Source: Candidatus Bipolaricaulota bacterium (GTDB lineage: Bacteria > Bipolaricaulota > Bipolaricaulia > RBG-16-55-9 > DRXL01). Taken from it: a stretch of DNA of 64,000 nucleotides. A model generated the notes under the pieces. The model was not told the origin of the DNA and ran no database searches. It saw only the letters and a list, made by a program, of their open reading frames with translations. Shown here piece after piece: positions 1 through 64,000 of this stretch (its first letter is position 1; every line of letters begins with the position of its first letter). A program made the translations under genes and the position numbers. The stretch is from contig CALLJK010000009.1 in assembly GCA_938091745.1 (NCBI GenBank), positions 158,844-222,843 on the forward strand, given 5' to 3'.

Positions 1-320
1 CCGTGCGCGAGCTTCTGAATGCTTCTGATGCGCGCGAGTTCTGGGGAAAGTTCGCGCGCACCCCATATTTTAAAGAACTGGGCGCTCCCCAGGAGCAGCT
101 CGATGCCCCGCGCTTCCAAGAGCGCTTGGAAAATCTCGTGTATGCCAAGATGTGTCGTCTCGACTTGGGACAGCTCTTCGATATTCATATGGCTCTCAGC
201 TATATCTGGCGCAAGAGCGCCGAGATGACCAATCTGAGAGTCATCGCGAGCGGGCTGGCGCGCCACGCGCCACGTGCTCAGATCGAGAAGAATCTCATCC
301 CCTTGGAGGTCTTCTCATGA
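1..320 (+). CDS. atpC: V-type ATPase subunit C, C-terminal part (5' end outside window)
   Basis: The reading frame is open from the first base, so the gene starts upstream. About 105 residues are visible. The stretch YIWRKSAEMTNLRVIASGLA matches the conserved C-terminal signature of the AC39/subunit C family, which links the central stalk to the membrane ring of V/A-type ATPases. The stop overlaps the ATG of the next gene (ATGA at 317-320), and the following genes encode subunits F, A and B, which supports the call. The identity is clear; the missing N-terminal part cannot be judged. Confidence 0.85.
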   Translation, partial: VRELLNASDAREFWGKFARTPYFKELGAPQEQLDAPRFQERLENLVYAKMCRLDLGQLFDIHMALSYIWRKSAEMTNLRVIASGLARHAPRAQIEKNLIPLEVFS

Positions 321-622
321 AACCCGTCATTGTGGCGCCGCCGGATTTGGCCGACGGCTTTCGCCTGGCGGGCTGTGTCGTCTTTGAGATCTCTGCTCAC
401 GACGAGATCGCCCGTATTGTTGAGGAGATTCGCGCCATGCCCGATGTCGGCTTGGTTTTAGTAGATGAACGGTTTATGGAAGGCTTTGAGCGGGCCTTAG
501 GCGGGAGCGACCTGCCCATGATCGCGTCGTTTCCTGCCGAAGAAGTCTCTCGCGAAGAGACATATATTGACGAGCTGACGAAGCGCTTCTTGGGACAGAA
601 GATCTACGGGGAAGGAGAGTGA
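317..622 (+). CDS. atpF: V-type ATPase subunit F
   Basis: Small soluble stalk subunit of 101 residues, the usual length of V/A-type ATPase subunit F, which binds the central stalk and regulates coupling. It shows the family pattern: a beta strand at the start, a GFRLAG motif near residue 15, then a hydrophobic strand (VGLVLVDERF) and a C-terminal Glu/Lys-rich helix. The start is ATG 317 because GGAGGT lies at 305-310 with 6 bases of spacing and because it overlaps the subunit C stop by ATGA. Longer upstream readings of this frame run inside subunit C and are not used. Confidence 0.88.
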   Translation: MKPVIVAPPDLADGFRLAGCVVFEISAHDEIARIVEEIRAMPDVGLVLVDERFMEGFERALGGSDLPMIASFPAEEVSREETYIDELTKRFLGQKIYGEGE

Positions 623-625
623 GCT

Positions 626-2368
626 ATGATTATCGGGAAAATCTCGCGGATCTCCGGGCCGGTGGTCCATGCGCGGGGCATGGAGGGCATCAAGATCAGG
701 GACTTGGTGCGCGTGGGGGAATTGGGCCTCGTCGGCGAGGTCATCGAAGTCAAGGGCGATTACGTCGCTATCCAAGTCTACGAAGAGACCGACGGCTTAC
801 AAGTCGGCGAACCCGTCAAGAGCGACGGAAAGCCCTTCTTGGCCGAGCTGGGGCCGGGACTCTTGGGGATGATCTACGACGGGATTCAGCGCCCTTTGGA
901 AGCCATTCGCGATCAGACGGGGAGCTTCATTGCCCGCGGCGCCACAGGAGATCCGCTCGACCGCACGAAACGATGGCACTTTGTGCCCACGGCCAGACGC
1001 GGCGAGCACGTATCTCACGGGGACGTCATCGGCTGGGTGCAAGAGACCCCAGCAATCCAGCACAGAATTTTAGTTCCCGAAGGTGTGTCGGGGAAGATCG
1101 TCACGATCGCAGAAGGCGACTACACTCTCGACGAGCCGGTCGCCGAGCTGGACACGGGACAGCAGCTCTTCATGAAGCAGCTCTGGCCGATCCGAAGACC
1201 CAGACCTATCGTGCAGAAGATCGCGGCGGGAGTTCCCTTGATCACGGGGCAGCGCATCTTTGACGTCTTCTTCCCCGTGGCGAAGGGGGGCAGCGCGATT
1301 GTGCCGGGGCCGTTTGGCTCGGGGAAGACCGTCACACAGCAAGCTCTAGCCAAATGGTCCGACGCGGATATCGTCGTCTACATTGGGTGTGGCGAGCGCG
1401 GCAACGAGATGACCGAAGTTTTGACAGAGTTCCCCCATCTTGAAGACCCGCGCACGGGCCAGCCCTTAATGCATCGCACCGTGCTCATTGCCAATACGAG
1501 CAACATGCCCGTAGCCGCGCGCGAGACCAGCATCTATACGGGGATTACGATCGCTGAGTATTATCGCGACATGGGCTATGACGTGGCGCTCATGGCCGAT
1601 TCCACGTCGCGCTGGGCTGAGGCCTTGCGCGAGATCTCCGGGCGCTTGGAGGAGATGCCCGGCGAGGAGGGCTATCCCCCGTACTTGGCGAGCCGGATTG
1701 CCGAATTCTACGAGCGAGCTGGACGCGTCATCTGTCTGGGGCGCGATAAGAGATCAGGCTCGGTCACGGTGATCGGCGCGGTCTCGCCGCCGGGAGGAGA
1801 TTTCTCTGAACCGGTCACACAAAATTCGCTGAGAATCGCGGGGGCGTTCTGGGGGCTCGATGCCCGCTTAGCCTATAGTCGGCACTTCCCAGCGATCAAC
1901 TGGCTCACAAGCTATTCGCTCTATTTGGACGCCCTGCAGGACTGGTACACCCAGAATGCCGGGCCGGATTTTTTGGAGATGCGCCGCGAATTATTAGAGA
2001 TCCTGCAGAAAGAAGAAGAGCTCAAGAAGATCGTCCAGCTGGTCGGCAGAGAATCCCTCAGCGAGCCGGATAAGCTCCTGTTGGATATTGCCCGCACGAT
2101 CCGCGACGATTTTCTGCGCCAAAACGCATTTCACGAAATAGACGCCTACTGCCCGCTCAAGAAACAGTATTATATGATGAAAGCGATCTTGATGTTCTAT
2201 AAAGCGTGCCAGGATATGCTCAGCCAAATCTCTTACGAAGAGATTAGAAAGCTTCCCGGCTGGGAGCACCTAAGCAAGATGCGTTATACGCCCAACGATC
2301 AAACAGAGAGCTTCTTCCCGAAGTTCATCGAGGAGCTGAGCGCTGTGAGTCAGGAGGCCGTCGCATGA
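626..2368 (+). CDS. atpA: V-type ATPase catalytic subunit A
   Basis: Catalytic nucleotide-binding subunit of the V/A-type ATPase, 580 residues, full length. The Walker A P-loop GPFGSGKT lies near residues 228-235, with the non-homologous insertion typical of A subunits before it and the sequence [27 protein letters not shown] after it. The start ATG 626 follows an AGGAG about 10 bases upstream. It overlaps subunit B by ATGA at 2365-2368. Whether the complex makes ATP or pumps ions cannot be told, because the membrane subunits I and K are not in the window. Confidence 0.96.
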
Positions 2369-3753
2369 GCGCCGCACTCTACGCCAAAGCCCATCGCACC
2401 ATCACCGAGATCAAAGGTCCGTTAGTCTTCTTGCAGAGCGTCCCCGGCGTGCGCTACGGCGAGCGCGTCACGCTCGTAGATAGCGCAGGGAACAAAAAAT
2501 CGGGCCAAGTCCTCGAAGTCGGTGAGCACGCCATCGTCGTGCAAGTTTTCGAGGGCAGCGACGGCTTGGACAAGAAGGGAACTACTGTTTTCTTCAGCGG
2601 CGATGTCGTCAAATTGGGGCTCTCAGAAGATATGCTGGGACGAGTGCTCGACGGCTCAGGGAATCCGCGCGACGGCCTAGGCGAGATCTTCCCTGAAGTC
2701 GAGCGTCCCATCACGGGGAGTCCACTTAATCCCGTCTGCCGTCAGCAGCCCTTTGAGTACATCGAGACCGGAATCTCCGCGATAGATCTGATGAACACGC
2801 TCGTTAAGGGGCAGAAGCTGCCGATCTTCACCGGTGCGGGGCTGCCCGCCAATAGAGTCGCCGTCCAGATCGCCCGCCAAGTCATCCGCCAATCCAAAGA
2901 AGAGCTGATCGTCGTCTTCGCAGGCATGGGCATCACGTCGCGCGAGTATAACTACTTCTATAAAGAGTTCCAAGATTCGGGGGCCCTGGCGAATTCCGTG
3001 CTCTTCTTGAACTTGGCCGACGATCCCACGATTGAGCGCATTCTGACTCCGCGGCTCGCCTTGACGACGGCCGAATACTTCGCGTTCGACAAGGGCAGAG
3101 ACGTCTTGGTGATCTTGACGGATATGCTCAACTATGCGAATGCCTTGCGCGAGATCAGCTCAGCGCGCGAGGAGATCCCCGGTCGCCGAGGGTATCCCGG
3201 CTATCTCTACACGGATCTGGCGACGAACTACGAGCGCGCGGGAATTATTCAGGGGCAGAAGGGGTCTGTCACCCAACTGCCCATTGTCACCATGCCCAAC
3301 GACGACATCACTCATCCTGTCATTGACCTGACGGGATACATTACCGAAGGGCAGATCATTCTGAGTCGTGAGCTGGATCGTAAGGGCTTCTATCCCCCGA
3401 TCAACCCGCTACCCAGCTTGTCTCGCCTGATGAACTTGGGGATCGGCAAAGGCAAGACCAGAGAAGATCACCGTCAGGTGCAAGATCAGCTCTACGCGCT
3501 CTACGCTCAGGGCAAAGAGCTGGAGAAACTGACGGCGATCATCGGGAGTGCGGGCTTAGGTGAGACGGAGCGCAAGATCGTGCGCTTTGTCGAGCGCTTC
3601 GAGAGCGAGTTCATCAACCAAGGGGAGATCCCTCGCACGATTCGCGAAAGTTTAGAGCTTGCGTGGGACCTGCTCAGCGAGATCCCGCGCACGGAACTGC
3701 GCCGCGTTGAAGATAAGTACATAGATCAGTACTGGCGGGGCGCGCGTCCGTGA
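2365..3753 (+). CDS. atpB: V-type ATPase regulatory subunit B
   Basis: Non-catalytic nucleotide-binding subunit, 462 residues, normal for the family. It has the B-subunit features: a degenerate P-loop region ([12 protein letters not shown]) lacking the Walker A lysine, then [15 protein letters not shown] and [29 protein letters not shown] about 7 bases before the ATG sets the start. It is the last of the C-F-A-B block; subunit D, which usually follows directly, is found two genes further on after two isoprenoid genes. Confidence 0.96.
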
Positions 3754-3776
3754 CTGTTGGGAGGGGACAGAGGGCG

Positions 3777-3805
3777 TTGATCGACTCCTCTGCTTGGGGT
3801 ATTCT
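3777..3805 (+). promoter_or_regulatory. Predicted sigma70-type promoter for polyprenyl synthase unit
   Basis: TTGATC (3777-3782) and TATTCT (3800-3805) are separated by exactly 17 bases in the 76-base gap after atpB. It would start a transcript about 18 bases before the GTG of the polyprenyl synthase and drive uppS and atpD separately from the upstream ATPase genes. Confidence 0.4.
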
Positions 3806-3829
3806 TAAGTTCAGAGAGAGGGAGTGGCT

Positions 3830-5017
3830 GTGGATATTTTAAAGCTGCTTGCGAGTGATCGTCCGATTCGCGAGATTGTCGAGAATTTTCAGCAAGAGTT
3901 TAATAGGGCTTTGATAAGTGCGCTGGCGCGCAAGGCCGAGGAATCTCAAGACTTGCCCGTGCTCGTTCAGCGCGCGCTCGCGGGAACGGAGGGCTTCAGT
4001 TTACGAAGCTTTGCGGCACGCGGCGGCAAGCGCATCCGCCCCTTGCTCTTCTGTTGTGGGTATATGTGCGTGGGGGGAACCGATGCCCACGCGATCCTCA
4101 ATGCTTCTATTGCTGTAGAGCTGCTGCAGACGGGGTTAATTATCCACGACGACGTCATTGACCGCAGTGTCGAGCGTCGTGCCGGCCCAACTATGCATCT
4201 TCTGTGGGAAAGATACTTTCACGAGGCGCGCTATCGTGCCCGCTACCCTGGGGAACCTGAGCACTTTGGGCTTTCTATGGCGCTCCTGATGGGCGACATC
4301 GCTTCGGCCTTAGCGTACGAGATATTGGTACGCTCAGACTTTCCCACCGAGCGCAAGCTCGCAGCCGTGCGCACGTTTAGTGACGTGATCTATCGCGTTG
4401 CGTTTGGGGAGCTGCTCGACGTCGATCTGAGCATGAGGCCGCTCGACGCGCTCAGCGAAGAAGAGATTCTGAGGGTCTACGAGCTGAAGACCGCGGGCTA
4501 CACGACCGAAGGGCCGCTGCACATGGGAGCAGCCTTGGGAGGCGCTAATGCTCATCAGATAGATCTGTTGCGTGAGTATGCAGTTCCCTTAGGAGTGGCT
4601 TTTCAGATTCAGGATGATCTGTTGGGGATGTTCGGCACCCGTCAAGAGACCGGCAAGGACGAAGGCTCTGATCTTCTGGAAGCGAAGCGCACGCCGCTGG
4701 TGCTGCGGGCGTGGCAGAAGACAGCGCCCAAGGAGCGTGCACTGCTGGAGAGGGCGTTGCACGACCCCCAGCAAGCACGACGCGATCTGGAGCGCATCCG
4801 CGCACTCATTCTCTCCACCGGCGCCGCACGCCATGCCCAAGAGCTAATTGCTCACAACTTTGCCAAAGTCTACGCGAGCGTAGAGAAGATCGAGCGCGAG
4901 CTGGGGCCGACGGCGGGACGGCTCCTCCGTCAGGTCGCCCAGTACATCGAAGACCGCAGGGATTACAAGGGGGCTGTCGAATCCTATGCCAACGCTCACA
5001 CAGAATATATCCGTTGA
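3830..5017 (+). CDS. Polyprenyl (trans-isoprenyl) diphosphate synthase
   Basis: Head-to-tail all-trans prenyl chain elongation enzyme, about 395 residues. The first aspartate-rich motif is HDDVID, the second is QDDLLGMFG, followed by GKDEGSDLLEAKRTPLVL. An insertion of about 25 residues (WERYFHEARYRARYPGE region) lies after the first motif. The chain length of the product cannot be read safely. GTG 3830 is preferred because AGAGGGAG ends 6 bases before it; GTG 3824, six bases upstream, is in frame and possible. It overlaps uppS, so the pair likely supplies lipid carrier and quinone or membrane isoprenoids. Confidence 0.88.
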   Translation: MDILKLLASDRPIREIVENFQQEFNRALISALARKAEESQDLPVLVQRALAGTEGFSLRSFAARGGKRIRPLLFCCGYMCVGGTDAHAILNASIAVELLQTGLIIHDDVIDRSVERRAGPTMHLLWERYFHEARYRARYPGEPEHFGLSMALLMGDIASALAYEILVRSDFPTERKLAAVRTFSDVIYRVAFGELLDVDLSMRPLDALSEEEILRVYELKTAGYTTEGPLHMGAALGGANAHQIDLLREYAVPLGVAFQIQDDLLGMFGTRQETGKDEGSDLLEAKRTPLVLRAWQKTAPKERALLERALHDPQQARRDLERIRALILSTGAARHAQELIAHNFAKVYASVEKIERELGPTAGRLLRQVAQYIEDRRDYKGAVESYANAHTEYIR

Positions 5018-5777
5018 AGAAGGGGCGTTGCTTGCGCAGCTTGACCGCGCGCGCATGCCCACGCACATCGCGATCATCATGGACGGCAACGGCCGCTGGG
5101 CCAAGGAGCGCGGGCTGAGCGTCCAGCACGGCCACCATGCGGGCCGCCAAGCCGTCAAACGCACTATTGAAGCGTGCCTCCAGCTGGGTATCCCGTATCT
5201 GACGGTCTACGCGTTCTCCACGGAAAATTGGCGGCGCCCCGCCAGCGAAGTCAACTTCTTGATGCAGCTCTTAGAGCAAGCCATAGAAGATGAACTTGAT
5301 GAGCTGAAGCGCAATGGGGTGCGCGTGCGCGTCATCGGGCGCTTGAACGAAAAGCTTCCCCAGACGTTGATACGGAAGGTGTGTCAAGTCATTGAAGAGA
5401 CGAAGCACAATAGAAAGCTGACGTTCACCATAGCGCTCAACTACGGCGGTCGTGCAGAGATCATCGATGCGGCGCGCAAGATCGCTGTCGAAGCAGCCGC
5501 AGGGCGGCTCGACCCCCGCTCCATCACTGAAGAGAATTTTCACGAATTTCTCTACACGAACGGGACGCCCGATCCCGACTTGGTGATTCGCACTGGCGGG
5601 GAGATGCGGCTCAGCAACTTCTTGCTCTGGCAGCTCGCCTATGCAGAATTCGTCTCAACGCCGATCTACTGGCCGGATTTTGACAAGAAGGAGCTGATTC
5701 GCGCGATCTTAGAGTATCAGCGGCGCGAACGGCGCTTTGGAGGGCGCAATGGAGACTATCAAAGCGACGCGAGATGA
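4986..5777 (+). CDS. uppS: Undecaprenyl diphosphate synthase (cis-prenyltransferase)
   Basis: Makes the C55 lipid carrier for cell-wall synthesis. The N-terminal signature HIAIIMDGNGRWAKERGL contains the catalytic Asp, followed by HxxG (HGHHAG), then AFSTENWRRP and the C-terminal RTGGEMRLSNFLLWQLAYAE block. Length 263 residues fits. The start is uncertain: ATG 4986 lies inside the previous gene with a distant purine tract, while TTG 5028, in frame, has AAGAAGGGG just upstream and would give 249 residues. The 3' end overlaps the start of atpD, showing tight coupling. Confidence 0.93.
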   Translation: MPTLTQNISVEEGALLAQLDRARMPTHIAIIMDGNGRWAKERGLSVQHGHHAGRQAVKRTIEACLQLGIPYLTVYAFSTENWRRPASEVNFLMQLLEQAIEDELDELKRNGVRVRVIGRLNEKLPQTLIRKVCQVIEETKHNRKLTFTIALNYGGRAEIIDAARKIAVEAAAGRLDPRSITEENFHEFLYTNGTPDPDLVIRTGGEMRLSNFLLWQLAYAEFVSTPIYWPDFDKKELIRAILEYQRRERRFGGRNGDYQSDAR

Positions 5778-6408
5778 GCTGCTGCGCACCCGGCAAGAGT
5801 TAGCCATCGCGCAGAGCGGAAAGCAGATCTTAGAGAAGAAGAAAGAAGCCCTTCTAAATAGATTTCTCGCGATGGTGCGCCAATACAAGGGGCGTCGCGA
5901 GGCGCTCGTGGCGGATTTGAAGCACCTGAAAGATCTGTTAGCCCTGACGCGGGCGCGCGACGGCTCGATCACCCTCAAATCAATGGCATTAGCGACCAGC
6001 CAAGATATCTCGCTCGAGATCACGCGTGACACTGTCATGGGCACGAAGATCTTCCACGCCCAGCACCCCCATGTCACTCGCGATATCCTCTCACGCGGGT
6101 ACAATCCCGCCAGCACCAGCAGCCGCATCGAAGCGTGTGCGCAAGTCGCGGAGCAGCTCTTGGATAAAATGCTCGATATCGCGCACTTAGAGCACAATAT
6201 TAAGACCATCGGGCGGGAGATGCGCAGCCTCAACAGCAAGATCAACGCGTTGGAAGAGAATATTATCCCGGCGCTCAAAGCCAAGAAACGCTACATCGAA
6301 GACGTCTTAGAGCAAAACGAGCGCGAGGAGATCTTTCGCCTGAAGATGGTCAAGCGGGTCCAAGAGAGAAAAGCCCAAAACGCTACCCCCACAGCTCAGC
6401 GAGCGTGA
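5749..6408 (+). CDS. atpD: V-type ATPase subunit D
   Basis: Central-stalk rotor subunit of 219 residues, mostly long coiled-coil helices: residues 1-65 (METIKATRDELLRTRQELAIA...) and the C-terminal NSKINALEENIIPALKAKKRYIEDVLEQ. This is the classical subunit D signature. ATG 5749 is chosen because GGAGG sits 5 bases upstream at 5739-5743. The gene overlaps uppS by 29 bases and is separated from subunits C, F, A, B by two isoprenoid genes. Its last 26 bases overlap the convergent Uma2 gene. Confidence 0.94.
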   Translation: METIKATRDELLRTRQELAIAQSGKQILEKKKEALLNRFLAMVRQYKGRREALVADLKHLKDLLALTRARDGSITLKSMALATSQDISLEITRDTVMGTKIFHAQHPHVTRDILSRGYNPASTSSRIEACAQVAEQLLDKMLDIAHLEHNIKTIGREMRSLNSKINALEENIIPALKAKKRYIEDVLEQNEREEIFRLKMVKRVQERKAQNATPTAQRA

Positions 6409-6946
6409 TCTCCAGCTGAGGGAAGAGCGCGGACCGCAAGGTCTCATCACTTTGATATGTCGCGACGTGCTGAAAAACCCGTCTCTTTGGCTCTAATTTG
6501 TAGACCTCGACTGTCTCGCGGTCAGGGTCAATGATCCAATACTCTTTGACCCCGTGGCGCGCGTAGATCTGTTTTTTCGTGGTGCGGTCTTGCTCAGCGC
6601 TCGTCTCAGAGAGAATCTCTACTATCAAATCAGGGGCACCTTGGATGTTCTTGTCAGTGATAATGTTCTTGCGGGCATTGGAGACAAAGAGCAGATCTGG
6701 TTGGACGACGTTCGTATAAGACAAAACAACATCAGTTGGAGCGCTCAACACCATGCCAAGCTTGTGCTGCCGAACGTGTTGATGGAGTATCGCCAGAAGA
6801 TTCGCTGAGATGATTTGATGCTTCGTCACCGGTGATGGGCTCACAAAGATCTCCCCTTCTAAGATCTCGTAGCGTTTCCCATCGTTGGGCAGATGGAGAT
6901 AATCGTCGTAGGTGAGTACGACCCTCTCGCTGACTGCACGCGCCAT
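6383..6946 (-). CDS. Uma2 family (DUF820) putative restriction-type endonuclease
   Basis: 187 residues. The fold is recognised from LTYDDYLHLPNDGKRYEILEGEIFVSPSP at the N-terminus, VQPDLLFV (PD motif), APDLIVEILSE (ExK-type core, second acidic) and KKQIYARHGVKEYWIIDPD. These are the conserved blocks of the Uma2/PD-(D/E)XK superfamily; the physiological role of most members is unknown and many copies behave like mobile accessory genes. ATG 6946 is chosen because GAGGGTGA precedes it; GTG 6961 in frame is an alternative. It runs convergent to the ATPase genes. Confidence 0.88.
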   Translation of the reverse strand: MARAVSERVVLTYDDYLHLPNDGKRYEILEGEIFVSPSPVTKHQIISANLLAILHQHVRQHKLGMVLSAPTDVVLSYTNVVQPDLLFVSNARKNIITDKNIQGAPDLIVEILSETSAEQDRTTKKQIYARHGVKEYWIIDPDRETVEVYKLEPKRRVFQHVATYQSDETLRSALFPQLEITLAELWG

Positions 6947-6981
6947 AGCGTTCACCCTCACAGAGTATAGAGCAAGACGCC

Positions 6982-8931
<1,950 letters not shown>

Positions 8932-8947
8932 TCACCCCTGATGCACA

Positions 8948-8976
8948 ATTATACCGAATTAGACTGGTAAAAGCAA
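8948..8976 (-). promoter_or_regulatory. gyrB promoter
   Basis: On the minus strand TTGCTT (8976-8971) and TATAAT (8953-8948) are separated by 17 bases. The predicted start site is about 15 bases before the TTG start codon of gyrB, leaving room for the AGGGGTGAG ribosome binding site. Confidence 0.6.
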
Positions 8977-9045
8977 AAGAAATCGGTCTAAACTCAAGGT
9001 GACGGCAGCGGGGTAATTGACGCTCACGCTATAATTAAGCTGGCT

Positions 9046-9288
9046 ATGAAGAAGCACATCATTTGTGGGAGGCCGCTGTCTCCTCGAGAGCTAGTCTGGG
9101 GTATCGTAGCTGTGATCGCGTTTACAGTCGCTTGTGGAGTGCTGTTTTGGTATCCGATCCTCAGTCTGGTAGCCTTGGGCGTCTCAGTAGTCGCTTTTGG
9201 TCGGGGTGGATTCTTGCAGGAATTCAAGCGCGCGATCCGCAATGTTCGCGATATTTGGCGGGAAGGCTATTGGCTGAAATACCAGTGA
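9046..9288 (+). CDS. Small membrane protein of unknown function
   Basis: 80 residues, no family recognised. Two adjoining hydrophobic segments (about residues 17-35 and 37-52, joined around WYPILS) predict a helical hairpin in the membrane, followed by a basic C-terminal tail (KRAIRNVRDIWREGYW) likely in the cytoplasm. A TATAAT box lies at 9030-9035, only 10 bases before the ATG, and no Shine-Dalgarno is seen, so the mRNA leader would be very short. It is transcribed away from gyrB. Codon use resembles its neighbours, so it is probably real. Confidence 0.6.
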   Translation: MKKHIICGRPLSPRELVWGIVAVIAFTVACGVLFWYPILSLVALGVSVVAFGRGGFLQEFKRAIRNVRDIWREGYWLKYQ

Positions 9289-9371
9289 TGACTTTGGCCA
9301 GAGCCTCGCCGTTCTTTAAAATTAATACTTTTTTTGCACAAGTCAAGACCCCTTCCTGGGGAGGGAGTAGC

Positions 9372-9401
9372 TTGCAGATGCGCCTTGGCTTTCGTTAAAG
9401 T
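9372..9401 (+). promoter_or_regulatory. Leaderless-type promoter of lipM
   Basis: TTGCAG (9372-9377), 18 bases, then TAAAGT (9396-9401); the ATG follows after 6 bases, so the predicted transcript begins at or next to the start codon. No Shine-Dalgarno is present. Confidence 0.4.
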
Positions 9402-9407
9402 TCTATT

Positions 9408-10184
9408 ATGTATTGGCGCTTTCTTGATACCGGCATTCAGAGCGCCGCCATGAACATGGCCATTGATGAAGCTCTGTTGCTTTCGTGCGATGAGCAGCCC
9501 CACATAACGCTGCGCTTTTATGGGTGGGCACGGCCGACGCTCTCGCTGGGCTATTTTCAGAGCATCAGCGAGATCGATCTGATAGAATGCGAGCGCCGGG
9601 GCTTCGACTGGGTGAGACGGCTCACAGGCGGCCGCGCCGTCTTGCACGATCACGAGCTGACATATAGCGTCATCGCGCCCATAGAAACTCTGGGCGCAAG
9701 CATTGCGCAGTCTCATGAGAAGATCAGTCGAGCCCTCGCTTTAGGGTTGGAGAAACTTGGAGTGCACGCGGAATTTACGCGATCAAGGGCGAGCGTGAAA
9801 GAGACGAGCGCCGCGTGCTTTGCTGTCCCGGCACGTGTGGAGCTGACCGTGCAGGGCAAGAAGGTGATCGGCAGCGCCCAGGTGCGCACGAAAAAGTCTC
9901 TCTTACAGCACGGCTCGATCCCAATTACAATAGATTTTGACGCGCTCGCGGCTGTTCTGAAAATAAAGCACTCAGAGTTATTACGAAAGAAGGCCGCGGG
10001 GCTTGCAGAATTTCTCGGCTACGCGCCGACGCTCGATGCTCTGAAAGACGCTGTTCGTCGGGGCTTTGCTGAGTTTTTCAAGATCGCGCTTCACCCCCAA
10101 GAACTCTCTTGGAAGGAGCAGGCTCTCGCGGAGAAACTCTGCGCCGAAAAGTACGCGACGCGCGCGTGGAACTGGCGCTGTTGA
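9408..10184 (+). CDS. lipM: Lipoate-protein ligase/octanoyltransferase family (LipM-like)
   Basis: 258 residues of the BPL/LplA/LipB superfamily. It has the N-terminal DTGIQSAAMNMAIDEAL, the RRLTGGRAVLHDHELTYSV loop and SAACFAVP, whose Cys is at the position of the catalytic Cys of LipM-type octanoyl-ACP transferases, then KKVIGSAQVRTKKSLLQHGSI. LipM moves octanoate from acyl carrier protein to GcvH or E2 proteins; a lipoate ligase role is the alternative, as the subfamilies are hard to separate by eye. No lipA or lipoyl-dependent enzyme lies nearby. The stop codon overlaps the -35 box of the next gene. Confidence 0.85.
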   Translation: MYWRFLDTGIQSAAMNMAIDEALLLSCDEQPHITLRFYGWARPTLSLGYFQSISEIDLIECERRGFDWVRRLTGGRAVLHDHELTYSVIAPIETLGASIAQSHEKISRALALGLEKLGVHAEFTRSRASVKETSAACFAVPARVELTVQGKKVIGSAQVRTKKSLLQHGSIPITIDFDALAAVLKIKHSELLRKKAAGLAEFLGYAPTLDALKDAVRRGFAEFFKIALHPQELSWKEQALAEKLCAEKYATRAWNWRC

Positions 10185-10209
10185 CTTACCCTCTGCTGAA
10201 GGTTATCAT
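10181..10209 (+). promoter_or_regulatory. hicBA promoter
   Basis: TTGACT (10181-10186), 17 bases, TATCAT (10204-10209), with the ATG of hicB at 10231 preceded by AAGAAGGTGA. The -35 box overlaps the lipM stop codon. HicB antitoxins usually repress their own promoter, but no clear operator dyad is visible here. Confidence 0.55.
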
Positions 10210-10230
10210 AAATATCGAAGAAGGTGACTT

Positions 10231-10452
10231 ATGGAGCATCGCTTTACAGCTGTCTTCGAAAGGGATGGTGACTGGTGGATTGCTTACACTGAAGAGCTGC
10301 CAGGAGCCAATACTCAAGGGCGAACTTTGGAGGAAGCACGCAAAAACTTGAAAGAAGCTATTGCATTGGTGCTCGAGGCCAACCGCGAGCTAGCCGAACG
10401 CGAGATCGCCGGTAAGCCTGTCATCAAAGAAGAAGTCGTCGTTATTGTGTGA
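10231..10452 (+). CDS. hicB: HicB family antitoxin
   Basis: 73 residues matching the short HicB form: FTAVFERDGDWWIAYTEELPGANTQGRTLEEARKNLKEAI is the partial RNase-H-like fold that neutralises HicA. The usual C-terminal DNA-binding domain is absent or reduced to a short tail (GKPVIKEEVVVIV). It is followed with no gap by hicA (stop TGA 10450-10452, ATG 10453). Here the antitoxin comes first, the reverse of the best-studied hicAB order but common in other bacteria. Confidence 0.88.
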   Translation: MEHRFTAVFERDGDWWIAYTEELPGANTQGRTLEEARKNLKEAIALVLEANRELAEREIAGKPVIKEEVVVIV

Positions 10453-10644
10453 ATGAAGCGGCGCGATGTGCTTCGGCACCTGGAGCAGCACGGTTGTCAG
10501 CTTCTTCGTGAAGGCCCTCGCCATACGATCTATTGGAATCCTGCAAATAAGAGGGTTTCTGCTGTGCCGCGCCACCGCGAGATCAGTGACAAGCTCGTCA
10601 ATAAGATTTGTAGAGATTTAGGAATACCAAAGGCCTTAGAGTAA
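10453..10644 (+). CDS. hicA: HicA family mRNA interferase toxin
   Basis: 63 residues with the double-stranded-RNA-binding-like fold of HicA: KRRDVLRHLEQHGCQLLREGPRHTIYWNP, containing the Gly-x-x-His segment whose His is catalytic, and AVPRHREISDKLVNKICRDLGI at the C-terminus. HicA cleaves mRNA when not bound by HicB. It abuts hicB and is followed after 4 bases by coaX. The pair probably stabilises this locus or acts in stress; the sequence cannot show whether it is active. Confidence 0.9.
   Translation: MKRRDVLRHLEQHGCQLLREGPRHTIYWNPANKRVSAVPRHREISDKLVNKICRDLGIPKALE
10637..10642 (+). promoter_or_regulatory. Possible -10 box for leaderless coaX transcript
   Basis: TAGAGT at the very end of hicA lies 6 bases before the coaX ATG. 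No -35 match is seen at the right distance. It fits the TANNNT-N6-8-ATG pattern seen before several other genes here and could let coaX be transcribed apart from hicBA. Confidence 0.3.
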
Positions 10645-10648
10645 AAAT

Positions 10649-11461
10649 ATGGCTATCAAAACGAAAGTCCGCACAGTGCTCCTAGCTCTCGATGTAGGCA
10701 ATACGATGACCAAACTCGGCTTGTTCTCCGGGGAAAAGCTCTTGACGGATTTTCAGCTTGCGTCCAATCGCGAAAGAACTGCTGATGAAGTAGGACTATC
10801 GATCAAGACGCTGCTTTCTGACTGGCCCAAGCCGACGCACGTCATTATTAGCTCGGTTGTGCCCCATCTCAACGTGGCCCTGACGCGCGCGTTTCAAAGA
10901 CACTTCTCCGTTGAGCCCGAGTTTTTAAGTTATCAATGGGGAGTGATCCCACTTGATGTCGAAGAGCCCTCCAAGGTCGGCACAGATCGTCTCGCCGATG
11001 CTATCGCCGCGTTCTATCTCTATGGCGGCCCAGCGTTGACTATTAATTTCGGCACGGCCACGACGTTCAATCTCATCTCTGAAGACGGCAGATTCTTAGG
11101 CGGGGCTATCGCGCCGCAGATGGAACTTGCAGCTTCTGCGTTGGCGCAGCGCGCCGCGCAGCTCTATGAAGTGGAGTTGCACTGCCCCGCAAGCGTCATC
11201 GGCAAGACAACCGATGAAAACATTCGCGCCGGGTTTGTACTGGGCTTTATAGATCTAATTTCGGGGCTGATCCGGCGCTTCCGCACAGAATATAAGAAGG
11301 ACTTAAAAGTCATAGCCACGGGTGGGCGCGGTGAGTTCTTCGCCAAGCACATCAAAGAGATCTCGATCTACGATCCTCATCTGACGCTGCACGGACTGCG
11401 CTTAGCGTGGGAGCTACACCAGCGGTCCCCTCTCCCTCGGAGGGGAGAGGGGCTGGGGTGA
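10649..11461 (+). CDS. coaX: Type III pantothenate kinase
   Basis: First step of coenzyme A synthesis. The ASKHA fold is shown by LALDVGNTMTKLGLF (phosphate loop, residues about 11-25), SSVVPHLN, GTDRLADAIAAF with the catalytic Asp, and ALTINFGTATTFNLI. The length of 270 residues is slightly long because the last 11 residues (SPLPRRGEGLG) are encoded by a copy of the dispersed palindromic repeat at 11427-11466, which also supplies the stop codon. The enzyme core appears complete without this tail. It follows hicA by 4 bases. Confidence 0.93.
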   Translation: MAIKTKVRTVLLALDVGNTMTKLGLFSGEKLLTDFQLASNRERTADEVGLSIKTLLSDWPKPTHVIISSVVPHLNVALTRAFQRHFSVEPEFLSYQWGVIPLDVEEPSKVGTDRLADAIAAFYLYGGPALTINFGTATTFNLISEDGRFLGGAIAPQMELAASALAQRAAQLYEVELHCPASVIGKTTDENIRAGFVLGFIDLISGLIRRFRTEYKKDLKVIATGGRGEFFAKHIKEISIYDPHLTLHGLRLAWELHQRSPLPRRGEGLG

Positions 11462-11466
11462 GGGCC
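11427..11466 (+). repeat. Palindromic repeat, truncated copy at the 3' end of coaX
   Basis: Inner arms CCCCTCTCCC (11427-11436) and GGGAGAGGGG (11443-11452) plus one outer arm GGGGTGAGGGCC (11455-11466). The left outer arm is missing. The copy forms the last codons and the TGA stop of coaX and may also work as a transcription barrier before the tatA promoter. Confidence 0.8.
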
Positions 11467-11485
11467 TTCTCTTTAGGGATCGGCT

Positions 11486-11514
11486 TTGACTTGCACTCTG
11501 ATTTGTGCTAGAGT
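11486..11514 (+). promoter_or_regulatory. tatA-sucC promoter
   Basis: TTGACT (11486-11491), 17 bases, TAGAGT (11509-11514). The predicted start site lies near 11521, just before the GGAGGTG that serves tatA. Confidence 0.6.
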
Positions 11515-11537
11515 GAGACGGCATGGAGGTGCACAGT

Positions 11538-11762
11538 ATGTTCAATTTGGGTGCTCCAGAACTCCTCATAATCTTTCTCGTGGTGCTGCTGCTCTTTGGT
11601 GGGGCGAAGCTGCCGGAGCTCGCCCGTGGCTTGGGCAAAGCAATTCGGAACTTCAAAGAAGAAGCCGAGGGCATCAAGCGAGAGATCGAGAAGGCTGCTG
11701 AGCCTCCCCCGTCGGAAACGCCTAAGAAAGCTGAGGAACAGCCCGCTCCCAAGCAGAGCTAG
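11538..11762 (+). CDS. tatA: Sec-independent translocase protein TatA
   Basis: 74 residues: a short N-terminal membrane helix (APELLIIFLVVLLLFGGAKLP, with the FG hinge), an amphipathic helix (ELARGLGKAIRNFKEEAEG) and a Pro/Glu/Lys-rich C-terminal tail. This is the TatA/E layout; TatA forms the protein-conducting element for folded substrates. ATG 11538 is chosen because GGAGGTG at 11525-11531 precedes it by 6 bases; an in-frame ATG at 11523 lies upstream of that site. No tatC is in the window. Confidence 0.93.
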   Translation: MFNLGAPELLIIFLVVLLLFGGAKLPELARGLGKAIRNFKEEAEGIKREIEKAAEPPPSETPKKAEEQPAPKQS

Positions 11763-11765
11763 CTT

Positions 11766-11891
11766 ATGAAGTGGCTGCTCATTCTAGCGTTGCTCTTGCT
11801 GATCTTTGGGGCGACGCGCCTGCCCCAAGTCGGGCGCAGTTTGGGTCAAGCCCTGCGCGCCTTCCGCGAGGAAGTGAAAAAAAATAAATAG
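11766..11891 (+). CDS. 41-residue TatA-like miniprotein
   Basis: A complete 42-codon frame starts 3 bases after the tatA stop and ends 3 bases before sucC. The product begins MKWLLILALLLLIFGATRLP and continues QVGRSLGQALRAFREEV: a short membrane helix, the FG-x-x-x-LP hinge and an amphipathic helix, the full TatA/TatE core without the acidic tail. Conservation of the hinge and of the Gly-Arg-Ser-Leu-Gly pattern makes a chance frame unlikely. It may act as a second Tat subunit beside TatA; that function is inferred from sequence only. Confidence 0.8.
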   Translation: MKWLLILALLLLIFGATRLPQVGRSLGQALRAFREEVKKNK

Positions 11892-11894
11892 CTT

Positions 11895-13019
11895 ATGCGC
11901 TTGCAAGAATATCAAGGGAAAGAACTGTTTCGGCGAGTCGGGATTCCCGTTGCCGATGGCAAGGTCGCGTTCTCACCACCAGAGGCGGAGGAGATCGCGC
12001 GTGAGCTGGGCGGCCCTGTTGTCGTCAAGGCTCAAGTCTTAGTGGGCGGGCGGGGCAAGGCCGGCGGGATCAAGCTCGCGCAAACTCCACAAGAAGCGCG
12101 CGCCCACGCCGAAGCTATCCTCAATATGACCATCAAGGGCGAGCGCGTCAGAAAAGTCTTGGTCACCAGAGCCGTCGAGATCGAAAGAGAATTCTATCTG
12201 TCGGTCACGATTGACCGTGCGGCGAAAAAGCCTATCGTGATCTTCTCAGCTGAAGGCGGCATGGAGATCGAAGAGCTTGCAAGAACACATCCAGAAAAGA
12301 TTGTGCGATTTCATGTCGATCCGTTGCTTGGGCTGCAAGCGTATCAGATCCGCACAGCGCTCTTTCAATCTGATATAGCGCCGACTCTGATGCGGCCCCT
12401 GAGCGATGTCTTCTTTAAACTCTATCAGGCGTTTGTGCAGTATCGCGCGCAGCTGGTGGAGATCAACCCCTTGGCGCTCTCCGATGGGAAGCTGATCGCC
12501 GTGGACTCGAAGTTTATCATTGACGACGATGACGTGCCTGTGGAACTGCAGGGGTGGGAAGAAGAAGAACTTGCTGGCAGCCCTGAAGAGCGCGCGGCCA
12601 AGCAAGCGGGGCTGCAGTACGTCAAGCTTGATGGCACTATCGGGATCATTGGGAACGGCGCAGGCTTGGTGATGGCAACTCTCGATGTCGTAGCGCTTAA
12701 GGGTGGGCGCCCCGCGAATTTCTTAGACATCGGCGGCGGAGCCAATGCCGAAGTCATGAAGAAAGCCCTACAGATTGTGTGCTCAGACCCCAACGTGCGC
12801 GGGCTCTTTATTAATATCTTTGGGGGAATTACGCGTTGCGATGAAGTCGCGCGCGGCTTGGTCGCGGCTCAACGGGAGCTCGGAATCCGTGTGCCGATGG
12901 TCGTGCGCCTGACAGGGACCAACGAAGTCGAAGGGCGCAAGATCTTAGAAGCGCAGGGCATCATCCCCGTAGCCGACATGGAGGAAGGGGCTGCCGAGAT
13001 CGTACGACAGACAAGTTAA
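11895..13019 (+). CDS. sucC: Succinate-CoA ligase (ADP/GDP-forming) beta subunit
   Basis: 374 residues. The N-terminal ATP-grasp domain starts MRLQEYQGKELFRRVGIPV and holds VVKAQVLVGGRGKAGGIKLA; the C-terminal CoA-ligase domain has GIIGNGAGLVMATLD, FLDIGGGA and NIFGGITRCDEVARG. It makes succinate and ATP from succinyl-CoA, or a related acyl-CoA. The alpha subunit sucD, normally next door, is absent here; a convergent beta-helix gene follows after 29 bases. No Shine-Dalgarno precedes the ATG, which lies 3 bases after the miniprotein stop, so translation is likely coupled to it. Confidence 0.93.
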   Translation: MRLQEYQGKELFRRVGIPVADGKVAFSPPEAEEIARELGGPVVVKAQVLVGGRGKAGGIKLAQTPQEARAHAEAILNMTIKGERVRKVLVTRAVEIEREFYLSVTIDRAAKKPIVIFSAEGGMEIEELARTHPEKIVRFHVDPLLGLQAYQIRTALFQSDIAPTLMRPLSDVFFKLYQAFVQYRAQLVEINPLALSDGKLIAVDSKFIIDDDDVPVELQGWEEEELAGSPEERAAKQAGLQYVKLDGTIGIIGNGAGLVMATLDVVALKGGRPANFLDIGGGANAEVMKKALQIVCSDPNVRGLFINIFGGITRCDEVARGLVAAQRELGIRVPMVVRLTGTNEVEGRKILEAQGIIPVADMEEGAAEIVRQTS

Positions 13020-13048
13020 AGCTTCCTGAAACCTTGGTGCTCACATCC

Positions 13049-14179
13049 TTAAGGCAAACACACGTCTCCTTCCATGATCCAATTGCGATTATTGTGAGCA
13101 ATCTCAACATCCCTGAGTTCCGCGTGCACTTCAAGCGGGGCATCTTCTCCACCAAAGTTGCCACACTTCGCGAGCTCCGCGGCAATACCCCATCCAAAAT
13201 TCTCTCGTATCGCACCTCCATGGACAGAGAGCACGATCTTTGTTTTTGTGCCATCAGATGGGGTCTTCCCATAGAGTATGATGCCTGATCCCCGCAGTAC
13301 ATCAAATGGTTCAACAGCTTGCTCTAAACCGGGCTTCCACATGAGGGCATTGCCATTCCGCACGATGATAGAATCCTCGATACGGATATGCGCATCATCA
13401 GATATAATGATTCCAGCACCTCTTTGCTCCGCAATCACAGAGCGTTGAATAACAGCTTTGATCTCTCCGAGGCCCAAAATCCCAAGATTATTATGTTCTA
13501 GCCTCGACCCGACAAGTTCTAAAGAGCCGCCGTGTGTTAATACAGCCTTGCAATTATGAAAGAAGGAACTATCTGCTACCTTGATCCTAAACGATGGCTT
13601 GGGGTCTTGGTAGTAATCAAATGTCTCAATGGCCCCCTCGAAATTATAAAAGACGCTATTGATCACTTCTAGCTCCATATCGTTGATCACAGTAACGCCC
13701 TGTGTTGTGGAGCAGTAGTGCAACGATGTTGGGTCTCCTAGTAGCTCCACGTTTTCAAGCACGATACGTCCAGGTTTATATCCTAGTCGCCGGAAATATT
13801 GCGTTATAATCGCAGCATAGGCATTGAGTGGAGGAAGCACAGTTAAGTTGGAGAAGCGAACTTCCTTGATAGATGGCTCGCTTCTGCCACGGAGTTGTCG
13901 AGGTCCTGACCAACTGACGGAGAAAGACCCAACGATAACAGTCTTGCCAGTCCCAGCCCCGCGCACGGTCAGCCAGGCGTTATCGATGTCAACATTCTCG
14001 CCGTGCCCGTAGACACCAGCTTGTAGGCATATCACGCTGTTAGGTGGGGCTATATTAAGAGCTTGCTGCAGCGAATCTCCAGGGCGTAGGGTCATATAGC
14101 ATTGTTCTTGCGTCGTTGATCCAATAGCGAGAAGTCTAGGAACAACCAGAATAAGACTTATAGCGACCCTCAGCAACAT
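13049..14179 (-). CDS. Secreted right-handed parallel beta-helix protein
   Basis: 376 residues. An N-terminal signal sequence (MLLRVAISLILVVPRLLAIG) is followed by a region typical of pectin-lyase-like folds: PGDSLQQALNIAPPNSVICLQAGVYGHGENV, then repeated strands ending in I/V-x-N or D-S turns (VINSVFYNFEGA, VADSSFFHNCKA, LEHNNLGI, IEDSIIVRNGNA). Such folds occur in polysaccharide lyases and surface proteins; no catalytic residues can be named. ATG 14179 is preceded by GAGGTGA and a strong promoter. It is convergent with sucC. Confidence 0.8.
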   Translation of the reverse strand: MLLRVAISLILVVPRLLAIGSTTQEQCYMTLRPGDSLQQALNIAPPNSVICLQAGVYGHGENVDIDNAWLTVRGAGTGKTVIVGSFSVSWSGPRQLRGRSEPSIKEVRFSNLTVLPPLNAYAAIITQYFRRLGYKPGRIVLENVELLGDPTSLHYCSTTQGVTVINDMELEVINSVFYNFEGAIETFDYYQDPKPSFRIKVADSSFFHNCKAVLTHGGSLELVGSRLEHNNLGILGLGEIKAVIQRSVIAEQRGAGIIISDDAHIRIEDSIIVRNGNALMWKPGLEQAVEPFDVLRGSGIILYGKTPSDGTKTKIVLSVHGGAIRENFGWGIAAELAKCGNFGGEDAPLEVHAELRDVEIAHNNRNWIMEGDVCLP

Positions 14180-14218
14180 TTGTGTTCACCTCGTTCCCTA
14201 AGTTCTAGGGTGTAGACT

Positions 14219-14247
14219 ATAATAACCATCGCAGGTGTGGTTCACAA
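14219..14247 (-). promoter_or_regulatory. Promoter of the beta-helix gene
   Basis: On the minus strand TTGTGA (14247-14242), 17 bases, TATTAT (14224-14219). The start codon is 40 bases downstream with GAGGTGA in front. Confidence 0.5.
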
Positions 14248-14326
14248 GTGCCCTTAAAGCTGTGAGTAGGAGTGAGCAGCTTTTGGGGAGAAGAGTTAAG
14301 ATGGGGAGCATCAATTTAGGATAATG

Positions 14327-14355
14327 TTGATTATTCCCCCTCTAGCACATATAAT
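14327..14355 (+). promoter_or_regulatory. Promoter of the S55 peptidase gene
   Basis: TTGATT (14327-14332), 17 bases, TATAAT (14350-14355). It places the transcript start near 14362 and so excludes translation starts upstream of that point, including the in-frame ATG at 14324. Confidence 0.6.
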
Positions 14356-14395
14356 GCTGAGTATGATTATCTCGAAACTTAAGGAGGGGTCTGCT

Positions 14396-16342
14396 GTGAG
14401 GCTCATCAAAGTTGTAATGTTAGGAGCACTCTTATTTGCAAGCCTTGGTGCTCGTCTTGCTGACTCTCAGAGCCAGATCATCCCGTTCAGCGAGATCAAG
14501 CCCGGCATGGAAGGCTTCGGCAAGACAGTAATCAAGGGCAATGAGATTCAAACGTTCTCAGTGAAAGTCATTAACGTCATTGATAATCCCGGCGTTCTGG
14601 ATGATCACATAGTCGTGCGGGTCGGTGGGCCGACGATTCGTCAAGCAGGCGGGGTCGCCGCGGGGATGAGCGGCAGCCCAATCTATATAAATAATAGGCT
14701 AGCGGGGGCGCTGTGGGGCTCGTGGGGCTTCCAAGTCGGGGCGGAACCCATCGCGCTGGTGCGCCCCATCGAGACGATGCTCGCGCTTATAGAGCCGCTC
14801 AAAGAGAAAGCTCAGAAGAGACTTAGCTACGTTCCCACTATTCCCTTAGGAGTCATCGGCTCCGTCGAGATAGACGGCCAACTCAAACAAATCGAAGTCG
14901 TTTCGCAGATGCCCCCGGAACGCGCCAACTGTCTAGATACGATCTTCATTCAAGCTGCTGCGACCCCAATACTTGTGTCAGGACTGAATGGCCGGGCATT
15001 GAAGTATCTCAAAGATGGGATGAGCGAAAGAGCAATGCGCGCCGCGGGGATGCGCCAGGCGCTCTTACCCATCGCGTCTGAAGACTTTGTGCAAGAACTC
15101 TCGCATGGGCTTGAAGAACGCTATAGCGTTCGGGTGCAGCCGACAGGGCTTTCTGGTGCAGCAGCTCACGCTTCGGTGTACACAACTGAATCGATTGATC
15201 TTCAAGAGGGCAGCCCCTTCGGCGTCATGCTCACTGATGGTGACGTCACTATCGGGGCGTTCGGGACTGTCTCGTACCTCGAAGAGAATATTCTGTTGGG
15301 GTTTGGGCACTGGCTCTTCCCCGCAGGCGAGACGGAGTTCTTCTTGACGGACGCGTATATCCTCGACACAGTGGAGTCGTTGGAGATGCCGTTTAAGCTT
15401 GGGGTACCCGGGAAGACTCGCGGGACGATCTTCGAAGATCGCTGGCAGGGGGTAGGGGGAGTTACGGCGATAGAGCCGCGCTCGCTAACGGTCTCTTTAA
15501 CTGTACAGGACAGAGATCTTGGAGTGACAACCCAAACATGGTTCCGTATCGCATACTATGAGAGCCTGATCCCATTCTTGTTCTTAGTTGGGGCTTTAGA
15601 TGCTGTCGATCGTACGCTCAACAGAATCGGGCCGGGCACCATGATCGTGCGCTATACACTTCAAGCTAACGAGCTCAGCCAGCCCTTGACACGCACAGAT
15701 GTCTTTGCGAGCTTAAGCGACGTTGCTGTCACCGGGCCGTTGCGCGTCGCGCAGACGCTCTTTACACTCGCGCGGAACGAGTTCCGAGATGTGGGTTTCA
15801 GCTCGTTAGATATCGAGCTGGACATCCAGCGTTCAGTAAGAGCGTTGCGTGTCAAGTCCATCAAGACCGATAAAGAGAGCTACGAGCCGGGCGAGAGCAT
15901 TCACTATACGGTGACGCTTCACGCATATCGAGGGAAGGAACAGACTGTTGCTGGAGAGCTGAGGCTCCCTCAAGAGCTTGATCGTTCGAGCGTCACGCTT
16001 GTGGCGTTTGGTGGGCCACGGCGCAGCGACCGCGAGGAAGCTCCGGAGTTCGACTCACTTGACGACTTAATCGACTTTTTACAAAAGACCCCTAGCAATA
16101 ACAATTTAACCGTAGAATTATTAGATATTTCTGACAAAACATCAGATTCTCAAAAGCAAGAAGATGATAAGAATAAAATCTCTTACAAAAATACTCAAAC
16201 TATCGATGAAACGATTGTTTACGGAGAAAAGACATTGGAAATAAAGATTAAGACTGGGAAGTCGCAAGAACCAACGCCGGAGGAGCCCAAAGAACCCAAG
16301 CAAGAGAAGAAACCATGCAAGTTTCCGTTCTATTGCCCGTAA
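14396..16342 (+). CDS. Secreted SpoIVB-type (family S55) serine peptidase-like protein
   Basis: 648 residues from GTG 14396, which has AAGGAGG 8 bases upstream and lies below the promoter. A signal peptide (about residues 1-24) is followed directly by the S55 domain: IPFSEIKPGMEGFGKTVIKG and GGVAAGMSGSPIYINNRLAGAL, where GMSGSP (residues 90-95) carries the catalytic Ser motif. No PDZ domain precedes it, unlike sporulation SpoIVB. The C-terminal half is not assigned; the last 85 residues are Lys/Glu/Pro-rich, poorly ordered and end in PCKFPFYCP. Similar non-sporulation S55 proteins exist in other phyla; substrates are unknown. Confidence 0.82.
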   Translation: MRLIKVVMLGALLFASLGARLADSQSQIIPFSEIKPGMEGFGKTVIKGNEIQTFSVKVINVIDNPGVLDDHIVVRVGGPTIRQAGGVAAGMSGSPIYINNRLAGALWGSWGFQVGAEPIALVRPIETMLALIEPLKEKAQKRLSYVPTIPLGVIGSVEIDGQLKQIEVVSQMPPERANCLDTIFIQAAATPILVSGLNGRALKYLKDGMSERAMRAAGMRQALLPIASEDFVQELSHGLEERYSVRVQPTGLSGAAAHASVYTTESIDLQEGSPFGVMLTDGDVTIGAFGTVSYLEENILLGFGHWLFPAGETEFFLTDAYILDTVESLEMPFKLGVPGKTRGTIFEDRWQGVGGVTAIEPRSLTVSLTVQDRDLGVTTQTWFRIAYYESLIPFLFLVGALDAVDRTLNRIGPGTMIVRYTLQANELSQPLTRTDVFASLSDVAVTGPLRVAQTLFTLARNEFRDVGFSSLDIELDIQRSVRALRVKSIKTDKESYEPGESIHYTVTLHAYRGKEQTVAGELRLPQELDRSSVTLVAFGGPRRSDREEAPEFDSLDDLIDFLQKTPSNNNLTVELLDISDKTSDSQKQEDDKNKISYKNTQTIDETIVYGEKTLEIKIKTGKSQEPTPEEPKEPKQEKKPCKFPFYCP

Positions 16343-16531
16343 AACAATCGATTAGAAACGATCTTTTGGCGCTTATCGATTTGGAGGCGCTTTATTGCCT
16401 TCCAGGGATGGGAATCTATCCCTTCCTCGATAGTCCCCATACCCAAGCCAATAGAGGGGCTATAATGTGAAGCCGCGAAGAAAACCCTCATGATTTCAGT
16501 ATTTCAGCTCTTCTGGCTCCTCTATCGCTAT

Positions 16532-16556
16532 GTCTGCTAACTAAGATTTAGCAGAC
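16532..16556 (+). terminator. Hairpin with T-rich tail upstream of P5C dehydrogenase
   Basis: Perfect 9-base arms GTCTGCTAA (16532-16540) and TTAGCAGAC (16548-16556), 7-base loop, followed by TTTCTAA. It separates the S55 peptidase gene from the next promoter. The 190 bases before it (16343-16531) hold weak inverted repeats only, for example AGGGAT/ATCCCT around 16404-16423, and no credible gene. Confidence 0.6.
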
Positions 16557-16568
16557 TTTCTAACCCAG

Positions 16569-16597
16569 TTGCGCTTCCTCATAAGACTCGGTAACGT
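16569..16597 (+). promoter_or_regulatory. Promoter of P5C dehydrogenase
   Basis: TTGCGC (16569-16574), 17 bases, TAACGT (16592-16597), directly after the hairpin; the ATG at 16633 is preceded by AAAGGAGGT. Confidence 0.4.
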
Positions 16598-16632
16598 GAA
16601 TACTGTGATCACCATAAAGGAGGTATCCACGT

Positions 16633-18258
16633 ATGAGCAAGCTATGGAGGCTGGAGAAGCCGCAAAACGACGTCAATAAAATCCCCACATACGCCCCCAG
16701 AACTCCTGAGCGCGACCAGCTCCTCCGCGAGATCGAAGCCCTCACGCACACGACCGAAGAGATCCCCTTGATCATCAACGGCGAGCCAGTCAAGACTGGT
16801 CAGACTGTCGACGTCGTCTGCCCGCACGATCACAAGAGAGTCTTAGCGCGAGCACACCTGGCAGGCGAAGCCGAACTGCGCCGTGCCATCGACGCAGCTT
16901 TAGAAGCGCATAAATCTTGGTCAGCTTTAGACGGCTACGACCGCGCCGCGATCTTCTCCCGCGCTGCAGATCTTTTGGCTGGGCCAAAGAGAATTCAGAA
17001 CATCGCGGCGATTATGATAAATCAGTCCAAGACGCCCTTCGAAGCTGAGATTGATTTGGCTGAGCTTGTAGACTTCTGGCGCTTCAATGCTTACTATATG
17101 CAGTTTCTCTACGAGCAGCAGCCCGATCAGATTTATGGGGAGATCAATCGCTTCGACTGGCGGCCCTTGGAGGGCTTCGTGCTCGCTGTGCCGCCATTTA
17201 ACTTCTATTCTATTGGTGGAAACCTTCCCACAGCTCCGGCTCTGGTAGGCAACGTCGCCCTGTGGAAGCCCGCGCGCTCGGTGCTGCTCTCGAACTATCG
17301 CATCATGCAGATTCTGCTAGAAGCCGGGCTGCCCAAGGGCGTCATTAACTTCGTGCCCTTCGAGAGCAAATACTCCGACGTTGTGCTCAAACACCCGGAC
17401 TTCGCGGGGCTGCACTTTACGGGCAGCTACGAGACGCTTATTCACTTATGGAACGAGATCGGCAAGAATCTGCCCAACTATAAAAACTTCCCCAGAATCG
17501 TGGGCGAGACCGGCGGCAAGGACTTCGTCTTCGTGCACAGCTCCGCTGACGTAGACGCCGTCGCGGCCAACACGATCCGCGGGGCGTTCGAGTACCAAGG
17601 GCAGAAGTGCTCTGCTGCGTCGCGCATGTACGTCCCGCAGAGTCTTTGGCCCGCGCTCAAACAGAAATTCTTAACAGAATTGCCCAAGCTCAAAGTCGGC
17701 CCTACCGAAGATCTTTCGGTCTTCATGGGCGCGATCATCACCAAAGAAGCTTTTGACAAGATCGTCTCGTACATCGAAGTAGCAAAGGGCGACCCAAAGA
17801 CTTATGAGATCGTCTTCGGCGGCGAGTACGACAGCTCGAAGGGCTGGTTCGTCCAACCGACAGTGATTATCTCCAAAGACCCCAAGAGCAAGCTCATGAC
17901 TGAAGAGATTTTCGGGCCGGTGCTGACAGTCTATATCTACCCCGATACCGAGTACGAGAAGACGCTCAAGCTCTGCGATGAATCTACACAATTTGCGCTG
18001 ACTGGCTCGATCTTCGCGCAGGATCGCTACGCGATTGTGCAAGCCGAGCAAGCCTTGCGCTACGCTGCGGGGAATTTCTATATTAACGACAAGCCCACGG
18101 GAGCCGTCGTAGGACGACAGCCCTTCGGCGGCGCAAGACACTCTGGGACGAACGACAAGGCTGGCTCATGGATTAATCTGATGCGCTGGCTCAGCCCGCG
18201 AACTATAAAAGAGACGCTCGTGCCGCCCAAAGATTGGCGACGGCCCTATATGGGGTAA
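16633..18258 (+). CDS. pruA: 1-pyrroline-5-carboxylate (glutamate semialdehyde) dehydrogenase
   Basis: 541 residues, of the ALDH4-like branch with an N-terminal extension (TERDQLLREIEAL region). Aldehyde dehydrogenase landmarks are PFNFYSIGGNLPTAPALVGN, HFTGSYETL, ETGGKDFVFV with the general-base Glu, and GQKCSAASR with the nucleophilic Cys, then TEEIFGPVLTVYIYPD. It oxidises glutamate semialdehyde to glutamate in proline and arginine breakdown. No proline dehydrogenase is adjacent, so the source of substrate is not shown. A strong AAAGGAGGT sets the start. Confidence 0.92.
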   Translation: MSKLWRLEKPQNDVNKIPTYAPRTPERDQLLREIEALTHTTEEIPLIINGEPVKTGQTVDVVCPHDHKRVLARAHLAGEAELRRAIDAALEAHKSWSALDGYDRAAIFSRAADLLAGPKRIQNIAAIMINQSKTPFEAEIDLAELVDFWRFNAYYMQFLYEQQPDQIYGEINRFDWRPLEGFVLAVPPFNFYSIGGNLPTAPALVGNVALWKPARSVLLSNYRIMQILLEAGLPKGVINFVPFESKYSDVVLKHPDFAGLHFTGSYETLIHLWNEIGKNLPNYKNFPRIVGETGGKDFVFVHSSADVDAVAANTIRGAFEYQGQKCSAASRMYVPQSLWPALKQKFLTELPKLKVGPTEDLSVFMGAIITKEAFDKIVSYIEVAKGDPKTYEIVFGGEYDSSKGWFVQPTVIISKDPKSKLMTEEIFGPVLTVYIYPDTEYEKTLKLCDESTQFALTGSIFAQDRYAIVQAEQALRYAAGNFYINDKPTGAVVGRQPFGGARHSGTNDKAGSWINLMRWLSPRTIKETLVPPKDWRRPYMG

Positions 18259-18282
18259 AAATAACAGAGAAAGGAGCAACGT

Positions 18283-18900
18283 ATGCGATCAATCTACGCG
18301 CTATTGGTGTTTATCGCTATCGGTCTTCTGATGGGAGATGTGACGGTTTGGGCTGTTGGGGAGCGGGCAGTCGCACCGCTGCGCGATGCTGAAGGGAAAG
18401 TGCTGGGCGTGGCGCTCTTCGTGCAGGAGGCCCAAGGCGTGCGGATCTCCCTCACGGTGAAGGGCTTATCGCCGGGCGAGCACGGGATTCACATTCACGC
18501 GGTGGGCAAGTGCGAGCCCCCGGATTTTCTCTCCGCCGGGCCGCACTTCAACCCAACGAGCAAAAAACACGGACTGAACAATCCTGAAGGCCCGCACGCT
18601 GGGGATCTGCCCAATCTCGTCGTCGGTGAAGACGGCTCAGCAGTCTACGAGTACGTGACGAATCTTGTGACGCTGACGCCGGGGGAGCTCTCGCTCTTCG
18701 ATGAAGACGGCAGCGCTTTAGTGATTCACGCGAACCCAGATGACCAGATGACCGATCCGGCGGGCAACAGCGGCGCGCGCGTGCTCTGCGGCGTCATTAC
18801 CCCGATGAAGGAGGCTGCTGTGCGCATTGGGGGCTTCCTCCCAACGCTACTTCTCTTTGCTGCGGTGGCTCTCGTCATCTGGCTGCTATTTTTCAGATGA
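18283..18900 (+). CDS. sodC: Cu/Zn superoxide dismutase with C-terminal membrane anchor
   Basis: 205 residues: signal peptide (about residues 1-24), then a SodC domain with GIHIHAVGKCEPPDF (copper His and disulfide Cys), AGPHFNPTSKKHG, GPHAGDLPN (zinc ligands), LVIHANPDDQM and NSGARVLCGVI with the second Cys. It would remove superoxide outside the membrane. Unlike ordinary periplasmic SodC it ends with a hydrophobic helix (GGFLPTLLLFAAVALVIWLL), which should hold it to the outer face of the membrane. GGAGC precedes the ATG. The last 15 bases overlap the convergent PLD gene. Confidence 0.92.
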   Translation: MRSIYALLVFIAIGLLMGDVTVWAVGERAVAPLRDAEGKVLGVALFVQEAQGVRISLTVKGLSPGEHGIHIHAVGKCEPPDFLSAGPHFNPTSKKHGLNNPEGPHAGDLPNLVVGEDGSAVYEYVTNLVTLTPGELSLFDEDGSALVIHANPDDQMTDPAGNSGARVLCGVITPMKEAAVRIGGFLPTLLLFAAVALVIWLLFFR

Positions 18901-19482
18901 GCAGTCTTTTTGTGTGAGCGCTTGAGCTTTCTTGTGCGTCCAGAGCTTTTGAAATTCGCTCTCGAACGCTTGGGCGAGTTCTGGGCTGTATATCACTAAC
19001 AAATTCTCTTCGTTGCGCGTCTGGGCTGAAGTCGTCCAGTTATACGAGCCGGTGATCACGATAGTGCTATCAACGACGGCAAATTTGTGATGCATGATGC
19101 CGGAGTCGACGTACTGTTTGACTGAGATACCCGCGCCCAGCAGCAGACAGCCCTTGCTGCCCTTGCTCGGCTCGTCATCTAAGAGGATTTTCAGCTCGAT
19201 CCCGCGTGTAGATAGCTCTACAAGAGCTTGAGCGATCTCCGGGTCGGTGAGCTGGTAGAGCGCGGCATGCACGGACTGCTGAGCGTTTTGCAGCGTGTGA
19301 ATGATGGCTCGCTCCGGCTCCGGAGATGGTGAAAAATACGCGGTGATTGGCGCGCTGGGAGCGCCGAAGCCCTGGGGGATGGGCGTAAGCTGGCGCTCCG
19401 TATGTGAATACGAGCTGGCCAGCCAGCCAAGCATAAAGCCTATTCCTAAGCCTATCAACAAGACTTTAAAAGACTTTCTCAT
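18886..19482 (-). CDS. Membrane-anchored phospholipase D-like (HKD) nuclease
   Basis: 198 residues with one HKD motif, HHKFAVVDSTIVITGSYNWT (HxK-x4-D then GSxN), so it probably acts as a dimer like Nuc endonuclease. The N-terminal segment SFKVLLIGLGIGFMLGWLAS is a signal anchor, placing the domain outside the membrane. Members of this group cut DNA or act on phospholipids; which applies is not visible. A TACAAT box lies 6 bases before the ATG, so the transcript is probably leaderless. Confidence 0.88.
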   Translation of the reverse strand: MRKSFKVLLIGLGIGFMLGWLASSYSHTERQLTPIPQGFGAPSAPITAYFSPSPEPERAIIHTLQNAQQSVHAALYQLTDPEIAQALVELSTRGIELKILLDDEPSKGSKGCLLLGAGISVKQYVDSGIMHHKFAVVDSTIVITGSYNWTTSAQTRNEENLLVIYSPELAQAFESEFQKLWTHKKAQALTQKDCSSEK

Positions 19483-19488
19483 GATTTG

Positions 19489-19494
19489 ATTGTA
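19489..19494 (-). promoter_or_regulatory. -10 box of leaderless PLD transcript
   Basis: TACAAT on the minus strand, 6 bases before ATG 19482; no Shine-Dalgarno and no good -35. Confidence 0.35.
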
Positions 19495-19617
19495 GCTTAA
19501 GGTAATATGGCACGCTAGAGAGCAGGTTCCGTTGGCAGAGGGACAGTTGTTCTATGAAATGATAAAACTATTAACAAGATATGACAGCACTGATAGCAAA
19601 TAAGCGAATTTTTGCAT

Positions 19618-20722
19618 CTAGCGTTGAACTTTCTCATAGCTGAGTTTGATTAATTCGATTACTCTGGGAAGCTGACCCTCATCAGTGAGAGCAATCTCTG
19701 TATCTCCCACTCCCCAATGGCCGATTTTGCTTACATCGCGGACAAACTGAGGAGGGTTCTCAAGAGCATTATAATTAAGCTTGACCCATATTCGGAGGCC
19801 ACCTTTCTGCACATGGACTGAACAGAAAATCCTGTTTTGTTCGAGATAATCGATAACCTTTGCCAGCGGCTTTTTCTGTATTCGCCCTGGTGCAAGAGCT
19901 AAAATAGCTGCGTCTAGACGATGAAACAGTTCTTGTATCGCTTGCGGCTTTCCTTCTAAATGCTGTTCAAAGGTATAGAATCTCTTTTTCTGGGCATGTG
20001 GCTTGAAAACTCCTGGTGTTTTTTCAGCAGCGACTATAGTGGAAGTTTGGCCTCCCTGAACAACTTGCCAAATCCGCTTGAGTGACTGCCGGATGTCATC
20101 TCGGCGTAGAGCAGCGTCACTACTCTCTCTTGATTAAATTGATAAATGCACGGGGAGGATCTGCGAAAAGCCTCTCTAGGGTTTTTCGCACTTTCCCATC
20201 AACGAAAACTTGCTTCCCCCATGCATCTAGTTGCCCCTCAGCTAGTGCTTCTTTGCTAAGACGCTCAAACGGCCGAACAATATCCTCAAGCGAGCTACTA
20301 GGGTTGTCGCTAGGGTCGATAGAACACTCAAAGAGCAATTTCTCGGGGGCTGGTACTTTCTCTGAGCTTCGATAGACTCGATATTGCCTTCCGTTGGTCA
20401 AAATGCACCAATCTATCCCATCGGCGTTGGCGTAGTTTACTATCTGAGTAACTGATTTCACATCCTCTAGGTCGTCATCTAAGGGCTTAGCTTCTAAATA
20501 AACAACTGGCTTGCGGTTAATCTTTAACGCATAATCCACAGGTTTGCCGTCAACAGTCGAATATTCTGGTTCAACTTCGTCTAAGTCTCGAACATCCCAT
20601 CCTAAGGCTTCCAGTAGAGGCTCAATGAAAACTGTACGTGTAGGAGTTTCCTTCAGGGATTTCCCTCGCCATCTTTCTAGTTCTTGCTGTAGTCTTTGGA
20701 TAGTTTGAACTAATTTAGTCAC
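19618..20722 (-). pseudogene. Frameshifted HSDR_N - DUF5655 protein gene
   Basis: Two frames together encode one recognisable protein. The 5' part (20722-20120, GTG start with AAGGGA upstream, 200 residues) is a type I restriction R-protein N-terminal-like nuclease domain: PTRTVFIEPLLEALGWDV, EPEYSTVDGKPVDYALKIN, PVVYLEAKPL (PD-ExK core). It stops at TAG 20122-20120 right after a (CT)4 tract. The +1 frame from the same tract continues without a stop to 19618, encoding about 165 residues that end in a DUF5655 domain (IWVKLNYNALEN, DVSKIGHWGVGDTEI). One missing AG unit would restore a protein of about 367 residues. It may be a pseudogene, a phase-variable gene or a sequencing error. Confidence 0.78.
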
Positions 20723-20770
20723 TGTTGTCCCTTAAATATATTTTAACTCAGACAGACCACAAAGGCAAAT

Positions 20771-21469
20771 TCACGCCGTGATCGCTGGATTCTCGCCCCT
20801 CCAGACGTGCTGCACGAACGCCTCCCACGTCCAGGGCATCTTCGCTTTAAAGATTTTTGCAATCGCTTCAGCGTACTGGCGGATCTCCCACTGCGCGCCC
20901 ACGTCCGCCCGCAGATTGATGAAGTTCATGAGCGACCGCGCGTTGATCGTCCAGTAGAACTGCGTGTAGAGCGACAGGGGCAAGATCGCGCGCGCCAGCT
21001 CCCGCGCTACCCCAGCTGCCAATAACTTTTTGTATCGCTCATAGACGAGATCGTACGTCTCTTGGATCATCGCGATCAGCTCTGGTTCATTGGGAATCTC
21101 CCCGAACTCACTCGCTTGCTTGTTGGACTTGGCTTGGAGACGGAGTCTTTGGGGAAGATAAAATTCGTCTTCGTACTCGACATATCTTCCCGAACGCTCG
21201 TTGTAACTTGCGACTCTATGCCGAAACCATTGGCGCGCGACAAAGAGCGGGCACGAGATGTGAAACTGAAAGACCGAGTGCTCAAACGGCGTCTCGTGCT
21301 TGTGCTTCATCAGATAATTGATAAGTTTTCGGTCTTGCTCTTCGCCCTTGAGCCCTTTGCCCGTAGAGACCCGCGCCGCTAAGACGACCGTCTCGTCCCC
21401 GCCCATAAAGTTAATAAGCCGCACAAAGCCCTTGTCCAAAACTTTGATCTCAATGGGCTCCATTGTCAT
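20771..21469 (-). CDS. thyX: FAD-dependent thymidylate synthase
   Basis: 232 residues. The ThyX signature RHRVASYNERSGRYVEYEDEFYLPQ is present, with upstream ETPFEHSVFQFHISCPLFVARQW and downstream TQFYWTINARSLMNFINLR. It methylates dUMP using methylene-folate and flavin, replacing ThyA. AAGGAGGGCG precedes two in-frame ATGs (21469 and 21463); either can be the start. A promoter with TATAAT lies 22 bases upstream. Confidence 0.96.
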   Translation of the reverse strand: MTMEPIEIKVLDKGFVRLINFMGGDETVVLAARVSTGKGLKGEEQDRKLINYLMKHKHETPFEHSVFQFHISCPLFVARQWFRHRVASYNERSGRYVEYEDEFYLPQRLRLQAKSNKQASEFGEIPNEPELIAMIQETYDLVYERYKKLLAAGVARELARAILPLSLYTQFYWTINARSLMNFINLRADVGAQWEIRQYAEAIAKIFKAKMPWTWEAFVQHVWRGENPAITA

Positions 21470-21490
21470 CGCCCTCCTTCATTGGCGACG

Positions 21491-21520
21491 ATTATAGTCC
21501 GGTATGGGGAGCGCAGGCAA
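21491..21520 (-). promoter_or_regulatory. thyX promoter
   Basis: On the minus strand TTGCCT (21520-21515), 18 bases, TATAAT (21496-21491). Confidence 0.5.
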
Positions 21521-21529
21521 ATTCCATCG

Positions 21530-23047
21530 TCACAGCCCAAAGGCCGGAATGACCACGAGATAGACAAGCAGTGTGATGACGACAGCTGCTAGGATGTTCA
21601 AGACGAACCCCACACGTGCCATGTGGGAGATCGTGACGTAGCCACTCCCGAAGACAATAGCGTTCGGGGGCGTCGACACAGGTAAGATGAACGCCGCGGA
21701 GACGGCTATCGTTGCAGGGATCATGAGCAAAAATGGATGAATATGCACGGACTGGGCCGTAACTCCCAAGATGGGCACGGCAATCGTCGCCAAAGCAGTA
21801 TTCGATGCGATGCCGCTGAGAAGCCCCATCGAGAGAGCTATGATGAAAATAAGTAATGGGAGAGGGACCTGAGCGAGCTTCACCAGGCCTTGAGCAACCC
21901 AAGTGGCGAGCCCCGTCTGCTGAATCCCTTGCGCCAGGGCAAAGCCTCCTCCGAAGATGAGCAACACCCCCCATGGGATGCGTCCCGCCCACTCCCACGT
22001 CAATAAGAACTCCCCTGTTCTGAAGTTCGTTGGGATAAGGAAAAGGAGTAGTACTGCTGCTAACGCTACTGTCGCATCGCCCACGGACTCGCTCACCCCA
22101 GCGAGCGTGGCCCATCCGGGAATTCTCAGGGGCCCCAGCTGCATATCGGCGCGGAAGACCCATCCCAAGACTGCTATTGCGAAGATCGCCAGGACTCCCT
22201 TCTCTGCACGGCTCAGGGGCCCAAGCTGCTGCACCTCACGAGAGATCTCAGTAGGATCGGCTATCTCAGGGTTTCTCATGGAGACAAATGCCAAGTACGC
22301 CCAAGATATCAAGAGAAAGATCAGCACAAACGGAACTCCCACAAGCATCCATTGGAAGAAGCCGACCTCGCCTAGCTCCGGGAAGAGCATCTTCACTTGG
22401 CCGACAAAGATCGCATTAGGTGGAGTTCCGGTGATCGTCCCCACCCCGCCGATGCTCGCCGCGTAGGCGATGCTTAACATAAGAACAGCGCCGAAGCTGC
22501 TGTGGCGCTGTGACTTCTTGTCCAGAGCTGAAGGATCAAGCTTACTGATGAGGGCTAAGCTGATGGGGAAGATCATGATCGTCGTCGCGGTGTTGGAGAC
22601 CCACATGGAGATAAACGCTGTGGCGACCATAAATCCCAACAGAAGCCGTCGTGGGCTTGTCCCGACAATTGCGATAATCTGCAACGCTATGCGGTGGTGC
22701 AGCCCCCAGCGCTGCATGGCCATTGCTAAGAAGAACCCCCCCATAAAGAGAAAGATCGTGGGCTCGGCGTAGGGCGCTGCAGCTTCTTTGATAGAGAGCA
22801 CGTTGAGCAGAGGAAAGAGCACTAACGGGAGAAGTGCCGTTGCATAGAGCGAGATGGCTTCACTCACCCACCAGATGGCCATCAGTATCGCGACGACGGC
22901 GACGCGCTGGGCTGCGAGCGAGAGACCACCAAGCGGGGGCAGGAAGACCCCTATAAAAAAGATGAGCAACCCGAGCAGCAGTCCGAGCTTCTGTCGCAGG
23001 GAGTACGGACTTCCCAGCTGCTCGCCGAGCCATTTGTACGGCGTCAT
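21530..23047 (-). CDS. SLC13/DASS family sodium-anion symporter
   Basis: 505 residues with about a dozen hydrophobic segments. It carries the DASS family marks: the first SNTATTIMIFPISLAL block, TGTPPNAIFVGQ, and the second half with ASNTALATIAVPIL and LPVSTPPNAIVFGSG; the two S-N-T and T-P-P-N motifs bind sodium and the anion. Substrates are di- or tricarboxylates, sulfate or phosphate and cannot be chosen by eye. ATG 23047 is preferred over TTG 23065 because a TATACT box ends 7 bases before it, which would place the transcript start at the ATG. Confidence 0.9.
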   Translation of the reverse strand: MTPYKWLGEQLGSPYSLRQKLGLLLGLLIFFIGVFLPPLGGLSLAAQRVAVVAILMAIWWVSEAISLYATALLPLVLFPLLNVLSIKEAAAPYAEPTIFLFMGGFFLAMAMQRWGLHHRIALQIIAIVGTSPRRLLLGFMVATAFISMWVSNTATTIMIFPISLALISKLDPSALDKKSQRHSSFGAVLMLSIAYAASIGGVGTITGTPPNAIFVGQVKMLFPELGEVGFFQWMLVGVPFVLIFLLISWAYLAFVSMRNPEIADPTEISREVQQLGPLSRAEKGVLAIFAIAVLGWVFRADMQLGPLRIPGWATLAGVSESVGDATVALAAVLLLFLIPTNFRTGEFLLTWEWAGRIPWGVLLIFGGGFALAQGIQQTGLATWVAQGLVKLAQVPLPLLIFIIALSMGLLSGIASNTALATIAVPILGVTAQSVHIHPFLLMIPATIAVSAAFILPVSTPPNAIVFGSGYVTISHMARVGFVLNILAAVVITLLVYLVVIPAFGL

Positions 23048-23062
23048 GCACTCAAGTATACT
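23034..23062 (+). promoter_or_regulatory. Promoter for KhtT-like regulator gene
   Basis: TTGTAC (23034-23039), 17 bases, TATACT (23057-23062). The -10 box shares the palindrome AGTATACT (23055-23062) with the opposite-strand -10 box of the DASS transporter gene (23060-23055), so the two promoters cannot be occupied together. Confidence 0.4.
23055..23060 (-). promoter_or_regulatory. -10 box of leaderless DASS transporter transcript
   Basis: TATACT on the minus strand 7 bases before ATG 23047; no Shine-Dalgarno in between. Confidence 0.35.
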
Positions 23063-23095
23063 CAATCAAGTACGCCAAGACGAGTGAGGCATTAT

Positions 23096-23578
23096 ATGGA
23101 AGTTCGCGAAGTCGAGCTCCCTGGCATTGGGATGAAGTTCTCGTTCGAGACTGAAGAGGGTGAGACGCTATGTGTTGTCATTCACAAGACAGGCCGCCGC
23201 GAGATCTATCGCTTTCTGCCCGGACAAGAGACCCCAGAATCAGTCATTGAGTTGAGCGACAAGGAAGCCCGCGAGCTGGGCGCGATCTTGATCGGCACGC
23301 ACTTCCAACCCGATGCCCACGACACGGCCCGGCTTGTCATGAAGGAGCTCACGATTGAATGGCTCAAAGTCCCCAAAGATTCGCCGTTAGCGGGCAAATC
23401 TATCCAAGAGAATAAAATTCGTAAGCTCACCGGCGCGACGATCATCGCTGTCCTTGGGCCGACTAAGAAGATCTTGAACCCGGCCCCAGACACGATCATC
23501 GACAGTGGCGATACTGTTGTCGTCGTAGGCGAGCAGGCGCAAATCCAACAATTCCAAGAGCGCTTTGGGCTCCGCTGA
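23096..23578 (+). CDS. Cation:proton antiporter regulatory subunit with TrkA-C (RCK_C) domain, KhtT-like
   Basis: 160 residues. Residues 1-75 form a small beta-rich domain (VREVELPGIGMKFSFETEEGETLCVVIHKTG is characteristic of KhtT-like proteins); residues 76-160 are a TrkA-C domain (PLAGKSIQENKIRKLTGATIIAVL, DTIIDSGDTVVVVGEQAQIQQF). It should gate the membrane antiporter encoded 2 bases downstream, binding a nucleotide or other ligand. ATG 23096 has GAGG 6 bases upstream. Confidence 0.88.
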   Translation: MEVREVELPGIGMKFSFETEEGETLCVVIHKTGRREIYRFLPGQETPESVIELSDKEARELGAILIGTHFQPDAHDTARLVMKELTIEWLKVPKDSPLAGKSIQENKIRKLTGATIIAVLGPTKKILNPAPDTIIDSGDTVVVVGEQAQIQQFQERFGLR

Positions 23579-23580
23579 CC

Positions 23581-24678
23581 ATGCTCTTCCAGCTTGGGCT
23601 GATTTTGCTCGTACTCTATGTCGGAGCGCTCTTGGCCCATCGGATCAAACAGTCGAGCGTGCCCGTCTTTATTCTCGCGGGTGTAGGGTTGCAGCTCTTC
23701 ATCGTGCACTCTGACGTCATTGGGTTTCTCGCGCAGTTGGGTGCGATGCTCCTGCTCTTTACAATTGGGCTGGATTTTTCCCCAGAGCGCATCCGGCGCA
23801 GCGGGCGCACGCTCCTGGGAGCGACGCTCGTTGATGTTCTGATCAATCTCCCGTTAGGGGTTGTCGTGGGGCTTGCGTTGGGATTCGATCTCGTGGGAGC
23901 GCTCATCTTGGGAGGAGCGCTCTACAACAACAGCACATCGCTTATAGCGCGGTTTCTCATAGACTTCAAGCGCACGGCGTTGCCGGAGACCGAGTACGCC
24001 GTGGGAGTTTCAGTTCTCCAAGATCTTATCACGGCTCTCTATCTGGCGGTCATCGCTGGATTCCTCCATAGTGATGGGATTGGGGGGCTTGAGATTCTGC
24101 TTGTCTTTGTCAAGGCTGTGGGCTTCTTCAGCGGGGCGTTGCTCGCTGCAGTCGTGTTGCGCCCGGTGCTACAGCAGTTGCTCGCCCATGAATCTGTTGA
24201 GGTCTTTCTGTTCTTCGTGTTTGCGTTTGTCTTGGTGCTCGCGGCGATTGCCGAATGGCTGGGAGTGTCGGCAGCGATCGGGGCGTTCTTCGCGGGGTTC
24301 ATTCTGCCTGAGCGGGAGTTTCGTGAGCGCATAGATCGCGTCATCTCCCCGTTTCGCGATCTGTTCGCCGCGATCTTCTTCGTCTCGTTTGGGCTGCTCT
24401 TCGATATGACAGATATCGGTCGTGTGCTCGCTCTGAGCGTGCTCGTTATCGGTGTGGCCATAGGGGGCAAGCTCCTTACGGGGTGGGTGATCGGGCGGCT
24501 TGGGCGTCTGAGTAGACGAGCTGCTTTGCGCTTAGGGGCTGCGCTCATCCCGCGCGGCGAGTTCTCTATACTCTTAGCGGGGCTTGCTGCGCCCACGACG
24601 CCGCTTTTGCCCTTAACGATCGTGACGGTCTTTGTCTTAGCGCTTGTAGGGCCGCTCCTCATGAAATGGGCTGAATAA
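23581..24678 (+). CDS. CPA2 family cation:proton antiporter membrane subunit, KhtU-like
   Basis: 365 residues with about 12 membrane segments of the CPA2 fold: LGAMLLLFTIGLDFSPERIR, LILGGALYNNSTSLIARFL, VSVLQDLITALYLAVIAG (with the conserved QD of the ion site) and ALIPRGEFSILLAGL. It exchanges potassium or another cation for protons, under control of the TrkA-C partner just upstream (2-base spacing). No cytosolic C-terminal RCK domain is attached, consistent with a two-gene KhtTU arrangement. Confidence 0.9.
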   Translation: MLFQLGLILLVLYVGALLAHRIKQSSVPVFILAGVGLQLFIVHSDVIGFLAQLGAMLLLFTIGLDFSPERIRRSGRTLLGATLVDVLINLPLGVVVGLALGFDLVGALILGGALYNNSTSLIARFLIDFKRTALPETEYAVGVSVLQDLITALYLAVIAGFLHSDGIGGLEILLVFVKAVGFFSGALLAAVVLRPVLQQLLAHESVEVFLFFVFAFVLVLAAIAEWLGVSAAIGAFFAGFILPEREFRERIDRVISPFRDLFAAIFFVSFGLLFDMTDIGRVLALSVLVIGVAIGGKLLTGWVIGRLGRLSRRAALRLGAALIPRGEFSILLAGLAAPTTPLLPLTIVTVFVLALVGPLLMKWAE

Positions 24679-24683
24679 CCACG

Positions 24684-24689
24684 TATAAT
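24684..24689 (+). promoter_or_regulatory. -10 box of leaderless SLC13-RCK transcript
   Basis: Perfect TATAAT 7 bases before ATG 24697; no Shine-Dalgarno and no clear -35. Confidence 0.4.
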
Positions 24690-24696
24690 TCGTTTG

Positions 24697-26457
24697 ATGG
24701 CAATTCCAACGCTCTTGACGATTCTCGCGGTCGCGCTCGTGCTCTTCATCAGCGAGCGCGTGCGTGCCGATCTCGTCGCGATGCTCGTGCTGGTGGCGTT
24801 AGCCCTCACGGGTCTGTTGAGCGCACAAGAGGTCTTCAGCGGTTTTAGCAGCCCCGCGGTCATCACCGTCGGGGCGATGTTCGTGATGAGCGCCGCGGCC
24901 ACGCGCACCGGCATCGCGGCGTATCTAGGGCGCTTATTGAAAGCGCTCGCCGGCGGGCGCGAGTGGGCCTTGGTCTTCGTCATTATGCTCGCCGTCGCGA
25001 CGATCTCGGCGTTCATCAACAACGTCGGCGCTGTGGCTTTGCTCCTGCCTGTCGTGATGGAGCTGGGGCGCCAAAGCAAGATCAGTCCTTCGAAATTACT
25101 GATCCCGTTAGCGTATGGCTCGATGCTGGGAGGGGTCTGCACGCTCATCGGGACACCGCCTAATATCTTAGTGAGCACCATTGGAACTCAGCATGGGCTG
25201 CGCCCGTTTGGGCTTTTTGAATTCGCCCCTATCGGGGTTGCCCTTGTAGGCGCGGGCGTCCTCTATATGATGCTGATTGGACGCCATCTCATCCCGGCAC
25301 GCCGTACCGAAGAGATCGTAGACTCTATGCCCAAGCACTATCTGACCGAGCTGGTCATTCCTAAAGATTCTCAGCTCATCACCAAGCGCTTACACGAGCT
25401 GGGGTGGCGCGAGCGGGGGATTGAGATCCTCTCCATCCGTCGCGGCCCACGGGAGATCTTCGATATCTGGGGCTGGGCCAGCTTGCAAGCCAACGACGTT
25501 CTCGTCGTCACCGGCAAGGCCGAAGAGATCTTAAAACTGAAAGACGAGCTGGGGCTAGAGATCCGCCCCGAGGTCGAGTACACCCATCCGTGGCATCCGT
25601 CGGATACGATCCAGCGCGTGGAGGCGACGCTCGCGCCCAATGCGTCGTTTATCGGGCGCACGCTGGCCGAGCTGGATTTCCACAACCGCTACGGCGTGAC
25701 GGTACTAGCTATCGCCCGGCACGGGGCGCTGCTGCGGGGGCAGCTCGCGCAGATCCCGTTGCAATTCGGCGACACGCTCCTGCTCCAAGGGCCGGAGCAC
25801 CGTCTGGCTCAGATCCCCAAAGAGAACTTCATTCTGATGAGCCCGCTGGCGCTGCAAGCCCTGCGCACCGACAAGGCCCCCATCGCGCTTATGATCTTCG
25901 CTGGGGTGTTGGTGCTTGCGGCTTTAGGGGTGATGCACATCAGTATTGCTGGGGTGCTCGGCGCGGTGCTCATGGTGCTGACGCGCTGCCTCACCTCAGA
26001 AGAAGCTTATGAATCTATAGATTGGAAGGTGATCTTTCTCCTAGCGGGGATGATCCCCGCGGGGATCGCGTTGGAGAAGACAGGGGCCGCGCAGCTGCTT
26101 GCGGAGTTCATCGTGAAGGGCATCGGCCCGCTCGGCCCGCTGTTTGTCCTGGGGGCGCTGCTGGCGTGCACCTCGCTGATCACTGAAGTCCTCTCCAACG
26201 CCGCGACGGCGGTGCTCGTGACTCCTCTGGCGATCTCGCTGGCGGCGCAGTTGGGAGTCAGCCCCTACCCGTTTCTCATGGGCGTGGCCGTAGCAGCGTC
26301 ATCGAGCTTCATGACGCCGATCAGTCATCAATCGAACGCGATTGTCTTTGGGCCTGGGGGATATAGATTTTCAGACTATGTGCGCGCAGGGCTAGGGATG
26401 AACATCATCGCGTGGCTGGTGGCGATGCTCCTGATTCCCAGGCTCTGGCCCTTCTAG
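24697..26457 (+). CDS. SLC13-type permease with central TrkA-C domains
   Basis: 586 residues. Membrane half one (residues 1-200) has FINNVGAVALLLPVVMELG and GTPPNILVSTIG; residues about 205-375 form two TrkA-C domains (DSQLITKRLHELGWRERGIEILSI and ASFIGRTLAELDFHNRYGVTVLAI, both ending in a D-x-L/V-L-V/L strand); membrane half two has EVLSNAATAVLVTPLA and SHQSNAIVFGPGGY. This layout is the YfbS/SdcS-like permease with RCK_C domains that probably sense a ligand and gate anion uptake. Substrate not readable. Confidence 0.88.
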   Translation: MAIPTLLTILAVALVLFISERVRADLVAMLVLVALALTGLLSAQEVFSGFSSPAVITVGAMFVMSAAATRTGIAAYLGRLLKALAGGREWALVFVIMLAVATISAFINNVGAVALLLPVVMELGRQSKISPSKLLIPLAYGSMLGGVCTLIGTPPNILVSTIGTQHGLRPFGLFEFAPIGVALVGAGVLYMMLIGRHLIPARRTEEIVDSMPKHYLTELVIPKDSQLITKRLHELGWRERGIEILSIRRGPREIFDIWGWASLQANDVLVVTGKAEEILKLKDELGLEIRPEVEYTHPWHPSDTIQRVEATLAPNASFIGRTLAELDFHNRYGVTVLAIARHGALLRGQLAQIPLQFGDTLLLQGPEHRLAQIPKENFILMSPLALQALRTDKAPIALMIFAGVLVLAALGVMHISIAGVLGAVLMVLTRCLTSEEAYESIDWKVIFLLAGMIPAGIALEKTGAAQLLAEFIVKGIGPLGPLFVLGALLACTSLITEVLSNAATAVLVTPLAISLAAQLGVSPYPFLMGVAVAASSSFMTPISHQSNAIVFGPGGYRFSDYVRAGLGMNIIAWLVAMLLIPRLWPF

Positions 26458-27560
26458 GGCAGCACGCCCTCGGTGACGTAGCGCGTCAGCTCGCTGACAC
26501 TGAGACGCTCGATGCCCAGCTTGTCTAATGTGCGCCCGCGCCGCCAATAGTCCGTGCGATGGATGATACATGCCAAATGAATAATACTCTCGATGGCTCG
26601 AGTCTCTACACCGTAGCGCTTCCCCAGCGCTGCAATGGGCACCAGGCTCATGGGCACGTCTTCGAAGATATAGCGATGCTCTAAGCGACTAGGTGCCGTG
26701 ATCCCGTAATAGCCGGGGTTAGCGTGCACAGCTTCGTAGAGATTTTCGCCCTTGGCGTCGTAGGCCATCTTCAGCCATTCTATAGCCGTCATAGCGCGAA
26801 TGCCCAAAGCTGCAGCGATGGTCACGCGCTCGCGATCTAAGACTTCCAAGACCCGTGCGGTCGAGGGCGTCACGCCGTCAATATAGAACTGAAAATTCCC
26901 CTTGGTGGCCTCGATCCACCCCGCGTTGAGAATAGTTAAAGCTGGGTGGAAGATCGCGCCCATGTTATCGAGCCCCGTCTGGAGCACATTACCCCCATCT
27001 ATGAATTGGGGGTAGGCGTCATTGAGAACTTCTAAGACTTTCTGGGTGTGCGTCGCGGGCAAGGCAGCGAGGGGGACGGCGTCTTTAGTACTGAAGATGC
27101 GGGCTTGCGCCGGGCCGATGGAACGGCTGGCATAGATGAACGTCTCGGCCTCAGCGACGATCACGTCGGCCGAACAACTATTATCCCGAAGTACTTTGGC
27201 AAATTCGATAGCGCCGCACGTGCGCCCAGGGTGCAAAATCACGATTTGCTCATCTTTGAGATATGGAGCGCACGCTTGGGCGAGCTCTCTATGAGCCGAC
27301 GAGGGCACGACGACCATCACGACGTGGGCGTCGGCAAGCGCCTCTTTAAGATCGGATGTGCACTTTTCGAGCTTAGCAAAGCCGTGGGGGCCGTCGGGAA
27401 AGCTTTCGAGCTCGATGCCCTTGCGGGCTTGAATAGCCTTTATATTTTCGGGCGTGCGGTTATATAACGTGACGGGATAGCCCATGAGCGCTAAGTGAGC
27501 GGCCATTGCTTTGCCGCCATGTCCGGCACCGATCACGGTGTAATTGATGTTCTTGGGCAT
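26454..27560 (-). CDS. NAD(P)-dependent opine/octopine dehydrogenase family oxidoreductase
   Basis: 368 residues. A Rossmann domain (YTVIGAGHGGKAMAAHLALMG, residues 5-25) is followed by HPGRTCGAIEFA and the C-terminal octopine-dehydrogenase domain (DNMGAIFHPALTILNAGWIE, with the Asn-x-x-x-x-x-His pattern of the active site). Family members reductively join an amino acid and a keto acid, or oxidise 2-hydroxy acids. ATG 27560 is chosen because GAGGTG lies upstream inside the end of asnB, 8 bases away from the asnB stop. Third gene of a unit with asnB and a cobalamin mutase-like gene; the true substrate is unknown. Confidence 0.85.
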   Translation of the reverse strand: MPKNINYTVIGAGHGGKAMAAHLALMGYPVTLYNRTPENIKAIQARKGIELESFPDGPHGFAKLEKCTSDLKEALADAHVVMVVVPSSAHRELAQACAPYLKDEQIVILHPGRTCGAIEFAKVLRDNSCSADVIVAEAETFIYASRSIGPAQARIFSTKDAVPLAALPATHTQKVLEVLNDAYPQFIDGGNVLQTGLDNMGAIFHPALTILNAGWIEATKGNFQFYIDGVTPSTARVLEVLDRERVTIAAALGIRAMTAIEWLKMAYDAKGENLYEAVHANPGYYGITAPSRLEHRYIFEDVPMSLVPIAALGKRYGVETRAIESIIHLACIIHRTDYWRRGRTLDKLGIERLSVSELTRYVTEGVLP

Positions 27561-27568
27561 AGAGAGAA

Positions 27569-29074
27569 TCACCTCGCTTCGGGTCGGGGTGTCCAGCTCA
27601 GACAATGAGCGACAGAATTTGGGAAGTAGCGTCGCCAGATTCTGTAATAATACAGCTCTTCTTTGGAGCGCAGCGTGAGGGTATCTGAAAGAGCGCGCTC
27701 ACGCTCGAACTCTCTATCGGAGATCTCGCGCTCGGCGATCTGTTCGAAGACGAGAGCCGAGCCGGCTCCACGCGAGAATTTTTCTTTCTCGCGCCAGAGA
27801 ATCTCTTCGGGGAGAAAGCCCTCAAACGCCTTGCGCAGGATATACTTTTCGATCCCGTTGGAGTGCTTGAGCTGCGGGGGCAGAGCAAAAGCTACTCTCA
27901 GCAGATCCAAGTCGAGATACGGCTCGCGGCCTTCGATGCCGTGTGCCATCGTCATGCGGTCCACTCGCTGAAGATTGGAGTTATGGAGCTTGCTGGTGAT
28001 CGCGAGGAGCTCGCGATGCAGACGCGCTGCGTCGCCGATCTCTTTGAGATAGTGATAGCCGCCAAAGAGCTCGTCGGAGCCCTCGCCCACGAGCACGACC
28101 TTGACAAAGTCTTTCGCAAGCCGCGCGACAAAATAGTTGGCGATGGCGCTGCGTACCAACGCAAAATCAAAAGACTCCAAGTGATAGATCACGTCGGGTA
28201 GTATCTGGAGCATCTCGGCTTCGGGGTAGAGATACTCGTGGTGCACTGTGCCCAGATACTGAGCGACCTTTCGAGCGTAGAGGGGGTCTTGGCCCTGGGG
28301 GGTGCCTATGGAGAACGAGTGCAGCGTAGGAGTGTGCTCTTTCATCACAGCAGCGACGAGACTGCTGTCAAGACCGCCACTGAGGAAGACCCCGACCGGC
28401 ACGTCTGAGATAAGCCGTTTTTCAACGGCTGCGATGAAGCAATCTCGCAGCGTCCCTTCGGGGTTTTTGAGCTCGCTTGAGGCTGCTGCTTCAACCCACT
28501 GCGCGAGATCGAAATAGCGCTTCCACCCAAGCTTACTATGGAACCAATGGCCAGGCGGGAACTCTACAATATCTGTAGTGATCGGCAACAGTGCTTTTAT
28601 CTCCGAAGCGAAGTAGAGCTGCCCATGAGCGAGTGCATAATAGAGGGGTTTCACGCCCAAGGGGTCACGGGCGAGAAAGAGATCGTCGCCGTCTATGAGC
28701 GCAAACGCGAACATCCCATCGAAGAGTTTTACACACTCCGGGCCGTGTTCTTCGTAGCTGTGCACGACGACTTCCGTGTCGGTGCGCGTGCACAGCTGGT
28801 GGCGGTGCGCGAGCTGGGAGCGCAGCTTGGGAAAGTTATAGATCTCGCCATTGTAGACGATATGGATCGAGCCGTCTTCGTTGGCGATAGGTTGATGCCC
28901 GCCGGGCACGTCAATAATAGAGAGCCGTGTGTGCCCTAAAGCAGCTCGCTCGTTCCGCCAAACGCCAGAATCGTCCGGCCCGCGATGGCTCAGTCTCTCC
29001 AGCATCGTCGCGACGAAGATCTGTGCGGGAGAAGCTCCCCGTTCGAGCGCAAAGCACCCAGCAATGCCGCACAT
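27569..29074 (-). CDS. asnB: Asparagine synthetase (glutamine-hydrolysing) family protein
   Basis: 501 residues, shorter than the usual 550-630. The N-terminal class II amidotransferase starts MCGIAGCFALE with Cys2 as nucleophile and has RLSIIDVPGGHQPI and VYNGEIYNF. The synthetase domain has the PP-loop VFLSGGLDSSLVAAVMKEH, GEGSDELFGGYHY and HGIEGREPYLD. It would amidate aspartate or another carboxylate by way of an adenylate. It sits 9 bases after a cobalamin mutase-like gene and 8 bases before an opine dehydrogenase-like gene, so a specialised substrate is possible. Confidence 0.92.
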   Translation of the reverse strand: MCGIAGCFALERGASPAQIFVATMLERLSHRGPDDSGVWRNERAALGHTRLSIIDVPGGHQPIANEDGSIHIVYNGEIYNFPKLRSQLAHRHQLCTRTDTEVVVHSYEEHGPECVKLFDGMFAFALIDGDDLFLARDPLGVKPLYYALAHGQLYFASEIKALLPITTDIVEFPPGHWFHSKLGWKRYFDLAQWVEAAASSELKNPEGTLRDCFIAAVEKRLISDVPVGVFLSGGLDSSLVAAVMKEHTPTLHSFSIGTPQGQDPLYARKVAQYLGTVHHEYLYPEAEMLQILPDVIYHLESFDFALVRSAIANYFVARLAKDFVKVVLVGEGSDELFGGYHYLKEIGDAARLHRELLAITSKLHNSNLQRVDRMTMAHGIEGREPYLDLDLLRVAFALPPQLKHSNGIEKYILRKAFEGFLPEEILWREKEKFSRGAGSALVFEQIAEREISDREFERERALSDTLTLRSKEELYYYRIWRRYFPNSVAHCLSWTPRPEAR

Positions 29075-29083
29075 AGCGCCTCC

Positions 29084-30721
29084 TTAGACTGAGATGCCCA
29101 GCCGCGCCAGGCGCTCAGCTTCGCTTATGGGCTTGCCCGTCTGAGGGTCTACTCCTACGCACATGCCGTCAATGATTCTCGTGACGATCTGCCCCTTGGC
29201 GATGGGACTGCCCTTCAGGTGCGGCGCATCGAGAATCCCCACAGTAACAGCCCGCGCCAGCGTCGTCGGATCGGCCCACGGATCAGAGATATTCGGCCCG
29301 GCAAGCTTTGTGATCGCTTCAAGAGTGATGCGCGCCTCGCGGACAAGCTCGTCCCTGCGGCGTTGCACGAGAGGGTCAGCCGTCATATCTGGGGCACCGC
29401 GCAGGGCGTTCTCAATGGCGCGACGCGCGATCTTAACGCTCTCGATCAGCTCTTTTGCTGTTGTGGCGTGATGAGCTTCCGTTGCCCCAACAACGTGCAC
29501 GATATGGGGCTTGATTGCCATTTGCAAATAGACAGACGCTGCCAGATGCCCCCGCGCGGCGTCGGGATCAACGGGGTAACTTAAAAGCCCTGTGCGTGCC
29601 TGACGATAGACCCGAAAGTTCTCATCAGCGAGCGTTTCTGATAGCTCGATGCACGCTAAGATTTTTGCTAAATCCATGCGGTCCGACAGCCCCGCGGGGC
29701 TGTTGAACATATACTGGGCGATATAGTCTTTGACGCCCATCGCCTTAGCGTTGTAGGCTGACAGGAAGCTCGTGACGACGTAGATGACATCGGGGGCATC
29801 GCGCATCCCCCAGTGATGCGGTTCGTTGACCTCCACGGGGATATTGCGCTCGCCGTGCCAGCGCATCAGCTCCTGATGGACGCGAATAGATTCTTCTAAG
29901 CCCAGCGGGCCGCGACGATCGAGCTGATTGAACCAGAAGATCGAAGTGGCGCACCAGGCGTTGTGGAACGTCTCGACGTAGAGCTGAGCGAGCTTGAGCT
30001 GATCGTCGGTGCCCGAGTACGCGCGCATCAACGGGTAGTTCCCGCATCGGCTTGCTTGATACAGCGCGCGGTACTCTTCAGCCGTGCGCACGGGGACGCC
30101 GCCGGCGCCCTTGCGCCGCGGGTCTTGCCGCTCAGGGTGAAAGAAGTTCTCTTGGGCGTCTTGGTCAATGCCCAGAGAGATCACGTCGAGCACGCGGGCT
30201 TGCGCGACCTCGCGAATCCCTTCAATCGTCTCTTCGATCGTTGGGCGCCCATAATGATGGCGAATCAACGGGAATGGCTTCTTCCACATAAGACGTTCTG
30301 CGAACGTCTGGGGAAAATCTTTCTCGGTCGTGCCCTGCCACAGCTCGCCCCTCAGATACGCGATGACCTCTTCGACGGGTTCTTCGCCGGAGAAGCAGCG
30401 CTCGAAGAATTCCAACTTGCGGGCGCGCTCCACAAGCGGTGGCGTCCCGCCAAAGACGAAGCGTCGCTTCTCCAAGCCGGCTTGCCGCACAGATTCTATA
30501 AATCTCTTGAGCAATGCTTCTCCCGTTTCGGGAGTGAGTCTGTAGCTGACCGCGACCAGGTCGGGGTTATGCTGACGGATGCTTTCGAGAAAGTGTGCGA
30601 TGGGGACGGCCGGGCCAAGATAGACCGTGCGCCAGCCGACTTCTTCGGCCAAGCGCAAGAAGCTCGCAACGCCCGCGACGTGGGCGTCCTCACCCAAGGC
30701 ACCAGCGAGTACCGTGCGCAT
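29084..30721 (-). CDS. Cobalamin-binding, mutase-like TIM-barrel protein
   Basis: 545 residues. Residues 1-130 are a B12-binding domain: LAGALGEDAHVAGVASFLRL contains the DxHxxG motif whose His binds cobalt, followed by VSYRLTPETG and FGGTPP. Residues about 150-450 look like a mutase barrel (VISLGIDQDAQENFF, CGNYPLMRAYSGTDDQLKLA, IPVEVNEPHHWGMRDAPD, GATEAHHATTAKELIESV). The order is B12 domain first, barrel second, the reverse of methylmalonyl-CoA mutase. Exact reaction unknown. ATG 30721 has GGGAGGTG upstream. It heads a unit with asnB and an opine dehydrogenase-like gene. Confidence 0.75.
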   Translation of the reverse strand: MRTVLAGALGEDAHVAGVASFLRLAEEVGWRTVYLGPAVPIAHFLESIRQHNPDLVAVSYRLTPETGEALLKRFIESVRQAGLEKRRFVFGGTPPLVERARKLEFFERCFSGEEPVEEVIAYLRGELWQGTTEKDFPQTFAERLMWKKPFPLIRHHYGRPTIEETIEGIREVAQARVLDVISLGIDQDAQENFFHPERQDPRRKGAGGVPVRTAEEYRALYQASRCGNYPLMRAYSGTDDQLKLAQLYVETFHNAWCATSIFWFNQLDRRGPLGLEESIRVHQELMRWHGERNIPVEVNEPHHWGMRDAPDVIYVVTSFLSAYNAKAMGVKDYIAQYMFNSPAGLSDRMDLAKILACIELSETLADENFRVYRQARTGLLSYPVDPDAARGHLAASVYLQMAIKPHIVHVVGATEAHHATTAKELIESVKIARRAIENALRGAPDMTADPLVQRRRDELVREARITLEAITKLAGPNISDPWADPTTLARAVTVGILDAPHLKGSPIAKGQIVTRIIDGMCVGVDPQTGKPISEAERLARLGISV

Positions 30722-30741
30722 AGACAAGCACCTCCCAAGGG

Positions 30742-30783
30742 ACAGTTCAGAGTTTGCAGTTTGAGCTGTGAACTCGGAACTGT
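30742..30783 (-). promoter_or_regulatory. Long hairpin in the leader of the mutase unit
   Basis: Arms 30742-30756 and 30769-30783 pair over 15 positions with one mismatch and two G-U pairs; the 12-base middle (CAGTTTGAGCTG) adds three more pairs. No T-run follows on either strand. It ends 13 bases before the GGGAGGTG of the mutase gene, so it could be a leader structure or a dyad operator. It does not resemble a cobalamin riboswitch, being far too short. Confidence 0.55.
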
Positions 30784-30864
30784 ATAATTGAGAAACTGTC
30801 TCGTGGCCTGGAGGGCCGCCATCACCGAAGAGAGGACTTCCCCATTAGGGGCGGGCAAAAACTG

Positions 30865-30938
30865 TCGGGATGGCGGGATTTGAACCCGCGACCCCACGCA
30901 CCCCAAGCGTGTGCGCTACCAGGCTGCGCCACATCCCG
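30865..30938 (-). tRNA. tRNA-Pro (anticodon GGG)
   Basis: 74 bases. Acceptor arms CGGGATG and CATCCCG pair perfectly, discriminator A at 30865. The anticodon stem CACGC/GCGTG encloses the loop TTGGGGT, giving anticodon GGG at 30902-30904, which reads CCC and CCU. The T arm GCGGG-TTCAAAT-CCCGC is standard. CCA is not encoded; a run of five T follows four bases after the 3' end on the minus strand and may end the transcript. Confidence 0.96.
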
Positions 30939-30992
30939 AATCCATATGCACTATAGCACATGAAGTGCCCCGATGCAAGGGACAGCGGGGAT

Positions 30993-31022
30993 TTGCGTGG
31001 CCTGACTCGTCTTGCTTATAAT
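30993..31022 (+). promoter_or_regulatory. Promoter upstream of the GIY-YIG-like gene
   Basis: TTGCGT (30993-30998), 18 bases, TATAAT (31017-31022). It is followed at once by the dyad CCAATA-TCAG-TATTGG (31023-31038), which would cover the transcript start and may be an operator. Confidence 0.45.
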
Positions 31023-31038
31023 CCAATATCAGTATTGG
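31023..31038. promoter_or_regulatory. Operator-like dyad at the transcript start
   Basis: Perfect 6-base arms CCAATA and TATTGG with a 4-base centre, abutting the TATAAT box at 31017-31022. The position fits a repressor site; the regulator is not identified. Confidence 0.35.
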
Positions 31039-31084
31039 AGAGGGAGTGATCGCGTATTCGCGGACCCTTCTTGCTCAACGACCG

Positions 31085-31090
31085 TACTAT
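31085..31090 (+). promoter_or_regulatory. Possible second, leaderless -10 box
   Basis: TACTAT 7 bases before ATG 31098; no Shine-Dalgarno precedes that ATG. Confidence 0.3.
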
Positions 31091-31097
31091 TAAACAG

Positions 31098-31382
31098 ATG
31101 GTGCGCAAGCCGCGGCCTGGCATCTTCTTGCTCCATACGGTGCCAGGGGGACAGCCACGCTTTCTCGGACGCGATGACAAAGACGTGCGCGACAAGCTCT
31201 TAAAATGGCTCGGCCGAAGCTATAGATACTTCCAGTTCGACTACTGCGAAACCCCAGAAGAGGCGTTTCGCAGACAATGCGAGCTGTACCATCAGCTCAA
31301 GCAATATCTCGATAACACGCGCCACCCCGAGCGCCCCGACGGCACGGAGTGGCGCTGCCCCCTCTGCGACTTCTATAAGTGA
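31098..31382 (+). CDS. Small GIY-YIG-like protein with C-terminal Cys pair
   Basis: 94 residues. PGIFLLHTVPGG and FLGRDDKDVRDKLLKWLG resemble the GIY and YIG strands and the following Arg helix of GIY-YIG nucleases; YCETPEEAFRRQCELYHQL fits the helix bearing the catalytic Glu in small stand-alone members; the end HPERPDGTEWRCPLCDFYK has a CPxC pair. Key tyrosines are replaced by Phe, so activity is uncertain. ATG 31098 is preferred; a TTG at 31071 is in frame. The assignment rests on pattern resemblance only. Confidence 0.5.
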   Translation: MVRKPRPGIFLLHTVPGGQPRFLGRDDKDVRDKLLKWLGRSYRYFQFDYCETPEEAFRRQCELYHQLKQYLDNTRHPERPDGTEWRCPLCDFYK

Positions 31383-31384
31383 AC

Positions 31385-31978
31385 TTATGGCTCCTTCGGC
31401 GGCGGAGGCGGCGTGAACGTCACCTTGGGCACGACCTTGGCCTCCGGCGGCACTTCGTAGTACGCAGCTGTCTGAAAGCCGTAGAGCTGCGCCAAGAAAT
31501 TATTGGGGAACCTGCGAATGTTCGCGTTGTAGCTCTGCACAGCTTCGTTATAGCGCATCCGCTCGACGGCCAAGCGATTCTCCGTGCCCGCAAGTTCGTC
31601 CATCAGTCTCATAAACGTCTGATCGGACTTGAGCGTCGGGTAGTTCTCGACGATCACTAAGAGTCTTGCAAGAGCGCTTCCAAGCTCATTAGCCGCGGCA
31701 ATCTTATCGGAGATCTGCACCGCGCCGCCGTACTTGGTGCGCGCCTCGGCGATCTCTCTAAAGATCGTGAGCTCCTGCCCAGCAAAGCCTCGCACCGTCT
31801 CGACCAAGTTGGGAATTAAGTCATTGCGTCTCTGCAGCTGATTCTCCACTTGCGCCCAACGCTGCCGGATCTCTTCTTGCTGGGTGACAAACTGATTGTA
31901 CGTCCCAGCAAAGAGCGAGTACGCGACGACACCCAAGACGACCAGCACGCCAAGCGTGATCCACAGAGCTCTATTCAT
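31385..31978 (-). CDS. lemA: LemA family protein
   Basis: 197 residues. An N-terminal membrane helix (LWITLGVLVVLGVVAYSLFAG) with a short outside tail is followed by the four-helix LemA bundle: YNQFVTQQEEIRQRWAQVENQLQRRNDLIPNLVETVRGF, then ENRLAVERMRYNEAVQSYNANIRRFPNNFLAQLYGF. The C-terminus is Pro-rich. GGAGGT precedes ATG 31978. It lies 38 bases after a TPM-domain gene, the usual partner of LemA; the pair's function in the envelope is not established. Confidence 0.92.
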   Translation of the reverse strand: MNRALWITLGVLVVLGVVAYSLFAGTYNQFVTQQEEIRQRWAQVENQLQRRNDLIPNLVETVRGFAGQELTIFREIAEARTKYGGAVQISDKIAAANELGSALARLLVIVENYPTLKSDQTFMRLMDELAGTENRLAVERMRYNEAVQSYNANIRRFPNNFLAQLYGFQTAAYYEVPPEAKVVPKVTFTPPPPPKEP

Positions 31979-32016
31979 ATGACCTCCTTCTTTGTATCTC
32001 GTGATTGAACTGACCC

Positions 32017-32787
32017 TCACCATCCCCGTCCGGCCCCACCGCCGCCGGTACGCCCACCGCCAAAACTGCCAAAGCCACCGCGACTGAACCCACCGCCAAA
32101 ACCACCGAAGCTGCCGCGCCCACTCGATCTCCCAGTGCCCATGCCCGCCATCCAGACCCACCATGGGATCGTGCTGCGTGACGTGCGCCGCGCCCGCCGC
32201 ATCATAAAACTCACAATAAAGAATATCACAATAAGTGCAATGAGCAGCGCTACGAGCGACGGGGCTTCAGGAAGACGACTAATATCGACAGGGGCTTCGC
32301 CGGTCAATTCGACCCCTGCGTCCTTGGCGATGACGAGAGCAATCGCCCAGACCCCCTTATAGATCCCTTCATCAAAACGCCCCTCGCGAAACTCCGGGAG
32401 CACAAACTCATCTAAAATAGCGCCGACCTTCCTGTCAGGGAGAATACCCTCTAGCCCATAGCCCGTCACAATTCTCACCCGACGATCTTCCGTAGCAACG
32501 AGAAAGAGCGCGCCGTTATCTTTGCCCTTCTGCCCGATCTTCCAGCTGTCAAAGACCTTCACAGCATACTGAAAGTCATCATAGGGCTGGGTCGTCTGCA
32601 CCGTCAAGATGGCGATTTGGGCTGTCGTCTTCTGTTCAAGCTCTTGCAGCAATGCCGTGAGTTTTTCCTGCATCTGCGGGCTGAGAAGCCCAGCGTAATC
32701 CGAGACATACCCTTGAAACGCAGGGATCTCCTGAGCAAGAACACCGAATGAGACGAAGAAGAACAGCGCAAAGATTTTGTGGATCAT
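32017..32787 (-). CDS. TPM domain (YgcG-like) membrane protein
   Basis: 256 residues: signal peptide (1-18), a TPM domain (YVSDYAGLLSPQMQEKLTALLQELEQKTTAQIAILTVQTTQPYDDFQYAVKVFDSWKIGQKGKDNGALFLVA are its conserved blocks), a membrane helix (LVALLIALIVIFFIVSFMM), and a Gly/Ser/Phe-rich tail (repeats of FGGG type). TPM domains occur in photosystem repair phosphatases and bacterial LemA partners. The ATG overlaps the upstream gene by ATGA (32784-32787), so the three genes form one unit. Confidence 0.9.
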   Translation of the reverse strand: MIHKIFALFFFVSFGVLAQEIPAFQGYVSDYAGLLSPQMQEKLTALLQELEQKTTAQIAILTVQTTQPYDDFQYAVKVFDSWKIGQKGKDNGALFLVATEDRRVRIVTGYGLEGILPDRKVGAILDEFVLPEFREGRFDEGIYKGVWAIALVIAKDAGVELTGEAPVDISRLPEAPSLVALLIALIVIFFIVSFMMRRARRTSRSTIPWWVWMAGMGTGRSSGRGSFGGFGGGFSRGGFGSFGGGRTGGGGAGRGW

Positions 32788-33524
32788 CGGATCTCTCTCA
32801 AGAGAGTATCAGCACAAGCTCCGAGCTGCTCAATATCTGCTAAGTAGCGCTCAAAGAGCACCTGGGCATTAGACTTGTCAACGCGCATCATGCCTAAGCG
32901 CAGGCTGTGGACATCCCGCATCGCTTCTAAAGAGATTCCGAATGTTTCTTCGGCTTGGACGAGGATCTCCAGAAACTCGTGAGCGGGCTGGAGTCCCTTC
33001 AAGCGCAGCAAGTGTCGCACGATGATGAGAAACGATTTGAGGGAGCGTGTCATAAGCTCCTCGAGGGCTTCGACGCGTCCGCCGGTCTCCAGATATGCCC
33101 GTCGCAGATTGAGCAGCTTGCCCTTCAGCTCCTCCTCGCACTGCAGACGAAGATTCTTTGGAGAGATCTTCAAATCGAGCAAGATATCCCTCCCAGCGAG
33201 CAGTCGGTGCTGCTCTTGCATATCTAAAAATTCAATGGGGAAGATGTCTAGAGAAGACTGCAGAAACTCCGGATCGACAAAGAGCGGGGTGGCGATCTTC
33301 TGACGATGCCATGCTCGTACTAAGGGCATGGCCTTGCGCAGGGCTTCGGGAGTGACGCTTTTCAAAACGATAAGAAAGTTGAGGTCGGATCTGTCGGGGA
33401 CAAAGTCTGTTCCAGCAGCACTGCCGTAGAGAATCAATGAGACGAGATCGTCCCCGTAGAGCGCCTGGATCTCATGGGTGAATTTTTCGATAGTTTGCTC
33501 TGTTTGGGTGTCAAGCCTTCTCAT
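32784..33524 (-). CDS. Pol beta superfamily nucleotidyltransferase-domain protein
   Basis: 246 residues. The N-terminal part has LILYGSAAGTDFVPDRSDLNFLIVL, the GS-x(10)-SDxN pattern of minimal nucleotidyltransferases, with Asn in place of the second Asp. The rest is helical (EELKGKLLNLRRAYLETGGRVEALEELMTRSLKSFLIIVRHLLRLKG) and resembles HEPN-like or substrate-binding bundles. Role unknown; it may modify a small molecule or protein. ATG 33524 has no Shine-Dalgarno; a TACAAT box lies 10 bases before it. It heads the unit with the TPM and LemA genes. Confidence 0.75.
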   Translation of the reverse strand: MRRLDTQTEQTIEKFTHEIQALYGDDLVSLILYGSAAGTDFVPDRSDLNFLIVLKSVTPEALRKAMPLVRAWHRQKIATPLFVDPEFLQSSLDIFPIEFLDMQEQHRLLAGRDILLDLKISPKNLRLQCEEELKGKLLNLRRAYLETGGRVEALEELMTRSLKSFLIIVRHLLRLKGLQPAHEFLEILVQAEETFGISLEAMRDVHSLRLGMMRVDKSNAQVLFERYLADIEQLGACADTLLREIR

Positions 33525-33534
33525 AACAAAAGAT

Positions 33535-33562
33535 ATTGTACTACATAAGACAGGGGTTTGAA
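33535..33562 (-). promoter_or_regulatory. Promoter of the nucleotidyltransferase-TPM-LemA unit
   Basis: On the minus strand TTCAAA (33562-33557), 16 bases, TACAAT (33540-33535), giving a very short leader before ATG 33524. Confidence 0.4.
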
Positions 33563-33581
33563 AAATAGAATAAGAACCACC

Positions 33582-33610
33582 TTGACAAAAGCGGACTAAT
33601 CTGGTAGGAT
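33582..33610 (+). promoter_or_regulatory. suf operon promoter
   Basis: Perfect TTGACA (33582-33587), 17 bases, TAGGAT (33605-33610), 36 bases before the sufC ATG, which has GAAGGAG upstream. The spacer and -10 contain GGACTAATCTGGTAGG, loosely like Rrf2/IscR sites, but the dyad is weak and I do not claim a regulator. Confidence 0.7.
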
Positions 33611-33645
33611 TTTTACGAGAACGTCTCATTGAAGGAGCTGAGCTG

Positions 33646-34443
33646 ATGGCCAGCGTTTTGGAGATCAAAGATCTACATGTGAGTGTCGAGGGCAAGGAGA
33701 TCCTCAAGGGTTTGACGCTGACCGTGAAGACCGGGGAGGTCCATTCGATCATGGGCCCCAACGGCTCTGGTAAAAGCACGTTGGCGTTGGCCTTGATGGG
33801 CCATCCCAAGTACGAAGTCACCCACGGAGAGATTCTCTTTAAAGGGCGGAATATCGTCGAACTTGAGCCAGATGAGCGTGCGCGGCTCGGGCTCTTCTTG
33901 GCGTTTCAGTATCCTCTAGAGATTCAAGGTGTTCCGCTGGGGCGCTTCTTGTGGGCAGCCAAGAAAGCTATGATGGGGCAAGGCACAGACGGCCCGACTG
34001 ACAAGAAAGCCGACGCCAAGGCGCTCTCGCAATTTCGCCAAGAACTCCAGGAGAAAATGAAACTCTTAAAAATGGACGAGTCGTTCGCACAACGCTATCT
34101 CAATGTGGGGTTCTCCGGCGGGGAGAAGAAACGCGCAGAAATCGTCCAGATGCACATTCTCAAGCCGGAGATCGCTATTCTAGACGAGACCGATTCGGGC
34201 TTGGATATCGACTCTGTGAAGATCGTCGCTGAGGCTGTCAATCAGTTACGTGGGCCGGACTTTGGCGCGTTAGTGATCACGCACTACCAGCGCATTTTAA
34301 ACTTCTTGAAGCCCGACTACGTGCATGTCATGATCGATGGGCGTATTGTGCGTAGCGGCGACGAGAGCTTGGTTCATGAGCTTGAAGCCAAAGGCTACGA
34401 TTGGCTAGTAAACGGTGCCAACAACGCCAAGGTGATACAATGA
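33646..34443 (+). CDS. sufC: Fe-S cluster assembly ATPase SufC
   Basis: 265 residues. ABC ATPase with [18 protein letters not shown] (Walker A), [17 protein letters not shown] (signature with the SufC-type EKKR), [14 protein letters not shown] (Walker B) and the switch His in VITHYQRIL. SufC powers cluster assembly on the SufB-SufD scaffold in the cytosol. First gene of the operon; sufB starts at its stop codon (overlap at 34440-34443). Confidence 0.97.
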
Positions 34444-35900
34444 TGACAAAGAAGATAGAAGAAGTGCGCCATCTCGGGGAGAAGAAGCGTTCCGTTGAGA
34501 AGGAGCAAGCTGTCTACGACCGCGATTACTCGCGCTATGCGTTCAGCTACCCCACGGACAAATATAAGTATGTGCTCAAGCCGGGGCTCTCCCGCGAGGT
34601 GGTCGAAGAGATCTCAGCTATTAAAAACGAACCCACATGGATGCGCGAGTTTCGCTTGCAAGCATATGAGATCTTTCTCAAGAAGCCCATGCCCACCTGG
34701 GGGGGCGACCTCTCGCAGATCAACTTTGACACCATTACGTACTACGCGACCCCAACAGACAAGAGCGCGCGCAGCTGGGACGACGTCCCTGAAGAAGTCA
34801 AGAAGACCTTTGATCGTTTGGGGATTCCCGAAGCCGAGAGAAAATTCTTAGCTGGTGTTGGGGCACAGTACGATAGCGAGGTGCTCTATCACTCGATTCG
34901 CGAAGACTTAGCGAAGAAGGGCGTCATATTTTTGAGCATGGACGATGGCCTGCGGGAGTACCCGGAGTTAGTGAGGGAGTACTTCGGCACAGTGGTTCCC
35001 CCAACGGACAACAAATTTGCCGCGCTCAATAGTGCTGTCTGGAGTGGGGGAAGCTTTATTTACGTGCCCAAGGGCGTGCAGGTCGAGATCCCGCTGCAAG
35101 CGTATTTCAGGATCAACGCCCCGCAGATGGGGCAATTTGAGAGAACACTGATCATCGCTGATGAAGGATCACGGGTCCACTATATAGAAGGCTGCACTGC
35201 GCCCATCTATTCGAAAGAGTCTCTGCACTCGGCTGTCGTCGAGCTGATCGCCAAGCGCGGGGCACATCTGCGATATACGACGCTCCAGAATTGGTCGAAC
35301 GACGTCTATAACTTAGTGACCAAGCGCGCGGTGGCCTATGAAGACGCGACAGTCGAGTGGGTCGACGCGAATATCGGTTCTCGCCTGACCATGAAGTATC
35401 CGTCGGTCTATATGTTGGGCCAGGGCGCACGAGCAGATATTCTCTCTGTAGCGTTTGCCGGCAAGGGCCAGCACCAAGACACCGGCGGCAAAGCCATTCA
35501 CGCCGCGCCGTATACGACCTCGACTATTGTGTCGAAGTCCGTGAGCAAGGACGGGGGACGCGCGACCTATCGAGGACACTTAGTGGTAGCCAAGGGCGCC
35601 CATCACGCCAAGTCCAACGTGCGCTGCGATGCCCTGATCCTAGACGAACGCTCGCGCTCCGATACCTATCCCTACATCGAGATCGACGAAGATCAAGTCA
35701 CCATCGGGCATGAAGCTACAGTTGGCAAGGTCGGCGATGACCAGATCTTTTATCTCATGAGCCGTGGGCTCTCAGAATCTGAAGCCCTCTCAATGATAGT
35801 GCTCGGCTTTATGGAGCCGTTTACGAAGACGCTGCCGATGGAGTACGCCATCGAATTCAATAGACTAATTCAGTTGGAGATGGAAGGCTCAGTAGGATAA
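34440..35900 (+). CDS. sufB: Fe-S cluster scaffold protein SufB
   Basis: 486 residues, the normal SufB length. Characteristic blocks are [68 protein letters not shown] and [19 protein letters not shown]. The Cys and Glu/His residues of the cluster site are in the beta-helix part. Two ATGs are adjacent (34440, 34443); AAGGTGAT favours the first. It forms a complex with SufC and SufD. Confidence 0.97.
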
Positions 35901-35902
35901 AG

Positions 35903-36832
35903 ATGGTACGCATTGCCAAGTCTATTACAGAATTGATCGGTAACACGCCCTTGGTGCGGCTCAATCGGGTGACACAGGGGGCGTATGCAGAAGTCGTAGC
36001 TAAGTTAGAGTCATTTAATCCATTAAGCAGCGTGAAAGACCGTATCGGGGTAAGCATGATCGAGGATGCGGAGCGCAGAGGGGTGCTCACCAAAGATACG
36101 GTCATCATTGAGCCGACCAGCGGCAATACAGGGATCGCTTTAGCGTTTGTGTGTGCGGCCAAAGGGTATCGCTTAATTCTTACTATGCCGGATACTATGA
36201 GCATGGAGCGCCGTCAGCTCTTGAAAGCTTTAGGGGCAGAGCTTGTTCTGACCCCGGGGACGGAGGGGATGAGGGGCGCGATCAAGAAAGCTGAAGAACT
36301 GATGAAAAACTTCCCTAAGGCGTTCATGCCCCAGCAGTTCCGGAACCCTGCCAACCCCAAAATTCATCGCGAGACCACAGCCGAGGAGATCTGGCGGGAC
36401 ACTGATGGGAAGGTCGACATATTGGTCGCCGGGGTTGGAACGGGAGGAACGATCACGGGAGTAGCTGAAGTAATCAAGCAAAGGAAGCCCAGTTTCCGCG
36501 CAATCGCGGTGGAGCCCAAAGATTCCCCAGTGCTGTCTGGGGGCAAGCCCGGCCCCCATAAGATCCAAGGGATCGGTGCAGGGTTCGTGCCCGAAGTGCT
36601 TAGAACAGATCTCATCGACGAGATAATTCAAGTGACTCATGAAGACGCGGGGATGATGGCGCGCAGGCTCGCACGCGAAGAAGGGATATTCGTGGGGATA
36701 TCGTCAGGGGCAGCGGCCTGGGCGGCCATAGAAGTCGCCAAAAGACCTGAAAACAAGGGAAAACTGATCGTTGTTGTCCTGCCTGATACCGGCGAACGAT
36801 ACTTAAGCACTTGGCTCTTTCAAGAGGGATGA
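35903..36832 (+). CDS. cysK: Cysteine synthase (O-acetylserine sulfhydrylase)
   Basis: 309 residues of the PLP fold II family. [36 protein letters not shown] with the PLP Lys, [34 protein letters not shown] and [17 protein letters not shown] are all present. It makes cysteine from O-acetylserine and sulfide. It begins 2 bases after sufB and overlaps cysE by 4 bases, placing cysteine synthesis inside the suf operon. Confidence 0.96.
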
Positions 36833-37545
36833 TGCTCCTGAGAACGCTCAGAGAAGATATACAGACTGTATTTGCGAAGGACCCGGCTGCCCGTAGTGTT
36901 GTAGAAGTTCTCTTTTGCTATCCGGGGTTGCACGCGCTATGGTTGCACCGCATAGCTCATTTCTTGTGGCAGCATCGGCTCTTCTTCTTAGCTCGCTTGC
37001 TCTCCCATATCAATCGGGCCTTAACCGGAATCGAGATTCATCCGGGGGCCAAGATCGGACGACGGTTCTTCATCGATCACGGCATGGGGGTTGTTATCGG
37101 GGAGACGGCTGAGATCGGCGATGACGTCTTGATCTATCAGGGAGTCGTCCTAGGAGGGACATCTCTGGAGAAGAAGAAGCGCCATCCAACAGTCGAGGAT
37201 AACGTGGTAATCGGCGCGGGAGCGATCTTACTCGGCCCGATTACTATAGGGCGAGGAGCCCTCATCGGGGCTGGTTCTGTCGTTATTAAATCTGTCCCTC
37301 CAGGAGCTACCGTCGTGGGCGTCCCCGGCAGAGTCATAACAGAAGAAGGAAAGCGCCCGATAGCCCCATTGGAACATGGGAAGCTTCCTGATCCTATAGC
37401 TGAGGCGATCAGAGCGATCTGGGACCGGCAAGGGCGATTAGAAGATAGATTACACTGTATAGAAAAGACCATAGGTCTTGTTAGTTCCGATGGGCAAAAG
37501 CGTGAGGAAGCCGCGGAACTCTTCACTCAGGGAGATGGGATCTAG
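36829..37545 (+). CDS. cysE: Serine O-acetyltransferase
   Basis: 238 residues. The N-terminal helical part ([41 protein letters not shown]) is followed by the left-handed beta-helix of hexapeptide repeats: [44 protein letters not shown], with the catalytic His in DHGMG. It makes O-acetylserine for CysK; the two enzymes usually form a complex. ATGATG at 36829-36834 gives two possible starts, the first overlapping the cysK stop. Confidence 0.95.
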
Positions 37546-37591
37546 CGATGAGGTCATTGACAACCCGAAGCTCAGGTGGTAAAATACTATC

Positions 37592-37653
37592 GACCCCTCT
37601 CCCCTCCTTAAATGCCCAACCCCCCTCCTCCGCCCTGGAGAGGGGGGTCTTTT
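37592..37653 (+). repeat. Palindromic repeat-derived hairpin between cysE and sufD
   Basis: GACCCCTCTCC (37592-37602) can pair with GGAGAGGGGGGTC (37637-37649), followed by TTTT (37650-37653). The arms resemble the inner arms of the palindromic repeat found elsewhere in the window. It could act as a weak terminator or processing site inside the suf operon. No promoter is evident between it and sufD. Confidence 0.55.
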
Positions 37654-37663
37654 AGAGACGACT

Positions 37664-38938
37664 ATGAGAACACTGTTATCTCTTTCGGTAGACCAAATAA
37701 TCAAGCAAAGTTCGGAGCGGCGCGAGCCCGATTGGCTTGTGCGGAAGCGCGTGGAGGCGTTAGCAGCTTTGCAGAAGTTGCCCATGCCAGAGTCGCGCTA
37801 TACGAAGATTCGCGAGCTCGATCTCGATGCTTTTGATTTTGCAAAGCAAAACGCTCATGGAGCTCGCGTGAGCGAATTCGCGACTGAGCGCGAGGCCGTG
37901 CACATCCAAATTGACGCAAAAGTCCTCACAACGCAAGTGCCGGAGCCGCTGAGCAATAAGATTATCTTCTGCGATATGGCGACGGCGGTGCGCGAGCACC
38001 CTGAGCTTCTCCAGAAGTATCTCTTTGGAATCATCTCGCCCCAAGAAGACAAGATGACCGCGCTCGTTGGAGCGTTGGCTCAGAACGGGATTTTTATTTA
38101 CATCCCTAAAGAGACAGTTCTCGAAGAGCCCTTGCGATTGGTCTATCTCTTGGACGAGCCATCGGTAGCGGCCTTGGCCCATCAAGTGATCGTCGTAGAG
38201 TCAGGGAGCTTGGTGACCGTGCTCGAAGAAGCTTACGCTAAGCATCCTCAAGAGATAGGGCCTCATCTGCACGGAGCGATCACGGAAGTTTATCTGGGCG
38301 ATGGGGCGCAGATGAAGTTTGGGGCGCTGCAAAATTGGAACGAAGGGACGTTCAGTTTTGTGCGGCGTCGGGCGCATGTGGAGCGCGACGCCAAGCTCCA
38401 CTGGACGATAGGATGGTTAGGTGGGCGCTTGACCATGAGCCATGTGGAGAGTAGACTAGTAGGCCCAGGAGCGGAGATGGAAGATATCCAAGTGCTTTTC
38501 GGACGCCACAAGCAGCACTTTGATCTGACGAGCTCGTTGCGCAACATGGCTCCGCACGTCAAGGGAGAGATTCACATGAAGGGCGTCATGAAGGATCAAG
38601 CTCGTGCTGTCATGTACGGATTTATTAGAGTCGATCCCGTCGCGCAGCAGTCGAATTCGTATCAGTTAGCTCAAGGGCTTCTGCTCAATGATGGTGCGCA
38701 CTGCGACGCTATTCCCGGACTGGAGATCGAAGCCAACGACGTGCGCGCCACCCATGGCGCTTCGATCGGGCCCATTGATGAAGAACAGATTTTCTATCTG
38801 ATGAGCCGGGGCTTCGATCGCGAACAGGCCAAGCGCACTATCGTCGAGGGCTTTTTGACGCCCACGCTCGAGCAGATCCCTATCGCTGGGGTGCGTGAGC
38901 GCTTCCACGCGTTCATCGAGCAAAAATGGAATGAGTAG
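37664..38938 (+). CDS. sufD: Fe-S cluster assembly protein SufD
   Basis: 424 residues, related to SufB in the C-terminal beta-helix: [78 protein letters not shown], ending FLTPTLEQIPI. The His in THGAS is the conserved SufD residue of the cluster site. The 118 bases upstream hold only the hairpin repeat; Shine-Dalgarno is poor. It ends 2 bases before sufU. Confidence 0.96.
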   Translation: MRTLLSLSVDQIIKQSSERREPDWLVRKRVEALAALQKLPMPESRYTKIRELDLDAFDFAKQNAHGARVSEFATEREAVHIQIDAKVLTTQVPEPLSNKIIFCDMATAVREHPELLQKYLFGIISPQEDKMTALVGALAQNGIFIYIPKETVLEEPLRLVYLLDEPSVAALAHQVIVVESGSLVTVLEEAYAKHPQEIGPHLHGAITEVYLGDGAQMKFGALQNWNEGTFSFVRRRAHVERDAKLHWTIGWLGGRLTMSHVESRLVGPGAEMEDIQVLFGRHKQHFDLTSSLRNMAPHVKGEIHMKGVMKDQARAVMYGFIRVDPVAQQSNSYQLAQGLLLNDGAHCDAIPGLEIEANDVRATHGASIGPIDEEQIFYLMSRGFDREQAKRTIVEGFLTPTLEQIPIAGVRERFHAFIEQKWNE

Positions 38939-38940
38939 CT

Positions 38941-39360
38941 ATGACTGTCTCGGCTGATTTAGATTTTATCATCGAGCACTATAAGAACCCGCAGAACTTC
39001 GGACACTTGGAAAACCCTGATATCGTCCATGAAGAGGGCAACCCCAGCTGCGGGGACCAGATTCGCATTGAGCTCAAGCTCGATAATAATAGAATCACGG
39101 ATGTGCGCTTCAGCGGCAAGGGTTGCGCGATCTCCCAAGCCGCAGCGTCGATCTTAACTGAAGAGATCAAGGGCAAGACGCTCGACGAAGTGAAACAGTT
39201 CGATAAACAAAAGATGCTCGATCTGTTGGGGATCGAGGTGAGCGCGATGCGCATTAAGTGCGCGCTCTTGGCGCTCAAAGTTATTAAAGCTGGGGTGTAC
39301 GGGATGAAGAACTGGGGAGAAGAAGATGAGCAAGAAGGTCCGGATAGCAAGGGTGGATGA
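38941..39360 (+). CDS. sufU: SufU/NifU-like Fe-S assembly protein
   Basis: 139 residues of the IscU-like SufU family. Zinc or cluster Cys are in NPSCGDQIRIEL, SGKGCAISQAAASILTEE and RIKCALLALKVIK; the SufU-type insertion between the second and third Cys is visible (IKGKTLDEVKQF region). SufU passes sulfur from SufS to SufB, using zinc. Its 3' end overlaps the Rieske protein gene by 35 bases in another frame. Confidence 0.95.
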   Translation: MTVSADLDFIIEHYKNPQNFGHLENPDIVHEEGNPSCGDQIRIELKLDNNRITDVRFSGKGCAISQAAASILTEEIKGKTLDEVKQFDKQKMLDLLGIEVSAMRIKCALLALKVIKAGVYGMKNWGEEDEQEGPDSKGG

Positions 39361-39637
39361 ACTTGCCCCTGGGCAGTACAGGAGCATCGAGATCGAAGGT
39401 GAGCGCATTGCGCTCTTCAACATTGACGGCAAGTTCTACGCCCTCAAGGATATGTGCACGCATGACGGGGGCGTCTTGACAGGGGGCACATTGCAAGGGT
39501 ATACCGTCGAGTGTCCTCGGCATGGCGCGCGGTTTGACGTGCGCACAGGAGCAGTCGTACGTTTACCAGCCTATGTCGGCGTGAAGACATACCCGGTATC
39601 TATCGAAGACAACGCGATCTTCGTCATTGTAGACTAA
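39326..39637 (+). CDS. Rieske-type [2Fe-2S] ferredoxin
   Basis: 103 residues. Cluster ligands are CTHDGG and CPRHGARFD (Cys-x-His ... Cys-x-x-His), with the flanking YALKDMCTH and FDVRTGAVV. It is the short soluble form related to dioxygenase ferredoxins and NirD. It overlaps the end of sufU and lies 12 bases before sufS, a common place for such ferredoxins in SUF operons, where they may supply electrons. The partner is not shown. Confidence 0.93.
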   Translation: MSKKVRIARVDELAPGQYRSIEIEGERIALFNIDGKFYALKDMCTHDGGVLTGGTLQGYTVECPRHGARFDVRTGAVVRLPAYVGVKTYPVSIEDNAIFVIVD

Positions 39638-39649
39638 GAAGGTGACAGC

Positions 39650-40900
39650 ATGGCTGCCCAGCCCGATGCGTGTAAGACACTCGACCCGCGCGTTCTGCGC
39701 CGCGATTTTCCGATCTTCACTCGTACTGTTCATGAGAAGCCCCTAATCTATCTCGATAACGCTGCGACCAGCCAGCGCCCTCAAGTCGTCATCGACGCGA
39801 TCACAGATTATTACCGAAGATATAACGCCAATGTCCATCGTGCGGTGCACACGCTCTCGCACGAAGCTTCTGTGGCTTACGAAGAAGCCCACAAGAAAGC
39901 TGCTCGGTTTGTGAACGCGCGTTCCTGGCGCGAGATCGTCTTTACCAGAAATGCGACCGAAGCGATCAATCTCGTCGCGTATGCGTGGGGCCTGTACAAT
40001 CTGCAGCCGGGCGACGAAGTCTTAGTAACTATTATGGAGCATCATTCGAACTTGGTGCCATGGCAGATGCTCCGAGAACTTAAAAAGATTCAGCTCACAT
40101 TCTTAGATGTCACGGACGAAGGCCGACTCAACTTGGCCGAGCTGCCCAAGCTTTTAACCAGGCGAACGAAACTCGTTGGGATCATCTACGCCAGCAACGT
40201 CTTGGGGACGATCAACCCTGTGGGAGAGATCATCGAAGAAGCCAAGCGGGTTGGAGCCGTAACGGTCATAGACGCGGCACAAGCCGCGCCCCATATCCCC
40301 ATAGATGTCCAAGCGCTCAACTGTGATTTCTTAGCTGTCTCGGGGCATAAGATGCTCGGCCCAACGGGGATTGGGTTTCTCTACGGGCGCAGAGAATTAT
40401 TAGAAGCCATGCACCCGTTCTTGCACGGCGGCGACATGATCTCGACGGTGACGACAGAGAGCGTGACGTTCAACGATCTGCCGTGGAAATTTGAAGCAGG
40501 CACGCCCAACATCGCTGGAGGAATTGGCCTTGGCGCAGCGATTGAGTATCTTGCAGCGCTAGGGTTAGAGAATGTCTATGCGCACGAGCAGAAGCTCTTA
40601 GAATATGCGCTTGATAAGCTCTTGCAGATCGATGGGCTGGAGATTTACGGGCCAAAAGATATACAAGATCGTCTCGCGGTGATCTCGTTCAATCTCCAGG
40701 GCGTGCACCCTCACGACGTAGCGGGGATCTTGGACGAAGCGGGGATCGCTATACGCAGCGGGCACCACTGCGCGCAGCCATTGATGAAGAGACTAGGGAT
40801 GGACAACACTGCTCGCGCGAGCTTCTATATCTATAATTCTGAAGACGACGTAGATGCGCTCGTAGACGCGCTTAAGACAGCGCAGAAGCTCTTTACTTAG
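39650..40900 (+). CDS. sufS: Cysteine desulfurase SufS
   Basis: 416 residues, PLP-dependent class V. IYLDNAATSQRPQVVIDAI, TRNATEAINLVAYAWG, VIDAAQAAPHIPIDVQAL, AVSGHKMLGPTGIGFLYGR with the PLP Lys, and RSGHHCAQPLMKRLG with the active Cys in the group II (SufS) context. It releases sulfur from cysteine for SufU. GAAGGTGACAGC precedes the ATG. Last gene of the suf unit; its end overlaps the convergent aminopeptidase by 4 bases. Confidence 0.97.
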   Translation: MAAQPDACKTLDPRVLRRDFPIFTRTVHEKPLIYLDNAATSQRPQVVIDAITDYYRRYNANVHRAVHTLSHEASVAYEEAHKKAARFVNARSWREIVFTRNATEAINLVAYAWGLYNLQPGDEVLVTIMEHHSNLVPWQMLRELKKIQLTFLDVTDEGRLNLAELPKLLTRRTKLVGIIYASNVLGTINPVGEIIEEAKRVGAVTVIDAAQAAPHIPIDVQALNCDFLAVSGHKMLGPTGIGFLYGRRELLEAMHPFLHGGDMISTVTTESVTFNDLPWKFEAGTPNIAGGIGLGAAIEYLAALGLENVYAHEQKLLEYALDKLLQIDGLEIYGPKDIQDRLAVISFNLQGVHPHDVAGILDEAGIAIRSGHHCAQPLMKRLGMDNTARASFYIYNSEDDVDALVDALKTAQKLFT

Positions 40901-41964
40901 CTGAGTAGCTCCCGACACTCGCGTACAAAGCCTACCGTTAGTTTCACGGTGTTCTCGAAGTCGTCGAGTCTTAATAAACTGAACTGCGAGTGAATATAGC
41001 GGCAGGGCACTGCCAGCACACCAGCTAAGATGCCTCCACGCGTCGTGTGGATCGCTCCAGCGTCGGTGCCGCCATAGATGGGCAATTTATACTGATACGC
41101 GATCTTGAGCTTTTCGGCAATCTTTTCGAGTGCTTCCACAACACGACGACTTACGACAAGAGAGTTATCAGCGATAGTGATCGCTGGGCCTTTGCCCAAC
41201 GCTGTAGGCTGGCGTGCCGGAGGGACGCCGGGAACATCAGCGCTGATTGTCCCTTCCAGAGCGAGCGCGACGTTGGGATTGATACTGTACGCCGCAGCAC
41301 GTGCGCCGCGCAGCCCTGTCTCTTCGCCGATAGCGAAATTGCAAACCAGCGTCAGATTTAAGTCTTCTTTTTGAAGCTCTTCTAGCGTGCGAATTACTAC
41401 AGCACACCCGGCACGGTCATCGAACGCTTTGCCCCCGACTAAGTTTTCGTTCAGCTGCTCAAAGGGATAGTACGGCACAGCGGGATCGCCGATGCGAATC
41501 CCCATCTTCTGGACTTCTTCGGCAGAAGAGGCCCCAACGTCAATGAAGAGATCTTCGAGCTTGAAGGGCTTTTCACGATCTTCGGGCTTGAGCACATGGG
41601 GTGGGACGCTGCCGATGACCCCCGTAATGAGCTTTCCCGTGCGCGTGCGGATCTTGACGACCTGCGCTGGTAATATGCGAAGATCCCAGCCACCAAGGGT
41701 GGCGAAGCGCAGAAAGCCCTTCTCTTCAATATAGCTAACAATCAAGCCGACCTCGTCCATGTGCGCGTCGAGCATGAGCGTAAAATCAGATTTGCCCTTA
41801 CGAGTGACGATGAGATTGCCCAACGGATCGACGCGTATCTCGTCAACAAGAGGCTTGACAAACTGGGTGATCACATTGCGAATATCGTCCTCAAAGCCGG
41901 AGACCCCAAATGCTGTGGAGAGCTGTGCGAGTAACTGAATGCTGTTTGAGTAATTCTTCGCCAT
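40897..41964 (-). CDS. M42 family metallo-aminopeptidase
   Basis: 355 residues. Metal-site blocks of family M42 are LMLDAHMDEVGLIVSYIEEKGFLRF, KAFDDRAGCAVVIRTLEEL, NFAIGEETGLRGARAAAYSINP and YGGTDAGAIHTTRGGI, with later VPCRYIHSQFSLLRLDDFENTVKL. These form dodecameric tetrahedral peptidases (TET-like) or cellulase-associated proteins, removing N-terminal residues from peptides in the cytosol. A TATAAT box 7 bases before ATG 41964 and no Shine-Dalgarno point to a leaderless mRNA. Confidence 0.93.
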   Translation of the reverse strand: MAKNYSNSIQLLAQLSTAFGVSGFEDDIRNVITQFVKPLVDEIRVDPLGNLIVTRKGKSDFTLMLDAHMDEVGLIVSYIEEKGFLRFATLGGWDLRILPAQVVKIRTRTGKLITGVIGSVPPHVLKPEDREKPFKLEDLFIDVGASSAEEVQKMGIRIGDPAVPYYPFEQLNENLVGGKAFDDRAGCAVVIRTLEELQKEDLNLTLVCNFAIGEETGLRGARAAAYSINPNVALALEGTISADVPGVPPARQPTALGKGPAITIADNSLVVSRRVVEALEKIAEKLKIAYQYKLPIYGGTDAGAIHTTRGGILAGVLAVPCRYIHSQFSLLRLDDFENTVKLTVGFVRECRELLS

Positions 41965-41971
41965 AGTGGCG

Positions 41972-41977
41972 ATTATA
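41972..41977 (-). promoter_or_regulatory. -10 box of leaderless M42 peptidase transcript
   Basis: TATAAT on the minus strand, 7 bases before ATG 41964, in the 33-base gap after fabF. Confidence 0.4.
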
Positions 41978-41997
41978 AATGATACCAGCAGTGGGAA

Positions 41998-43242
41998 TCA
42001 AATCTTGCGTAGAACGATCGCTGAGTTATGGCCGCCAAAGCCCAGCGAATTCGAGAGAGCGATCTCAACTTTCGCTGGACGGGCCTTGTGGGGAACATAA
42101 TCTAAATCACATTCGGGATCTGGGTTATCTAAATTAATCGTAGGGGGCAGAAGCCCGCGGTCGAGAGCCATCAACGTTGCTATAGCTTCTGCTGCCCCTG
42201 CAGCTCCGAGCAGATGCCCAATCTGTGATTTCGTTGAGCTGACGGCAAGCCTATACGCATGCGCACCGAAGAGTCTTTTAATCGCGCGTGTCTCGCTGAT
42301 ATCCCCCAAAGGGGTTGCTGTTCCGTGCGCGTTGATGTAGTCGACTTCGTCAGGACGAACGCCCGCGCGCTCCAGCGCCATCAGCATCGCTCTGTATGCT
42401 CCCTCGCCGTGCTCATCTGGCGCAGTGATGTGCCCAGCGTCAGCGCTCATTCCCAAGCTTGCCAGCTCCGCGTAGATATGGGCTCCACGAGCGCGGGCGT
42501 GCTCGAAGCTCTCTAAGATTAAAATTCCCGCGCCCTCACCCACGACAAATCCATCACGGTCTCGATCAAACGGGCGCGAAGCTCGTGTGGGTTCGTCATT
42601 TCTGCGCGAGAGCGCCCCCATCTGATCAAACCCAGCAAATGTCAACGGATGCAAGACGGATTCCGTCCCGCCACAGATCATTACGTCGGCGTAGCCGTAG
42701 CGGATCGCGTCAGCCGCAAGACCAAGAGCATGATTCGAGCTAGCGCACGCCGAAACCGTTCCATAATTGGGTCCTCGTAAGCCCCATTCAATAGAGATCT
42801 CACCCGCGACAGCGTTGGGCATGAACATGGGGACGAAGAACGGGCTCACTCTGCCAGGCCCGCGCTGTAAGAAGATATCGTAATTCTCTGTGAGCGCTTC
42901 GATGTTGCCAATTCCCGTCCCGATGACGACCCCAACGCGATCCCGATCTTCTTGAGTGAGATCAAGGTGCCCATCTTCCAGGGCGAGTTTCGTAGCGGCC
43001 AGGGCGAGCTGAGAAGCGCGTCCTAGCCGGCGCGCTCGTTTCTTTTCTATAAACTGTAGGGGATCGAACTCCCGAATGTATGCGCCAATCTTGACAGGGA
43101 TATCCGTGAGATCAATCACATCGTCTATACGGCTAACCCCGCTTTTGCCCCTCGCCAACCCTTCCCAAAAAGCTTCTTTGCCAATTCCAAGGGGAGTGAC
43201 AGCCCCAATTCCCGTGATGACGACGCGTTTGGGTGCGCTCAT
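41998..43242 (-). CDS. fabF: 3-oxoacyl-ACP synthase II
   Basis: 414 residues. The thiolase-fold condensing enzyme has GTVSACASSNHALGLAADAI with the active Cys, INAHGTATPLGDISETRAI and SSTKSQIGHLLGAAGAAEAI with the two active His residues, and LSNSLGFGGHNSAIVLRK at the end. It elongates fatty acids. No other fab genes are nearby. The gene is divergent from valS and shares the promoter region with it. Confidence 0.95.
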   Translation of the reverse strand: MSAPKRVVITGIGAVTPLGIGKEAFWEGLARGKSGVSRIDDVIDLTDIPVKIGAYIREFDPLQFIEKKRARRLGRASQLALAATKLALEDGHLDLTQEDRDRVGVVIGTGIGNIEALTENYDIFLQRGPGRVSPFFVPMFMPNAVAGEISIEWGLRGPNYGTVSACASSNHALGLAADAIRYGYADVMICGGTESVLHPLTFAGFDQMGALSRRNDEPTRASRPFDRDRDGFVVGEGAGILILESFEHARARGAHIYAELASLGMSADAGHITAPDEHGEGAYRAMLMALERAGVRPDEVDYINAHGTATPLGDISETRAIKRLFGAHAYRLAVSSTKSQIGHLLGAAGAAEAIATLMALDRGLLPPTINLDNPDPECDLDYVPHKARPAKVEIALSNSLGFGGHNSAIVLRKI

Positions 43243-43258
43243 AAATTTCAGTTATAAT
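43229..43258 (+). promoter_or_regulatory. valS-folC-cdsA promoter
   Basis: TTGGGT (43229-43234), 18 bases, TATAAT (43253-43258), about 85 bases before the valS ATG. It overlaps the fabF promoter on the other strand. Confidence 0.4.
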
Positions 43259-43282
43259 ACCCCATAAGCTCTCACGGAGCAA
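43254..43282 (-). promoter_or_regulatory. fabF promoter
   Basis: On the minus strand TTGCTC (43282-43277), 17 bases, TATTAT (43259-43254), with a short leader before ATG 43242. The -35 lies in the left arm of the valS leader hairpin. Confidence 0.45.
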
Positions 43283-43295
43283 GCTCTCTTGCTCC
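43276..43295 (+). promoter_or_regulatory. Hairpin in the valS leader
   Basis: Perfect arms GGAGCAAG (43276-43283) and CTTGCTCC (43288-43295) with a CTCT loop, 47 bases before the valS ATG. The leader is too short for a T-box and no T-box consensus is seen. Confidence 0.45.
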
Positions 43296-43342
43296 TCTAC
43301 CAACAGTTTGCTATTCTTTGTGGACGAGGAGGAGCTGGTGGC

Positions 43343-46066
43343 ATGGAACTGCCGAAAGCTTACGACCCAAAAGAAGCCGAAGAGAGATGGTACGCCTTCT
43401 GGGAGGCGCACCATTATTTTGATGGGAACGTCAACGAGAGCAAAAAGCCCTTCGCTATAGTCATTCCGCCGCCCAACGTCACCGGCGGACTGCACATGGG
43501 GCACGCCCTCAATAATACCCTTCAAGATATTATAATTCGCTACAAGCGCATGGACGGCTACGAAGCGTGCTGGTTCCCCGGCACCGATCACGCGAGCATC
43601 GCCGTGCATGTGCTGATCGAGAAGGGACTGGCCAAGCGCGAGCTCGATGACTTACTAAGAGAAATTGGCTACTCTGTCCCACCTGACAAGCGCCCCCTCA
43701 CGCGCTACGATCTCGGACGTGATTACTTTGTCAAGCTCGGCTGGGCCTGGAAGAATCGCTATGGCTCGCGGATTCGCGAGCAGTTGCGTGCGTTGGGGTG
43801 CTCGTGCGATTGGCGGCGCGAAAGCTTTACCTTAGACCAAGTGCGCAGCCGAGCCGTCACAGAAGTCTTCGTTCGGCTCTACGAAGAGGGCTTTATCTAT
43901 CGCGGGGATAGATTGATCAACTGGTGTCCACGCTGTCAGACAGTGCTCTCTGACTTAGAAGTGGAGCACGAGGATACTGAGGGCCAGCTCTATTATATTC
44001 GCTATCCCTTGGCAGATGGAGACGGGTTTATCACTGTAGCGACCACGCGCCCGGAGACGATGCTCGGCGATACTGGGGTTGCCGTCCATCCCGATGATGG
44101 GCGCTACCAAGAACTGATTGGGAAGTTTGTGATCTTGCCGTTACTAGAGCGAAAGATCCCTATCATTGCTGATGAAGCTGTTGACAAAGAATTCGGCACC
44201 GGCGCGGTGAAGGTCACCCCTGCCCATGACCCTGTCGATTTTGAGCTGGGGCGCCGGCATGGGCTCAAGATAATTAATATCTTCAAAACAGACGCGACGA
44301 CTAACGAGAACGCCGGACCATATAAAGATTTAGATCGCTATGAAGCGCGTCAGCGTGTCCTTGAGGATCTGAAAGCCCAAGGGTTGTTAGAGCGCACGGA
44401 GAAGCACATCCATGCCGTAGGGCACTGCCAGCGATGTCATACGGCGATTGAGCCGTTGATCTCAACGCAATGGTTCGTGCGCATGAGGGAGCTCGCTGAA
44501 CCAGCGATCAAAGTCATCGAGTCCGGAGAGATTCAGTTCATCCCAGAGCGATGGACGAAGGTTTATTTCGATTGGATGCGTAATATCAAAGACTGGCCCA
44601 TCTCTCGACAGCTGTGGTGGGGCCATCGCATTCCCGCGTGGCACTGCGCTGACTGCAAAGCGATCACGGTTGCACGGCAAGCCCCATCAGCGTGCTCCCA
44701 GTGCAATTCTAACAATATCAAACAAGACGAGGACGTCTTAGACACATGGTTCAGCTCGGCGCTGTGGCCCTTTTCCGTCATGGGCTGGCCAGAAGAGACC
44801 CCTGAACTGAGATATTTCTATCCGACACAGCTCCTGAGCACCGGGCACGATATTATCTTCTTCTGGGTCGCTCGGATGATCATGATGGGCTTGCACTTTA
44901 TGGGGAAGATCCCGTTTGAGCGCGTCTTCTTCCATCCCATCATCAAAGACGAACGTGGCCAGAAGATGAGCAAATCCAAAGGGAACGTCATCGACCCATT
45001 GGAAATGAAGGAGAAATACGGCATGGACGCGCTGCGGCTGACGCTAGCAGCGCTCTGTGCCCAAGGCAAAGAGATGCGGCTCTCCATCCAAGATATCGAA
45101 GGGTACAAGAAGTTTCTCAATAAGCTCTGGAACGCCGCGCGATTCTCGTTGATGAACCTTGAAGGCCCTCACCCCGCCTCCGGCACCCCTCTCCCGTGGC
45201 TCCACGGGAGAGGGGCTGGGGGTGAGGGCCCCTTAGAAGACCGCTGGATTCTCTCACGGCTCAGTCGGACGATTCTGCAGACGCGTGAGAGCTTGGATCA
45301 CTATGAGTTCAACCATGCTGCGAAGGGCTTGTACGACTTCGTCTGGCACGACTTCTGTGATTGGTATCTCGAGATGATCAAGCCGCGCCTGTACGGCACC
45401 GATCCCCAAGCCAAAGCTCAAGCCCAGAGGGTGCTGCTCGCTGTGCTCACAGATATTCTTAAGCTCCTGCACCCGTTTATCCCGTTCATCACCGAGGAGA
45501 TCTGGCAACGATTGCCGCACAAGCCAGCAGAGAGCGTGATGATCGCCGAGTATCCGAAGGTGCGATCAGAATGGATAGACGAGCTTGCTGAGCAAACGAT
45601 GCAGAAGCTTCAAGCCCTCATCACGGCGATTCGCACGATTCGCTCCGAGATGAATGTGCCGCCTCAGAAGAAAGCAAAGGTCTTCATCAAAGCCGAAGAT
45701 CCATCTGTCCAGCAATTAGTGCGCGACTATAAGATCTTTTTCGAGGAGCTTGCTCAAGCAAGCGAAGTGGTTGTGGGGCCAAGCGTGGAGCGTCCCAAGA
45801 ATGCCCCGCGGATGGTCTTAGAATGGGCCGAGGTCTTCGTCCCCTTGGAAGGACTGCTCGACCTTAAACGAGAATACAAGCGTCTGCGCCAAGAGCTCCA
45901 GGAAGCGCGTGCGGGACTCGAAGCGACGCTGCGCAAGCTGGACAACCCCGACTTTTTAGAGCGTGCCCCAGATGAGGTCATCGAGAAGGAGAAGCGTAAG
46001 GCGCAAGAGTTCAGGGAGAAAGTCGAACGATTAGAACAAAATCTTCGACTCTTACAAGGCTCGTGA
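43343..46066 (+). CDS. valS: Valine-tRNA ligase
   Basis: 907 residues, class I synthetase. The HIGH motif is in PPPNVTGGLHMGHALNN; GTDHASIAVHVLIEK, the editing domain (TTRPETMLGDTGVAVHPDD), KMSKSKGNVIDP and the C-terminal coiled coil (LKREYKRLRQELQEARAGL) follow. ATG 43343 has GAGGAGG upstream and begins with the usual MELPKAYDPKEAEERWYAFW. About 22 residues between NLEG and LEDRWILSRL are encoded by a complete copy of the palindromic repeat (45164-45230), lengthening a loop after the catalytic core. It overlaps nothing; folC follows after 4 bases. Confidence 0.97.
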   Translation: MELPKAYDPKEAEERWYAFWEAHHYFDGNVNESKKPFAIVIPPPNVTGGLHMGHALNNTLQDIIIRYKRMDGYEACWFPGTDHASIAVHVLIEKGLAKRELDDLLREIGYSVPPDKRPLTRYDLGRDYFVKLGWAWKNRYGSRIREQLRALGCSCDWRRESFTLDQVRSRAVTEVFVRLYEEGFIYRGDRLINWCPRCQTVLSDLEVEHEDTEGQLYYIRYPLADGDGFITVATTRPETMLGDTGVAVHPDDGRYQELIGKFVILPLLERKIPIIADEAVDKEFGTGAVKVTPAHDPVDFELGRRHGLKIINIFKTDATTNENAGPYKDLDRYEARQRVLEDLKAQGLLERTEKHIHAVGHCQRCHTAIEPLISTQWFVRMRELAEPAIKVIESGEIQFIPERWTKVYFDWMRNIKDWPISRQLWWGHRIPAWHCADCKAITVARQAPSACSQCNSNNIKQDEDVLDTWFSSALWPFSVMGWPEETPELRYFYPTQLLSTGHDIIFFWVARMIMMGLHFMGKIPFERVFFHPIIKDERGQKMSKSKGNVIDPLEMKEKYGMDALRLTLAALCAQGKEMRLSIQDIEGYKKFLNKLWNAARFSLMNLEGPHPASGTPLPWLHGRGAGGEGPLEDRWILSRLSRTILQTRESLDHYEFNHAAKGLYDFVWHDFCDWYLEMIKPRLYGTDPQAKAQAQRVLLAVLTDILKLLHPFIPFITEEIWQRLPHKPAESVMIAEYPKVRSEWIDELAEQTMQKLQALITAIRTIRSEMNVPPQKKAKVFIKAEDPSVQQLVRDYKIFFEELAQASEVVVGPSVERPKNAPRMVLEWAEVFVPLEGLLDLKREYKRLRQELQEARAGLEATLRKLDNPDFLERAPDEVIEKEKRKAQEFREKVERLEQNLRLLQGS
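45164..45230 (+). repeat. Complete palindromic repeat inserted in frame in valS
   Basis: Outer arms GGCCCTCACCCC (45164-45175) and GGGGTGAGGGCC (45219-45230); inner arms CCCCTCTCCCGTGG (45186-45199) and CCACGGGAGAGGGG (45202-45215). All arms are perfect complements. The reading frame of valS passes through and yields about 22 residues (PHPASGTPLPWLHGRGAGGE) absent from known ValS proteins at this site. Confidence 0.88.
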
Positions 46067-46070
46067 CACA

Positions 46071-47309
46071 GTGGATCAAGCTATCGCGTATCTGAAAAGA
46101 TTGCCCCATACCGAGGTCAAGCCTGGTCTCTCCCGCATTGGGGCGCTCTTGGAAGCTGTGGGCAACCCGCACAAGCGGTTTCGTGCAGTGCACATCGCGG
46201 GGACGAACGGGAAGGGCTCAGTCGCGGCGATGCTGGCTAGCGTCTTGCAGAGCGCAGGGTATCGCGTCGGGCTCTACACATCCCCTCATTTGGTCAGTTA
46301 TTGCGAGAGAATCCAGATCAATCAGAATCTGATTTCAGAGCGCGAGTTCGTGCAGCTGGCCGACGAGCTGATGCCCATTGTTGACGCGATGCCAGATACG
46401 CCCACACAGTTTGAGTTTCTCACAGCAATGGCGTTTCTGTATTTTGCGCGCCAGAAGATAGATATAGCTGTGATCGAAGTTGGGCTAGGCGGGCGCTTCG
46501 ACGCGACAAATGTGATCACGCCAGCAGTAAGCGTGCTTGCCAACGTCGAGCTCGATCATACAGATCTCCTAGGGAACACGATAGAGCAGATCGCGTGGGA
46601 GAAGGCGGGGATTGCGAAGAAAGACGTGCCATTGGTGACGGGGGAGCGCAAGGGCGAAGCGTTGAGAGTGATTGAGCGCGAGTGCGCTGCTGCTGGAGCG
46701 CCGCTGATACGCGCCCGCGAGCGAGCACGGCGAACGGATTTCACCTGGGAGTATCAGGAGTTCGAGATCGAATCTATAGGAAGAGTTCGCATAAAGCTTT
46801 TGGGGGGCTATCAACAAGAGAATCTTAATATCGTTCTTGAAGCCATCACAGCCCTTCGAGGGTCGCTTATGATCCCCCAAGACGCGATGCAGGAGGGACT
46901 CGAACAGACGCGCTGGCCTGGACGCTTCGAGGTCGTGCAACGGGAGCCGTATGTGATCGTGCTCGATGGCGCGCATAACCCTCATGCAATCGGAGCATTG
47001 CGCGACGACCTGCGACGCTATCGTGAGAAGTATTCTCTGAGAAAGAGCACACTGCTCTTTGGTGTGCTCAAAGATAAAGATTATAAAACTATGGCCCAGA
47101 TGCTCTTCCCTGAATTCAATGAGATAATCTTGGTGCCACCGGACTCGCCTCGCGCTCTTGATCCGCATGAACTGCAGTCGTGGGCTCCTCATGCTAAGAT
47201 ATATCGAGACACGGCAGCGGGATTCACAGCAGCCTGCGGAACTGAGACGCAGTTGCTCTGTATAACGGGCTCGCTCTACCTTATCGGCGCAGTGAAACGC
47301 TTACTATGA
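46071..47309 (+). CDS. folC: Folylpolyglutamate synthase / dihydrofolate synthase
   Basis: 412 residues of the Mur ligase superfamily. HIAGTNGKGSVAAMLASVLQ is the ATP loop, then TSPHLVSYCERIQIN, EVGLGGRFDATNVI, ELDHTDLLGNTIEQIAWEKAGI and VLDGAHNPHAIGAL. It adds glutamate to dihydropteroate or folates. The start is GTG 46071, 4 bases after the valS stop; it overlaps cdsA by ATGA at 47306-47309. Confidence 0.94.
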   Translation: MDQAIAYLKRLPHTEVKPGLSRIGALLEAVGNPHKRFRAVHIAGTNGKGSVAAMLASVLQSAGYRVGLYTSPHLVSYCERIQINQNLISEREFVQLADELMPIVDAMPDTPTQFEFLTAMAFLYFARQKIDIAVIEVGLGGRFDATNVITPAVSVLANVELDHTDLLGNTIEQIAWEKAGIAKKDVPLVTGERKGEALRVIERECAAAGAPLIRARERARRTDFTWEYQEFEIESIGRVRIKLLGGYQQENLNIVLEAITALRGSLMIPQDAMQEGLEQTRWPGRFEVVQREPYVIVLDGAHNPHAIGALRDDLRRYREKYSLRKSTLLFGVLKDKDYKTMAQMLFPEFNEIILVPPDSPRALDPHELQSWAPHAKIYRDTAAGFTAACGTETQLLCITGSLYLIGAVKRLL

Positions 47310-48112
47310 GAGACTTGCTCCCTCGGACGATCACAGCGATCGTTGCTATCGCGATTGTTGTAGCAGCTCTCGCGTTGGGCTGGGCCTGGCAAAGCATCTG
47401 GCCGGTAGCGTTTTTGGGGGCATTCGTCGTTGGTGTCGCATCGTGGGAGTACGTGCAGCTCTTGGAGCGCAACGGCGTATCGCTCAATCGCTTCTTCTTC
47501 GTCAGCTCGGCCGTGCTGGTGATGCTCGCCTATGGGACACCCGAAGCGGCGTTTGGGGATTTGGTGCTGTGGACGGCGCTGGTCTTCCCTATTGCGCTCT
47601 ATCTTTTCGACCCTGATGCCCTGAGAAAGATCTTAGCGACGATGGGAGGGATTATCTACATCCCCTATTTATTGCACTTTTTCTACCCGCTCTATCGAGC
47701 TGGGGCTCTCTATGGGCTCTTGGCCTTGGCGCTCGTGTGGGGCTATGACATTGGGGCATATATAGCGGGCTCAGCGTGGGGCAGAAGTCTCTTAGCGCCG
47801 ACGATCAGTCCGCGCAAGAGCTGGGAGGGAGTTGCGGGAGGCTTTATTCTCTCGCTCACAGTCGCAGCAGTGGCGCCGATCTGGAAGGACTGGTGGGCTT
47901 CTCTCCCACATATGATCGCGCTAGCGGGGATCACCAGTGCGCTTACGCAGTTAGGGGATCTGTTGGAGTCGCGCTTAAAGCGTCTTGCTCAAGTCAAAGA
48001 CACCGGGGGTTTGATGCCCGGCCACGGAGGTGTATTAGATCGAATAGACGGACTACTCTTGGCGATCCCAGCGATTTACTTTTATTTTCGCTTCGTGCTC
48101 AAATGGGTCTAA
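47306..48112 (+). CDS. cdsA: Phosphatidate cytidylyltransferase
   Basis: 268 residues with about seven membrane helices. The CdsA signature is at the C-terminus: SPRKSWEGVAGGFILSL and LGDLLESRLKRLAQVKDTGGLMPGHGGVLDRIDGLLLAIP. It makes CDP-diacylglycerol for phospholipid synthesis. Translational coupling to folC is indicated by the overlap. Last gene of the valS unit; a GH9 gene with its own promoter follows. Confidence 0.96.
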   Translation: MRDLLPRTITAIVAIAIVVAALALGWAWQSIWPVAFLGAFVVGVASWEYVQLLERNGVSLNRFFFVSSAVLVMLAYGTPEAAFGDLVLWTALVFPIALYLFDPDALRKILATMGGIIYIPYLLHFFYPLYRAGALYGLLALALVWGYDIGAYIAGSAWGRSLLAPTISPRKSWEGVAGGFILSLTVAAVAPIWKDWWASLPHMIALAGITSALTQLGDLLESRLKRLAQVKDTGGLMPGHGGVLDRIDGLLLAIPAIYFYFRFVLKWV

Positions 48113-48131
48113 TGCATCCTCATCATGTCTC

Positions 48132-48162
48132 TTGACGCACTTGCCATGGTTTGTGCTATAAT
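48132..48162 (+). promoter_or_regulatory. Promoter of the GH9 gene
   Basis: TTGACG (48132-48137), 19 bases, extended -10 TGCTATAAT (TATAAT 48157-48162), with the ATG at 48177. The long spacer is offset by the extended -10. The leader is only about 8 bases. Confidence 0.45.
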
Positions 48163-48176
48163 TCCAAAGTGTCACT

Positions 48177-51100
48177 ATGTGTTTGCATGCTGTGCTGAAA
48201 AGATATAGAGGGGTGCTGGCTTTATTGTTCTGTTTTGCCTTAATGTTTAACGGAGCCGTATCTTGGGATGCCAAGGTATCTTCTGGCTCCCTCGGCCTTT
48301 ATGTCGAGGGCACTTCATCGAGTTCGGTCTCCGTTGCGTGGTCAAGGGTTCCCAACGCCACTGCTGCGAAGGTCTTCATAAGTGCTGAACCCGGCAATAC
48401 TGTAGGCGCACCGATGCCTGGAGAGGTCGAGATTGCAGTACTCGATGGAGCAGCGAGCGCCTACACGGTGATGGGGCTGGCCCCGGCCGTAGATGTATTC
48501 ATTAGGGTAGAAGTTCAGTCGAATACTGCTGTCTTTTCTGAGCATGTCCATGCGCGGACAAAAGGCGGGCCTCGGGCGTCGCTCAATACACCCGTCCGCG
48601 AGGTCCATATGTACTCCCCGAAAATACTGGGGATCGTGATCGCGGGCGGCGACGGGGGAACGCTCCAAGCTGGCCCGTGGACAGTGCAGCGCTTCACTGG
48701 GGGTTCTCTCGGTGTCGAGTCAGTGCACAGACATTCAGTTGCCGTGAGTGCGCCTGCGTATCAAATCGGCTACGGGCTTGAGTCTGATGATTCCATTATC
48801 GATGTAGATCATCGCATCTTTCTCGCACTAGATCAGCCGGTAGGACAGCGTGAGATACTCCATGTGACCGGCCCTGGCGTTGATTTCATTCTCCCATTCA
48901 GTGATGTGTATCTCGAGACGCCGGTGATCCAGCTCAATCAAGTGGGCTACAGCCCGCGGGCTACGAAGAGATGGGCGTATGTGTACGGCTGGCTGGGGGA
49001 TGGAGGGCCTTTGTTGCTTTCTGATTTTCCAGCTACAGCTGATGTCATCAGGGAAGCGAGTGACGCGCGATTGCCGCGCGAGTACGTGTTGCACAATCTC
49101 GCGATCACCGTAAGGACCTCTTACGATGAGGACGCTGGGGGCGAAGTTCGCGAGATCGATTTATCGCAGCTTCCCCCGGGAAGATACTATCGTGTTCGGA
49201 TTCCCGGCGTTGGAGTCTCGTGGAGGACGGAAGTTAGCGAAAGCGCTATATTCCGAGCATATTATATCGCGATGCGCGGGCTATTTTTCAATAGATGGGG
49301 CGGGAATTTAAGCGCGCAATACACGAACTGGAGCCGACCTCCTGATCATCCGTTTGTCTACACTGGCGAGGAGCCTGACTTCACGCGCTTCTACCCGGAA
49401 GATCAACCTCAAGTGGGGCAGAGAAGCCTTGTTGGCGGGTATCATGACGCGGGCGACTTCGACCAACGCCCTATGCATACTGTAGTGCCCCAAGTCTTGA
49501 TGCGCGCCTATGAGATCAACCCGCAGCTTTATAGCGACGGGCAGCTCAACATCCCTGAGAGCGGCAACGGCATCCCAGATATACTCGATGAAGCGCTCTG
49601 GGGCATAGCTGCCTGGGAGCAACTCCAAGAAGAAGATGGGGGCGTGCGCCAGGGCGTAGAATCGTACCGGCACCCGTGGGGCTATTACTTGGCGAGCGAT
49701 GATCCGTTGCCCTATTGGACATACGCACGCGACCCAAGAGTGACAGCACGAGCTGCGGGGCTGTTCGCCCAGGCCGCACGGCTCATCCGGCCCTTTCGCG
49801 TACAGCGATCCAACGAGCTTCAGCAACGGGCAATCGCTGCGTATGCATGGGCTAAAGCCCACCGAACTGATACTACAGACATCTTCTTGCTCTATGGCGC
49901 AGGAGAGCTGCTCCTGCTCACGGGATCAGCCGAGTACAATAACGATTTCGTGAATATATGGCGTAAATATTCGCCGGAACTCCATTGGTGGGAGTTCCCC
50001 CCTATGGCGCTCTCCCATCTGGAGTTATCAGATTATATTGACGGTGGGCGCATGATGCCCGATTACGTGCTTGGGTATTATCGCAGCCCTCAAGCCCATC
50101 CGGACATAAAGAACGCTATAGACTTCTGGCTCGCTCGCTATGCCAACGATGCTATCAATAGCATCATAGACTCTGAGCACGCGCATAGAAACCCGCGACC
50201 TGCAGCGTATGGGGTCTATTGGGGCAATGGCGTAAACAGCGCCAAGTATATGGATCCTGCTATCGCTGATATCTATCGTCGCAACGTTGCTCCTGAGAGC
50301 ATTCAGAGTTATTTTGATGCGCTCTCGCTCGCTGCTGATTTCATCCTGGGCGCAAATCCCGCTGGCTTGGTGTACATCACTGGGCTGGGGGCACGGCATC
50401 CCATGGAGCCGCTCCATCTCGACTCACTGGTCTTCATCAAGCAAGGCAATGGCTTCCCTATGCCGGGGATACCCTCCTATGGCCCTGTGGATTCGTTCCC
50501 TGGGGCTTCGTACAGTCAGCCTGCAGGAGCCGCATTCTATCCCTCTTTTAATGAGCAACCCCGCGCGCTGCGCTATGCCGATGTCAGGACTGTGCCACCG
50601 TGCAGCGAGTTCACCGTATGGGAGATGCAGGCGCCCATAGTTGAGCTGTTCGCCCTGCTCATAGCATCGCAGATGTCTCCAAACATTCTGAGTGACAATT
50701 GCGGCATAGATCACTGCATGGATGACCTTGGGTCCGGCACGATAGAACCGTTTCTCTTTCGTGTCACGAGAGAGGGGAGTGTCTACGCTGCAGGGACTTT
50801 CTTCCCCGGCCAAGGCGCTGATATTGCAGAATGGGTCGGAGTGAGCGAGCCAGTAGAACCAGGAGATGTGATAGAACTCGATCTAGATAATCCCGGCCAT
50901 TATCGCAAGACTCGTGAGCCATACTCTACTTTAGTAGTCGGGGTGATCTCCAGCGTGCCGGGGGTTGTCTTGGGTGAAATGCCGTCGGGAAGCAAGGCGC
51001 TGCTGGCCCTGCTGGGAACTGTTCTCGTCAAGGCTACTGCCGAGAACGGCCCAATCCGTCCAGGCGATCTGCTCGTGAGCGCTTTCAGAGCGGGATATGC

Positions 51101-51206
51101 CATGCGCTGCGATAAGCAAGAGAGGTGTAAAAACGTGATCTTCGGCAAAGCCTTAGAATCTTTAGAGGGCGAGACGGGCATCATTCGGATGCTGGTCATG
51201 CGATAG
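48177..51206 (+). CDS. Secreted family 9 glycoside hydrolase (endoglucanase-like)
   Basis: 1009 residues. Signal peptide (about 1-30), an Fn3-like domain (about 35-130), then a CelD_N-type Ig domain starting at IQLNQVGYSPRATKRWAYVY (about residue 250). The GH9 (alpha/alpha)6 domain has GGYHDAGDFDQRPMHTVVPQVL with the catalytic Asp pair, GNGIPDILDEALWGIAAWEQLQ, ADFILGANPAGLVYITGLG, and SEFTVWEMQAPIVELFAL where Glu aligns with the acid catalyst. Residues about 840-1009 are a separate beta-rich domain (DIAEWVGVSEPVEPGDVIEL, NGPIRPGDLLVSAFRAGYAM). Likely acts on beta-glucans outside the cell. Confidence 0.85.
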   Translation: MCLHAVLKRYRGVLALLFCFALMFNGAVSWDAKVSSGSLGLYVEGTSSSSVSVAWSRVPNATAAKVFISAEPGNTVGAPMPGEVEIAVLDGAASAYTVMGLAPAVDVFIRVEVQSNTAVFSEHVHARTKGGPRASLNTPVREVHMYSPKILGIVIAGGDGGTLQAGPWTVQRFTGGSLGVESVHRHSVAVSAPAYQIGYGLESDDSIIDVDHRIFLALDQPVGQREILHVTGPGVDFILPFSDVYLETPVIQLNQVGYSPRATKRWAYVYGWLGDGGPLLLSDFPATADVIREASDARLPREYVLHNLAITVRTSYDEDAGGEVREIDLSQLPPGRYYRVRIPGVGVSWRTEVSESAIFRAYYIAMRGLFFNRWGGNLSAQYTNWSRPPDHPFVYTGEEPDFTRFYPEDQPQVGQRSLVGGYHDAGDFDQRPMHTVVPQVLMRAYEINPQLYSDGQLNIPESGNGIPDILDEALWGIAAWEQLQEEDGGVRQGVESYRHPWGYYLASDDPLPYWTYARDPRVTARAAGLFAQAARLIRPFRVQRSNELQQRAIAAYAWAKAHRTDTTDIFLLYGAGELLLLTGSAEYNNDFVNIWRKYSPELHWWEFPPMALSHLELSDYIDGGRMMPDYVLGYYRSPQAHPDIKNAIDFWLARYANDAINSIIDSEHAHRNPRPAAYGVYWGNGVNSAKYMDPAIADIYRRNVAPESIQSYFDALSLAADFILGANPAGLVYITGLGARHPMEPLHLDSLVFIKQGNGFPMPGIPSYGPVDSFPGASYSQPAGAAFYPSFNEQPRALRYADVRTVPPCSEFTVWEMQAPIVELFALLIASQMSPNILSDNCGIDHCMDDLGSGTIEPFLFRVTREGSVYAAGTFFPGQGADIAEWVGVSEPVEPGDVIELDLDNPGHYRKTREPYSTLVVGVISSVPGVVLGEMPSGSKALLALLGTVLVKATAENGPIRPGDLLVSAFRAGYAMRCDKQERCKNVIFGKALESLEGETGIIRMLVMR

Positions 51207-51227
51207 CGACCATCGATTTGTGCTCCA

Positions 51228-52643
51228 ATGGGTCTGAAGAGCAAATTCATCGCTGCGTTTGTCGGGTTCACGGTGCTGTTCACCGTGATCTTTGGGGGCA
51301 TCGCGGCCTATCGCATGGCCTATGAGCTGGACGAGCAGTTCGTCGAGCGCGCTCAGGGCATAGCCGAGCACATAGCTGCGGAGGCCGAGCGCACGCTCGC
51401 TCTTGGAGGCCCTCAGAATCTCCCCGTGATGTTAGAGGGTGTGGTCAGCGGGCACGTGCTCTATGCTCAGATCGTGCAGACGCGAGCTTTTGTCGGCACT
51501 GAGCCGTTCCCCGTGCAGCCCCCTCTCGTGCTTGCCGAGCGAAAACAGAACGCCCTAGAGATTCCCCCAGAAGGAGCGAAAGAGCTTGAGCGCGGGCGTC
51601 TGGCCGACGGCACAGCGTATCTTGATCTGAAGCGCCCCTGGCGCTTGGGCTATGTGCGCTTAGGAGTGTCGTTGGAGTATATCGCTAACGAGGTGCGCCT
51701 GGACCTTCTGATCGTCGTGAGTGTCAGCATCGGGCTTATTCTGATCGGGACGCTGGTCGCGTTTCTGCTCTATCGCTCGATTTTGCGCCCTCTGGAGCAG
51801 TTAGCTTCATCGGTGCGGGCATTTGGGCAAGGGGACTTTGGTGCGCGAGCGCGGCTGCGCACGCATACGGAGATCGAAGCCTTGGCGCACGAGTTCAATC
51901 GCATGGCCGATTCCATCGTGCGCATGAAAGAAGAGCTGGAGCGCTCCAGCAAGGCGAAGTCCGAGTTTTTGACGATCATGGGGCACGAGCTGCGCACGCC
52001 CCTGAACGCGCTCTTGGGCCATGCGCAGCTCCTGGGGGAACAGCTTGAGGGCACCCTCAACGCCGCGCAGCAAGAGCGCCTGATGGCGATCGTGCGCGCG
52101 GGGGAGCACTTATCGGAGCTGTTAGAAAACGTCTTGCGGTTCGCGAAGTTAGAGATGGGCCAAGAACGGCTCATCCGAGAGCCCTGTGATGTGAACAGTG
52201 TCGTCGCAGAAGCACTCAGCAGCGTACAAGCGTTAGCGACCCAGAAGGGGATCGCGTTGCGCTTTCAGCCCGTCGAGTCGATGACGATCCAGGCTGATCG
52301 CACGAAGCTCCGGCAAGTTCTCATCAATCTCTTGACTAACGGGATCAAGTACACTGAGCGTGGAGGATCAGTCGAGGTCCGGGTTGAGCGCGGCACTTCG
52401 GAGCTGCGCTGTGCCGTGCGCGACAGCGGGCGTGGAATCTCCCTCGAAGACCAAGCGCGGCTCTTCGAGCCGTTCACACAGTTAGGGCCGACAACGACCC
52501 GTGAGGGCGATGGGCTGGGCTTGGGCTTAGCCATCGTGAAACGCTACGTCGAGATGCACAGCGGGCGCGTCTGGGTGGAAAGTCAACTGAACCAAGGGAG
52601 CACATTCTATTTTACGATCCCCTATGAAGATCTTAATCGTTGA
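51228..52643 (+). CDS. Sensor histidine kinase
   Basis: 471 residues. N-terminal helix (FIAAFVGFTVLFTVIFGGIAAYRM), an extracytoplasmic sensor of about 130 residues, a second helix (LLIVVSVSIGLILIGTLVAFLLY), HAMP (RSILRPLEQLASSVRAFGQGDFGARARLRTHTEIEALAHEFNRMAD), HisKA with MGHELRTPLNALLGHAQ (His near residue 252), and HATPase (VLINLLTNGIKYTERGGSV, VRDSGRGISLEDQARLFEPF, GLGLGLAIVKRYVEMHSGRVWVES). The overlap of 20 bases with the regulator gene shows they form one pair. No Shine-Dalgarno is seen at the ATG. Confidence 0.94.
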   Translation: MGLKSKFIAAFVGFTVLFTVIFGGIAAYRMAYELDEQFVERAQGIAEHIAAEAERTLALGGPQNLPVMLEGVVSGHVLYAQIVQTRAFVGTEPFPVQPPLVLAERKQNALEIPPEGAKELERGRLADGTAYLDLKRPWRLGYVRLGVSLEYIANEVRLDLLIVVSVSIGLILIGTLVAFLLYRSILRPLEQLASSVRAFGQGDFGARARLRTHTEIEALAHEFNRMADSIVRMKEELERSSKAKSEFLTIMGHELRTPLNALLGHAQLLGEQLEGTLNAAQQERLMAIVRAGEHLSELLENVLRFAKLEMGQERLIREPCDVNSVVAEALSSVQALATQKGIALRFQPVESMTIQADRTKLRQVLINLLTNGIKYTERGGSVEVRVERGTSELRCAVRDSGRGISLEDQARLFEPFTQLGPTTTREGDGLGLGLAIVKRYVEMHSGRVWVESQLNQGSTFYFTIPYEDLNR

Positions 52644-53286
52644 CGACGACGCCGACTCCCGCGAGATCTTGAAGACGTACTTCGAAGCCCAGGGATATCA
52701 GATTATTCTTGCTGCCGACGGCATGGAGGCGCTCAAAAGATTTACAGACGAGAAGCCCGACTTGGTCTTGCTCGATATTATGATGCCCAAGCTCGACGGC
52801 TGGGAGGTGCTGCACTATATCAGAACAGCTGGGCGCACCCCCGTGCTGATGATCACCGCCAAGGACGCGACTGAAGATATCGTCAAAGCGTTATCAAGCG
52901 GAGCCGATGACTATATCGTGAAGCCCTTGAAGCTGCGCGAGGTAGAAGCGCGCATGACTGCCGTCATGCGCCGAGTGCAGCCCGCAGTACGCTGGCGCGT
53001 TGGAGAGTTAGAGATTGACGACGCCCAGAAGCGTGTCCGACTTGGAGAGAAGGAGATCGCGCTCTCGCCCAAAGAGTACGAGCTGTTAAAGCTCTTAGCG
53101 TCGCAACCGGGGCGGGTCTTCTCCGACGAAGAGATCATTCGCCATGTCTGGCCAGAGGGCAGCCTGGCGTCGGCGACCGACGTCAAACGCTATATCTATC
53201 TCGTACGTCATAAGATCGAAGAAGACCCAAAAAATCCCAAATTCATCCTCACTGTGCCGGGGTTTGGGTACAAGCTCGCAGCTTAA
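52624..53286 (+). CDS. OmpR/PhoB family response regulator
   Basis: 220 residues. Receiver: KILIVDDDADSREILKTYF, phospho-acceptor Asp in DLVLLDIMMPKLDGWEVL (near residue 51), conserved Lys in YIVKPLKLREVEAR. DNA-binding winged helix: VRLGEKEIALSPKEYELLKLLASQPGRVFSDEEII and TDVKRYIYLVRHKIEEDPKNPKFILTVPGFGYKL. It starts inside the kinase gene. Four 11-base direct repeats begin at the first base after its stop and are a likely binding site. Confidence 0.95.
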   Translation: MKILIVDDDADSREILKTYFEAQGYQIILAADGMEALKRFTDEKPDLVLLDIMMPKLDGWEVLHYIRTAGRTPVLMITAKDATEDIVKALSSGADDYIVKPLKLREVEARMTAVMRRVQPAVRWRVGELEIDDAQKRVRLGEKEIALSPKEYELLKLLASQPGRVFSDEEIIRHVWPEGSLASATDVKRYIYLVRHKIEEDPKNPKFILTVPGFGYKLAA

Positions 53287-53330
53287 CTTTCACCGGTTTT
53301 TCACCAGACTTTCAAATGATTTTCTTCTCG
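53287..53330 (+). promoter_or_regulatory. Four 11-base direct repeats, putative response-regulator box
   Basis: CTTTCACCGGT, TTTTCACCAGA, CTTTCAAATGA and TTTTCTTCTCG start at 53287, 53298, 53309 and 53320, each sharing (C/T)TTTC in strict 11-base phase. PhoB/OmpR-type regulators bind head-to-tail repeats with this spacing. The site lies between the regulator gene and the DUF2231 gene, upstream of a weak TACACT-like -10 near 53362. Confidence 0.6.
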
Positions 53331-53396
53331 CTGCTATCGCTCCGTCACTCTATCCCTCGTACACTGATCATAGACACAAAACTAACGAGGTGAACT

Positions 53397-53939
53397 ATGA
53401 CGAATATCCATCCGATAGTTGTGCACTTCCCTATAGCGCTGTTTCTCACAGGGTTTGCTCTGGACGTGACTGGTCATCTCTTTCAGCGCGAGACGCTGAA
53501 GAGAATGGGCTTGATCTTGATTGTGTTAGGAGCGCTCGGAGCCCTCGCCGCGATGTTCACGGGGCAGCTCGCAGAAGAATCAGTTGAAGAGCGTTTGAGC
53601 GGAGCCGGCGAGCGCGTGCTTGACACGCACGAGGACTTAGGCAAGCTCACGGCGTATCTCTTGCTCGCGGTCGCTGCCATAAGGTTGATGCTCGCGACGA
53701 GTTGGCTGAGTAGATGGCGCTTGGCTGCTGGAGCTGTTCTTGCGATCTATCTCATGTTGGGTGGTGTGGGCGTTGGGGCTTTAACAGCGACGGGCTACTA
53801 CGGCGGCGAGCTGGTCTATCGCTACGGCGCGGGGGTGCAACTTGCTCAGCCAGCGATGGACCTGCAAGACCATCAAACGGCGATGCCGGCGCAGCGCGAT
53901 CACGACCACGATCATGATAAAGATGATGACGACGACTAG
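53397..53939 (+). CDS. DUF2231 family membrane protein with His/Asp-rich tail
   Basis: 180 residues. NIHPIVVHFPIALFLTGFALDVTGHLF is the DUF2231 start, with conserved His residues in the first membrane segment; three more helices follow (MGLILIVLGALGALAAMFTG, LTAYLLLAVAAIRLMLA, LAAGAVLAIYLMLGGVGVGAL), and ATGYYGGELVYRYGAGV is typical of the family. DUF2231 proteins are thought to bind haem or metals; the role is not known. The C-terminus is charged (RDHDHDHDKDDDDD) and could bind divalent metals. GAGGTGAAC precedes the ATG. Confidence 0.88.
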   Translation: MTNIHPIVVHFPIALFLTGFALDVTGHLFQRETLKRMGLILIVLGALGALAAMFTGQLAEESVEERLSGAGERVLDTHEDLGKLTAYLLLAVAAIRLMLATSWLSRWRLAAGAVLAIYLMLGGVGVGALTATGYYGGELVYRYGAGVQLAQPAMDLQDHQTAMPAQRDHDHDHDKDDDDD

Positions 53940-53957
53940 TACTCAAGGAGGCGCGCT

Positions 53958-54821
53958 ATGATAACAAAGATCAAGCTACTGATGCTAGTAATTGGGTTTA
54001 TCATGATTGGGTGGGTGGCTTGGGCACAGGTGCCCATTGTGGGCACGGTCGTGCAGATGTGGTGGGCCAAAGATGATCTCTTCGTGCAGTTGGATACGAA
54101 CGCCGATCAACGTGCTGATATCTTAGTGAAGATCGAGCACAAGACCCGGATCGTAGATAGTGCGAATAGGCCGTTGCCCATCACTGCGATCACAGTTGGG
54201 GTGACGCTGACGATCACTCACTACAAGTGGGACGATGACGGCTACTATAAGGCCTATCGGATCGTTGTGGGTACAACGAGCACAGGGCAGCCTCCGACGG
54301 TTCCTCCCAGGCAGCAGGTCATCAAGGGCACGGTCATCCAGGCATTTTGGTTTGGTGACGACTTCTTCGTTGCTCTTGACGTCGACAGGGATGGGCAGCC
54401 GGACCTGCGCGTGAAGATCAAGCATCATGCGCTTATCACCGATCCGGCAGGCAATAGGCTTTCGTTCGAGGCCATTCAAGTTGGGGTCGTGCTCACGCTG
54501 GTCGCCTACAAGCTCGACGACGACGGCTACTACGAAGCATGGCACGTGATCGTTGGGGAGACTTCGACGTCGACCCTGCAACCCCTTGTGGGTATCGTCT
54601 TGGACGTCATTGTATTTGGGGACGATCTCTTAGTGCGCCTGGACGCGAACAACGACGGCAAAGAAGATTTTCCTGTCAAGATCAGCAAGAGCACGCAGAT
54701 CGTAGACTCCCAAGGCAAGCCGGTAGATCGCTCGGCCATTGTGCAAGGGGTGAGACTGACTGTCACGCACTATAAGATGAAGAACGGCTACTACGAAGCG
54801 AAGCACGTCATTGTTGGGTAA
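53958..54821 (+). CDS. Secreted three-repeat protein with Asp-rich loops
   Basis: 287 residues; family not firmly recognised, somewhat DUF5666-like. A signal peptide (about 1-23, ending WVAWAQ) is followed by three tandem repeats of about 80 residues (about 26-108, 118-197, 206-287). Each holds a DDLFVQLDTNADQRADILVKI-type stretch: the loops DTNADQRAD, DVDRDGQPD and DANNDGKED look like calcium-binding DxDxDG loops, and each repeat ends in a HYK..DDGYY-A--VIVG strand. Located 18 bases after the DUF2231 gene. Probably an exported metal-binding or adhesive protein; that is inference. Confidence 0.72.
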   Translation: MITKIKLLMLVIGFIMIGWVAWAQVPIVGTVVQMWWAKDDLFVQLDTNADQRADILVKIEHKTRIVDSANRPLPITAITVGVTLTITHYKWDDDGYYKAYRIVVGTTSTGQPPTVPPRQQVIKGTVIQAFWFGDDFFVALDVDRDGQPDLRVKIKHHALITDPAGNRLSFEAIQVGVVLTLVAYKLDDDGYYEAWHVIVGETSTSTLQPLVGIVLDVIVFGDDLLVRLDANNDGKEDFPVKISKSTQIVDSQGKPVDRSAIVQGVRLTVTHYKMKNGYYEAKHVIVG

Positions 54822-54852
54822 GAAATCTTTCATAACCAAGGGAGTGGTGTAC

Positions 54853-55383
54853 ATGAAGTTAGCGAAGCTACTCGCAGTCGCGGGGTTGATGGTCACAGCG
54901 CTGGCGGTGACAAGCTTGGCCAGCGGCAACGAAGTGAAGGGGACGCTCAACGCTGTTGACGTCGCGGGTATGACAGTCACGATGAACAATCAAGTCTACC
55001 CGGTCAGTGCCAACGTCGTCGTCAAGGTGAAGCATCAGGGGTATATCCCATTCAGTCAGCTGCCCAACTATGTGGGCCGCTGGGTCGAACTCAAGCTCAC
55101 TGCTCAAGGGCTGGTCTATAAGATCGAAGTCAAAAACAGCTCTGGAGGCGGTGGGCAACCCGGTAAGCTCAAGGGCACCCTGCAGGCCGTAGATGTAGCC
55201 AATCGTACGATCACCGTGAGTAACCAGACGTTCACTGTAAGCGCCAACGTCGTCATCGAAGTCAAGCAGGGCAAAAAGAAGAGCTATATCTCTTTTGAGC
55301 AACTGCCCGGCTATGTTGGGAAGTTCGTCGAGATCAAGTACAATACTAATCAGGAGGTCTACAAGATCGGGGTCAAGAGCTAG
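54853..55383 (+). CDS. Secreted two-repeat protein, DUF5666-like
   Basis: 176 residues from ATG 54853, preceded by AAGGGAGTGG. A signal peptide (about 1-22, LLAVAGLMVTALAVTSLA) is followed by two repeats of about 70 residues joined by a SSGGGGQPGK linker. Matching elements: KGTLNAVDVAGMTVTMNNQ / KGTLQAVDVANRTITVSNQ, and YIPFSQLPNYVGRWVELKL / YISFEQLPGYVGKFVEIKY. Each looks like a small beta barrel of the DUF5666 kind. No function known. It starts 31 bases after the three-repeat gene and seems to end the unit. Confidence 0.75.
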   Translation: MKLAKLLAVAGLMVTALAVTSLASGNEVKGTLNAVDVAGMTVTMNNQVYPVSANVVVKVKHQGYIPFSQLPNYVGRWVELKLTAQGLVYKIEVKNSSGGGGQPGKLKGTLQAVDVANRTITVSNQTFTVSANVVIEVKQGKKKSYISFEQLPGYVGKFVEIKYNTNQEVYKIGVKS

Positions 55384-55414
55384 CCCCTCTCCCTAAACCC
55401 TATCTTGCCTGACA

Positions 55415-55442
55415 AGGCCCTCAGATTCGTGTCTAAGGGCCT
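55415..55442 (+). terminator. Terminator after the repeat-protein unit
   Basis: Arms AGGCCCT (55415-55421) and AGGGCCT (55436-55442), with AGA/TCT pairing inside the loop, followed by the T-rich CGTCTTTCT. It lies 31 bases after the last gene. Confidence 0.55.
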
Positions 55443-55480
55443 CGTCTTTCTCGCTTAGTGCGCCCAGGTGCTCGATAGGG

Positions 55481-55486
55481 TATTAT
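55481..55486 (+). promoter_or_regulatory. -10 box of leaderless ABC exporter transcript
   Basis: TATTAT 8 bases before ATG 55495; no Shine-Dalgarno and no clear -35. Confidence 0.35.
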
Positions 55487-55494
55487 GAGAATAT

Positions 55495-56412
55495 ATGGCA
55501 CAGCGCGAGATGACGACGATCCTTCACGTTGAGAGTGTGCACAAATCTTTTGATGGCACCAAGGCTGTAGATGGCGTAAGCTTCACCGTGCAGAAGGGCG
55601 AGATCTTCGGGCTGCTCGGCCCCAACGGCGCGGGCAAGACGACTCTTATTCGCATGATCTTGGGGATCTTTCAACCCGATTCTGGGGAGATTCGATTCTC
55701 GTTCTCGCCCGATGGGAGATTGCTTCCGGAGCGCGTGGGGTATCTCCCCGAAGAGCGCGGGCTGTACGATAACAGAAAAGTCTGTGACACGCTCGTCTTT
55801 CTCGCTGGGCTCAAGGGCCTTGACGCCCGTGTCGCCCGCGAGCGCGCCTTGCTCTGGCTGCATCGCCTCCAGCTCGAAAAGTACTTTTATCGAAACATCC
55901 GAGAGCTCTCCAAGGGAATGCAACAGAAGATTCAGTTCATCGCGGCGATCTTGCACGAGCCGGAGTTCGTCATCTTGGACGAACCCTTCGCGGGGCTGGA
56001 TCCGATCAATCAAGATCTCTTCCGCGAACTGATCGTGGAGCTGAAGGCGCGGGGCACGGCTGTGCTCTTGTCAGCTCATCAGATGCATCTTGTCGAAGAC
56101 TTGGTAGACAGGATCTTCCTCATCAACAAGGGTCGCCAAGTGCTCTACGGCGAGTTGCGCGAGATCAAACGCTCTTGGAGAGAAGACTGGGTGACCATAG
56201 ACTTTCGCGGCGACGGCGCATTTCTCAAAGAGAGTTCTCTTGTGAAGTCAGCGCAGATCGAGAACGGGCGTGCGCAGCTCATCTTACAAGAGGGCGTGCG
56301 CCCAGAAGAGTTTCTCGCAGCTCTTGTGGGGAAGATTGAGATCGAGCAGATCGCGATCAGAAAACCCCCATTGCACCATATCTTTGTGGAGATAGTGAAG
56401 GAGCAGAAGTGA
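55495..56412 (+). CDS. ABC transporter ATP-binding protein, NatA-like
   Basis: 305 residues. Walker A GLLGPNGAGKTTLIRMILGI, signature RELSKGMQQKIQFIAAIL, Walker B EFVILDEPFAGLDPINQDLF and switch His in LLSAHQMHLVEDLVDRIFLI. The C-terminal 80 residues form the DUF4162-type domain found in NatA-like exporters of sodium, drugs or lipids. Start ATG 55495 or, less likely, ATG 55510. The permease gene follows after a palindromic repeat of about 70 bases. Confidence 0.93.
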   Translation: MAQREMTTILHVESVHKSFDGTKAVDGVSFTVQKGEIFGLLGPNGAGKTTLIRMILGIFQPDSGEIRFSFSPDGRLLPERVGYLPEERGLYDNRKVCDTLVFLAGLKGLDARVARERALLWLHRLQLEKYFYRNIRELSKGMQQKIQFIAAILHEPEFVILDEPFAGLDPINQDLFRELIVELKARGTAVLLSAHQMHLVEDLVDRIFLINKGRQVLYGELREIKRSWREDWVTIDFRGDGAFLKESSLVKSAQIENGRAQLILQEGVRPEEFLAALVGKIEIEQIAIRKPPLHHIFVEIVKEQK

Positions 56413-56482
56413 GGCCCTCGCCCCCAACCCCTCTCCCGTCTTCACGGACGGGAGAGGGGTGCTGTCAGGCGGGGTGAGGGCC
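56413..56482 (+). repeat. Complete palindromic repeat between ABC exporter genes
   Basis: Left outer arm GGCCCTCGCCCC (56413 onward), inner arms CCCCTCTCCCGTC (56428-56440) and GACGGGAGAGGGG (56447-56459), right outer arm GGGGTGAGGGCC (56471-56482). It begins at the first base after the ATPase stop codon and ends 19 bases before the permease ATG. Confidence 0.88.
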
Positions 56483-56501
56483 TTGATAAGGAGTGAAGGA
56501 T

Positions 56502-57767
56502 ATGCTCACAGTCGCGCGCTGGGAGTTTGTGCAGAATCTCAAGAGCAAGGCGTTCGTGATCGCGACGTTTGCTGCGCCGCTCTTTTCTTTGAGCTTGATA
56601 GCATTGGTGATCTGGATCGCGCGCGCTGCCGAGCGAGATGGCGTGACTCAGCTTGCGGTCTTAGATCGCGCTGGGGTCTTTACGGAGCTGCGCGAGCGCC
56701 TTCAGGGCTCAGGGTATCGCGTCGTGCTCTTTAACGGTTCTGAAGCTGAGCTTCCCGCGCGCATGCAGCGCGGCGAGTTCGACGGTTACTTAGTGATAGA
56801 GTCCGATTTCTTTCAAACTCGCCAAGTGCGCTACGTGCCAAAGCCCCGCGAAGGTCTGGGCTTGAACATTCGAGAGCTACAAGCCCAAGGCGTGCCGCGC
56901 CCCGTGCGCGACGCACTCTCACAAATCTTATTAGCTCATAGCTTACGTGAAGCCGGGCTGCCCCCAGAGAAAGCTACGGAGCTGAGCCAGGGCGTCCAAA
57001 TCATTGTGCAAGCCGCGCCTGAAGCTGTGACAGAACAGCTCAAGGCCGGGATCACCATCGGCGTGGGATTTGTCATCATTCTGCTCTTATTGTTTATCAC
57101 CATGAACTCGATCACGTGGATCATGTACGGCGTGATCTCGGAGAAGCGCAATCGCGTCGTAGAGATTCTCCTCTCTTCGATTCGGGCGCATGAGCTGATG
57201 ACGGGCAAGATCTTGGGGCTTGGAGGTTTAGCGTTAGTGCAGGCGTTCATTTGGGCTCTTGTGGGCTTGACTCTAATTTTTGTGGGCGGGCCGTATGTGG
57301 GGCTGCCAACGTCAGTGATTAGCCTTGCGATCTTGCCGTTCTTAGCTTGGGGAAAGATTCTCTTATATTTAGCGTACTTCGTGTTGGGGTATCTCTTTTT
57401 AGCTTCACTGACGGCAGCGGTGAGCGCTACACTCAGCGATGACTTGCAGAGCGCGAGCTCTTTCGGGATGTCGCTGGTCTTTTTGCCCCCAATCTTGCCC
57501 ATTATGCTCTTTTCGCTAGTGCTGAGAAATCCAGATCATATTGCCCTGAAGATTATCAGTCTCTTTCCGCCGTCCACGCCGGGGATGATGATCTTGCGCA
57601 CGGCGGTCAGCCCAGTGCCGTGGTGGGAAGTGCTCTTATCCGTCATAGTGCTTGCTTTGGCGACGTATGGGATGATGCGCTTGGCGGGCAAGATCTTCCA
57701 AGTGGGGATTCTGATGTACGGGAAATCCCCGACATTGCGCGAGCTGTGGAGATGGGTGAGAAGTTAA
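56502..57767 (+). CDS. ABC-2 type permease, NatB-like
   Basis: 421 residues. One N-terminal helix (VIATFAAPLFSLSLIALVIWIARA), a large extracytoplasmic region (about residues 45-185), then five or six helices beginning IGVGFVIILLLLFITMNSITWIMYGVISEKRNRVVEILLSSI, where EKRNRVVEILL is the NatB-family motif, and AFIWALVGLTLIFVGGPYVGL, SLFPPSTPGMMILRT. It forms the exporter with the upstream ATPase. ATG 56502 with AAGGAG 8 bases upstream is preferred; GTG 56493 is in frame. The end is convergent with dnaJ with no gap. Confidence 0.9.
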   Translation: MLTVARWEFVQNLKSKAFVIATFAAPLFSLSLIALVIWIARAAERDGVTQLAVLDRAGVFTELRERLQGSGYRVVLFNGSEAELPARMQRGEFDGYLVIESDFFQTRQVRYVPKPREGLGLNIRELQAQGVPRPVRDALSQILLAHSLREAGLPPEKATELSQGVQIIVQAAPEAVTEQLKAGITIGVGFVIILLLLFITMNSITWIMYGVISEKRNRVVEILLSSIRAHELMTGKILGLGGLALVQAFIWALVGLTLIFVGGPYVGLPTSVISLAILPFLAWGKILLYLAYFVLGYLFLASLTAAVSATLSDDLQSASSFGMSLVFLPPILPIMLFSLVLRNPDHIALKIISLFPPSTPGMMILRTAVSPVPWWEVLLSVIVLALATYGMMRLAGKIFQVGILMYGKSPTLRELWRWVRS

Positions 57768-58859
57768 CTACAACTCTTCTTCCAACTGCCTCAGCAGCTC
57801 CTGCGCTCGGCGCGATAAGCCCTTGGGGACCTCGACTTTGACAGTGACGTATTGGTCACCCTTGCCCCAGCCCTGCAGGTGCGGAATCCCCTTCCCAGGG
57901 AGCTTGAATTGCTCCCCAGACTGCGTCCCCGCTGGGATTGTCAATTCTTCTTCGCCGTAGAGCGTGGGAACTTTCACGCGTGCCCCAAGGGCAGCTTGCG
58001 TAAATTTAATGGGGAGCTCGATATAAATATCATCGCCCTGGCGCCGGAAGATCGGATGCGGACGAATTTCAACAGTAATATAGAGATCGCCCGGCGGCCC
58101 GCCTTCTAGCCCGGCATTGCCCTCGCCCGCCAAACGCAGCCGAGAACCCGTGTCCACCCCCGGCGGAATTTTTACAGAAAGCTGACTCTCTGTCTTGACT
58201 CGCCCAGAGCCATGACACCGATGGCACGGATGCTCTATGATCTCGCCCGTGCCACCGCACCGCCCGCAGGTGCGAATGTTCACAAAGCTCCCCAAGAGCG
58301 TTTGCTGACGATACTGGATCTCCCCGCGTCCACGACAGTCAGGACACATTGTGCGCTGTGTCCCCGGCTCAACCCCAGTTCCTCTACAGACATCGCACGC
58401 AATATATCTGGGCACAGTGAGCTTCATCTGTGCGCCAAACGCTGCGTCTTCGAGATTAATGCGCAGACGATACTCTAAGTCCTCACCGCGTTGGGCGCGG
58501 CTGCGCCGCCGCTCGCGCGTGGTCCGCGTGCGCAGCCCCTCGCCGAAGAACATATCGAAGATATCTTCCCAAGCCGAGCCAAAGCCAAACTCTTCAAACG
58601 CCTCGCGCGCCCGCCGGAAGTCTCTCAAGTCAAAGTCGAAGCGCTGCTCCGGCCCGACATGCCCAAAGCGATCGTACTGGGCGCGCTTGTCCGGGTCGCT
58701 GAGCACTTCGTAGGCTTCAGCGACTTCTTTGAACTTTTCCGGATCGCCGCCCTTGTCCGGATGGTACTTTTTCGCAAGCTGCCGAAACGCTTTCTTGATC
58801 TCGTCCTGGGAGGCGTTGCGTGAGACGCCTAGGATTTCGTAATAATCCTTCTTGGCCAT
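57768..58859 (-). CDS. dnaJ: Chaperone protein DnaJ
   Basis: 363 residues. J domain [34 protein letters not shown] with HPD; a charged, less Gly-rich linker ([29 protein letters not shown]); four zinc-finger repeats [42 protein letters not shown]; and the C-terminal substrate domains. Co-chaperone of DnaK. Lies 106 bases after dnaK, with a very long hairpin in between. Confidence 0.97.
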
Positions 58860-58872
58860 AGGAGCTCTTTCT

Positions 58873-58969
58873 GTGAATCACAGAGCACACGGAAGGAGCC
58901 ACGGATTACACAGAAACGGCTGTGCTTCCGTGCTTTCCGTGGCTCGTCTCCGTGACTTCTGTGATTCAC
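58873..58969 (-). repeat. Nested long inverted repeat between dnaK and dnaJ
   Basis: Outermost arms GTGAATCACAGA (58873-58884) and TCTGTGATTCAC (58958-58969), inner arms GAGCCACGGA (58896-58905) and TCCGTGGCTC (58936-58945), with CACGGA/TCCGTG between and CACAG/CTGTG at the centre. The right outer arm overlaps the dnaK stop codon. The whole gap can fold into one hairpin of about 97 bases, likely a transcription or mRNA-decay checkpoint within the operon. Confidence 0.82.
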
Positions 58970-60813
58970 TCATCCTTCTTTTCGTACTCCGCGTCGATGT
59001 AGTCCTTGCCATCAGAAGACTGGCGCTCGGAGCTTGAGCTGCCTGTCGCTTGAGCGCCGCTTGCTTGGTAGATCTCGCGCCCCAGTTCAAGGCTCACTTC
59101 TTCGAGCTCTTTCATGAGTTGGCGGATCTCCGCGATGGGGGCTTGCGCCTTGAGCTTCTCTTTCAGGGCGTCAGCGGCTCGTTGGATCCGGTCACGCGTC
59201 GCTGCGCTGACTTTGCTGCCGTGCTCCCGCAACGCCTTCTCGGTCATATAGACCATGTGATCGGCGCGGTTGCGGGTCTCGACCTCTTCGGCGCGACGAC
59301 GATCTTCTTCTTCGTAGCGCTTGGCGTCCTCTTGCATCCTCTTGATCTCTTCGTCGCTCAAGCGCGACTGTTCTTTAATCACAATGCTCGCAGATTTCCC
59401 TGTTGCTTTGTCTTTGGCTGTCACGTGCAGGATACCGTCCACGTCGATGCTGAACGTCACGTCAATCTGCGGGACGCCGCGCGGCGCCGGAGGAATCCCC
59501 GTGAGTTGAAATCGCCCAAGAGACTTATTATCAGCGGCAAACTTGCGCTCCCCTTGCACAATGTGAATATCTACGGTCGTCTGACCGTCCTCGGCGGTCG
59601 TAAACGTCTTGGTGCGCTCGACGGGGATGGTCGTATTGCGCTCGATGATCGGGGTTGCGATCCCACCGAGCGTCTCGATGGAGAGCGTCAGCGGAGTCAC
59701 GTCGAGCAAGACGATCTGATCGACTTCTCCAGCGAGCACGCCGCCTTGGATGGCCGCGCCCATCGCGACGACTTCGTCGGGGTTGATCTCTTTATTGAGC
59801 TTAGCTGAGCCGAACATCTCCGCAACACGCTCTTGGACTCTTGGCATTCGCGTGCTGCCACCGACTAATACGACTTGCTGAATGTCCTTGGGCGAGAGCT
59901 TCGCGTCGCTCAGCGCCTGCTCTACGATGCGCATCGTCCGATCTACAAGGTCGTCGGTGAGGGCTTGGAACTTGGCGCGCGTGAGCTTGCGCTCCAGGTG
60001 CTTCGGCCCGCGGGCATCGGCTGCGATATAGGGCAAGCTGATGAGCGTCTCAGTCTTGAACGACAGCTCTTTCTTGGCAGCTTCGGCGGCATCTTTCAGA
60101 CGCTGCAACGCCGAGAGGTCTTTGGAGAGATCGATGCCCGTCTCGGCTTTGAATTCTGCAATAAGCCAATCGATAATGCGCTGATCGAAGTCCTTGCCGC
60201 CGAGATACGTGTCACCCGAAGTCGACTTCACTTCGAATACCCCATCGCCGATCTCTAAGATCGTCACGTCGAAGGTCCCGCCGCCTAGATCGTAGACCAA
60301 GATCGTCTCGTCTTTCTCTTTATCAAGGCCGTAAGCAAGTGACGCTGCCGTCGGCTCATTGATGATGCGCTCGACCTCTAAACCAGCGATCTTGCCCGCG
60401 TCTTTTGTGGCTTGGCGCTGCTGCTGGTTAAAGTACGCCGGCACCGTAATGACAGCTTTAGTGATCTTGAAGCCGAGCTTCTCTTCGGCGTCCTTCTTGA
60501 GTTTCTGCAAGATCATCGCGGAGATCTCTTCGGGGGTGTACTCTCGCGTCGTCCCCCCAGCGGTGATCTTCACGCGATAATCCGTGCCCATCTTGCGCTT
60601 GATCTCTTGGATGGTGCGCTCGGGGTTCATAACAGCCTGACGCTTGGCAAGCGTCCCCACCAAGCGCTCTCCCGTCTCGGTGAACGCTACGACTGAAGGG
60701 GTAATGCGCTCCCCCTCAGCGTTGGTGATGATCTCTGGTTTGCCGCCTTCAACGATAGCGATGGCGGATTTTGTCGTTCCCAAGTCAATGCCAACGATTC
60801 TTTCCTTGGCCAT
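58966..60813 (-). CDS. dnaK: Chaperone protein DnaK
   Basis: 615 residues, Hsp70. [94 protein letters not shown] and the substrate domain with [16 protein letters not shown] and [11 protein letters not shown]-like blocks are present. The C-terminal lid ends in an acidic [13 protein letters not shown] tail. It follows grpE by 18 bases. Confidence 0.98.
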
Positions 60814-60831
60814 AGGTCCCTCCTTAGAGTG

Positions 60832-61386
60832 TTATGGGTTTGCAGAGCTTGGCGTGCTCTGCGATTCTTGAGAGATCTTTCGTTTGCTCACTTTCACTTT
60901 GCTGGGGCGCAGCACGCGACCCGCGCGCTGATACCCCCGCTCGAACTCTTCTAAGACTTTGCCGCCGTCCTCGGCCTCCACCATAATCAACGCTTCGTGG
61001 AGGGCTGGATCAAAGAGCTCCCCTAGAGCGGGGATAGGGCGCACACCCTTGCCCTCCAAAAACGCATGGAATTGGGCAAAGATACGCTCAATCCCCTCGA
61101 CGAACGAATCTTTATCGTTGTTTTTATTAAACGAGCGGAACGCCCGCTCTAAATTATCATAGATTGGGAGAATCTCTGTGAGGAGCTGGTCTTCCAAGCG
61201 CATAAGCAGCTCTTCGCTCTCGCGCGCCTGGCGCTTCTTATAGTTCTCAAAGTCCGCTTGCAGACGCTGCAGGCGCTCGATGAGCTCTTTGTTCTGCTTC
61301 TCCTTGAGCTCAAGTTGCGCCTTCAGCTCTGCCAACTCTTGGGTTTCTGTCTCTTGTTGGGTCTTGGGTTCCTCCATAGAGATCAC
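60832..61386 (-). CDS. grpE: Nucleotide exchange factor GrpE
   Basis: 184 residues. A long N-terminal coiled coil (LAELKAQLELKEKQNKELIERLQRLQADFENYKKR) is followed by the head region ILPIYDNLERAFRSFNKN, GIERIFAQFHAFLEGKGVRPI and FDPALHEALIMVE, then GYQRAGRVLRPSKVKVSK. It releases ADP from DnaK. The start overlaps the hrcA stop (61383-61386). Confidence 0.95.
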   Translation of the reverse strand: MISMEEPKTQQETETQELAELKAQLELKEKQNKELIERLQRLQADFENYKKRQARESEELLMRLEDQLLTEILPIYDNLERAFRSFNKNNDKDSFVEGIERIFAQFHAFLEGKGVRPIPALGELFDPALHEALIMVEAEDGGKVLEEFERGYQRAGRVLRPSKVKVSKRKISQESQSTPSSANP

Positions 61387-62408
61387 CTCTTGAGGGCTGC
61401 GGCTTTGGAGACGGCCAGAATCGCGCGCAGGCGATTCCCAATATATTGGGTCGTCGAGACGACTTTGCTATAGTCCATGCGCACCGGCCCCAGCACCCCT
61501 AAGACGCCGTCATAACCGTAATTGAGGCTGACTACGCTGTAGGGGTGCAGTTCTTTCACAAGGTTCTCCTCGCCGATAATCGTAATGAGTTCGCCGGGAC
61601 GGGTCTTGCCAATAGCTTGAATAAACCGACTCTCATCCTCAAGCAAGCACAAGAGCTTGCGGGCCTCTTCGATGGCCTCCTCCCAGGTGAAGACCGTCTG
61701 GAGGAGGTGAGCCAGCCCCTCAGTGATGAGGCGCTGACGAGTCAATTGAGGCGTAATTAATTGTTGAATGAGGGCGAAAGCGTCTTGGGTGAGGCGATCA
61801 GCCCAGCCTTCCAGAGGGCTTTCGGTAAGCTCTGTAGCCAACTCACCCAGACGTCGCCCCTGCAGAGAGCGATTGAGCAAATCCCCGATCTTTGCGAGCT
61901 GTTCCTCCGGTAGCGTCGTAGGGATAATCCGAGACTCTACAATCCCCAAATCGGAGACGAGCACGGCTAAGGCATGATCTGGGGGCAGCTTCACCAACGC
62001 GATGAATTCTAGTTCAGTCTGGTCAATCCGCGGGGTGAGCACAAACCCCAGATGCCCTGTAAGACTTGCTAATAAGAACGCTGTCTGCTGAAGAAGCTCA
62101 TCTAATCTTTGTTTTTGGAAGCCGTAGGCCTCTAAAATAGCGTGCTGTTGCTTGCGGGCGAGCTCGCTCAGCTCCAAGAGCCAGTCCACAAAGAAGCGAT
62201 AGCCCTTGGCCGTGGGGATACGCCCGGAAGAACTCCATGCTTTTGTAATATAGCCCTGCTTTTCGAGATACTTCATATCATTGCGAATCGTCGCGGAGCT
62301 GACCGACAGCCCGTATTTCTCTAAGATCGTCTGGGAGCTGACGGCCTTGCCCGTCCGAATATAATGATCTACTATTTCTTTGAGAATCAATCGCTTCCGT
62401 GCGTCCAT
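61383..62408 (-). CDS. hrcA: Heat-inducible transcription repressor HrcA
   Basis: 341 residues. The N-terminal winged helix has KRLILKEIVDHYIRTGKAVSSQTILEKYGLSVSSATIRNDMKYLEKQGYITKAWSSSGRIPTAKGYRFFVDWLL, the HrcA signature; the C-terminus ends with LGVLGPVRMDYSKVVSTTQYIGNRL. It binds the CIRCE operator and needs GroE for activity. ATG 62408 is preferred (AAGGTGAT 5 bases upstream); TTG 62414 is in frame. The start codon overlaps the CIRCE-like dyad, so the repressor would block its own operon. Confidence 0.96.
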   Translation of the reverse strand: MDARKRLILKEIVDHYIRTGKAVSSQTILEKYGLSVSSATIRNDMKYLEKQGYITKAWSSSGRIPTAKGYRFFVDWLLELSELARKQQHAILEAYGFQKQRLDELLQQTAFLLASLTGHLGFVLTPRIDQTELEFIALVKLPPDHALAVLVSDLGIVESRIIPTTLPEEQLAKIGDLLNRSLQGRRLGELATELTESPLEGWADRLTQDAFALIQQLITPQLTRQRLITEGLAHLLQTVFTWEEAIEEARKLLCLLEDESRFIQAIGKTRPGELITIIGEENLVKELHPYSVVSLNYGYDGVLGVLGPVRMDYSKVVSTTQYIGNRLRAILAVSKAAALKR

Positions 62409-62434
62409 TAGCAATCACCTTATGAGTCTGCTAA
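62408..62434. promoter_or_regulatory. CIRCE-like HrcA operator
   Basis: TTAGCAATC (62408-62416), 9 bases, GTCTGCTAA (62426-62434). This matches the consensus TTAGCACTC-N9-GAGTGCTAA in 15 of 18 arm positions with the exact 9-9-9 spacing. It lies at the transcript start just below the -10 box and reaches the hrcA start codon. Confidence 0.75.
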
Positions 62435-62437
62435 GTA

Positions 62438-62466
62438 ATGATACCAGAGCCGGGGGAGTTTGTCAA
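62438..62466 (-). promoter_or_regulatory. hrcA operon promoter
   Basis: On the minus strand a perfect TTGACA (62466-62461), 17 bases, TATCAT (62443-62438), directly upstream of the CIRCE-like dyad. This is a housekeeping-type promoter under HrcA control. Confidence 0.7.
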
Positions 62467-62491
62467 CTGGGTAGGGAGGGGCAACTTTTGC

Positions 62492-62497
62492 TAAAAT
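62492..62497 (+). promoter_or_regulatory. -10 box for the small ORF pair
   Basis: TAAAAT 6 bases before ATG 62504, the same arrangement as other leaderless candidates here; no -35 is visible. Confidence 0.3.
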
Positions 62498-62503
62498 GAC
62501 TCA

Positions 62504-62620
62504 ATGAGACCCGCGGAGGAGAATTTAGCTCTACGGGCACAGGTTGTGCAAGATGGCGTAATACGGGCGGAGACGCAATGGAATCGCAACGAACCAGCTG
62601 AAAGGGGACATCATGGATGA
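62504..62620 (+). CDS. Possible 38-residue leaderless ORF
   Basis: An open frame of 39 codons beginning 6 bases after a TAAAAT box and ending 8 bases inside the next small gene. The product is hydrophilic (MRPAEENLALRAQVVQDGVI then Arg/Glu-rich) and matches no family I know. Its only support is the promoter position and the overlap, which would couple translation to the next gene. It could equally be untranslated leader. Confidence 0.25.
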   Translation: MRPAEENLALRAQVVQDGVIRAETQWNRNEPAERGHHG

Positions 62621-62780
62621 TTATGTTACCTACGGGACATTTTGGATGACGTTAGCCTTCGTCAATGCAGGCATTGCTCAAGGGAAAAACAGAAGTGGGC
62701 TCAACTGGTTTTTCGCCTCTTTGCTCTTTGGGCCTATAGCCACGTTCCTGTTAGTAGCGTTTTTCCCCAAGGAACGTTAA
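62613..62780 (+). CDS. 55-residue small membrane protein
   Basis: A complete 56-codon frame with AAGGGGA 5 bases before the ATG. The product has two hydrophobic stretches, TFWMTLAFVNAGIAQ and NWFFASLLFGPIATFLLVAFF, separated by the basic turn GKNRSGL, so a membrane hairpin is likely. The GKxRS then FGPIA pattern is common in small membrane proteins of unknown function in many bacteria. It is convergent with the Fe-S protein gene, 18 bases away. Confidence 0.6.
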   Translation: MDDYVTYGTFWMTLAFVNAGIAQGKNRSGLNWFFASLLFGPIATFLLVAFFPKER

Positions 62781-62798
62781 AAATCCAATTGACAATTT

Positions 62799-64000
62799 TT
62801 ATACTATGCCCCACGCCCGCGCGAGCAGCTCCGACAGGTGCACCGTCTGTATCCCTAAATTCTGTCTGCGGCACCCGTATTGATGCTGGATCATGCACGC
62901 GGAGCAGGGGGTCATCAGCGTCTGTGCTCCCGTCGCTTTCAGGCGCTCGAGCTCGTCTTCTAAAATCTTAAGCGAAATTTTGTGATGGATTGTGCTGTAC
63001 GTCCCCGCGCCGCCGCAGCAGTGATCAGATTTTTCTAATTCTCTGATCTGAAGCCCCGGAATCTTTCTGAGCAACTCTAATGGTTTTTCGCCCAGCTTCT
63101 GCGTGCGCACCAGGTGACACGGCGCATGGTACGTGACGATCTCTGATAGAGGCTGAAAGGGGTTTAGCTCAATCTGGGAGAGAAATTCACTTAGCTCGCG
63201 AATTCTCTGCGAGAGCTTTTCGGCGCGCTGAGCATAGGTGGGGTCATCTTTAAGAAGCTTAGGATAGCTCTTCACAAACCCGGAGCACGTCGCCTCGTCG
63301 GAGATAATCACGTCTGCGTCGAGTTTTTCAAGAATCTCTATATTCAGACGAGCTAGGTTCTTCGCGGCAAGCTCGTCTCCATAATAGAACGCCGGCGCGC
63401 CGCAACAGATGTGTTTTTCAGCGCAGCGCACAGCGCACCCATTGTGCTGCAAGATTTTTATAGTCGCTGCCCCGGCGCTGGGATAGAGCAAGTCCATCCC
63501 GCAGCTGACAAAATACCCGACGCGATGCTGAGCACCTTGGGGATTGTGCGCGAGCAACTCTGCGAGCCGTTCGTGCAAGAACTTTTGGGCAAACTGATGA
63601 CTTTGCACAATCTCGATCCCATGAGCGAGGTCTTCGTCGGTGCGCGTGAGGATCGCATGGACGATCTTGGGAAGCCCAACCCTTGCACCTAGCTGCCACG
63701 CTCGCACAGCGCGCGCCAGGCGCTTTCTGTTGGGCAAAAGCTTTCTGTACGCGAAACTCTTAAGCCGATCCGTCGGCGTGCGTCCTAAGTGTTCGTTTGC
63801 TCGACTGAGCAGTTGCGCATTACGCCAGGGAAGATCGATCTGCACAGGGCACTCTTGGGCGCAAAGCCCGCAGGTCATGCAGAGCGACGCCAGCTCGCGG
63901 GCACGCGCCAGATCGCCTTGACCGTTGTGATCGACAAATGCTGTCCAAATCGCACCGATCACGCCCATATATGTCTGTCCAGCATAGACGTGCCCGCCCA
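62799..64000 (-). CDS. CCG-domain Fe-S oxidoreductase subunit (GlcF/LutA/HdrD-like), 5' end outside window
   Basis: The frame is open to the window edge; residues encoded above 63968 (HVYAGQTYMGVIGAIWTAFV) read on naturally into the rest, so the gene begins upstream. A 4Fe-4S motif CMTCGLCAQECPVQ lies near the visible N-terminus, followed by two CCG domains: FVSCGMDLLYP with HICCGAP, and YHAPCHLVRTQKLG with DHCCGGAGTYS, then MTPCSACMIQHQ. This layout fits the Fe-S subunit of glycolate or lactate oxidases or heterodisulfide-reductase-like complexes. The partner flavoprotein is not in the window. Confidence 0.85.
   Translation of the reverse strand, partial: GGHVYAGQTYMGVIGAIWTAFVDHNGQGDLARARELASLCMTCGLCAQECPVQIDLPWRNAQLLSRANEHLGRTPTDRLKSFAYRKLLPNRKRLARAVRAWQLGARVGLPKIVHAILTRTDEDLAHGIEIVQSHQFAQKFLHERLAELLAHNPQGAQHRVGYFVSCGMDLLYPSAGAATIKILQHNGCAVRCAEKHICCGAPAFYYGDELAAKNLARLNIEILEKLDADVIISDEATCSGFVKSYPKLLKDDPTYAQRAEKLSQRIRELSEFLSQIELNPFQPLSEIVTYHAPCHLVRTQKLGEKPLELLRKIPGLQIRELEKSDHCCGGAGTYSTIHHKISLKILEDELERLKATGAQTLMTPCSACMIQHQYGCRRQNLGIQTVHLSELLARAWGIV

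Follow-up and report, generated by a model that had tools for sequence, protein, structure and literature searches.

The locus raises the question of whether a cobalamin-binding mutase, an amidotransferase and an opine dehydrogenase, encoded side by side, can serve one pathway. The genes lie in a stretch of 64,000 nucleotides (hereafter the window) from a heat-loving, uncultured bacterium of the Bipolaricaulota, and form three adjoining open reading frames on the minus strand, designated here MUT, AsnB and ODH (Table 1). The MUT reading frame has 547 residues; the most likely start is ATG 30721, which is favoured by the relatives and gives 545 residues. The longer ODH reading frame spans nt 26454–27605, and its true start is most likely ATG 27560, judging from relatives that begin with MPKN, for a protein of 368 residues. 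With this start, 9 and 8 bases separate the genes, in line with the count in the initial annotation, which had also placed the B12 domain of the first gene ahead of the barrel. Pfam agrees on the latter point, with a B12-binding domain (PF02310) at the N-terminus of MUT. It assigns PF00733 and GATase_7 to AsnB and Octopine_DH to ODH. AsnB and ODH each have a good Shine-Dalgarno sequence ahead of them (AAGGAGG and GAGGTGA, respectively). The dN/dS ratio between species is 0.06–0.13 for MUT, AsnB and ODH, indicating purifying selection on all three. The tRNA-Pro(GGG) gene upstream of MUT is kept in all four Bipolaricaulota loci examined; it is a border marker of the unit and not a member of the pathway.

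Table 1. Genes of the unit and its border in the window
Feature	Position	Strand	Remarks
MUT, single-chain glutamate-mutase-like B12-binding protein	29084..30727	-	N-terminal Rossmann B12 domain, C-terminal TIM barrel
AsnB-like amidotransferase, 501 aa	27569..29074	-	Cys2 glutaminase intact; A305-L306-V307-R308 replaces T-T-I-R
ODH, opine dehydrogenase PF02317	26454..27560	-	R113/G201, R35 (NADPH), H205/D301 dyad
tRNA-Pro(GGG)	30864..30938	-	directly upstream of MUT

Scanning 84,980 species genomes for relatives of MUT yielded 284, and the best 80 were retained as loci. Nearly all of these best 80 are from Chloroflexota, with two from Bipolaricaulota and one from Verrucomicrobiia. An ODH gene adjoins MUT on the same strand in every retained locus (80/80), showing that the linkage is not due to chance. 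MUT is the first gene in 78 loci and ODH in the other two (L050 and L062). Among 151 Chloroflexota genomes drawn evenly, the 10 genomes that carry MUT are exactly the 10 that carry a close ODH. The close ODHs display 64–74% identity, and the next full-length ODHs reach at most 38%. By hand calculation, random coincidence would produce such a 10/10 overlap about once in 10^15, although the real odds are less extreme, since the genomes are related. The pair is also kept in the distant homologues L098, L099 and L100 (35–44% identity) and in L147. A mirror-tree comparison of MUT with ODH gave a positive but modest correlation (r 0.38), and none of 999 permutations was as high. The adjacency, the co-occurrence and the distant homologues together demonstrate that MUT-ODH is a conserved functional module. 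MUT was found in 9 of 100 Bipolaricaulota genomes searched. The distribution of the pair is patchy, suggestive of horizontal transfer or repeated loss.

Several loci depart from the simple arrangement. In L003, from a draft genome, the MUT gene (nt 3827–5578) is interrupted by a frameshift or an in-frame TGA, the result of either faulty assembly or gene decay. The ODH of L100 (nt 4163–5740) is fused behind a PTS EIIA_2 domain, and the mutase and an alpha-oxoamine-synthase-like gene are in the same run. No ODH fusion is claimed for L147, where the long reading frame crosses a masked stretch and holds no further domain.

The initial annotation had proposed a unit of three genes. The conserved part of it is the MUT-ODH pair, and AsnB turns out to be only an accessory. 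AsnB alone is situated between MUT and ODH in three loci (L003, L004 and L010), and together with a D-glutamate-cyclase-like gene in a fourth (L007). It is near, yet not between, in about 14 further loci, and in most loci none was seen within the fetched stretch. The core unit is MUT plus ODH; AsnB may or may not join it as a third member, and the trio is a lineage-specific form. A literature search for mutase and opine, covering few subscription journals, found no paper joining these activities. The earlier idea of an undescribed small biosynthetic system is supported; the unit is a real, widespread two-enzyme module with an accessory amidotransferase, and apparently undescribed.

MUT, AsnB and ODH were assigned to their families on the basis of profile matches, structural evidence and the residues at the sites. 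The predicted structure of MUT has a mean pLDDT of 88. A Foldseek search with this model returned glutamate mutase E as the best match (E 4e-16), followed by ornithine 4,5-aminomutase and lysine 5,6-aminomutase. A profile-profile comparison of MUT with eight true GlmE proteins was also positive (P 96.7%, E 4e-10, 415 columns). The barrel is thus homologous to Met_asp_mut_E (PF06368) by profile comparison, though its Pfam score of 23.8 bits is below the cut-off of 26.6. Methylmalonyl-CoA and isobutyryl-CoA mutases were considered and rejected, for their structural match over the barrel is far weaker.

MUT carries the base-off/His-on B12 motif, D12-x-H14-x-x-G17 (DAHVAG, around nt 30670–30690), in addition to the barrel fold, and both features are those of the AdoCbl-dependent mutase superfamily. 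The His and Gly are invariant in the family. The motif reads Cys-x-His-x-x-Gly in 77 of the 80 readable MUTs, and Asp-x-His-x-x-Gly in those of the window, L004 and L010. In nearly all Chloroflexota MUTs, the Co-His-Asp triad would be altered by this Cys, which takes the place of the usual Asp. The mutases of L098 and L099 are MUT-MutL fusions, and a gene for the adenosyltransferase CobO lies next door (assigned in L099 by similarity to L098). The run of genes that holds the fusion, the adjoining ODH, a D-glutamate-cyclase-like gene, CobO and dipeptide-type ABC transporter genes spans nt 5358–11822 in L098 and nt 7292–13753 in L099. The bacterium of the window encodes CobO as well; no MutL reactivator was found in its genome, which is 91.5% complete. 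Considering the glutamate-mutase fold, and the MutL fusion and adenosyltransferase of the distant relatives, MUT is very probably AdoCbl-dependent.

Whether MUT can accommodate glutamate is a separate question. In glutamate mutase, contacts are made by an arginine claw (R66, R100 and R149), E171 and Y177 (PMC10947579). In the profile alignment with the eight true GlmE proteins, the claw residues R66, R100 and R149 correspond to H156, Q190 and Y235 of MUT, E171 to A258, Y177 to F264, and Y181 to D268. K326 and E330, which also have roles in glutamate mutase, correspond to V411 and E415. The numbering of the GlmE residues was checked by a constant offset of 3 in L118. R154 and R233 of MUT, both invariant, are found two residues ahead of the positions of R66 and R149, respectively, which would allow for a displaced claw. 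The other invariant arginines are R270, R307 and R376, and A258 is invariant too. Because the glutamate-binding residues are replaced, MUT is not an ordinary glutamate mutase; by its aligned residues and modelled fold it is a glutamate-mutase-like protein with a rebuilt substrate site. Nor does MUT belong with the housekeeping glutamate, isobutyryl-CoA and methylmalonyl-CoA mutases, against which the initial annotation had suggested comparing it: its fold is nearest to that of glutamate mutase, but its substrate residues differ.

The comparison with GlmES, the methylaspartate mutase of Clostridium cochlearium, shows how far the likeness extends. GlmES and MUT share the TIM barrel, the Rossmann B12 domain with its His ligand, and E330 (E415 of MUT); GlmES is the best Foldseek and profile match, and distant members of the MUT family are fused to MutL. 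In contrast, MUT unites the two subunits in a single chain that begins with the B12 domain, the identity is only 17%, and R66, R100, R149, E171, Y177 and K326 are all replaced. The partner of GlmES is methylaspartate ammonia-lyase, whereas that of MUT is always ODH. The modelled structure, with glutamate mutase E as its best match, is what would speak for MUT being the true glutamate mutase of the methylaspartate fermentation pathway. The changed active-site residues led us to reject that assignment, and we hold it to be highly improbable. Moreover, one MUT-bearing genome (G045) has a separate, classical GlmE elsewhere, next to a MutL-like gene and a gene which, from reading its sequence, we take to be methylaspartate-ammonia-lyase-like.

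The window ODH exhibits 39% identity to the opine dehydrogenase of Arthrobacter (ArODH). Six hot-spring metagenomic ODHs (mODHs), about 40% identical to the same enzyme, prefer L-aspartate and L-glutamate, their best canonical substrates, with pyruvate (Telek et al. 2024, PMC10787698). It was also reported that Arg 111 and Gly 198 (Arthrobacter numbering) switch the specificity to L-Asp, and that Arg at position 35 is a sign of NADPH acceptance (PMC10787698). The window ODH, compared through this published description, has the same Arg/Gly pair (R113 and G201, equivalent to ArODH 111 and 198) and R35. R113 and G201 are invariant in the MUT-linked ODHs (81/81), and the two do not occur together in any of 15 readable unlinked ODHs from Chloroflexota genomes without MUT, a count that leaves out L170 and L173. 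Thus the acidic-amino-acid signature travels with the mutase. For the catalytic dyad, H205 is present in 81/81 MUT-linked ODHs and D301 in 78, with Glu in the remaining 3. From the signature, acidic amino acids and pyruvate are the predicted substrates of the window ODH, which agrees with the earlier suggestion that the dehydrogenase couples an amino acid with a keto acid.

The mODHs were described as isolated biocatalysts, without genomic context or physiological role, whereas the window ODH is linked to MUT. For one of them, mODH-582, the K_M for L-Asp is about 25 mM and kcat/K_M is 0.04 (PMC10787698). Such a poor K_M suggests that aspartate is a stand-in for the true substrate, which is probably an amino acid related to aspartate. 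The product of the glutamate-mutase-like enzyme would be an obvious candidate.

The most likely explanation is a three-step scheme in which the unit turns an acidic amino acid and pyruvate into an opine, namely an N-(1-carboxyethyl) amino acid; we give it even odds. In the first step, MUT with AdoCbl would carry out a 1,2-rearrangement that interconverts glutamate-like and methylaspartate-like dicarboxylic amino acids. In the second, for which the signature and the tested homologues argue, ODH would join the acidic amino acid to pyruvate with NADPH to yield a tricarboxylic opine. In the third, which is optional in other lineages, AsnB would amidate one carboxylate with ammonia taken from glutamine, so that an amidated opine results. 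The scheme keeps the general idea of the initial annotation, a mutase followed by amidation and a dehydrogenase, although the trio comes down to a pair with an accessory gene. The absence of AsnB from most Chloroflexota loci stands against the full scheme, as does the search of the bacterium's own genome that found no MutL, and the replacement of the claw and E171 makes step 1 on free glutamate doubtful.

The order of the first two steps could also be reversed. ODH would then join Asp or Glu to pyruvate first, and MUT would rearrange the finished opine in a new AdoCbl reaction, for instance from N-carboxyethyl-glutamate to N-carboxyethyl-3-methylaspartate. ODHs with the R113/G201-type signature do take Asp and Glu directly (PMC10787698). 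The amine-contacting E171 is the invariant A258 in MUT, which leaves room for an N-substituent, and the invariant R154, R233, R270, R307 and R376 could hold a third carboxylate. On the other hand, the poor K_M for Asp suggests that ODH awaits another amino acid, and MUT comes first in 78/80 loci, although gene order is weak evidence. We know of no AdoCbl mutase that acts on an N-substituted amino acid. The reversed order is accordingly rated as rather unlikely.

The reactions of ODHs are reversible, and the pair may be read as catabolic, with ODH oxidizing an imported opine to an amino acid and pyruvate and MUT feeding the amino acid to central metabolism. L098 and L099 probably represent such a version of the module. 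Both have dipeptide-type ABC transporter genes and a GntR-type regulator, which we assigned by reading the sequences, together with a D-glutamate-cyclase-like gene, and L099 also has an AAT-family gene. No such transporter is present in the operon of the window or in most Chloroflexota units. The ATP-using ligases (AsnB or ATP-grasp) in some units indicate synthesis rather than catabolism, and the catabolic reading does not fit the ligase-bearing loci; for the module in general it is improbable.

The closest solved relative of the window AsnB is E. coli AsnB. The protein shares with the E. coli and human asparagine synthetases (AsnB and ASNS) the Ntn glutaminase Cys2, the synthetase core, the SGGLDSS loop and the catalytic Glu and Lys. 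Its score against the NCBIfam equivalog model for AsnB is 584 bits, above the cut-off of 499. Its sequence is much closer to AsnB than to beta-lactam synthetase/CarA (353 vs 92 bits), and Cys2, the residue lost in the latter, is kept. It differs from AsnB/ASNS in length (501 vs 553 residues), in its linkage to MUT-ODH and in the replacement of Thr322/Thr323 by Ala/Leu. Binding of aspartate and ATP has been attributed to the Thr-Thr-x-Arg site (PMC5775275). Only the Arg of this site is kept in the window AsnB (A305-L306-V307-R308), and Leu306, Val307 and Arg308 are invariant across 13 aligned AsnBs. On these residues aspartate is probably not the substrate, as the initial annotation had suspected.

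The equivalog score, the intact glutaminase and the finding of no second AsnB in the genome of the bacterium would suit an ordinary asparagine synthetase merely sited between the genes of another pathway. We regard this as unlikely, in view of the Ala-Leu in place of the aspartate-contacting Thr-Thr and the invariance of Leu306 in the 13 aligned proteins. A close AsnB occurs in Bipolaricaulota only in the four MUT-bearing members of the family; six sister genomes, some of them incomplete, have neither gene, and the majority of the family relatives lack such an AsnB. A housekeeping role is weakened by this absence from the sister genomes as well as by the changed aspartate site. AsnBs and Cys-less AsnB-like ligases also recur beside MUT-ODH in Chloroflexota.

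The latter proteins, which are neighbours of the module in L007, L027, L070, L071, L073 and L080, have lost Cys2 and the glutamine-binding segment. Those beside or near MUT-ODH are possibly ammonia- or amine-dependent amide synthetases. Cys-less AsnB-like genes occur without MUT in genomes G028 and G042, so this branch is found outside the module as well. A D-Ala-D-Ala-ligase-like ATP-grasp gene adjoins the module or lies near it in seven loci.

Two known systems bear a partial likeness to the module. The N-acetylglutaminylglutamine amide osmolyte genes include an AsnB-like amidotransferase acting on a small acidic molecule, and an ATP-grasp ligase is near in some MUT-ODH loci. However, the N-acetylglutaminylglutamine amidotransferase model scores the window AsnB well below its cut-off (296 vs 570 bits), and to our knowledge that system has no B12 mutase and no ODH. 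In the synthesis of staphylopine-type opine metallophores, an opine dehydrogenase likewise performs the joining step. The dehydrogenase of the staphylopine route is of another family and works with a nicotianamine-synthase-like partner, and no nicotianamine-synthase-like gene was seen in the MUT-ODH loci.

Ion-transport genes near the module include NhaA (L068, L076), Na/Ca exchangers (L027, L028, L041, L068) and CLC (L081), and CitMHS is near in the window and several other loci. Single ion-transport assignments outside the Pfam scan were made by reading the sequence and are presumptive, as are an MscS-like and a trehalose-phosphate-synthase-like gene near MUT in L101. The near-neighbour list (n=144) contains CitMHS 5 times, the Na/Ca exchanger 4 times and ArsB 4 times, in overlapping sets. 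The far-neighbour control (n=137), which includes some cluster genes, contains CitMHS twice and no exchanger in the top 25. With such a control and such small numbers, the excess of ion transport is only suggestive of an osmotic role, and a compatible-solute role of the product would be a weakly supported guess.

Other membrane proteins were noted around the module. Two SLC13/citrate-type transporters and a CPA2-type antiporter lie near the trio in the window (nt 21530–26457), and a transporter like that of the window adjoins MUT-ODH in L004 and L102. A DUF5698/DUF2179 membrane protein repeatedly adjoins the module, in 18 loci including L016, L019, L020, L031, L070 and L074.

The furthest-reaching form of the proposal is that thermophilic Chloroflexota and Bipolaricaulota accumulate an amidated opine, perhaps as a compatible solute, with MUT as the first B12 radical mutase to rearrange an opine; we think it improbable that all of this holds. 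With the MUT-ODH module, the orphan thermostable ODHs of hot springs gain their first likely genomic partner, as well as a physiological substrate that can be tested. The module further brings to light a widespread subfamily of single-chain B12 mutases in which the glutamate site is rebuilt, so that the reaction is probably new. If the proposed pathway is true, bacteria would have a further route to opines, one that depends on B12, and at least three of the Chloroflexota concerned are in culture and open to direct analysis; Anaerolinea thermolimosa, Bellilinea caldifistulae and Ornatilinea apprima are among the cultured species that carry the pair.
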